Made by a program: the position numbers and the translations under genes. From NCBI GenBank assembly GCA_905478765.1, contig CAJQJY010000018.1:1-35098 (forward strand): a stretch of 35,098 nucleotides of DNA. The letters run 5' to 3'. The stretch comes from an uncultured Flavobacteriales bacterium. Its GTDB lineage: Bacteria > Bacteroidota > Bacteroidia > Flavobacteriales > BACL11. The stretch's first letter is position 1. Each line of letters starts with the position of its first letter. The notes beneath the pieces were generated by a model. The model worked only from the letters and a program-made list of their open reading frames with translations. It was not told where the DNA came from and ran no database searches. Of this stretch, positions 1-35,098 are shown piece by piece.

Positions 1-1537
1 TAAAAACTCCATTTGCATTAATTGTTACTGTTACATCTGTTCCTAGTAATGTTGTAACTACTTGATTATTTGACAACATCCCTGACATTGCAGTTGACCC
101 AACAACATGGTGCTTTAATATGTCTGTAAATTGTGGTATGTCATTAAATAATGCCGTAACTGCTCCCGCTGGAAGTGAATTAAATGCAGCATCTGTTGGT
201 GCAAATAATGTAAGCGTACCTGGATCAGACAAAACAACATCTAAGGCACACGCATCAATAGCAACCTTTAAAGTAGTGTGATCATTAGAATTAGATACAA
301 TATCATAAATTGAATTTGAAGCATTATTTCCTGTCTTCCAACTAGCACCATCTACATCAGAAAATTGACCTCCTGAAGATAGAACCGTACCGTTTCCATC
401 AGTTACAGTAAAAGAACCAACACCATATCCTGCATCTATTCCATCTCCGTAAGAATCATAAATTGTAAATGTATAACAAGTATTAGATGCTAAAGTTCCA
501 GAAACAGGTGTTTCAGTAGTTGTTCCTGCCGCACCTAAATTAGAATAAGGACCTCCTGATAAAACTACTGCGCCATTTACATCAGTAATATCCCATGTTG
601 TTTCAGATCCATAAGCATCAGTAACAATTTGAACAGTTACAAAAGTGTTAGTGTTTTGAGTTGCTAGTTCAACATTAAATACAACTGTTGGATTATTAGA
701 TGGATCTGCATCAACTGTTCCATTTGGATGAGCAGTATTGATAGCTACAACATCATTACTTGCTAATCCTGTTAATGCAGGTAATGTAATATTATCTGTA
801 GCATATGTTGCTAAGTTGCCAGTCCATGGCGTAGTATACATTATGTTTCCATTAACTGAAACTTCAATAGATAATGAAGTAAGATTAACTAAGCCATAAT
901 TTTGAATCATAATTTCAGGCACTAGATCTCCCTCACATGTTAAAGTTTCACCAGCATAATCAAATATTCTCGCATCAAAAAGATGGATTGCAGGAGCTGG
1001 GCATGCGCTTACTAAAGAATAAGGACTAGCGGCCTGTCCGCATTCAGTTAATATTCTGTCAGGGCAGATTTGGTAAACAGTTGGCCAGTAACCAATTTGA
1101 TAATCTTGAGTAACTTGTGCAGGATTTGACCCAGAATATGTAGGTAATATTGGATATGGAGTACCAGTTATCCAATCACCTTGAGAATTCCCTCCTCCTT
1201 GTAGTTCTGCTAAACTTCCTCCGTCACCTTCAATGAAAAATACCATAACATCATCTGTTGTATTTGCATTGACATTTGGCATTCCAGCAGGACCATGGTT
1301 CATATATAAATCATCAAAAGCACCAGAAGTATGATAGTTCCAACATGGCGGGCACCATATTGCTGAGAATTTTAGAAAAACAGTATAGCCATTATCTAAT
1401 AGGCTATATAAATTGTGACTTGTACCATCTAAGTCCGTTAAAGTAAAATCTGGAGCTACTGATCCATCAGTTAATTGCGCTTGAGTATTTTTGAATGATA
1501 ATAGAGTAACAATTAAAAATAGTAGAATTTTTTTCAT
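1..1537 (-). CDS. Secreted thioredoxin-like/fasciclin (FAS1) fusion protein, 3' end cut by window
   Basis: My reading of the reverse strand gives an open frame of about 512 codons from an ATG at 1537 to the window edge, with no stop, so the C-terminus is missing. It starts with a lipid-free signal peptide (MKKILLFLIVTLLSF…TQAQ). A TlpA/AhpC-type redoxin domain follows (LTDGSVAPDFTLTDLDG) with an intact CPPC active site near residues 63-66 (AIWCPPCWNYH). The middle part looks like beta-sandwich modules (a CARDB-like stretch, then a 'CYTFTIYDSYGDGI' module). The last visible part is a clear FAS1 domain (TLKVAIDACAL, LTLFAPTDAAFNSLP, ILKHHVVG). The redox motif suggests thiol-disulfide chemistry outside the cytoplasm, and FAS1 domains usually mediate adhesion. 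A T9SS sorting tail would be expected in the missing part; this is inference. Confidence 0.88.
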   Translation of the reverse strand, partial: MKKILLFLIVTLLSFKNTQAQLTDGSVAPDFTLTDLDGTSHNLYSLLDNGYTVFLKFSAIWCPPCWNYHTSGAFDDLYMNHGPAGMPNVNANTTDDVMVFFIEGDGGSLAELQGGGNSQGDWITGTPYPILPTYSGSNPAQVTQDYQIGYWPTVYQICPDRILTECGQAASPYSLVSACPAPAIHLFDARIFDYAGETLTCEGDLVPEIMIQNYGLVNLTSLSIEVSVNGNIMYTTPWTGNLATYATDNITLPALTGLASNDVVAINTAHPNGTVDADPSNNPTVVFNVELATQNTNTFVTVQIVTDAYGSETTWDITDVNGAVVLSGGPYSNLGAAGTTTETPVSGTLASNTCYTFTIYDSYGDGIDAGYGVGSFTVTDGNGTVLSSGGQFSDVDGASWKTGNNASNSIYDIVSNSNDHTTLKVAIDACALDVVLSDPGTLTLFAPTDAAFNSLPAGAVTALFNDIPQFTDILKHHVVGSTAMSGMLSNNQVVTTLLGTDVTVTINANGVF

Positions 1538-1565
1538 AATAGATTTTTTTGAATAATTTATACAG

Positions 1566-1593
1566 CAAAAATAAAAAAAAATATGAGCTGCAA
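1566..1593 (-). promoter_or_regulatory. Candidate Bacteroidota promoter for the thioredoxin-FAS1 gene
   Basis: On the minus strand TTG (1591-1593) is followed by a 17-nt spacer and then TATTTTTG (1566-1573). This matches the Bacteroidota housekeeping pattern TTG-N17-23-TAnnTTTG. Transcription would start about 20 nt before the ATG at 1537. The match is by eye only. Confidence 0.55.
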
Positions 1594-1735
1594 GATTATA
1601 ATATCTAATTATATCACTAGATTATGGTGAACTTTTAAACTAAAAATTGCACCGCTAATCAATCTACTAAAACAAGCTTAAGTAATTTTACTTAAACGTC
1701 TGAATAATGAGTTGTTTTTTTTAAAATAATTTATT
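1590..1735 (+). repeat. Intergenic repeat family, copy A
   Basis: Degenerate copy of a ~150-bp repeat best seen at 3804-3950. Shared strings include CACTAGATTA, AACTAAAA, TTGCACCGCTAA, CAATCTACTAAA and a T/A-rich end. It lies between the divergent genes starting at 1537 and 1769, so it overlaps their promoter region. This copy has only one TTGCACC element where copy B has two. Confidence 0.6.
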
Positions 1736-1768
1736 TTTATTAATATTGCAATAATTAAATATACTAAA

Positions 1769-2380
1769 ATGAAATCCTACAAAACACTATTGATAATATT
1801 TTTATTACTTAATACTTCAATTTTTGCTCAGAAATATTCAACACTGAAAATTGGCCAAGAAATGCCTATGCAAAATGTTGAAATATTTGACATTAACGAT
1901 CAGATTACCACACTTAGTAAAAACCTCAAAAAAAATGGATTACTAGTTGTTTTTACTTCAAATTCATGTCCATTTGTTGTAATGTGGGAAGATAGATATA
2001 AATTACTTGAAGAAAAATGTAAGAATAGTGAAATCGGTATGGTATATATAAACTCAAATCAAGCAAAAAGAGACGGTGATGATTCTGTTAAAGAAATGAA
2101 GAATCATTCTATTAAAATGGGCTATACCTATCCATATTTGATTGATGAAAACAGTAAAATTGCAAATTCATTTGGAGCAAAAACAACGCCTCACATTTTC
2201 TTATTAAACAACAAAAGAATATTAGTATATAAAGGAGCAATTGATGATAATTATAAATCAATTAATGATGTTACTAAAAACTACTTATTAGATGCTATGC
2301 AAGAAATTAGTATTCAAAAAAATGTTAGTGTTACTGAAACAAAAGCAGTTGGTTGTAGTATTAAAAGAATTAGAAAATAA
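1769..2380 (+). CDS. Secreted thioredoxin-fold redoxin (AhpC/TSA-like)
   Basis: A 203-residue protein with a signal peptide (residues 1-20, ending SIFAQ). The fold is that of the AhpC/TSA-thioredoxin superfamily: a beta strand GLLVVFTSNSCPFV with Cys67 at the active-site turn, MWEDRY in the following helix, and the cis-proline loop KTTPHIFLL (Pro141). The active site reads SCPFV, so the second Cys of a CxxC pair is absent. Other cysteines are C84 and C196, the latter in a C-terminal VGCSIK motif that is common in this Bacteroidota subgroup and could resolve a disulfide. Peroxidase or thiol-reductase activity cannot be separated from sequence. It is the only plus-strand gene I accept in the window and is divergent from another secreted redoxin. 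Confidence 0.85.
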   Translation: MKSYKTLLIIFLLLNTSIFAQKYSTLKIGQEMPMQNVEIFDINDQITTLSKNLKKNGLLVVFTSNSCPFVVMWEDRYKLLEEKCKNSEIGMVYINSNQAKRDGDDSVKEMKNHSIKMGYTYPYLIDENSKIANSFGAKTTPHIFLLNNKRILVYKGAIDDNYKSINDVTKNYLLDAMQEISIQKNVSVTETKAVGCSIKRIRK

Positions 2381-2481
2381 AGATAAATAGGTCACTCTCT
2401 ATTTTATAAAGAAAAACTACGCACATAAAGTTCAAGCTAATTAAATCATTATTAAGAAATTAATAATAACATTAAGTGGGT

Positions 2482-3732
2482 TTACTCAATATCATCTGAT
2501 AAATCAAGGTTTTTAAAATCAGGGAATTTAAGATTTGTAAATCCAACAGAAAATAAAGTCATAATACCACCAAAAATAACTGCCGGTACTGTTCCCATTA
2601 ATTTTGCAGTTAGACCACTTTCAAAGGCTCCTAACTCATTTGATGATCCAATAAATATTGAATTTACAGAAGCGACTCTTCCTCTAAATTCATCAGGAGT
2701 TTTTAATTGAAGAATTGTTTGTCTAATAATCATTGATATGCCATCAGTTAGGCCATATAAAAAGAGTGCAAATAGTGACAAATAAAACATAGAAGAGATT
2801 CCAAATATTATTATTGAAATTCCAAAACAGAAAATAGCAACTAGTAATTTCATACCTGCATTTTTAGTTACAGGAATATATGCAGATACAAACATTATTA
2901 TTAGAGCACCAACAGCTGGTGCTGCCCGCAACATACCAAAGCCTTCTGGACCAACATTTAAAATTTCCTGGGCAAATATTGGAAGCAAAGCTATTGCACC
3001 ACCAAATAATACCGCTACCATATCTAAAGTTATTGCAACTAGTATTAATTTTGTTTTAAATACAAATGATAAACCTGCTTTAAGACTATCCATAATAGGC
3101 TCTCCTATCTTAGGATTCAAGATTGGTTTTTTTTCAATAAACAAAGTTAATATCATAGAAAAAAATACAGAAAGAAACACAAAACCCATAGATACATGAA
3201 TACCAAACCAAGCAATTGAAAATCCAGCAAAAGCTGGACCTAAAACAGAAGCAAATTGCCAAGTGGAACTACTCCAAGAAGCAGCATTTGGATAAGCCTT
3301 TTTAGAAACAATTAATGCTACTAGTGAGAAAATAATAGGGCCAAAAAAAGCACGAATAAATCCTCCCAAGAAAACTAATAGATATATGCTAATTAATATT
3401 TGTTTTGATGTATAGTTTAAATAAGCATAATTACTAGTAATAGAAAAAAAAGCAAACGATACAAATAGAAAAGCAGTGATTGTAAGTATAAACAATTTTT
3501 TTTTCTCATTTTGATCAACAATATGACCTGCAAAAAGTGACATAGAAATAGCTGGTATTATTTCAACGAGTCCTATTAAACCAAGAGAAAGAGGATCTTT
3601 AGTTAAATTATAAACCTCCCATTCAATTATTATAAATTGCATTGACCAAGCCAATACAAGTAAAAATCGAATTAATAGAAAAAAATTAAACTCTTTAAAA
3701 CGTAATGCAGCATAAGGATCATGTTTACTCAT
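2482..3732 (-). CDS. MFS transporter (EntS/MFS_3-like)
   Basis: A 416-residue inner-membrane protein with about 12 hydrophobic segments, the usual length for the major facilitator superfamily. The N-terminus YAALRFKEFNFFLLIRF, the TM2-3 loop FAGHIVDQNEKKK, and FRGRVASVNSIFIGSSNELGAFESG in the second half are typical of the EntS/MFS_3 group of putative exporters. The substrate cannot be told; siderophore or drug export is only a family-based guess. It is convergent with the redoxin gene (101-bp gap) and stands alone, with no promoter box I could identify and no clear terminator. The short downstream gap contains GTCACTCTCTATTTTATAAA (2392-2411), which resembles the end of the dispersed repeat. 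Confidence 0.85.
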   Translation of the reverse strand: MSKHDPYAALRFKEFNFFLLIRFLLVLAWSMQFIIIEWEVYNLTKDPLSLGLIGLVEIIPAISMSLFAGHIVDQNEKKKLFILTITAFLFVSFAFFSITSNYAYLNYTSKQILISIYLLVFLGGFIRAFFGPIIFSLVALIVSKKAYPNAASWSSSTWQFASVLGPAFAGFSIAWFGIHVSMGFVFLSVFFSMILTLFIEKKPILNPKIGEPIMDSLKAGLSFVFKTKLILVAITLDMVAVLFGGAIALLPIFAQEILNVGPEGFGMLRAAPAVGALIIMFVSAYIPVTKNAGMKLLVAIFCFGISIIIFGISSMFYLSLFALFLYGLTDGISMIIRQTILQLKTPDEFRGRVASVNSIFIGSSNELGAFESGLTAKLMGTVPAVIFGGIMTLFSVGFTNLKFPDFKNLDLSDDIE

Positions 3733-3803
3733 CTAAAAAAAATATTTCGTAATAATACAGAAAATTTGTGTTAATATTAAAAAGAATAGTCGCGATGTAG
3801 CAG

Positions 3804-3950
3804 GATTACAACCTCTACTCTTTACACTAGATTACAGCAAGCTCAAAAACTAAAATTTGCACCACTTTTTGCACCGCTAACCAATCTACTAAATCAAATT
3901 TAAGAAATTAATTTGATTATCTGAGTAATCACTTATTTTATAAAAAATTA
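3804..3950 (+). repeat. Intergenic repeat family, copy B (best preserved)
   Basis: About 147 bp used here as the reference copy. Features in order: GATTACAACCTCTAC, CACTAGATTACAG, CTAAAATTTGCACCAC then a second TTGCACCGC, CCAATCTACTAAA, TTAATTTGATTATCTGAG, and ACTTATTTTATAAAAAATTA. It has no coding potential. The sequence just before it (3788-3815) looks like the reverse complement of a tRNA 3' end, which may hint at an old integration site. Confidence 0.65.
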
Positions 3951-3986
3951 AATTTGAATTCGAGATCAGAAAGGCCCACCAAAAAG

Positions 3987-4010
3987 AAACCCACTCGTTT
4001 GAGTGGGTTT
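3987..4010 (-). terminator. Hairpin terminator of the GH16 gene
   Basis: Perfect 10-bp stem AAACCCACTC / GAGTGGGTTT with a 4-nt loop, located 6 nt after the stop codon of the minus-strand gene ending at 4016. On the minus strand it is followed by a T-rich run (CTTTTT). Almost the same hairpin ends the next gene upstream. Confidence 0.85.
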
Positions 4011-4015
4011 TTTAT

Positions 4016-4990
4016 TTATTCAAGAATTATTTTCTTCTCAACCGTTCCATCATCATAGATGTAAAAAAGAGGTTGATTGTTTAGCTGTTCACTTTCTCTA
4101 CCTAAAACATCAATAATCCTAATAACTTTGGTATTCTTAACTTCTTCTATAACTTCACTCATACCACCTGTTTTCCACACCCTAATATAATCAACATAAG
4201 CACTAGTTAAATATCCAATTGGTTGACTTGTAAAATAATTTCCTGACAAACCAAAACTTGCTCCATCTGAAAGGTAAATATATTCATCATTTTGTGGAAT
4301 CCACATTTTATTAGCATAAACAACTTTAAGGCTATTATCATAATATATTTTGATAGAATCTGCAGTCCAGAAAACCCCCCATATATGAAAATTATTATGA
4401 ATTCCAGGTGTGTTATACTGCCTAGTGTCTGCCTGATGACTTGCTCCATAACCATCAATATGTATTACTGATTTTGTGTAATCCCCTAACCATGCAGATT
4501 CAAAAACATCAATTTCTGCCCCATCATTACCAGTGCCATCAATCTGAGACATTGCATCCCCTTGAAACCAAAAAGCAGTATGAGTCCCTTTAGCAGCCTC
4601 TGCAATTTTCATTCGAACCTCAAAATATCCATATGTTGTTTCAAACTTATTATTTGAATTTACCGCTCCACAATACATAGTATTTGTATCTTCTTTTATT
4701 ACATCTAAAACAAGATATCCAGAATCCAAAGAAACATTTTCCTCTTTCCAAAACCAGTCGTCAATACCTAAGTCTGGTCTGGCAGCTCTGCTTGAAGGGC
4801 TTTCTAATTTACTCCACTTATTTGAGTTTAAACTATCTTGATTAAACTCATCTGAAAAATGAAGGACCCAATTTGAATTGATTTGAGAATTAACAGGAAA
4901 AGTGTTTGGAGGAGTATCAGGATCAATAAACTGAGCATTAACAAATAAAGAAAATCCAATAAAAAGAAAGAATAGTAAAAACCTTTTCAT
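4016..4990 (-). CDS. Secreted GH16-family glycoside hydrolase (laminarinase-like)
   Basis: A 324-residue protein: signal peptide 1-19 (FSLFVNAQ), then a GH16 jelly-roll catalytic domain (about 40-275). The catalytic motif is E159-I-D161-V-F-E164, fitting ExDxxE with nucleophile E159 and acid/base E164. Supporting signatures are HFSDEFN, YGYFEVRMKI, HTAFWFQGD and YVDYIRVWK. The family hydrolyses beta-1,3/1,4-glucans or galactans such as laminarin; the exact substrate is not visible, and no SusCD pair or other carbohydrate genes lie nearby. The C-terminal tail (residues ~288-324, VIRIIDVLGRE…FYIYDDGTVEKKIILE) is shared with the neighbouring LRR protein and is probably a non-canonical T9SS sorting tail. 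A TAAGTTTG box (4995-5002) lies only 4 nt before the ATG. Confidence 0.9.
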   Translation of the reverse strand: MKRFLLFFLFIGFSLFVNAQFIDPDTPPNTFPVNSQINSNWVLHFSDEFNQDSLNSNKWSKLESPSSRAARPDLGIDDWFWKEENVSLDSGYLVLDVIKEDTNTMYCGAVNSNNKFETTYGYFEVRMKIAEAAKGTHTAFWFQGDAMSQIDGTGNDGAEIDVFESAWLGDYTKSVIHIDGYGASHQADTRQYNTPGIHNNFHIWGVFWTADSIKIYYDNSLKVVYANKMWIPQNDEYIYLSDGASFGLSGNYFTSQPIGYLTSAYVDYIRVWKTGGMSEVIEEVKNTKVIRIIDVLGRESEQLNNQPLFYIYDDGTVEKKIILE

Positions 4991-5008
4991 AAAGCAAACT
5001 TACTTAAT

Positions 5009-5052
5009 AATTTTCTAAAAAAGTTCGAAACTGGGACCGAGAGGCCCACCAA
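5009..5052 (+). repeat. Short repeat, copy 1 (TTCTAAAAAAGTTCGAA … GGCCCACCAA)
   Basis: This 44-bp element matches 5930-5974: both read TTTTCTAAAAAAGTTCGAA, a variable stretch, then AGGCCCACCAA. Its GGCCCACCAA end also recurs at 3973-3982. Read on the minus strand it would encode GGPLGPSFELF followed by a stop. It lies between the terminator of the LRR gene and the start of the GH16 gene. Confidence 0.6.
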
Positions 5053-5057
5053 TAAAG

Positions 5058-5079
5058 AACCCACTCAATTGAGTGGGTT
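5058..5079 (-). terminator. Hairpin terminator of the LRR gene
   Basis: Perfect palindrome AACCCACTCAATTGAGTGGGTT placed 6 nt after the stop of the gene ending at 5085. It is nearly identical to the hairpin at 3987-4010 and has the same distance from its stop codon. Confidence 0.8.
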
Positions 5080-5084
5080 TATGT

Positions 5085-5849
5085 TTATTCAAGAATTATT
5101 CTTTTCTCTACTGTTCCATCATTATAGATGTAAAAGAGTGGTTGATTAGTTTGTTTTGTTTCTCTTCCTAATAGGTCTGTTACTTTAAGAAGTTCTTTGT
5201 TTGTAGTGTTCTCTTGTATTGAGGATATTCCACTACAGTTAGTACTATAGTACTGATAAGTTGTGTCAAGAAATTCAATAAAATTATTTTGCCAACAAGA
5301 TAAATCAGTTACTTCAATACAATTTAGATTTGGATTTTCACTAAAGTCAGATTCATTAATTTGTAGAGCACACGAAATTTGAGATAAGTTTAAAGATGTT
5401 AACTGATTATTATTGCAAACCAAACTAATTAAAGATGTGTTTTGGCTTACATCAAGATTAGCAAGTTGATTATTCCAAGCATACAAACCCTCCAGAGCAA
5501 TAGCACCATTTAGATTAAGGCTTGTTAACTGATTATCATAACAACTCAACCAGGTTAATGATATATTTTGGCTAGTATTAAGTGTAGAAATCTGATTATT
5601 TTGACAGTATAAACTTGTTAAATTTATAAAATATTCTATTCCTGTTAAATCAGTAATATTCATATTTTCACACCAAATAGTTCCATTAAATGTATTTGCC
5701 TCACTTATTTGAATTTCAGTATCTCCATTTGTATTAATTAAAGTCTCTCCAACTAAATATGTTTTAAAGTTAGAATCAGGTATGTTTACATTCTGCCCAA
5801 AACCAATCAGAGGCAAACAAAGTAATATTAGTAAAATCTTTTTCATCAT
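5085..5849 (-). CDS. Secreted leucine-rich-repeat protein with T9SS-like tail
   Basis: A 254-residue protein: signal peptide (1-18, IGFGQ), then about five leucine-rich repeats of roughly 21 residues between residues 60 and 185 of the Bacteroidota type (L.SLYCQNNQISTLN, LTWLSCYDNQLTSLNL, LEGLYAWNNQLANLD, LISLVCNNNQLTSLN). The C-terminal tail (KVTDLLGRET…FYIYNDGTVEKRIILE) is close to the GH16 protein's tail, at DNA level as well. LRRs of this type bind protein or glycan partners, but no target can be named. The first ATG is doubled (MMKK); the second M could equally be used. A TAnnTTTG-like box with one mismatch (5881-5888) and a 7-bp inverted repeat (5897-5918) lie upstream. Confidence 0.82.
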   Translation of the reverse strand: MMKKILLILLCLPLIGFGQNVNIPDSNFKTYLVGETLINTNGDTEIQISEANTFNGTIWCENMNITDLTGIEYFINLTSLYCQNNQISTLNTSQNISLTWLSCYDNQLTSLNLNGAIALEGLYAWNNQLANLDVSQNTSLISLVCNNNQLTSLNLSQISCALQINESDFSENPNLNCIEVTDLSCWQNNFIEFLDTTYQYYSTNCSGISSIQENTTNKELLKVTDLLGRETKQTNQPLFYIYNDGTVEKRIILE

Positions 5850-5929
5850 TTTTTTTAATTAATAATATGCAATTATGCGGCAAATATCTAAAATTCACTT
5901 CACGTCTAAGGGTGAAGTTTCTAATTATT

Positions 5930-5974
5930 TTAATTTTCTAAAAAAGTTCGAACTTAGCACCGTAAGGCCCACCA
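5930..5974 (+). repeat. Short repeat, copy 2 (TTCTAAAAAAGTTCGAA … GGCCCACCAA)
   Basis: Second copy of the 44-bp element at 5009-5052. On the minus strand an open stretch of more than 40 codons ends here with FGGPYGAKFELF and a stop at 5943-5945, which could be the last strand of a lost outer-membrane barrel gene. On the plus strand TTCGAAC followed by GGCCCACCA resembles a tRNA T-loop and CCA end. I cannot decide between these readings. Confidence 0.5.
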
Positions 5975-6074
5975 AAAGTAAAGTTAGAATCACTTTTATC
6001 GTAAAGAATACTTCTAATATCTAAAGGATTTACTAACAAGAAATTTATTGATATATTCAATTTGTTTTGATTAT

Positions 6075-6857
6075 TTATTTTTTTTGAGTAATAATAGGTT
6101 TTCCATTTAATGCTTGAACTAGCGTTGTTGTTGCTAAAATTCCGTAAAATATTGAAATAATAATTGTTGTTTTTGTGCTTTTAAAAAAATAGAATGAAAG
6201 CAATGGTAGTAACTGTAAAGCATGCATACCTATAAAGTGTGAAACTCTTAAATCGCCTACAGTTTTACTCCAGCCAATAATCCACCAATTCGAGTTATCA
6301 TTTAGCGCACCAACGCTATGACTCATCTTAGAACTCATTAAAGCTCCTTCAAATGAAAAAACAACAAAAATCAATATCCCTAAACGAATGGACCAAACAT
6401 AATAAATTGGTAAATTAGGAAAGGACTGTGAAAAAAAGAGGAACCCGATATAAGCAGTATAAAGTGTAACAATGACAGCTGCTAAACCCATTAACGAATA
6501 CAATACAGAATAAAGTGGTGTATTAAAGTTATAATGTGATAATTGTCCTTTTGATGCTTGAAATGCGATATAGATAAGCTCAAAACCAAACAATATAATA
6601 ACTACCCAATTAAAGGGTACTACATTAAAATTTGGTAAATAATGACAGTACCAAAGCATTGTCCAAGAAAATAATGCTATTGAAATAGAAAACTTAAAGG
6701 GCTTAAACCAAGCGTTTATTGCATGAACCTGGGTAGTAGTAAGTTTAGTTAAAACAATAAATATTATAGAAAGAGTTAAACAAAACAAACCGAAATAAAA
6801 TAAGGATTCGTTCCGAATTTTTAATTCCTTAATAAAACATAATACACCTTCAATCAT
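6075..6857 (-). CDS. Conserved-type multi-pass membrane protein, function unknown
   Basis: I do not recognise a named family. The protein has about 7-8 hydrophobic segments, with well-defined polar motifs between them: INAWFKPFKFSISIALFSW, QASKGQLSHYNFNTP, SFEGALMSSKMSHSVG and GDLRVSHFIGMHALQLLP. Histidines and arginines near membrane ends could bind a cofactor, but this is speculation. The frame is open up to an ATG at 6896, which would overlap the upstream gene by 32 nt. I prefer the ATG at 6857 (14th residue of the longer frame) because it lies 7 nt after the stop of the upstream gene and the extra residues only come from the overlap. It is the second gene of a two-gene unit with the protein ending at 6865. 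Confidence 0.75.
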   Translation of the reverse strand: MIEGVLCFIKELKIRNESLFYFGLFCLTLSIIFIVLTKLTTTQVHAINAWFKPFKFSISIALFSWTMLWYCHYLPNFNVVPFNWVVIILFGFELIYIAFQASKGQLSHYNFNTPLYSVLYSLMGLAAVIVTLYTAYIGFLFFSQSFPNLPIYYVWSIRLGILIFVVFSFEGALMSSKMSHSVGALNDNSNWWIIGWSKTVGDLRVSHFIGMHALQLLPLLSFYFFKSTKTTIIISIFYGILATTTLVQALNGKPIITQKK

Positions 6858-6864
6858 TAACTGA

Positions 6865-7563
6865 TTATTTTTTATTAATCGTAAATTTTGGTACAAAATA
6901 ATTTAAGCAATAAAGCATTGCTGCGTATGTAAAAATTAGAGTAGGCATATTGGTATTAAATCCTAAATCAAATTCTGGAATACTAAATAACTCTCTAAAT
7001 GATTTTGTTGCAATCAGTAGCATGAAAAAGATTCCATAAGCAAAGACAGAAATAATTGCAATTCTATTTTTTGTTGTTCTAATAATGCCTTTTTTTGCTT
7101 CTTCTGCAAAGAAGTACCATAATGCTCCAATACTGAATAAAGCTTCTATTAAAATAGCTAAATAAGCATTAGAGGCATATAACCCAAGACCGGCTTCCAT
7201 TGTGTCTGCTCCAAAAATATGGTGCGTATGACCTGAAAAGAAATCTAAAACAAAATGGATTGAAACTAACACCACACTTACTAAGCCTATTTTTGTGCTT
7301 TTGAATAATAGTTTCCCAATTACGAACACAATTGCCAACCAAAATATTTGAGGTAACAAATCGTGGCTGTACAACATATCTACTACCATATTACTTAAAG
7401 TAGCATCAAAGGCATCACTTGGACTGGTTGGTTCCAGTTCTAAATAATGAAAGATAAACCACAAGAAATCTTGTAATTGTGATATAATTAGAAAATAAAG
7501 TAACTCACCTTTTGGGAATTTTTGTTTTGCTATTAATGCGGTTGTAAAATGTCCTGCTAACAT
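6865..7563 (-). CDS. Membrane protein resembling YdjM/YbcI-type putative metal-dependent hydrolases
   Basis: A 232-residue protein with about 6 membrane segments. It begins LAGHFTTALIAKQKFPKG and carries His/Asp-rich stretches in the order QLQDFLWF, DMLYSHDLLPQ and HFVLDFFSGHTHHIFG. This pattern resembles the inner-membrane putative metal-dependent hydrolases of the YdjM/YbcI (DUF457) group, where such His/Asp residues may bind metal. The similarity is by motif, so the assignment is moderate. It leads a two-gene unit with the membrane protein downstream. A strong TATCTTTG promoter element and a 25-bp palindrome lie 29-63 nt upstream of the ATG, suggesting control by a repressor or activator that is not encoded in this window. 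Confidence 0.7.
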   Translation of the reverse strand: MLAGHFTTALIAKQKFPKGELLYFLIISQLQDFLWFIFHYLELEPTSPSDAFDATLSNMVVDMLYSHDLLPQIFWLAIVFVIGKLLFKSTKIGLVSVVLVSIHFVLDFFSGHTHHIFGADTMEAGLGLYASNAYLAILIEALFSIGALWYFFAEEAKKGIIRTTKNRIAIISVFAYGIFFMLLIATKSFRELFSIPEFDLGFNTNMPTLIFTYAAMLYCLNYFVPKFTINKK

Positions 7564-7591
7564 AATTTCTGTAATTTTTTATTATTGAGTG

Positions 7592-7599
7592 CAAAGATA
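7592..7599 (-). promoter_or_regulatory. -7 promoter element TATCTTTG
   Basis: Exact match to the Bacteroidota TAnnTTTG element on the minus strand, followed by C as is common. It sits 29 nt before the ATG at 7563. No TTG is present at the usual upstream distance; that position is taken by the palindrome at 7602-7626. Confidence 0.6.
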
Positions 7600-7601
7600 T
7601 A

Positions 7602-7626
7602 TATTACTATTGAATTAATAGTAATA
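7602..7626. promoter_or_regulatory. Operator-like palindrome (10-bp arms, 5-bp spacer)
   Basis: TATTACTATT and AATAGTAATA form perfect 10-bp inverted arms around GAATT. The site begins 2 bp upstream of the TATCTTTG element, so a bound dimeric regulator would sit over the -33 region. The dyad size fits MarR-, PadR-, TetR- or ArsR-type dimers; the actual regulator is unknown. Confidence 0.55.
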
Positions 7627-7712
7627 ATACGTGAGATGATAAAGATATTTGTTTTGACTACGCAAACTCTACTACCCTTGATGTTAAAGGCGATAAATGA
7701 TCTTTGTTAATA

Positions 7713-7775
7713 ATTAGCGGTAAGATCATTAAACATAAAAAATTTAATTGATTTTCAGAGTAAGGAGTTGTTTTT
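7713..7775 (+). repeat. Intergenic repeat family, copy E (partial)
   Basis: Partial copy: AGCGGTAAGATCATTAAA, AAATTTAATTGATTTTC, AGAGTAAGGAGTTGTTTTT line up with the second half of copy B and with the end of copy A (AATGAGTTGTTTTTTTT). It lies in the 353-bp gap between the umuC stop and the membrane-protein operon. Confidence 0.45.
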
Positions 7776-7835
7776 AAAAATAACCTTAACTATCCTCCAA
7801 ATCCTGGTCCTGTACTCATAAGTCCAATTAATAAG

Positions 7836-7890
7836 CATCAAGAATTAATTTGATTTTCTGAGTAGTCTTTTATTTTATAAAATAATTATT
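7836..7890 (+). repeat. Intergenic repeat family, copy F (3' half)
   Basis: AGAATTAATTTGATTTTCTGAG followed by TTATTTTATAAAATAATTA is close to the 3' half of copy B (AAATTAATTTGATTATCTGAG, ACTTATTTTATAAAAAATTA). It ends 27 bp before the stop codon of umuC. The rest of the 7564-7916 gap shows only the promoter region and unassigned AT-rich DNA. Confidence 0.6.
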
Positions 7891-7916
7891 ATATAGCTAT
7901 TCTATTGCCTGCTGAT

Positions 7917-9167
7917 CTAAATTATTACCTCTAAAATATCAGTAAAACGTGTAGTATAGCAAGGAGATAGTTTTTCTTGTTTCAATTTCCACTTCCTACC
8001 AGTCCCCTGTACGGCTAAGTAAACTTTATTCTTTCCCATCAAAGAATTAATTTTATCGACTACTCTATTAATATTCTTACGTTTTTTTCTATCTAAAGCA
8101 TCAAAAATACTTAATTGTATTTCCTCCTGAGGAACAGCTCTTCCAACAATTACTCCTGCTTTCTTATAAATGTATTCATCTCTATAAATACTTTCTAAAC
8201 CTTTAATAGCAATTTTAACTATCTCCATACTATCATTAGTAGGAACTTCTAATTGAATCATTTTATAAGGGTTATATTGTTTAGCTTGTGGCTTAAAAGG
8301 ATTAGTGCTTAAAAAAACACTAACAGTAGTGCAACAACTTTTTTCTTTCCTTAATTTAGTAGCACAAGTATTAGCGTGAGAACCTATCGCTTCTTTTAAT
8401 TTTGAGAGTTCTTTAATCTCAGTTCCAAAGGAACGAGCAGTACAGATATTCTTTTTTCTCTTTCTTGTTACTTCAATAGGATAACATACCTCTCCATAAA
8501 GTTCCTTTTGCAACCTAACTCCATTTACTGATAAGTGTCTTCTTATCCAATTACTATCACATTCTCTGAATTGTAAAGCAGTATGAATACCCACAGCCTT
8601 TAACTTCTTGGTATTCTTTCTGCCAATTCCCCATAAATCCTCAACCTTAAACACATTTAAAGCCCTTTTGATTAAATCTTCGTCATCAAACATAAAAACA
8701 CCTGCCTTAGTATATTTCTTTGCTATGTGCCCTGCAACTTTTGCTAAAACCTTAGTTGGGGCAATACCAACTGACACAGGAATACCAGTCCATTGCTGTA
8801 CTTTTTTCTTTATAGCAACTCCCCTTTCTTTGGATGCGTAATCCGTAAGATCCAAAAAGGCTTCATCAATAGAATAGATTTCTATCTTATCCACCTCAGC
8901 ACTCATTACATTCATTACCCTTTTGGATAAATCACCATACAATGCAAAATTGGTAGAAAATACATTAATCTTATATTTTTCAATAAGATTTTTGAGTTTA
9001 AAAGCAGGTTCTCCCATCTTTATCCCTAATGCTTTTGCTTCATTACTTCTTGCAATTACACAACCATCATTATTAGAAAGTACTATAACAGGCTTATTCT
9101 CAATCTTTGGATTAAATACTCTTTCACAAGAGGCATAGAAATTATTACAATCAACCAAAGCAATCAT
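7917..9167 (-). CDS. umuC: UmuC-like Y-family DNA polymerase (Pol V catalytic subunit)
   Basis: A 416-residue protein matching UmuC over its full length. The palm/finger motifs are intact: [16 protein letters not shown] with catalytic D6, [26 protein letters not shown], and [10 protein letters not shown] with catalytic D101-E102. A helix-hairpin-helix region ([16 protein letters not shown]) and the little-finger region follow ([17 protein letters not shown]). The enzyme performs error-prone translesion synthesis on damaged DNA together with processed UmuD. It starts one nucleotide after the umuD stop, so the two are translated as a unit. Confidence 0.96.
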
Positions 9168-9168
9168 A

Positions 9169-9621
9169 CTACACTGCTTTATGTATTATATAAGTAACTA
9201 CTCCCCAAACTTGAAAGTCCATTTCCTCTGTAATTTTGATGGGAGAAAAATTACTATTTTCTGGCATTAAATAAAGAGCATCATCATTTACATTCACTCT
9301 TTTTACAGTGAACTCCCCATCAATAACTGCCAGTACAATACTTCTGTTTTGTGGTTCTAATGATTTATCAACTATCATAATATCTCCACTTTGGATTCCT
9401 GCATCTTTCATACTCTCTCCTATTGCTTTTACACAAAAAGTAGCAGAAGGATTTTGAACTAAATGGTCATTCAGATTTAAATCCATATCCATATGGTCTT
9501 CAGCAGGAGAAGGAAATCCTGCCTGCACAGCATCAGAAAACATTGGGATAGATGAAAAAGCATCTTCATCAACTGCAAAGAAATCTAAAGTATCAGTATG
9601 TTTAAGGTGTTTTAGTTTCAT
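9169..9621 (-). CDS. umuD: UmuD-like S24 self-cleaving protein
   Basis: A 150-residue S24-family (LexA/UmuD) protein without a DNA-binding domain. The cleavage site is A34-G35 in [10 protein letters not shown]. The serine-lysine dyad is S70 ([10 protein letters not shown]) and K107 (FTVKRV). In the known system RecA filaments stimulate self-cleavage and the product binds UmuC to form Pol V. The region after the cleavage site is unusually acidic ([12 protein letters not shown]). I found no LexA-type operator upstream that I can defend. Confidence 0.93.
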
Positions 9622-9708
9622 TAATTTTAATTGAAATTTGAGTTGTTAAAATTAATAAAATCAAGCATCAGAAAACAGGATGTTAGTAAAAAAATTGGAC
9701 TAGTAAAA

Positions 9709-9900
9709 TTATATTATACAATCATCTAGTAACGCTTGGTATTCTTCAAATTTATGTTTTCTAATTGGCCTAAGATTAGGGTCTGTATTAAAATATAGTA
9801 ATAAACATGGAGATATATCCTTATATTTATCTACATATTCATACTTAACTAATTCACGATTCCTAATACGTTGTTTTATTTTGTTATGATATGGATACAT
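9709..9900 (-). CDS. Small 63-residue protein upstream of umuDC
   Basis: The protein is basic at the N-terminus (MYPYHNKIKQRIRNREL) and has a central hydrophobic strand (CLLLYFNT) and a positively charged then acidic end (RPIRKHKFEEYQALL). There is no signal peptide or membrane segment, so it is likely cytoplasmic. I cannot name a family. It lies on the same strand 87 nt before umuD, which suggests a role in or co-regulation with the damage response. A TATATTTG element (9905-9912) lies only 4 nt before the ATG, so the transcript might be leaderless or the box may be chance. Residue composition looks like a real gene and not like shadow ORFs. Confidence 0.65.
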   Translation of the reverse strand: MYPYHNKIKQRIRNRELVKYEYVDKYKDISPCLLLYFNTDPNLRPIRKHKFEEYQALLDDCII

Positions 9901-9955
9901 AAAAACAAATATATATAAAATTTATAGGATATTTTATAGAAAAAAAGTCGGGTTA

Positions 9956-10017
9956 GCAGTACTATATTCTACTAAGTATGACAACTCAAAAGTTAATCGA
10001 ATAGGTCATTCGCTATT
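9956..10017 (+). repeat. Possible intergenic repeat family, copy G (diverged)
   Basis: TAGCAGTACTATATTCTACT, then AAAAGTTAATCGA and GGTCATTCGCTATTTTAT line up loosely with the second half of copy B. The similarity is weak and was judged by eye. It fills much of the 232-bp gap between the 63-residue gene and the SprF-like gene. Confidence 0.3.
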
Positions 10018-10132
10018 TTATGCATCTGAGTTACACAAATTTGGAATTGGCTGAAACTTTAGGAATGAGACATCAATATATAAAAGCTAGAGATACTCTT
10101 TCTTAAAAAATTTTATTGCCAAATATCCAATC

Positions 10133-12001
10133 TTATTTAGGATCTAAAATCCAGCTTCCTTTTCCATATGCGTTTCTAAACTGCTCCGCATCTACCCTAT
10201 ATTTAGAGCTAAATGCAAACACATAATACTTCCCATTTACTAATGTATATTCCAAATCAGCATCATTGCTATAAGTATAATCAATAGCATTACTAGCATC
10301 AGTAAATACTTGCACAATTACTAAATACATTCCTTCAATTGGGTTTTTGCTAATAACTGTAGGACTTTCAGCTTTAGCTGATGTAGTCTCTACCTCATTA
10401 ACTACAATAGTATCAGAAACTACTACCTTAGTTTCAATAACAGTATCTTTAATAATTATTGGTTGTTGTACAATAACTTCATCATAATCAAGAATATCTA
10501 CTACATTATTATTAATAGTATTTAGCAATGAGTCATACTCTTCTTGTAAATCCTCAGCTGAAGAATCATCATAAAGGTGGTATTTAATATCAAACTCCAC
10601 CCTTCTATTGTCAGCTCTTTCCTGCTCAGTTGTATTTTTGTTTAATGGTGTGTCTTCACCATAAAAATCAATAATTAATCTTCCTTTATTAATACCTCTA
10701 CTAATAAAGAAGTTTTGTACAGCTTTAGCTCTCCTAGCTGATAAACTTAGATTATAAGATGCAGTTCCTTCTGAAGAAGCATGCCCTTTAATAAGTAAAT
10801 ATATTTTAGGGTTCTTGTGCATTAATAACGTTAAGTCTGTTAAAGTGATATAAGATTCCTGTTTAATTAGATCTTTATCAAAATCAAAGTTTAGATCTCC
10901 TAACGCTCTAGTAAGTATTAAATACTCAGCTGTAGATAACTCAGGACAGCCTTGCGAATTCGCATTACCAAATAAATGGGGACATAAATCAAATTTATCA
11001 GGTATTCCATCTTTATCAAAATCAGGGCAACCATTAGCACCTTTATAACCAGCAACATCAGGGCATAAATCCACATTATCATCTACTCCATCTTTATCCT
11101 TGTCTTTAATTTCAACTTCTATAATCTCCTCTTCTCTATTTCTTTCTTCTAACTCAGAATCTGGGATAAAATCGTGACCAAAAGTAAGCTCATGCGAGCC
11201 ATTGCTATAATCAGCAACCTCATTAGTAGAAATATCTAATGAATAAACTGATAAAAGTTTACCAAAGTCAATTCCTACATAAATTGTAGGTCCGAAATCT
11301 TGCCTATATGAAGTTCCGAACCACAACTTGTTTTTTAACTTAAAGTTAATGTTTGCATCAATTTGATTATGGTTAGCAGTGGTTTTAACTAATATAGAAG
11401 GATAAGCAGTCCAATCATCACTTAATTTTTTAGTGTAAGAAATCATACTATAAAGATGCCTATCCACTATATTATCAGCTGACTCTGAAAGCTCCATATT
11501 AGTTGCTAATAAACCAGGTATTGATATTCCTATTTTTAACTCATTAAACGTGTAATACATTCCAAAGTTAAATTCAGGGATTACATCATCATTTGATAAA
11601 AGTGCAGGATCATCAAGTGCTGATAAGTTAATTTTTGAAGCCCCACCAGAAATTCCAAAATAGAGATTAGAAGTTTTAAACTTCACTTTATGAGAGTAAC
11701 TAATTGCAGCACCTGATTTATTGAAAGCACCACCAGTTTTATCATTAAAAACAGTAATTCCCAAACCATTAACTCCAAAACCCTTATTAATTGTTAAAAT
11801 TTGAGTGCTAATTGGATTATCAGTTAATCCCACCCATTGTTCCCTAAATGAAGCTCTAGCTCTATAAAAATTGTTTTCACCGCTAGCTGCAGGATTAATT
11901 GTTGGATAATTAAACTGGTATTGCGACTGCAATGGAAATTGCTGAGCAAAACCAATTGTTACAAATACACTTACTAAAATTAATAAACTTATCTTTTTCA
12001 T
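10133..12001 (-). CDS. PorP/SprF-family T9SS protein fused to TSP3, OmpA and SPOR-like domains
   Basis: A 622-residue protein. Signal peptide 1-19. Residues ~20-280 form a PorP/SprF-type outer-membrane barrel (YQFNYPTINPAASGENNFYRARASFREQWVGL is the family's usual start). Residues ~302-355 hold two calcium-binding TSP3-type repeats (DKDGVDDNVDLCPDVAG, DKDGIPDKFDLCP). Residues ~367-475 are an OmpA C-terminal domain (LIKGHASSEGTASYNLSLS, RRAKAV, ADNRRVEFDI). The last ~70 residues (GMYLVIVQVFTDASNAIDY…YYVFAFSS) resemble a SPOR-type peptidoglycan-binding fold. It starts 4 nt after the giant SprB-like gene, as sprF follows sprB in gliding bacteria, so it likely supports export or attachment of that adhesin. 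The Asp normally found in the OmpA 'GHTD' motif is Ser here. Confidence 0.88.
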   Translation of the reverse strand: MKKISLLILVSVFVTIGFAQQFPLQSQYQFNYPTINPAASGENNFYRARASFREQWVGLTDNPISTQILTINKGFGVNGLGITVFNDKTGGAFNKSGAAISYSHKVKFKTSNLYFGISGGASKINLSALDDPALLSNDDVIPEFNFGMYYTFNELKIGISIPGLLATNMELSESADNIVDRHLYSMISYTKKLSDDWTAYPSILVKTTANHNQIDANINFKLKNKLWFGTSYRQDFGPTIYVGIDFGKLLSVYSLDISTNEVADYSNGSHELTFGHDFIPDSELEERNREEEIIEVEIKDKDKDGVDDNVDLCPDVAGYKGANGCPDFDKDGIPDKFDLCPHLFGNANSQGCPELSTAEYLILTRALGDLNFDFDKDLIKQESYITLTDLTLLMHKNPKIYLLIKGHASSEGTASYNLSLSARRAKAVQNFFISRGINKGRLIIDFYGEDTPLNKNTTEQERADNRRVEFDIKYHLYDDSSAEDLQEEYDSLLNTINNNVVDILDYDEVIVQQPIIIKDTVIETKVVVSDTIVVNEVETTSAKAESPTVISKNPIEGMYLVIVQVFTDASNAIDYTYSNDADLEYTLVNGKYYVFAFSSKYRVDAEQFRNAYGKGSWILDPK

Positions 12002-12005
12002 ATTC

Positions 12006-15000
12006 TTATCTTATTAATGTAATTACCCCTGTTCTACCCGGATAATTATTATCTTTAAATTTAATGATGTAGTAGTAGTCAGTTGAAGAAAGCTTATTGC
12101 CATTAGTACTTAATCCATCCCACTCAAAAACTAAACTATTACCTGAGTAATAAAACTCTCGTTCTCCCCATCTATTCAATATTATCACCTCAATTTCTGT
12201 GTCAAAATCATAAATCGGATGCCAATTATCGTTAGTGCCATCACTATTAGGTGAAATAATAATTGGTTCGTCAATGCAATCATAGCCCCCTACATAATCA
12301 ACATTTATAGTATCAACTAAAGTACAGCCATTATCATCTATTAAACTAATTGTATGCAATGAAGCTGATAAATTATTTATTATATAACTACTAACAACAT
12401 CATTAGCTAAAACAATACCATCTACCGATAATTCATAAGGAGGATAGCTACCACTAATAGAATAAATTTCAATACTACCATCAATTACAGACAAACAACT
12501 TGCATCATACACTGAGTATTCAAACAATTCATCTATTGTAAACGAATCCACTTTAGTACATCCAAGCTCATCAATTACAGTTACATTATATGTTCCTGGA
12601 GTTAAATTGTCAATAAATACTGAGTCCACTTGATTTTCCCAGAAGATATTATAAATCCCAACTGCATCAACAACATCAACTGCCAATGTTCCATAACAAG
12701 ATTGCTCTTGGTTAATACTTATTTCATTTGGAGATTGAATTGTTACGGGAAAAGAAATAATACAATTATTCAAATCATTTATAATAAACTCATATTCACC
12801 AGCACTTAAGCCATTAACAGCTGCTGTACTGCCAACTATATTACTATTCATATCTAATAATTGATACTCATAAGGTATATTTCCACCTTCAACCTCAACA
12901 ACTATTACTCCATCAGAATACCCATAACAAGTAGCACTTACAGAAGTTATATTACTAGTCTGTAATTCTAAAGGATTTGTTAAATTGATAAAATTACTCT
13001 CAACACATCCATTTGCATCGATTACAAATAAAGTATCACTTCCTGCAGACAAACCTGAAATAATAATTGAATCGGTAGTTGGGTATGAATTAACACCACT
13101 ACCATATATTGCTTCATAAGGTAGTGTACCTCCATTTATCTCCAAAGTAACAATCCCATTTACATCATTATAACATAATGGATTAACAGCCGAAACAACA
13201 TAAGATAATGGAGATGGTTCAGTTATTTGCAAAGTGTCATAAGTTGTACATGAGTTATTATCCGTTACAGTTATGATGTAATCACCAATTCCTAAATCAG
13301 TAATAGAACCAAGATTTGAACTATATGAATTAGGTCCTTGCCAAATTACATTATAAGGCAATACTCCTCCTATTGTTGTATTTATAAGACTTCCATCAGA
13401 AAGGCCATAACAAGAAATATTAGTTTGATTTATATTGCTGATTAGTTGTTCTGGCTCGCTAATTATAATTGTATCATAAACCGTACAAAGTGCCGCATCA
13501 GTTATAGCAACAATAAAAGTATCAGCAATTAATGTAGTTACATTTGGTGTAGTTTGCATATTTACATCATTCCATAAATAAGAATAAGGTTGAGCACCAC
13601 CATTCACGAAAACACTTGCAAAACCATTATCACCTCCATTACAACTTACATCAGTTGTTACAACATTAATAATTGATAAGCTAGTAGCGGATTCAATAAT
13701 TTGAACTGTATCGGTTATCTCACATCCATTTGCATCTGTAATAATACACCAATATTCACCAGAAGCTAAACCTTGAATACTTGCAGTGGAATTTCCATTA
13801 TTCCATAAATAAGAATAAGGTGACGTACCACCAGTTGGGTTTGCTGTTGCCGTACCATCTGAAGAACCTGTACAGCTAATTGTAGTTGTAGAAATATTAG
13901 AAAACATTACAAAATCAGGTACTATTGTAATAGTATCTGTTCCTGTACAACCGTTAAAATCCGTTACTTCTATAAAATATAAACCTTCAGATAAACCAGC
14001 AATACTATCATTTACCCCTAAGTTACTCCATAAATATGAATAACTTCCAGCACCACCTTGAACTATTGAAGCTAAAGCTCCATCATTTGCACCACTACAA
14101 GTAACAGTGTTTAATATTGTAATGTTTGGATCTAATTCATCAGGTGCAATTATTTCTACACTATCAATCAAAATACATTCATTTGCATCTTGTGAATATA
14201 CTGTATACCATCCAGAACCTACATTTAAAAAAGTAGAGTCAGCTAACCAAAAGCTCCCATCTGCAGAATAAGTATATGGAGCATTACCACCATTTGCTGA
14301 TACATTAACAGAACCATCTGTACTATTATTACAACTTACATTAAAACCATTATAATCTGACATTGTAAAGTTTATTGATAAAGCATCTGGCTCAGAGACA
14401 GTTACTGGAATTCCTGTAATACTACAGCCATTTGCATCAGTAATTGTCACATAATAAGTTGTCGATGCATTTAAACCAGTACTTGTAGCAGTTGTAGAAC
14501 CTGAACCTGACCAAATATAGGAGTAAGGGGCATTTCCACCAGTTGGTGCAGCTGTTGCACTCCCATCAGAAGATCCATTGCATAGCGTAGAAGCTGTTGT
14601 AATATTTGATATTATTGAGTCTGGGGATGATAAGGAAACTGTTGCAGTATCAAAACAACCATAAATATCAGTAACTACTACACTATAAATTGATGCACCT
14701 AAGTTTAGTGCAAAACTATCTGTAGAAATTGTATTATTTAATGAATCTAACCAATTATAACTATATGGTTGACTTCCTCCTATTGCAGTGACATTAACAC
14801 TACCGTTTGAATACCCTACACATGTTGGGTCGGCAAGTACAGCAGTATTTAATGTAATTGTATTAGGTTGTTCAACAGAAAATGTAATTTGGTTTACTAA
14901 TGTTGCACAACCCGTATTATCAGTAACAGTTACATTGTATGATCCGCTTTGTAATCCTGTAATAGAATTGAGAATTGTATTATCAAACCACAAAACATTA

Positions 15001-18000
15001 TATGTTCCACTTCCTCCTGATGGATTTACAATTGCTGAACCATCAAAAGTCCCATTACAACTTACATTTGTTATACTAATGTTTGCTAATATCTCAGATG
15101 GCTCATTTATAGTAGTTGTAAAAAAATCAGCACATCCGTTTGCGTCTGTTACAGTACAACTATAATTGCCCGAAACTAAAGCTGTTGCTTGTTGCATTAT
15201 TTGTCCATCAGACCATAAATAAGTATAAGGTGCTGTCCCTCCTGTTGGAAAAATTTGAGCAGTTCCATCTGAGAAACTATAGCAACTAGCATCAGAATTC
15301 GTAAAAGTAGCAGCTAAATTAAAATTAGGCTCAGTTATTACAACTAAATCCTGTCCGGATAAAGGGTTACAACCAAATGCATCAGTTATTAAAACATAGT
15401 GATTTCCTGCATCCAATGATGTAACTGTTTGAGTAATTAATCCACTAGGAGACCAGTTATATGTATATGGAGCAGTTCCACCATTAATATTAACTGTAGC
15501 AGTACCATCATCATTACCTAAACATGAAACATTAGTTGATGTAATAGTAGTTGTTATATCTACAGGTTCTGAAATACTAAAAATCTGATTAATAGAACAA
15601 CTATTAGCATCAGTAAGTATAAATGAATAAATGCCGGCAGATAAACTATTAGGGTTTGGTAAACCAATAATACTATATCCGGGCGTTCCACCTTCAGGTG
15701 TAATAGTTACAGTCCCATCAGTACCACCAAAACATGTTGCTGCTGTAGTAATAGTATTTGCAATTAAAGCATCCGGCTCAGTAATTGTTATGTTTACTAA
15801 ATCCACACATCCGTATTGATCACTTACTTGTAGCGCATAACTACCTACCGATAATGATACTGATGATGAACTAAAGCTATTGTAAATAATTGCATTAGTA
15901 TTTAAGTTAGTAATAGTATTAGTATAAGTCCCTCCACCTCCTGAGTTTGTCCAAATAACATTTCCATTATCCCCAAAACAATCAGGCTGACTTATTGAAC
16001 TATTAATTATTACATTACAACTAGCTTCACTAATTAAAGTAGATTGACTGGAACTACATCCATTCGCGTCAGTTATAGTTAAAATATAAGTACCAGCATT
16101 AAGATTCGTAATATTCTGAGATATTGCAGTAAATCCATTAGGACCTGACCAATTAAATGAATAAGGTGATTGTCCTCCTGAAATTGAAGTTGTACTAACC
16201 CAACCATCATTAGCACCATTCGAAGTAATATTGTTTGGATTTAATCCAAATGATATTGTTGATGGATTAACTAATAAAACAGATCCTTGATTTATACATC
16301 CGTTTATATCTGTAGCAATTAAACTGTAAGCGCCATTAGGTAAATTAGAAACTGACGGATCTGAACTAATTACAGTATTAGGATTAGTTAAATTATACCA
16401 ATTATATGTTATTGGACCAGTACCTGTAATTACAGTTGATGATAATGATCCATCGCTTGCATCAGTACAACTTACTGCAGTTTGTTGAATACTAATATTT
16501 AGAATCGGAGCGTTATTAATCTGTACATTATTAAATATAGTTTGGCAATTGTTTGCATCATATATATATGCTGTATAAATACCATTAGTTAAACTTTGTG
16601 CTGTCTGTGATGTTTGTCCGTTTGACCATCCATAAGTATATGGTAACATACCTCCAGATCCATAAATAGTAGCAGTTCCATCATTACCTGTAGCACAAGA
16701 TACTAAAGTAGTTATTACACTATCCACAATTAACTGACTTGGTTCATTTATAGTATAATTTATTATACCAGAAGAACAACCATTTATATCAGTTACAACA
16801 ATGTTATAGTTTCCTGATAATAATAAGTTAGGATCTGTAATTCCCCAATCAGTATTGTATGGGGAAGTTCCTCCTGAAATTACAACACTTGCTGTTCCTG
16901 TATTTTCATTAAAACAAAGTACATCAGTTAAAGAAAGTTCTAATTCAATTGAATCTGGTGTTGATATCTGTATATTCCAAAGATCACTACATCCTGAGGC
17001 ATCTTCAACAACTAAATCATATACACCTGAAGGAAATTGCAGTTGAGTATTTGGATAATCAAACTGAGCTCCATTAATTAAAACCGTTCCATCTGAACTA
17101 ATTAAAGTATTAGTATAAGGAGCTAATCCTCCACTATTTTGCCAATATACTGTAGCCATATCTCCATAGCATAAAGGATCAGTAAAGGTCTCTGCAATTG
17201 AAACATTACAATTTGGTTCGTTAATTACCTGACTGAAAGTCTGAGAACAACCACTTGCATCAGTAACAATAAGAATATAATGACCACTTTCTAAAGAGTT
17301 AATACTTGAATTGCTATTTGAATAATTATTTGGTCCTGACCATGAATAAGAATATGGAGGATTTCCTCCAAAAATATTAGCAGAAATATTGCCATCAGAT
17401 GCCCCATTTACAGAAATATCTGAATACGATAAAGTAGCTGTAATTGATAGTGGCTGAGTTAAATTCTGTGAAAATGTATTCGAACATCCATTTCCATCTG
17501 AAATAGTAACATAATAAGTTCCTGCAGTTAAATTCTGATTAATTGGATCATTATGCCCATCTGACCAGTTATATGAATATGGACCTGTCGTACCTGTTAC
17601 ACTATTTACTGTTATATTTCCACTAGAATCGCCATTACAAAGAATATTAGTTGGTGTTAAAACAGCACCCACCTGTATAGGCTGACCTATAGTAACAGAT
17701 AAAGATTTTGCACAACTATTACTATCCAATACCATTACACTATATGTTCCTGCTATTAAATTAATTGCTTGTTGAGTAGTTTGACCATTCGACCAGTTAT
17801 AAGTGTATGGAGCTGTACCTCCTTGAGGAATAACGTTAGCTGAACCATCATTATAACCAAAACATGAAGTTGCAACTGATGAAGATGTTAAAGTGAGTTG
17901 CTGTGGCTGATCAACTGTTCCTGTAGCATATGCAACACAACCATTATTATCAGTAATTGTGCATAAATAAGTACCGATGGGTATGTTTGTTAGTGCTTGT

Positions 18001-20747
18001 GAATTTTGTCCGTTTGGCCAACTATAGTTATATGGAGATGTTCCTCCAATCGTTGTTAGATTAATACTTCCATCAGAATTTCCAAAGCAACTAGGAGATA
18101 TTACATTTGCAGTAGCTGACAATGAAGTTGAAGGTTCATGTACATCATATGTAAAAAAGTATTGACAGTTAGTTGAATCAATAACTTCTACTGTATATTG
18201 CCCTACGACTAAACCTGTAGCATTTTGTGTAGTTTGTCCATCAGACCATAAAAAAGTGTAACTTCCATTACCCCCACTTATACTCAAGCTAATTAAACCG
18301 TCATTACCTCCGAAACAAGAAACAGAATCAACATTAGCTGTTGCTGTGATTACTGATGGCTGATTAATTGTAATTGAAGATGAAACAGAAGGGCAATTGA
18401 TTGAATCTGTTACAGTAACAGTATAAACTCCAGAACTTAATCCAGTAATAGTTTTTGTAGTCATTCCATTATTCCAAGAATAAGTATAACCAGGATTTCC
18501 TCCTGTTGGATTAGCAGTAGCAATTGCATTCCCTCCACCATTACAACTTACATCAGTTGTAAGTATAGGTACAACAAGTGGTGTTGACTGATCAATAAAA
18601 ACGCTCTGACTGACAGTGCAGTTATTTGCATCCGATACACTCACAGTATATGTGCCAGTAGTCAATCCAGTTATCACTGTATCTGTTACTGAATTTGACC
18701 AAAAATATGAATATGAAGGAAATCCACCTACAGCGTATACAGTAGCATAGCCATCATTACCCCCATTACAACTTACAGCAGAGGAATCCATTGTTATTGT
18801 TAAGAGAGAAGAGGGTTGAGATATATTTGCAGTTGCTTGTTTAGTGCAACCATTCGCATCAGTAATAGTACACGTATAATTTCCTGCAGTTAAATTATTA
18901 ATTGTTTGGTTAATTGAACCATTACTCCATAAAAAAGTATAACCTGGATTACCACCACTTACATTTACTGTTGCGGATCCATTGTTCCCACCCCTACAGC
19001 TAACCATATTTGTAGCTACTGAATAAAATAAATCAGTTGGATTATTGACATTTGTGGAAATAGTAGGAATAATACAACCATTTGCATCTGAAACATCACA
19101 AATATAATTCCCAGATGTGAGATTATTAATTGTATTAACCGTTGCGCCAGTGTTCCATATATAATTGTAGGGAGCAGTACCACCAACAACAATTATTGTA
19201 ACATCACCATCATTTCCATTAAAACAACTTACATCATTAATAGTAGTTGATTCTAGTAACGGATTAGGTTGAGTAACTGTTATATTCTTTGTAATAGAAC
19301 AACCATTTGCATCTGTAATTAAACAAGAATATGAACCAAAAGTTAAGCCAGAGATAGACTGAGTTGAAGCACCATTATTCCAAAGGTAAGAATAGCCTGG
19401 TGTTCCACCACTAGTGTTCACTATGGCTTGACCATCACCCCCACCATTACAACTAACAGAAGTTTGTTGGATAGTTGAAGTTAAATTAGTTGGCTGAAAA
19501 ATAAAAATATTTCCACTAGTTACAGCACAGCCTTTAGCATCAGTAACCGTACAATTATAATTGCCTGAACTTAATCCAGTAGCTGTCTGAGTAGTTTGGC
19601 CGTTACTCCATAAATAAGAATACCCTGGAGTACCTCCATTTGGATTAACAGTAGCAGTCCCATTATTTCCTAAATTACAACTTACAGCAGTATTAGTTGT
19701 ATTTACAATCAAAGCTGATGGCTGACTAATAGAAATATTCCCACTATTTATAGTACAACCATTTGCATCAGTAACAGTACAATTATAATTACCTGAACTT
19801 AATCCTGTAGCTGTTTGAGTAGTTTGGCCGTTACTCCAAAAATAAGAATACCCTGGAGTACCTCCATTTGGATTAACAGTAGCAGATCCATTACTTCCTA
19901 AATTACAACTTACAGCAATGTTAGATGTATTTACAGTTAAAACTGATGGTTGACTAATAAAAATATTCCCACTAGTTATTGTACAACCATTTGCATCAGT
20001 AATAATGCAATTATAATTGCCTGTGCTTAATCCGGTAGCAGTTTGAGTAGTTTGGCCGTTGCTCCATAAATAAGAATACCCTGGAGTACCTCCATTTGGA
20101 TTAACAGTAGCAGATCCATTACTACCTAAATTACAACTTACACCAGTACTAGAAGTACTTACGTTTAAAGCTGTTGGTTGATTTATGGGAACAGAAATAA
20201 CATTACCACTGAATGAGCAACCATTATCATCTGTAATTGAACAAGTATATATACCAACAGCTAAACCATTAACACTAGCAGAATTTGGCAATCCATTTGA
20301 CCAGGCATAATTTAATGGTGGAGTACCACCTCCTGCTATTAGATCTATACTTCCATCATTAGATCCAAAACAAGTCAAAGAATTAGGTATAGATGCAAAA
20401 AGAGAAATGGATAAAGGCTGATTAATAATATAATCTGAAGTATCAGTAGCTACACCAGAAATATCATATAAAATAATTCTATATGTACCAGCTGAAAGAG
20501 TTGGAATAAGAAAACTAGATTGTGGAAACGTAATAGTTGTTACCACGCCTGCATTAGTCCAAATTCCATTTGGCAATTGACTTTGCAGTAAATAATCAAA
20601 AGTTGATGATGCATTTGTTGTAACATTAATAGTCGCTTGGCCACCATTACAGACAATAGCAACAGTAGTATTTATATTTGTTACCGTCTGAGCATAAGAA
20701 GATAAAGTAAATATAAATATTGAAATTAGTATAAATGTCTTTTTCAT
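12006..20747 (-). CDS. Giant SprB-like cell-surface adhesin (2913 aa), T9SS type B cargo
   Basis: Signal peptide 1-19 (LSSYAQ), a unique N-terminal segment to about residue 115, then roughly 33-35 SprB-repeat modules of 70-80 residues. A module reads V-S-C-N-G-G-N-D-G-S-A…GGTPGYSYLWSNG…GLSSGNYNCTVTDANGC. Most modules have one Cys at each end. Residues ~2826-2913 are a gliding-motility-associated C-terminal domain (IIISPNSDGTNDNW, VIILNRWGERE, STDYYYIIKFKD), the type B T9SS sorting signal. In Flavobacterium, SprB is the mobile adhesin moved along the cell surface during gliding; here gliding itself is not shown, since motor genes are outside the window. It leads an operon with the SprF-like gene and has its own promoter-like region. 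Confidence 0.92.
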   Translation of the reverse strand: MKKTFILISIFIFTLSSYAQTVTNINTTVAIVCNGGQATINVTTNASSTFDYLLQSQLPNGIWTNAGVVTTITFPQSSFLIPTLSAGTYRIILYDISGVATDTSDYIINQPLSISLFASIPNSLTCFGSNDGSIDLIAGGGTPPLNYAWSNGLPNSASVNGLAVGIYTCSITDDNGCSFSGNVISVPINQPTALNVSTSSTGVSCNLGSNGSATVNPNGGTPGYSYLWSNGQTTQTATGLSTGNYNCIITDANGCTITSGNIFISQPSVLTVNTSNIAVSCNLGSNGSATVNPNGGTPGYSYFWSNGQTTQTATGLSSGNYNCTVTDANGCTINSGNISISQPSALIVNTTNTAVSCNLGNNGTATVNPNGGTPGYSYLWSNGQTTQTATGLSSGNYNCTVTDAKGCAVTSGNIFIFQPTNLTSTIQQTSVSCNGGGDGQAIVNTSGGTPGYSYLWNNGASTQSISGLTFGSYSCLITDANGCSITKNITVTQPNPLLESTTINDVSCFNGNDGDVTIIVVGGTAPYNYIWNTGATVNTINNLTSGNYICDVSDANGCIIPTISTNVNNPTDLFYSVATNMVSCRGGNNGSATVNVSGGNPGYTFLWSNGSINQTINNLTAGNYTCTITDANGCTKQATANISQPSSLLTITMDSSAVSCNGGNDGYATVYAVGGFPSYSYFWSNSVTDTVITGLTTGTYTVSVSDANNCTVSQSVFIDQSTPLVVPILTTDVSCNGGGNAIATANPTGGNPGYTYSWNNGMTTKTITGLSSGVYTVTVTDSINCPSVSSSITINQPSVITATANVDSVSCFGGNDGLISLSISGGNGSYTFLWSDGQTTQNATGLVVGQYTVEVIDSTNCQYFFTYDVHEPSTSLSATANVISPSCFGNSDGSINLTTIGGTSPYNYSWPNGQNSQALTNIPIGTYLCTITDNNGCVAYATGTVDQPQQLTLTSSSVATSCFGYNDGSANVIPQGGTAPYTYNWSNGQTTQQAINLIAGTYSVMVLDSNSCAKSLSVTIGQPIQVGAVLTPTNILCNGDSSGNITVNSVTGTTGPYSYNWSDGHNDPINQNLTAGTYYVTISDGNGCSNTFSQNLTQPLSITATLSYSDISVNGASDGNISANIFGGNPPYSYSWSGPNNYSNSNSSINSLESGHYILIVTDASGCSQTFSQVINEPNCNVSIAETFTDPLCYGDMATVYWQNSGGLAPYTNTLISSDGTVLINGAQFDYPNTQLQFPSGVYDLVVEDASGCSDLWNIQISTPDSIELELSLTDVLCFNENTGTASVVISGGTSPYNTDWGITDPNLLLSGNYNIVVTDINGCSSGIINYTINEPSQLIVDSVITTLVSCATGNDGTATIYGSGGMLPYTYGWSNGQTSQTAQSLTNGIYTAYIYDANNCQTIFNNVQINNAPILNISIQQTAVSCTDASDGSLSSTVITGTGPITYNWYNLTNPNTVISSDPSVSNLPNGAYSLIATDINGCINQGSVLLVNPSTISFGLNPNNITSNGANDGWVSTTSISGGQSPYSFNWSGPNGFTAISQNITNLNAGTYILTITDANGCSSSQSTLISEASCNVIINSSISQPDCFGDNGNVIWTNSGGGGTYTNTITNLNTNAIIYNSFSSSSVSLSVGSYALQVSDQYGCVDLVNITITEPDALIANTITTAATCFGGTDGTVTITPEGGTPGYSIIGLPNPNSLSAGIYSFILTDANSCSINQIFSISEPVDITTTITSTNVSCLGNDDGTATVNINGGTAPYTYNWSPSGLITQTVTSLDAGNHYVLITDAFGCNPLSGQDLVVITEPNFNLAATFTNSDASCYSFSDGTAQIFPTGGTAPYTYLWSDGQIMQQATALVSGNYSCTVTDANGCADFFTTTINEPSEILANISITNVSCNGTFDGSAIVNPSGGSGTYNVLWFDNTILNSITGLQSGSYNVTVTDNTGCATLVNQITFSVEQPNTITLNTAVLADPTCVGYSNGSVNVTAIGGSQPYSYNWLDSLNNTISTDSFALNLGASIYSVVVTDIYGCFDTATVSLSSPDSIISNITTASTLCNGSSDGSATAAPTGGNAPYSYIWSGSGSTTATSTGLNASTTYYVTITDANGCSITGIPVTVSEPDALSINFTMSDYNGFNVSCNNSTDGSVNVSANGGNAPYTYSADGSFWLADSTFLNVGSGWYTVYSQDANECILIDSVEIIAPDELDPNITILNTVTCSGANDGALASIVQGGAGSYSYLWSNLGVNDSIAGLSEGLYFIEVTDFNGCTGTDTITIVPDFVMFSNISTTTISCTGSSDGTATANPTGGTSPYSYLWNNGNSTASIQGLASGEYWCIITDANGCEITDTVQIIESATSLSIINVVTTDVSCNGGDNGFASVFVNGGAQPYSYLWNDVNMQTTPNVTTLIADTFIVAITDAALCTVYDTIIISEPEQLISNINQTNISCYGLSDGSLINTTIGGVLPYNVIWQGPNSYSSNLGSITDLGIGDYIITVTDNNSCTTYDTLQITEPSPLSYVVSAVNPLCYNDVNGIVTLEINGGTLPYEAIYGSGVNSYPTTDSIIISGLSAGSDTLFVIDANGCVESNFINLTNPLELQTSNITSVSATCYGYSDGVIVVEVEGGNIPYEYQLLDMNSNIVGSTAAVNGLSAGEYEFIINDLNNCIISFPVTIQSPNEISINQEQSCYGTLAVDVVDAVGIYNIFWENQVDSVFIDNLTPGTYNVTVIDELGCTKVDSFTIDELFEYSVYDASCLSVIDGSIEIYSISGSYPPYELSVDGIVLANDVVSSYIINNLSASLHTISLIDDNGCTLVDTINVDYVGGYDCIDEPIIISPNSDGTNDNWHPIYDFDTEIEVIILNRWGEREFYYSGNSLVFEWDGLSTNGNKLSSTDYYYIIKFKDNNYPGRTGVITLIR
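15560..17670 (-). repeat. Duplicated multi-module block inside the giant adhesin
   Basis: Two blocks of about 0.9 kb (roughly 16745-17670 and 15560-16490) carry the same order of unusual modules: a 'TGTxGP' module, a Cys-less-start module (ISVNGASDG / ITSNGANDG) with SWSGPN/NWSGPN, then a module starting NCNV/SCNV with 'CYGD/CFGD…W.NSGG', then a short 'W' or 'GLPNPN/TDPNLL' module. Shared order of deviations implies an old block duplication. Confidence 0.55.
19479..20162 (-). repeat. Three near-identical tandem 228-bp units
   Basis: Three consecutive 76-residue SprB modules (residues ~196-423, first Cys at 205, 281 and 357). The DNA is almost the same: the string TACCCTGGAGTACCTCCATT occurs at 19621, 19849 and 20077, exactly 228 bp apart. 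Other modules in the gene are far more diverged. Confidence 0.85.
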
Positions 20748-20769
20748 ATTTTGAATTTTTATAAGTGCG

Positions 20770-20799
20770 CTAAAGTAGTACTTTTACAGATATTAACAA
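20770..20799 (-). promoter_or_regulatory. Candidate promoter of the giant adhesin-SprF operon
   Basis: On the minus strand TTG (20797-20799), a 19-nt spacer, then TACTTTAG (20770-20777), one mismatch from TAnnTTTG, placed about 22 nt before the ATG. The 205-bp gap from the preceding gene supports a separate transcription unit. Confidence 0.45.
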
Positions 20800-20952
20800 G
20801 TTATTAACAAACTAATAATTAATTTATTTCAAATCATCTTTGTCTGAATACATTTTGTTGCTCGTATATATATATCAGAAAGATGTAATATCTTAAAATA
20901 ATTACTAGATAAAAAAATAAACTAATTACAGTTTAATTCATCGCATTTTTAA

Positions 20953-23900
20953 TTATTTTTTTATAATTTTTTTATTGTAAACTTCACTACCACTCCTTAG
21001 TTCTAATATATATACTCCATGAGGAAAACTCTGCAAATCAAATTTATAATTGTAATTACCTTTGAATTTTTCAATCATTTCAATACATATTTTTTGACCA
21101 AGAACATCTATAAAAAATAGAGAAATATCATTCTCATTTACAGAATCAAACTCAATATTTAAAATATTATCAGTAGGATTTGGGTAAATATTTAAATTAG
21201 CTACGCCTAGATTTTCAATTGATGTTTCTAAATAATAATACTCAACTGTATCAGACTGACAATGATTTACATCAATTGCAATACAATAATACGAACCATT
21301 TGATGTGATATTTACTGTTTGACTATTAACTAAAGGTCCAAAATCATTAAACCACTCGTAAGAATAAGGTCCTACTCCACCACTGGCAATACCTTCAAGT
21401 TGCATGCCAAGTTGTGAAATATTGAGCTCTACAGAATCAGGAGAGTTTATCTGAAAATTCTCCACAAAATAGCAGCCAATAGCATCTACAATCTCATACG
21501 AAACAGAACCTTCACATAAAAAGGCAGGATTTACTCCAAACCAATCTACAGTATATGGGCTTACTCCTCCAGTAATAGTCAAATCTATTGAACCATCACA
21601 AAAACTGTTACAGCTAATTTGAGTAATTTCTGAAACAACCTGAATACTACTAACGGAAGTTAAGGTAACTGAATTTGAATCTGCACAATTGTTATCATCA
21701 TTTACAACAAATACATAATTTCCTATAGCTAAAGAGTTAGGATTACTTCCTCCCCAATCAATCGAATAAGGAGGGGTACCACCAGATATTTGCAAACTAA
21801 CAGAGCCATCATTCGTATTTCCACATGATGGATCGACAACTTGATTAAGCACATCAATTTGGTTTGGTTCATTTACAATTGCAATCTCACTAAAATAACA
21901 ATTATTAGAATCAGCAATTGTATAATTATAAGTTCCGGCGTGTGCATTTACTATATTCGCACCAAACCAATTTACTACAAAAGGAGGGGTTGCACCAGAT
22001 ATTACTAGCGATATTGAGCCATCATTAAATCCATTACAGCTTACATCTACAACATTTTCAGCAACTATAAAGGAATCTGGCTCTGAAACTATTAATGAAT
22101 CGAAATAAACACAACCGATAGAATCAACAATTTGGTAAATATAAGTTCCTGATGATACTAAAGAGCTATTAATATTATTATTCCAAAACACATAATATGG
22201 AGCTGTACTACCACTTACATTTACAGATACTGAACCATTAGTAGCTCCAAAACAACTTACATCAACTGCACTTTCTTGAATATTGATATTAGGTTCTATT
22301 ATCTCAATTGTATCAGATGTTATACATCCATTTTGATCCGTAACCACATAAGAGTAGGTTCCTGCTGATAAACCATTTATATCTTCTATTGTATCTCCAT
22401 TACTCCATTGGTAAGAATATCCAGGAACAGAGCCACTAACCAATAAGTCTATATAACCATCTTGTGCTCCATTACAAACATTATAACCATTAATTTCAGA
22501 TAATATATATAGTGATTCAAGCAGTGTTGGATCAATAACATTAAAATATGTAGAAGCGGTACAAAAGGATGAATCTGTAACATCTACACTGTAGATACCA
22601 GCAGAAATTCCAGAAATTGTTTGAGTAGTTTCTCCATTATTCCATAGGAATGTATAACCAGGCACAGAACCTGACGCACTAATATTAATCGATCCATCAC
22701 TATAATCATTACAACTTATGTGATATCCATTATAATTTGAAATAGCACTAATTGTAGTCTGTAACGGTGTTGGCTCAATTAATACGAAAGTTGTATCAAA
22801 AACACACCCTTTTGAATCAGTTACTTGCAAATCATACGAACCTTCATACAAATTATACTGATCTGCAGAATTTGGATTAATAGTACTCCAATTATAATTA
22901 TAAGGAGGAAGCCCTCCATTAACATCAACCTCAATACTTCCATCATTATGGCCATTACAACTAATATTATTAGAATTATAATCGCTTAATAAATATGATA
23001 TATATATTTGTGGATATACGATAAAATCAAATGTTAATAAAGTCGCTTGAGTACATTCAACTAATGGAGCAGTCTCCAAAATATAAGTTCCAGTAGTATT
23101 AACGTTCAAACATTGATCATTTCCAACAATAACCCCTAAAGAATCGTACCATGTGTAAGTAGACATATTGTCAGGTCCACAGAGCGTCCCTTGACTAGTT
23201 TCATCCAAACAAATATTAGTTGGTTCAAAAGAAGTTACAGGACAGTCAACATCCAGAAGAACATACGCCCAGTCTGGACCATAAATACACCACTCAACTC
23301 TAAAAACTACTGTAATTTGCTGGCCTTGGTATGCAGAAAGATCTAATGTTACTGTATTCCAGTCGGCATATGTTACTGGGTATAGATTAGGACTATCACC
23401 ATTTGCAGCTGGATTATAAAACGATGCAGGATTTGGGGTTTGAACAAAATTAGATACTCCAACTGCTCCATTATCTGTAGAATAATAACACTCATACTGT
23501 GGGCAGGGTAGTAAATTCCCCCCACTATCATAGAACTCTACCCATAACTTTGCTGCCTCAGATGCTAAATGTGGATAATTAAAAATACTCATTGCAAAAT
23601 GAAAACTCATTAAAGTTTCACCATTAGCTGGTACATTTATAATCTTATCTAGCCTTCCATCCTTACAGCAGTCAAGGTCACTACTAACTTTTGCGGAGAA
23701 ACTACCACCGTTGGGATAGACCCATGGAAACCCTCCATATGGATCAACTCCATTATTAATAAGCTGAACAGCTCCTTGTTGATTCCATCCATTAAGCGTT
23801 CCATTTTCAAAGCCCCAATTATCAACATTACAGTCAAGAACAGGATTAGAATTTAAGCTGGCTATAGGAGGTGCATAAAAATCTAAACTATACTTTTTAT

Positions 23901-24078
23901 TTATAAAGCGTTTCTTTGCTAAATCCATATAAAAACTGATTTTGGAGATGTCAATACCATGGCTATTAATATGGTCAAGCTCATATTGTTCATTAAAACC
24001 AACTAGAGAATCAGTTTTTGTTTGACAAAAACAACCAAAACTAATAATGCTAAAAAGTAAAAAAAATATTTTCTTCAT
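20953..24078 (-). CDS. Secreted SprB-repeat protein with jelly-roll N-terminus, T9SS type A cargo (1041 aa)
   Basis: Signal peptide 1-18 (SFGCFCQ). Residues ~79-285 look like a MAM/carbohydrate-binding-type jelly roll (NWGFENGTLNGWNQQG, WNTVTLDLSAYQGQQITVVFR). A short Ig-like linker follows, then 7-8 SprB modules (e.g. ISCNGHNDGSIEVDVNGG, VSCNGFNDGSISLVISG). Residues ~961-1041 form a type A sorting domain (NLNIYPNPTDNILNIEF, IDVLGQK, GVYILEL, KKIIKK). It is the last gene of a three-gene unit, 3 nt after the 1459-residue adhesin's stop. Expected to be exported through T9SS and attached to the cell surface or released; a binding target is not evident. Confidence 0.9.
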   Translation of the reverse strand: MKKIFFLLFSIISFGCFCQTKTDSLVGFNEQYELDHINSHGIDISKISFYMDLAKKRFINKKYSLDFYAPPIASLNSNPVLDCNVDNWGFENGTLNGWNQQGAVQLINNGVDPYGGFPWVYPNGGSFSAKVSSDLDCCKDGRLDKIINVPANGETLMSFHFAMSIFNYPHLASEAAKLWVEFYDSGGNLLPCPQYECYYSTDNGAVGVSNFVQTPNPASFYNPAANGDSPNLYPVTYADWNTVTLDLSAYQGQQITVVFRVEWCIYGPDWAYVLLDVDCPVTSFEPTNICLDETSQGTLCGPDNMSTYTWYDSLGVIVGNDQCLNVNTTGTYILETAPLVECTQATLLTFDFIVYPQIYISYLLSDYNSNNISCNGHNDGSIEVDVNGGLPPYNYNWSTINPNSADQYNLYEGSYDLQVTDSKGCVFDTTFVLIEPTPLQTTISAISNYNGYHISCNDYSDGSINISASGSVPGYTFLWNNGETTQTISGISAGIYSVDVTDSSFCTASTYFNVIDPTLLESLYILSEINGYNVCNGAQDGYIDLLVSGSVPGYSYQWSNGDTIEDINGLSAGTYSYVVTDQNGCITSDTIEIIEPNINIQESAVDVSCFGATNGSVSVNVSGSTAPYYVFWNNNINSSLVSSGTYIYQIVDSIGCVYFDSLIVSEPDSFIVAENVVDVSCNGFNDGSISLVISGATPPFVVNWFGANIVNAHAGTYNYTIADSNNCYFSEIAIVNEPNQIDVLNQVVDPSCGNTNDGSVSLQISGGTPPYSIDWGGSNPNSLAIGNYVFVVNDDNNCADSNSVTLTSVSSIQVVSEITQISCNSFCDGSIDLTITGGVSPYTVDWFGVNPAFLCEGSVSYEIVDAIGCYFVENFQINSPDSVELNISQLGMQLEGIASGGVGPYSYEWFNDFGPLVNSQTVNITSNGSYYCIAIDVNHCQSDTVEYYYLETSIENLGVANLNIYPNPTDNILNIEFDSVNENDISLFFIDVLGQKICIEMIEKFKGNYNYKFDLQSFPHGVYILELRSGSEVYNKKIIKK

Positions 24079-24081
24079 ATC

Positions 24082-27000
24082 TTATCTGATTAGATTAACT
24101 TCACCTGTATATTCATGTAATGCACCAAAAACATCTTTTGTTTTTATATAATACAAATACACGCCTAATTGAACTTCAGCACCACTATTATCAAATTGCC
24201 CATTCCAACCATCCTCAATATTATCAGTTCTATATATTAAACCTCCCCACCTTGAGTAAATATTCATCTGAAATTCACTAATTCCAAAACCATAAGGCCT
24301 GAACTCATCATTAATATTATCATCTGATGAATTAGGAGTAAAAGCATTTGGAATAAATAAATCATATTCTTCAATTATTACTTTCTTTTTTATAGTATCT
24401 ATACAGTTATAATCTGTTGTTACTTTTAATAGCACATCATACTCACCAATGTCCTGATATGAGTGAAATACAATGGAATCAGTACCATACGTTCCATCTC
24501 CAAAATCCCAATCCCAGTAAAGAGCATTTTGCCAAGTAAGTTCGGTCATATCAATAAATACAATAGGATCCTCAAGCTGTTTATATAGTTTCTCATAATC
24601 AGACATTATAGCAAAATCCATTTTAGGAGCAACTAAATTTGAAACTTGAATAGTATCAAATATCTGACATCCATTATTATCAATAACCTTAATATTATAT
24701 TCTCTCTCAAAAAGTTGATTAGCTTCAAAAGTAGTTTGTCCATCATCCCACAAATAATTATAAGGAAGTACACCACCTTCTAACTCAATCTTAATTGCAC
24801 CAACCTCTCTTTCGCAAGTATCAGGAAACATTTCAATAGTCCAAATTAATAGATCTGGCTGATCTAACACAATAAAACTTTCCCACTCACACCCATTATT
24901 ATCATACATAGTTAAAAGGTGCATTCCTGCCTGCTGAAAAGGTAATGGATTTAATGTCTGAACATTATCCCAAACATATGTGTAAGGAGAAACACCTCCA
25001 TTAGCTTCAACTATTATTCCACCATCGTTAAATCCATAACAACTTACATCATAACCATTATAATCATATAAGGAATTCACAACACCACCAAGCGCATCAA
25101 TAGGATCATTCATTGGGAAAGAAAATTGTTCATCACAACCTAAGCCGTTAGTAATAGTAACACTATACATCCCTTCTGATAAATTATTGATATTCTGATT
25201 TGTGGAAACAAATCCATTTGGACCGCTCCAATTATAATTATAAGGTATAAAACCACCATTAGGTGTCGCATTTATCCATCCATCACTACCATTTAAACAT
25301 GAAATTCCATAAGTAGAATAATTAGAGAATTCAAAGTCGATATCCTGAGAAACAGCTGTTGGTTGTGAAAGATTTATTTGAATCTCAACATCACAATTAT
25401 TAGCATCCGACACTGTTAATGTGTATAAGCCAGCATACAAGTTATTTATGATATATTGATTTGAAGTGAAATTATTAGGTCCAACCCATGAATAAGTATA
25501 TGGATACACTCCACCTGATAAAACAATAGCATCTATTTTGCCTGTAGGATCACCATTACATTGTAAATCAATTGTTATAATATCAAGCATTAACAAATCT
25601 TCTTGAGGAATATAAACCGTATCATTGAAAGTACAGGCATTAGCATCTGTAATTTCATATGGATAGTAACCTTCTTCTAAATTATTCTCATCTGCGTTAT
25701 TCCAATCAATATTATATGCACTAACTCCACCAGTTATAAATAAACTTACACTACCATCACTTCCACCATAACAACTCACCCCATTTACAGTAGGAATTGA
25801 AGATAATTGAGGTGCCTGAGTCAAATTAAAACTGACAATATTCTCACATCCTAGATAATCATTAATTGTGCAAGTGACACTTCCAGCTGATAGATTATAT
25901 ATATCTTCATTAATAGAATTATCTGACCACAGGTATGTGTAATTAGGAAACCCTCCACTTACAGTTATATCAATAGAACCAGTGCTACCACCAAAACAAT
26001 CAATATTATCAACAACTGAGGTAACAATAATTTGATAAGATAATATCTCAAATGTTTCTTCAAACAAACAATCATTGTCATCATAAATATCCAAATCATA
26101 TATTCCTGAAGATAAATTAGAATTAATAGGGCTATTCCCATTCCAATTACTCCAATAATAATCATAACCTGGTGTCCCTCCGAAGGCTTGAATACTGATT
26201 TCACCAGTATTACCCCCTAAACAAACACTAGTCGTTTGCTGTGAGATAATAAATAAACTATCTGGTTGTGTTATTATAAATGTATCTCTTACAAAACAGT
26301 TGTTATCATCAATTTGCAAGTAATAAATGCCTGCAGAAATATTAATTCTATCTTCAAATGATATTAAGATATCAGACCATGTGTAAATAGGGTTAATTAA
26401 ATTGATTGGATTAATATCAATTGTTCCATCATCAAATCCATAACAACTAACATCAGTTAAAGATGAAGATATAAGCATTTCAAAACCTGCTCCAATCACA
26501 AAGAAAGTATCTTTAATACAAAGACTTGTAATATCCGTAATCGTTAGGTTATAATTTCCCGGTGATAAGTTAAAAATATCTTTTGCTGAATCAGAGAATG
26601 AGTTTGGTCCACTCCAACTATAAGTAAAACTTCCTAGACCCCCACTAACATTTAATATTATTGAACCATCAGAATAATTAACACATAGCTCATCTGTTAT
26701 TATAGCGCTTGCATTTATTTCCGGATAAATCATTAAATCTAAACTATCAATATGCAGACAACTATCAGCATTTATTGAATGAATAGTGTCAATTATTGAA
26801 GTAAAATAAGTTTGACCGTTTAAGACCCAAATAAAACTATCGCACTGTACAACTTGAGCATAAGTTGAAGTGCTATTTTTTATATCTATAATAGCTGTTG
26901 CTACACTATCACAGCCTGTGGGTGAAGAATTAAAAATAGAACTGAAGAAAGTTGGAAGACCAGCTGCAGATTGCATTCCATTTAAAAATAAACTACTCGA

Positions 27001-28461
27001 ATTGTAACTACATGAAGAACCTATTTGGTCTGGGTATTCTATAACTCCAAGGTAATTTGATAGTAATTCTGCTATATAAATCTTTGAATCAGGTCCCAGT
27101 TGTAATGCACCTGGTTCTGTGCAATATCCAAGGTGAACTAATGAATTATTAATATCATTCTGATTACCTGCAAGTAGGTTATATTGATATATATTACCTC
27201 CAGTAAAATCAGAAACATAAAGTAATTCACTATTTTCAGAAAATTCAACTCCATACGCGTAACCAGGAATATTTAATGAAACATAATTTGAAATTATACC
27301 AGTAGAATTATCAAAGTCAAATAAGTCAACAAGACCAGTACTCCAATTAGCAGCCGTAATCATCGCACAATTACTTGAAGATTTTAGATATCCAATTAAA
27401 TCAGAATATACAGGTCCAATATTAGTGACAATTGGAGTTAAATTTATACCTGAATTAGTGACCAAATATGAATGATATGTATTTGAGTTCTCTAATCTTG
27501 AAACAATCCAAAAGTCAGTACCATTCTGATGTAATATTCCTGTTATTTTTTCACATGCATTTGGAAATAATACCACATTTTTTATAGATGTAACATCTCC
27601 AAATCCATTATTCAAACTCATATCAATCTCAGAATATGCAACGCCTCCACTAGCTCCTGAAACGCCATCTGATGTAAATATATAATAGATTGACACTGAT
27701 CCAGGCTTTTTGACAATAATACCTGACTGACTACTACTATTATTTCCAAGCAAACCAGTACCATTAGACATAATAATATGATTACGATCATATACAGTCA
27801 TTCCATCAGTATAAAATAACAAATCTCCATTATTATCTGAGATAGAAGCACACCCCTCTAAAGTGTATAATTGACCATCAGTTAATGCAATTGGGCTTCC
27901 ACTATTAAAATCTAAACCTGCATTATAACCAAAATACCAAACATTCCCTTCTTTACCATTACTTGTAACGGTTGAACCACCAAACGAGTTTGTAGTTACA
28001 AATCCAGTATCTGTAACAATAGTATCATTAAAATACCAAACACCATTCCATTCAGCACTATCACACGCTGTAATAAAAGTAAATGAGCTATCCTCAAATA
28101 TGGTGAGCTGTAAAGTAACTATAGTATCACACCCTCCCACTGAAGAAATAGTATCAATATAAGAACCACTAGCATCAATAAAATTTGCATTAAACAAATA
28201 TTCCCCACAAGCAGTATCTACCACTGTATTTGTAATGTAACAACTAGTGTCAATAGAAATTAAAGAAATAGGATCTAAAGTATATTCTTTACCATCAATT
28301 CCTACTGAAGAACCAGCAAAATACTTAATTCCAGTAAAAATCAAATTATTATTTTCTGCTAAAATAATAAATGGATTTAATAGCAAAAAGAATACTAAAA
28401 ATAGCTTTTCAAGATGCTTCTTTTTGTGCTGGTTCTTATACCAAAGTGTAATAGTTATCAA
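24082..28461 (-). CDS. Secreted adhesin with propeller-like domain, SprB repeats, PKD and CHU_C (1459 aa)
   Basis: Begins with TTG at 28461, whose bases overlap the TGA stop of the upstream gene; no other in-frame start lies before the signal peptide (residues ~16-35). Two copies of a 'CDS…W.G.Y…GCDS' repeat flank a ~355-residue propeller-like region (~159-513: NVWYFGYNAGLDFNSGSP, GDLLFYTDGMTVYD, ELLYVSDFTGGNIYQY, GPDSKIYIAEL), common in Bacteroidota surface proteins. About nine SprB modules occupy ~585-1280. A PKD domain (WDWDFGDGTYGT, ~1285-1367) precedes the CHU_C/type B sorting domain (FIPNAFTPNSSDDNINDEF, NIYSRWGGLIY; ~1368-1459). Middle gene of the three-gene unit; probable large adhesin secreted by T9SS. 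Confidence 0.9.
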   Translation of the reverse strand: MITITLWYKNQHKKKHLEKLFLVFFLLLNPFIILAENNNLIFTGIKYFAGSSVGIDGKEYTLDPISLISIDTSCYITNTVVDTACGEYLFNANFIDASGSYIDTISSVGGCDTIVTLQLTIFEDSSFTFITACDSAEWNGVWYFNDTIVTDTGFVTTNSFGGSTVTSNGKEGNVWYFGYNAGLDFNSGSPIALTDGQLYTLEGCASISDNNGDLLFYTDGMTVYDRNHIIMSNGTGLLGNNSSSQSGIIVKKPGSVSIYYIFTSDGVSGASGGVAYSEIDMSLNNGFGDVTSIKNVVLFPNACEKITGILHQNGTDFWIVSRLENSNTYHSYLVTNSGINLTPIVTNIGPVYSDLIGYLKSSSNCAMITAANWSTGLVDLFDFDNSTGIISNYVSLNIPGYAYGVEFSENSELLYVSDFTGGNIYQYNLLAGNQNDINNSLVHLGYCTEPGALQLGPDSKIYIAELLSNYLGVIEYPDQIGSSCSYNSSSLFLNGMQSAAGLPTFFSSIFNSSPTGCDSVATAIIDIKNSTSTYAQVVQCDSFIWVLNGQTYFTSIIDTIHSINADSCLHIDSLDLMIYPEINASAIITDELCVNYSDGSIILNVSGGLGSFTYSWSGPNSFSDSAKDIFNLSPGNYNLTITDITSLCIKDTFFVIGAGFEMLISSSLTDVSCYGFDDGTIDINPINLINPIYTWSDILISFEDRINISAGIYYLQIDDNNCFVRDTFIITQPDSLFIISQQTTSVCLGGNTGEISIQAFGGTPGYDYYWSNWNGNSPINSNLSSGIYDLDIYDDNDCLFEETFEILSYQIIVTSVVDNIDCFGGSTGSIDITVSGGFPNYTYLWSDNSINEDIYNLSAGSVTCTINDYLGCENIVSFNLTQAPQLSSIPTVNGVSCYGGSDGSVSLFITGGVSAYNIDWNNADENNLEEGYYPYEITDANACTFNDTVYIPQEDLLMLDIITIDLQCNGDPTGKIDAIVLSGGVYPYTYSWVGPNNFTSNQYIINNLYAGLYTLTVSDANNCDVEIQINLSQPTAVSQDIDFEFSNYSTYGISCLNGSDGWINATPNGGFIPYNYNWSGPNGFVSTNQNINNLSEGMYSVTITNGLGCDEQFSFPMNDPIDALGGVVNSLYDYNGYDVSCYGFNDGGIIVEANGGVSPYTYVWDNVQTLNPLPFQQAGMHLLTMYDNNGCEWESFIVLDQPDLLIWTIEMFPDTCEREVGAIKIELEGGVLPYNYLWDDGQTTFEANQLFEREYNIKVIDNNGCQIFDTIQVSNLVAPKMDFAIMSDYEKLYKQLEDPIVFIDMTELTWQNALYWDWDFGDGTYGTDSIVFHSYQDIGEYDVLLKVTTDYNCIDTIKKKVIIEEYDLFIPNAFTPNSSDDNINDEFRPYGFGISEFQMNIYSRWGGLIYRTDNIEDGWNGQFDNSGAEVQLGVYLYYIKTKDVFGALHEYTGEVNLIR
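26923..27987 (-). other. Propeller-like domain inserted within a CDS-type repeat
   Basis: Residues ~159-513 of the 1459-residue adhesin interrupt a repeat that would otherwise read ACDSAEWNGVWY…GFVTTN joined to TGCDSVATAIIDIKN. The next repeat (QCDSFIWVLNGQTY…ADSC…LDLMI) is uninterrupted, which shows the expected unit length of about 50 residues. Confidence 0.5.
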
Positions 28462-31385
28462 TACTTATAAAAGGTTTTGCTTTCTATTCTCTTATCATTT
28501 TCAACAACAATTAAATACATACTTGAACTTAAGTAAGAAACATCAATAGTAACTTTAATTGTATTAATAAACTTATAATTTGAAAAAACGATTTTCCCAT
28601 TAATATCATAAACACTAATTAAAAGTTCAGATGAAAGTTCTTTTAATTTAATATTTAAAATACTAGATACAGGATTTGGAAAAAGGTTAAAATCACTTAA
28701 TTGCTGTTGATCAAGACCAGAAACCGTAAAATTAAAAGTTTGAATATCAGTATCGCCTAATTCTGAATTAATTGTAGAAGTAAATACTAATGGAACACAA
28801 GGATTAATAAAAACATTATTGAAAGTAACACTATTTATATTTCCTGAAGTATATGAATTACCGTCAGGAATTGTTTGGGAAAGAATTTGTATACCTCCTA
28901 ATGGTGAATTAGTAATAGTGAAATTCCCTAAATTTCCATTATTAATTGATGTTGGTTGAATTATTGCCTGTGAACTTGAAATAATTGAACTTACAATTAA
29001 ATAAGCGTTAATATTAATGCTTCCTCCTCCTGCAGACAAATAGGCTGTTCCAATTGTATCCCCTACACTCATTGAGGATATATCGAAAGAGCCTTCATTA
29101 GATTGGAATAATGCAGTTGACATATCAACCTCACCTGAGTCTTGACTAACCTCAATAGTTAAATCCGTTAAACTATCACACCAATTGTTTGATAAAATAA
29201 CATCTATATTTGGAGAAAAGTTAGCTGAATAAATAATTGAAGTTGAATCTGAACACCCATTTGCATCAGTAACAATAAAACTATAATTTCCTGATTGTAA
29301 TGGATTAATTGTGAAGCTTGTTCCAAAATTATTAAAACTTGCAGCTACGAATCCTGAAGGTCCAAAGAACTCATATGTATAAGGCATTGTCCCTCCTGAA
29401 GAATTACCAGTAATAGTGTTTGCACTCCCCGTTATACTAGGAGACAAAATAAGAGGCTCAGTAACAAATATAGAATCAATTACTGAGCAATTATTTGAAT
29501 CAGTAACTGTAACACTATACAAACCAGCACTTAAATTATTAATTGTATTAGTTGCAGAACCATCTGACCATAAGAATGTATATGGATTTACACCTCCAGA
29601 TGGAATTACAGAAGAAGACCCATCATTAGAAGCAAAACAACTCGAATTAACTGCGGATATTGAAGTTCCAATAATTGCTATTAAACTTCCAACCGTTACA
29701 GTATCTATAGTTTCACACATACTTGAATCCCTTACCCTAACTTCATAATCACCAGCTAATAAACTATCTGGATTTACTGGCATACCATTCATATCAAACC
29801 AAAAATCATAGTATGGAGGTAATCCATTTGTAGGGCTTACAGCTGCTGTACCGAAAGGTTGACTACATGTTACAGGTGTAGAAGTTGGGTTCGCTTTTAA
29901 GATATCACAGGGAGGGCAAACTGTAATAGAAATTACCTGTGATGTATTCTCAATTGCAGGTGCAGGGCAGAAATCATCCTGAACTTTAATTACAAAAGTA
30001 TAAATACTTGGGCGCAAATCATTTCCACATGTACTAATAATATGATTACAAGAAGTAATCCATTCAAATGAACCAGAACCGTACCCACCAGCAGTAATAA
30101 ATGGAGGAACTACTCCTGTTGATGTTTCTTCAAAAGTTGCGCAAGGAGGATTATTACATAATGCAGGCGGACTTACATTGTAATCCATAAACTGACCACC
30201 AGAAACTGTAAATTGTAAATCTTGCTGACTTCCGTTAGGGTTAAAGTCATAATCATTTGCAATAAAATCAAATGACACAGTATCACCACAATGTACTATT
30301 GTATCCCATTGATACTGAGGTGAAGCTAGAGGGAAAAAGAAAGGAGGCTGAACTAATGGTCTAATATTACATAATGTATCAGCCCCAATATTTCCTCCTG
30401 TAGTATCACCTAAATTACATGTTGGAGGTATTAAGACAACTTGAATTTCTCTAAATACTTCGGATACTAATTGACCACAATTAAAAGCAGAAACTTTTGT
30501 ACAAGTAACATAGTTTCCTACATCATTGGCGTCATACCAAGTTTTTCCTGTTTGAGGATTCATGACAATACCATCAATAGGATTTGTGTAAGATAAGGGG
30601 TATATAGAAGTGTTAAATGGTATTGACATTGCATTAGGACTTAAAAAATTATATCCATTATCAATTGGCTGAGCCCATTCATAAGATAAAGAATCTCTTT
30701 CTTCATCAAAAGCATTATGACTATATGTAAATCCATTTGAAAAAGCAAGAAGATCATAACCATTACCAACCTCTAAAATTGTCCTTGGAGTTTCATAAAA
30801 TTTTGGAGAGGAATCAAAACAAGTATTTCCATTGGGATGTACTATACCTAATGAATCGGTATAAGAATACATAACTGCTCTAAGTGTAAATCCATATTGA
30901 CCAGTATTATTCGATAGATTAGTAATTGCTAGATTTCTACAACAACTACTCCATGTAAAATGCCAGCCATTTGCATCAGGCGTCCCAGTCATTTGTATTG
31001 GTTCAGATTGGTAGATATGCTCTTCAACTGCTCCATTTCCATTTCCTGCACTTCCAACATTTATTCCATTACATGAAAATGCAGGGTTAGAACCATCAAT
31101 AGTATCGCATATTGGAGATAAATCATTTGCACCAACATACATTAATGATATTGCCGTTAATCCTGGCACATTATGTGCAGTTAAAATCATTGATGTGTCA
31201 ATAGGTATTCCTTGACAGTCCCTATATACTTTTACAGTAAAAATATATTTACCAGCATCAGGGCCAATTTTCATACATTTCCATGTGATTTCACCTCCCA
31301 TCAAATGTGATGCATTTGAAGAATTTACAAATAAAAATAATATTATTAAAATTGATAAAAATTTTTTAATTGTTTGCATATTCAT
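28458..31385 (-). CDS. Secreted 'SHLMGGEI' surface protein with SprB modules, T9SS type A cargo (975 aa)
   Basis: Signal peptide 1-25 followed by SHLMGGEITWKC…YIFTVKVYRDCQG, a characteristic start of large Bacteroidota surface proteins. Residues ~25-490 are this conserved Cys-rich region (SSCCRNLAITN, PRTILEVGNGYDLLAFSNG). Three SprB-like modules follow (TCSQPFGTAAVSPTNG, SSCFASNDGSSSVIPSGG, SGGTMPYTYEFFGPSG). The last 80 residues are a type A sorting domain (SDFNLFPNPVSSILNIKL, SVYDINGKIV, SSMYLIVVE). The start has two possible ATGs (M1 or M3). It is the first gene of the three-gene adhesin unit, with a 550-bp gap before it. Confidence 0.88.
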   Translation of the reverse strand: MNMQTIKKFLSILIILFLFVNSSNASHLMGGEITWKCMKIGPDAGKYIFTVKVYRDCQGIPIDTSMILTAHNVPGLTAISLMYVGANDLSPICDTIDGSNPAFSCNGINVGSAGNGNGAVEEHIYQSEPIQMTGTPDANGWHFTWSSCCRNLAITNLSNNTGQYGFTLRAVMYSYTDSLGIVHPNGNTCFDSSPKFYETPRTILEVGNGYDLLAFSNGFTYSHNAFDEERDSLSYEWAQPIDNGYNFLSPNAMSIPFNTSIYPLSYTNPIDGIVMNPQTGKTWYDANDVGNYVTCTKVSAFNCGQLVSEVFREIQVVLIPPTCNLGDTTGGNIGADTLCNIRPLVQPPFFFPLASPQYQWDTIVHCGDTVSFDFIANDYDFNPNGSQQDLQFTVSGGQFMDYNVSPPALCNNPPCATFEETSTGVVPPFITAGGYGSGSFEWITSCNHIISTCGNDLRPSIYTFVIKVQDDFCPAPAIENTSQVISITVCPPCDILKANPTSTPVTCSQPFGTAAVSPTNGLPPYYDFWFDMNGMPVNPDSLLAGDYEVRVRDSSMCETIDTVTVGSLIAIIGTSISAVNSSCFASNDGSSSVIPSGGVNPYTFLWSDGSATNTINNLSAGLYSVTVTDSNNCSVIDSIFVTEPLILSPSITGSANTITGNSSGGTMPYTYEFFGPSGFVAASFNNFGTSFTINPLQSGNYSFIVTDANGCSDSTSIIYSANFSPNIDVILSNNWCDSLTDLTIEVSQDSGEVDMSTALFQSNEGSFDISSMSVGDTIGTAYLSAGGGSININAYLIVSSIISSSQAIIQPTSINNGNLGNFTITNSPLGGIQILSQTIPDGNSYTSGNINSVTFNNVFINPCVPLVFTSTINSELGDTDIQTFNFTVSGLDQQQLSDFNLFPNPVSSILNIKLKELSSELLISVYDINGKIVFSNYKFINTIKVTIDVSYLSSSMYLIVVENDKRIESKTFYKY

Positions 31386-31420
31386 ATATATATTAATTAT
31401 TTAAATCTTTTTATTTGATG

Positions 31421-31453
31421 TAAAAATAACACTTTTTAATAAAACAGCTCCAA
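31421..31453 (-). promoter_or_regulatory. Weak candidate promoter of the three-gene adhesin operon
   Basis: TTG (31451-31453), a 22-nt spacer and TATTTTTA (31421-31428, one mismatch from TAnnTTTG) on the minus strand, about 35 nt before the ATG at 31385. The sequence is very AT-rich, so chance matches are likely. Confidence 0.3.
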
Positions 31454-31675
31454 TCCTTATTGTTCAATACTATTATTTTAACTTTTTCGAGCACTTATGT
31501 ATATGTGTTTCTTCATTTTTTTATTTAATTTTTAATTATCTATTTAAAATATTTTTTGATGATCTCATTTTATTAAATCAACATATTACACCACTATTTG
31601 TGTGTTGTAAATTCTTTCAAAAAAAAATGCGAGTGCTATTTTTTTGACTTTTAGCAATAGAAATAATTAGCAAAT

Positions 31676-31823
31676 TGTAATATAGCCTCTACACTTTCAA
31701 TAGATTGCAATTAACTAAAGAACAAAATTTGTACGACTTTTTGAACTTTTAACCAATCTACTTATACAAACTTAAATAATTAAATAAATTCCAGAGTAGT
31801 CCAATATTTTATAAAAAAATTAA
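31676..31823 (+). repeat. Intergenic repeat family, copy C
   Basis: About 148 bp collinear with copy B: GCCTCTACAC, ATAGATTGCA, ACAAAATTTGTACGACTTTT, TTAACCAATCTACTTA, AAACTTAAATAATTAA, AGAGTAGTCCAATATTTTAT and AAAAAAATTA. It has the same orientation and nearly the same length as copy B. Confidence 0.6.
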
Positions 31824-31935
31824 GAATTAACTACAGTTCAGCCTTATTCACAAGCTGGCTGTTTATTTCCACTGTTACTAAAAGATATTAATAATATAAT
31901 AGATTTATATATCTTGAAACAAAAATAATGTCCTA

Positions 31936-33960
31936 TTAATTTATATATTTAATTAACATTTTAGGCAAATATATAATATCAAATAATAATGCTATAACTG
32001 CGGCTATAATAGTAATTATTGATAATTGACTTATGGATTTAAATTCTGACAACAACAATGGGAATAAGGTAAATATAATTACTACTGATGTTTTAATAAC
32101 CGCTTTGTAAGTATAAGCTTGGCAATGAGAAATTGATTCTTGTACACTGTACCCTTTATTTCTATACATACTGTAGGAATTAATAATATGAATTGAATCA
32201 TCAACAATTAAACCAAAGACAATTGCTAAAATAAAAGCATTAGAAAGACTAAAATAAAAACCAAAAATTGACAATAATCCTATAGTACTCATTAAAGGCA
32301 ATATATTAGGAATTAATGAAATTGGAAAATAATACCAATTAAAATTATTTAGTAAAACAAAAACTAGACCAATTATTATTACTGCAACAATTAAACCAAA
32401 TATAATTTCGAAAGTCATTTTATTACTAATTTTATCAAATAGAAATCCTACACCAGCAATTTCTAAATCTAAAGAAAGATCTTTTGATTTCAGCAGGATG
32501 TCATCAAAAATAACCGCTGATTGACTAGAGCCTATATCATTAATTCTTGCCTTTATAATATAATCATTATTATCATTTTTTGAAAAGTCATTAAAAGAAA
32601 AATCAATAACAAAATTATGATTTATAATAATCTCCTTAAGCGAATCTAAGGTAGATAATGATGGGTTCTCATTTTTTACAACAAAAGTTACCGGTTTTAT
32701 TCCTCCAAATTCTGTGTCAAAGAAATTAATATCAGTGTATAAATTGGAATTTTTATTAATTTCATCTGTTAAAAAATTATTAACTTTAAAATTATTAAAT
32801 GCTAAAAAAGACAGAACTAAAAAGGACGCTATTAATATATATGAATAAGATTTTTTAAGATGAACAATTGAAAATATTATATCATCTAAAAAATCATTAT
32901 TTTTAATATTCTTATTTATATTAAAGTCAATAATTAATGAATACAATATGACAATTACAAACAAAGAGATGAAAATTGTAATAGTAGTAATAACACCAAA
33001 TCTAAACAAAGGAATTAAAGATGAGAACATAAAACTTAAAAACCCAATAGCAGTAGTTAGTGATGTAATAAATACAGGGATACCTATTTTCTCTAATTGT
33101 GTTTTAAATGATCTAAATTTGTTTTTATACAATTTATCAGAATTAAGTAAATGCATAAAATCTGATATGGTGATAATGAAAACTATTGCCGGTATAAGTA
33201 TCATTACTAACTCGATACCACCAAACAACATGTTTGAAAGACTAAATGATAAGATTAATGAAATACTAACAGAGATGAAATTTATTAAAACTAATTTAAT
33301 ATTTCCTAAGAAAAAATATAATACTAAACTACATAAAATACTACTTAAAATAATAAATAAAAGTAACTCTTTAGTCACATTGTCCTGCATATAAACTTCT
33401 GACTTTATTTGACCTGTTATATGTACTTTAACATTATCCCGATAAAATTCTTTTTCTAATTTATTAAGGTAGTATCTTTTTTGTTCATCACTAACAAGAT
33501 CTTTAGAATTTATAATAAATAACAATGACTGTAAATCTTTATCAGCAAATTTACTTCCGTATTTTTTTATTTTTAAAAGTGAAGTTTTATATTTATCATA
33601 ATTATCAATATTAAGAATCTTTATTGCAAATGGAATAACACTTGGTTTTATCAAAACCCTTTCGTTAAAAATACTACGAACAGATTTTGTGTTTTGATCC
33701 TTAGATAAATTTAATGATACATTAGATAAATCTAACAAATCTTGATATCTCACTGAATCTTTAAATTCAACAGCTAACAAAATTAAATTTTTATCATCAA
33801 GTGATTTGTCAATTATATCTTGGCTCTCATTTGATAATTCAATTATTCTTTCACTTTCATAAAAAATTTTTAATTCACTAATATTATTTAATGAAACTAT
33901 GAATAACACTAAAATAAGTGAAAGGAAGATGTATTTATTTTTCCATAAAAATTTTATCAT
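31936..33960 (-). CDS. MMPL/RND-superfamily membrane protein
   Basis: A 674-residue protein with two MMPL-type halves. Each has one N-terminal membrane helix, a periplasmic loop (about 30-195 and 390-505) and a cluster of membrane helices (about 196-345 and 510-672). Signature stretches are PAIVFIITISDFMHLLN (D267) in the first half and GLIVDDSIHIINSY (583-596; D587/D588) in the second, matching the proton-relay region of RND/MMPL transporters. Such proteins move lipids or hydrophobic compounds across or out of the inner membrane. At 674 residues it is short relative to ~1000-residue RND pumps, and no membrane-fusion or outer-membrane partner is adjacent, so it is closer to the MMPL/patched-like lipid-transporter group. 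Stands as a single gene. Confidence 0.85.
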   Translation of the reverse strand: MIKFLWKNKYIFLSLILVLFIVSLNNISELKIFYESERIIELSNESQDIIDKSLDDKNLILLAVEFKDSVRYQDLLDLSNVSLNLSKDQNTKSVRSIFNERVLIKPSVIPFAIKILNIDNYDKYKTSLLKIKKYGSKFADKDLQSLLFIINSKDLVSDEQKRYYLNKLEKEFYRDNVKVHITGQIKSEVYMQDNVTKELLLFIILSSILCSLVLYFFLGNIKLVLINFISVSISLILSFSLSNMLFGGIELVMILIPAIVFIITISDFMHLLNSDKLYKNKFRSFKTQLEKIGIPVFITSLTTAIGFLSFMFSSLIPLFRFGVITTITIFISLFVIVILYSLIIDFNINKNIKNNDFLDDIIFSIVHLKKSYSYILIASFLVLSFLAFNNFKVNNFLTDEINKNSNLYTDINFFDTEFGGIKPVTFVVKNENPSLSTLDSLKEIIINHNFVIDFSFNDFSKNDNNDYIIKARINDIGSSQSAVIFDDILLKSKDLSLDLEIAGVGFLFDKISNKMTFEIIFGLIVAVIIIGLVFVLLNNFNWYYFPISLIPNILPLMSTIGLLSIFGFYFSLSNAFILAIVFGLIVDDSIHIINSYSMYRNKGYSVQESISHCQAYTYKAVIKTSVVIIFTLFPLLLSEFKSISQLSIITIIAAVIALLFDIIYLPKMLIKYIN

Positions 33961-34643
33961 TTTATAACATTTAATATTGTTCCATCACCACTAAAATCCT
34001 GGTCAATTATCCAGATTAACTAATCTAGAATAAAAAACGATCATTAAAGAAATATTTAAAACAGAAACATCTCGATTAATTGGATGTTTGTTTGACATTC
34101 ATATTATCATATTGTTTAGTAAGGGTTAGATTATTTTTACTGCCATAAACCTAACTTCTCTATATTTATTAACCTTGTATTATGAAAACTAAGTTTGTTT
34201 AGAGAAAGTTAGATTTATTTAAGTAATATATTGAATTTAATATTTTATTTAACAAACTATTTTTAAAGCTTATTACTTTGCAAATGTATAGGTTTTTTTT
34301 AATAAAGCTATACAAAAAAAATATTTTTTGTAACTAACAAAAGCATTTGGCATACAATCACAAGAAAATAAATCTTAAAAACTAAAAAATAAAATAAGCT
34401 TAGTTAGCCTCTAATTTAACAGTCTAGTAATTATGAAGATATACTTTGAACTAAAAATTTCAAAAGCAAATTAGATATATTTAATTAAAAAAAATACAAA
34501 AACTCATCCAGAAGATAAAATAGTAAAATTCGGTGTGCCAGAATACTAAATATACCCTTTTCACCAGCTTCAAGTTAGCTTAAAAGCTAAAATTTACACA
34601 CTTTTAACACCGGTAATAAATCTACTACTTCTTAAAATGATAT
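33961..34643. other. 683-bp gap without a gene
   Basis: Very AT-rich. It contains an imperfect inverted repeat (CTAACTTCTCT at 34151-34161 and AGAGAAAGTTAG at 34201-34212), a shorter dyad GTATAG…CTATAC (about 34285-34312), and repeat copy D at its left-most promoter-distal end next to the following gene. No coding frame is convincing. Confidence 0.55.
34567..34642 (+). repeat. Intergenic repeat family, copy D (diverged)
   Basis: AAGCTAAAATTTACACACTT, TTAACACCGGTAATAAATCT and ACTACTTCTTAA follow copy B's core (ACTAAAATTTGCACCACTTT, TTGCACCGCTAACCAATCT, ACTAAA) in order. It ends immediately before the stop codon of the adjacent minus-strand gene. Confidence 0.5.
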
Positions 34644-35098
34644 TTATTGTAAGATTAGCTTTTTATTTATAACCTTATCATTAGTTTCTATCTCTAAGAA
34701 ATAGATTCCTCTTGCATGTTCCTCTAAGTTAATTTTCTTAGTGTACTCACCAATGAACTGTTCTAAGTTTTCATTTATAAGCTCCTCTCCTATTACATTA
34801 AGGATTCTAACTTTTAAGTCCTGTACTGTTTCAGATGTAAATGTAATATTAAAGATATCTCTTGATGGACTAGGATAAACATCTAAGTTAGCAATTGCTG
34901 TTCCTCCTTCAATTCTAGAAGTTGGCTGAGTCCAGTATACTAATGGAGTCCAAGATAATGAGAAGTAAGCTCCTCCATTTGGATCACAGAATGCTCTAGC
35001 TTGACCTCTATAAGTCTCACCAGCAACTAAACCATTCTTATCTTTAGTATAAGTACCATAAGCAACTCCAGCTCCACCAATTTGGAACCAGTCAGATC
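34644..35098 (-). CDS. T9SS type A cargo protein, 3' part only
   Basis: The minus-strand frame is open from the window edge to a TAA at 34644, giving the last 150 residues; the start lies outside the window. The visible region reads DWFQIGGAGVAYGTYT…RAFCDPNGGAYFSLSWTPLVYWTQ, a secreted-domain fragment I do not recognise. A clear type A sorting domain follows (IANLDVYPSPSRDIFNITF, RILNVIGEELI, EEHARGIYFLEIE, NKKLILQ). The protein is therefore a secreted or surface T9SS substrate. Codon choice is noticeably less AT-biased than in its neighbours (many GGA, GCT, GTT), which may point to high expression. The repeat copy D touches its 3' end. Confidence 0.85.
   Translation of the reverse strand, partial: SDWFQIGGAGVAYGTYTKDKNGLVAGETYRGQARAFCDPNGGAYFSLSWTPLVYWTQPTSRIEGGTAIANLDVYPSPSRDIFNITFTSETVQDLKVRILNVIGEELINENLEQFIGEYTKKINLEEHARGIYFLEIETNDKVINKKLILQ

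Follow-up and report, generated by a model that had tools for sequence, protein, structure and literature searches.

Integrons are the best-known stockpile of single genes in ordered arrays. Tycheposons are larger elements with tyrosine recombinases (set apart here by description), while SCC elements are large, carry ccr and occupy one site (rlmH). Closest to the system described here, however, are the ssrA-specific genomic islands of Dehalococcoides, in which the gene of DsiB, a large CcrB-like serine recombinase (about 540 aa), overlaps the 3' end of the tmRNA gene, and tandem islands, many without a recombinase of their own, are bounded by short repeats of the tmRNA end; 31 such islands of several kb have been described, all downstream of ssrA (PMC3146451). 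In small-genome uncultured Flavobacteriales, presumably marine to judge from isolate names, we find arrays that are probably integron-like: single-gene cassettes, with a shared DNA block as the junction between them, which a serine recombinase and not IntI would move.

As in Dehalococcoides, a serine recombinase lies over the 3' end of an RNA gene, tandem elements carry end repeats and many are recombinase-free. Unlike those islands, the arrays hold cassettes by the dozen, most of them of one gene (median 1.25 kb) and supplied with promoter and terminator, occupy tRNA-Val, tmRNA and other sites in one genome, and have a longer conserved junction. By analogy, then, the present system would work in the manner of Dehalococcoides but be sized and laid out as an integron is. 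Same-strand arrays of single genes, a repeated site between cassettes and shuffled order are shared with integrons and CALIN; unlike these, there is no IntI over cut-off and no GTTRRRY core, the promoter lies inside the cassettes and the core equals a tRNA 3' end. Exchange of accessory genes at tRNAs in small marine genomes is common to tycheposons, other tRNA-anchored marine islands and the arrays. SCC (CcrA/CcrB) has in common with them a serine recombinase, a conserved gene whose 3' end is the place of insertion, and tandem composite elements (some Ccr details after PMC3146451), but here the elements are single-gene, mostly recombinase-free and spread over several tRNA-type sites. A literature search, with most subscription journals and preprints outside its coverage, found no described serine-recombinase cassette array of this kind.

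In the proposed scheme a cassette would start at TGGTGGG and lead past a conserved 5' segment (GCCTCTCGGTCC..TTCGAAC.., promoter) and one or a few genes to a bidirectional terminator and the next TGGTGG, and cassettes would be gained, lost and re-ordered through site-specific recombination at this core. The core equals the sequence with which tRNA and tmRNA genes end (CCCACCA / CTCCACCA), and such genes would anchor the arrays. The most likely enzyme is a large serine recombinase whose gene, here running into tRNA-Val, would itself be a cassette of like kind. A T9SS-like tail is a frequent feature of the cargo.

The stretch of DNA analysed (the window, 35,098 nt) is the entire contig C18 of a 1.61-Mb genome, G000, that is 98.6% complete, and includes two cassettes that are described first. 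The cargo of cassette 1 is a leucine-rich-repeat (LRR) protein of 254 aa (5085..5849; PF12799, E=1e-9) and that of cassette 2 a GH16 family glycosidase of 324 aa (4016..4990; PF00722, E=1.5e-15); the two genes stand in tandem on the minus strand, each ending in a short T9SS-like tail whose codons, also on the minus strand, lie at 5088..5201 (NKELLKVTDLLGRETKQTNQPLFYIYNDGTVEKRIILE; identified in the tail inventory of the genome) and 4019..4138 (KNTKVIRIIDVLGRESEQLNNQPLFYIYDDGTVEKKIILE). Upstream of the tail they are unrelated in sequence. Their 3' ends align in DNA from about 40 codons before the stop, through the stop and a hairpin, to TTGGTGGGCC, and the window has three copies of GGCCCACC where 0.10 would be expected, a number reached in none of 100 shuffles; alignment and count together bear out the earlier note, which had described a near-identical run of tail, stop, terminator and GGTGGGCC block behind both genes. 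Terminator hairpins occupy 5057..5080 in cassette 1 and 3984..4013 at the 3' end of cassette 2; the stem AACCCACTC/GAGTGGGTT occurs 12 times in the genome, exactly or with one mismatch.

The attachment core TTGGTGGGCC lies on the minus strand at 3973..3982 (3' end of cassette 2, where break-points of shared cassettes map), at 5043..5052 (the border of cassettes 1 and 2, placed by repeat counts and break-point mapping) and at 5966..5975 (5' end of cassette 1). Read on the plus strand, the first two are GGCCCACCAA, which occurs six times in the genome against none for its reversed control. The third copy, absent from the earlier note, has no AACCCACTC hairpin on its upstream side and carries a 45-nt extension (TAATTTTCTAAAAAAGTTCGAA..GGCCCACCAA, plus strand; repeat D7, 87% identical); because it lies upstream of the LRR gene, the block stands between genes and not merely behind them. 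Repeat D7 likewise defines the conserved 5' ends of cassette 1 (5931..5965, minus strand, TTACGGTGCTAAGTTCGAACTTTTTTAGAAAATTA) and cassette 2 (5008..5042, minus strand, CTCTCGGTCCCAGTTTCGAACTTTTTTAGAAAATTA), which are 87% identical, and a segment of the cassette 2 type is conserved in the 160 blocks examined below. A Bacteroidetes-type -7 promoter box, TAAGTTTG, follows on the minus strand at 4995..5002, 4 nt before the GH16 start codon. Such a box (TAnnTTTG) was found 35..85 nt beyond the core in 38 of 129 blocks, compared with 6 in shuffles, and in 27 of 30 cases an ATG came 4 nt after it, a spacing that suggests leaderless or nearly leaderless messages here and at other blocks. The first 143 nt of the LRR cassette (5825-5965; promoter region and first signal-peptide codons) are 84-91% identical in DNA to unrelated cassettes (L113, L126, L123, L177), so that unrelated genes have a common 5' leader besides the 3' tail. 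Upstream, the cassette pair is bordered by a minus-strand gene (6075..6896) with 94% DNA identity over 602 bp to a locus in a relative (G002:C1:252.6k), where the counterpart gene is followed by a remnant cassette and then tRNA-Val.

The genome as a whole has about 15 copies of the GGTGGGCC block, those outside the fetched regions being taken from search tables. A 79-nt block consensus used as probe matched 27 of 40 relatives, with up to 38 matches in one genome, running on one strand at a spacing of 0.6-3 kb; in the class at large the block is nearly missing, with matches in 3 of 395 genomes, G000 included, of which the other two match only hairpin and core. Among the 160 blocks collected in 47 fetched regions, all 111 neighbouring pairs (those within 5 kb) share a strand, at a median spacing of 1,251 bp and with one ORF in most intervals, and the ORFs of 108 cassettes form 65 protein clusters, of which 44 have a single member. 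Same-strand repeats with variable genes between them, a hallmark of integron membership, are thus present. Judged by eye from translations, the cargo includes acetyltransferases, HxlR, Crp, short-chain dehydrogenase, MsrA and secreted proteins. The largest ORF between blocks is reversed in 23 of 108 cases; a block that merely marked terminators or promoters would track gene orientation, which the block strand does not. The genomes named in this work are metagenome assemblies, a point that counts against our explanation; they include G013 (CALSQD01, uncultured Flavobacteriales AC_MB403), G001 (CAJQLK01) and G022 (JACNLP01, NIOZ-UU86). Several contigs of G000 (among C2, C10, C13, C17, C19 and C20) end within or near block repeats, and the 5.9-kb C20 consists largely of cassettes; assembly gaps at these repeats may conceal further parts of the arrays.

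Cassettes do not keep their neighbours. One-sided homology is common among block pairs (49 upstream and 54 downstream, 103 in all, pairs being non-independent since one cassette may enter several) and two-sided homology occurs in 6, and the same cassette is found again beside different neighbours. Two blocks of G002 (C3:125187 and C1:258191) have the same 700 bp upstream, at 100% identity, but unlike sequences downstream. A 2,482-bp cassette containing the end of a recombinase gene and two further genes (by eye homoserine kinase and threonine synthase) lies within an array in G002 and beside tRNA-Val in G007, with 4 mismatches, no gaps and 99.84% identity, and changes over at TGGTGG on both ends: on the left the neighbours differ up to TTTTGGTGG, and on the right ..GATTCCGCTTTGGTGGGC gives way to CTCTCGGTCC in the array or AATGAGGGACTCGAACCCCC at tRNA-Val. 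Indels distorted a pooled likelihood fit of the break-point, and for that reason it was placed from this example and the cleanest pairs, whose intervals (-4..6, 0..10, -3..7 and, three times, -2..8) intersect at 0..+6, that is TGGTGGG, the reverse complement of tRNA and tmRNA 3' ends. Averaged over pairs, identity stays above baseline to about -7 where the upstream side is shared and from about +10 where the downstream side is (core 0..5), so that the profile changes over between -6 and +10. Not all break-points are clean, which weighs against our explanation: taken one by one, the intervals include -8..+10 in 12 of 19 and in 8 of 18 cases; a break at TGGTGGG is a rule with exceptions, and some pairs break elsewhere.

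Those exceptions lend some colour to homologous recombination between the repeated 80-bp blocks, together with shared tails and signal peptides and perhaps with DNA from transformation, as a sufficient cause without a dedicated enzyme. The blocks are about 80-97% alike and may have the length that RecA needs, unrelated genes have tails and 5' leaders in common too, and arrays exist without an intact recombinase. Yet cassettes and the recombinase element end at tRNA-Val and tmRNA right sides that have only TGGTGG(G) in common with arrays; at the right end of the 2,482-bp cassette the partners have only about 8 bp in common, not enough for homologous exchange. Strict one-strand polarity and break-points in the core are also a better match to site-specific exchange, and overall we regard purely homologous shuffling as unlikely.

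The earlier note had instead placed recombination at the border of the tail, supposing that new secreted domains capture tail and terminator as one 3' module. Much of its description has held. The module does recur, with the tail in 27 genes of the genome and hairpin plus GGTGG behind about 9 of them, and DNA identity does end at the domain border, the GH16 cassette sharing only its last ~130-150 nt with dozens of other cassettes; this likeness of tail DNA between unrelated domains is what speaks for capture, which could act alongside cassette movement. Tail and block nevertheless prove separable, because no more than 34 of 111 cassettes carry the tail in their largest ORF and, on reading the DNA behind each stop, some two thirds of the tail genes in the genome have no block; there are also blocks with no preceding tail gene (C2:121341, C2:122061, C13:130 and window 5931). 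Since the mapped exchange point, TGGTGGG, moreover lies downstream of the terminator and not at the tail border, capture of a tail module is quite an unlikely account of the arrays, although extra tail swapping between cassettes by ordinary homologous recombination is possible. The cassette arrangement of the earlier note stands, then, with a different moving unit: the whole gene with promoter and terminator in place of tail plus terminator.

The tail is a feature of the cargo, found in about a third of cassettes, and is probably a passenger in the system; it may be a short sorting signal. Its profile, from 25 sequences, reads FYIYxDGTVEKK with D10 and G13 invariant. No match to the T9SS type A sorting domain (TIGR04183) was found in 5 whole proteins, and among the 25 tails none passed the curated cut-off and one gave a weak match (E=0.062), in keeping with the earlier view that the tail is neither type A nor type B; a profile comparison with type A tails was insignificant. 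A T9SS is likely in the genome because the window encodes PorP/SprF plus type A and B cargo. The genes in question span 10133-31385, where a PorP/SprF-OmpA protein is followed by four very long adhesin-type proteins with type A or B T9SS tails.

What would move the cassettes is best approached from the RNA genes that the arrays adjoin. Arrays with the core TGGTGG abut tRNA-Val and tmRNA: in the genome of the window a block (C17:1647-1681) runs into the tmRNA 3' end, and arrays adjoin tmRNA or tRNA-Val in G008, G013 and G002. In six genomes tRNA-Val is directly followed by the cassette terminator and TTTTTGGTGGGC; in six others, G000 included, it is followed by another terminator, AAAGCGGAATC..GATTCCGCTTT, which belongs to the gene of a large serine recombinase. 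In G000 this protein has 536 aa (C19:26322-27932 = L201:6323-7933; PF00239 and PF07508), and its gene reads into the end of tRNA-Val (SALVGNEGLEPPTSSV). The overlap with tRNA-Val recurs in G013, while close relatives of the recombinase (92-97%) read into tmRNA in G022 and G001, and more distant homologues across the class (mostly 38-48%) overlap, in 14 of 19 instances, the 3' end of a tRNA or tmRNA with their C-terminus. The right end of the recombinase element, ..GATTCCGCTTT|GGTGG, has one joining base for tRNA-Val, tmRNA and cassette 5' ends, being joined to the last of these in G013, G002, G008 and G016, and in G013 the C-terminal half of the recombinase closes an array as its final cassette, with a normal cassette terminator on one side and tRNA-Val on the other. 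Resolvase and recombinase domains, a gene overlapping the end of its target RNA, and tandem elements bounded by target-end repeats, the features of DsiB/Ccr-type islands, are all found. These common junctions, together with the overlap with RNA ends, make the serine recombinase the best enzyme candidate. As far as sequence can establish them, array polarity, neighbour shuffling, a common break-point and a junction shared by recombinase element, cassettes, tRNA-Val and tmRNA are in place; we infer that the candidate recombinase performs the exchange, and cassettes would pass through circular intermediates and between cells. Against its assignment, the intact gene is sporadic and lacking from several genomes that have arrays: it is complete in G000 and G022 and partial or remnant in G001, G013 and others, and G012 (96% complete) has arrays and no PF07508 match. 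An IS200/IS605-like mechanism was also considered because hairpins flank the core.

Tyrosine recombinases near some arrays, such as that on C2 of G000, likewise weigh against our explanation, and one of them could move the cassettes: either the Arm-DNA-bind_5 type by the array at C2:116.5 kb, 3.6 kb away, or XerC/XerD. tRNA 3' ends are the classical targets of tyrosine integrases, and in G006, G003, G008 and G004 this tRNA-Val is also contested by other elements. The C2:116.5 kb gene, however, adjoins tRNA-Pro and not a block, G012, G014 and G019 yield only Xer- or IntI-type matches, and no tyrosine recombinase has been seen with a cassette-like end sequence, unlike the serine recombinase, so that we hold this alternative to be very improbable. 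A classical integron, with the blocks as attC sites and an IntI now mostly lost, is scarcely credible: single-gene cassettes, same-strand arrays and a minority of reversed genes do resemble one, and G019 has an IntI-like gene flanked by uvrC and lysS, of which G013 and G012 keep remnants, but TIGR02249 passed its cut-off in none of 16 genomes (scored per piece; the G005 and G019 genes might pass if scored whole), the IntI-like gene is not beside an array, the attC recombination point GTTRRRY is absent at the mapped break-points, which fall in TGGTGGG, and cassettes bear promoters and end at tRNA genes. The IntI-like tyrosine recombinase occupies L169:11129-11950 (G019), with a remnant at L171:8271-8564 (G013) and a fragment at L150:1393-1773 (G012); no cassette array adjoins the locus in G019 or G013.

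Other identities for the block or its carrier were rejected. No Rfam family reached the gathering score in window 1400-8000, and ARAGORN finds zero RNA genes in the window, which disposes of a known RNA and of a remnant of tRNA or tmRNA. The 5' segment does look like the 3' end of a tRNA in reverse, with TCGAA at 23 nt from the core in 88 of 131 blocks, but by inspection the T-stem is absent. The hairpin alone is no marker, its stem being present in unrelated phages and plasmids as well, and a phage or plasmid carrier was set aside, the junction pattern being absent from viral contigs and phage and plasmid records matching only hairpin fragments.

Taken further, serine-recombinase cassettes with tRNA/tmRNA 3'-end anchors would be a second independent invention of the integron principle, its multi-locus, self-expressed single-gene arrays serving as a main route for the renewal of secreted (T9SS) and other accessory genes in small marine Flavobacteriales, a broader reading towards which we incline by a little. 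If true, such a counterpart of the integron would explain the fast-changing set of surface and secreted proteins in small ocean genomes, offer a defined attachment site for gene delivery and render the spread of single genes in uncultured plankton testable; it would also mean that the most variable genes are the ones lost from view where such assemblies break.

Other mobile elements share this neighbourhood. At the tRNA-Val 3' end sit elements of at least two further kinds, with end sequences of their own (L230 in G008; L236 in G004; L225, L229 and L232 in G006, G003 and G001), so that this end seems to be the object of competition among several integrases. Beside tRNA-Leu, in L202, L203, L204 and L205 (G013, G011, G024 and G019), lies another large serine recombinase; two of these loci also have a small resolvase-like gene close by, a DsiB/DsiA-like layout. 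Within the window a second repeat family, GTAGCAGGATTACAACC..TTGCACCGCTAAYCAATCTACTAAA, occurs at 1590-1719, 3790-3950, 7725-7783 and 7827-7885, one copy following the core at 3973 (the start of the next cassette), and is also present in G012 (L150); its members resemble a reversed tRNA-Pro 3' end, and a tyrosine recombinase adjoins tRNA-Pro at C2:116.5 kb of the same genome.
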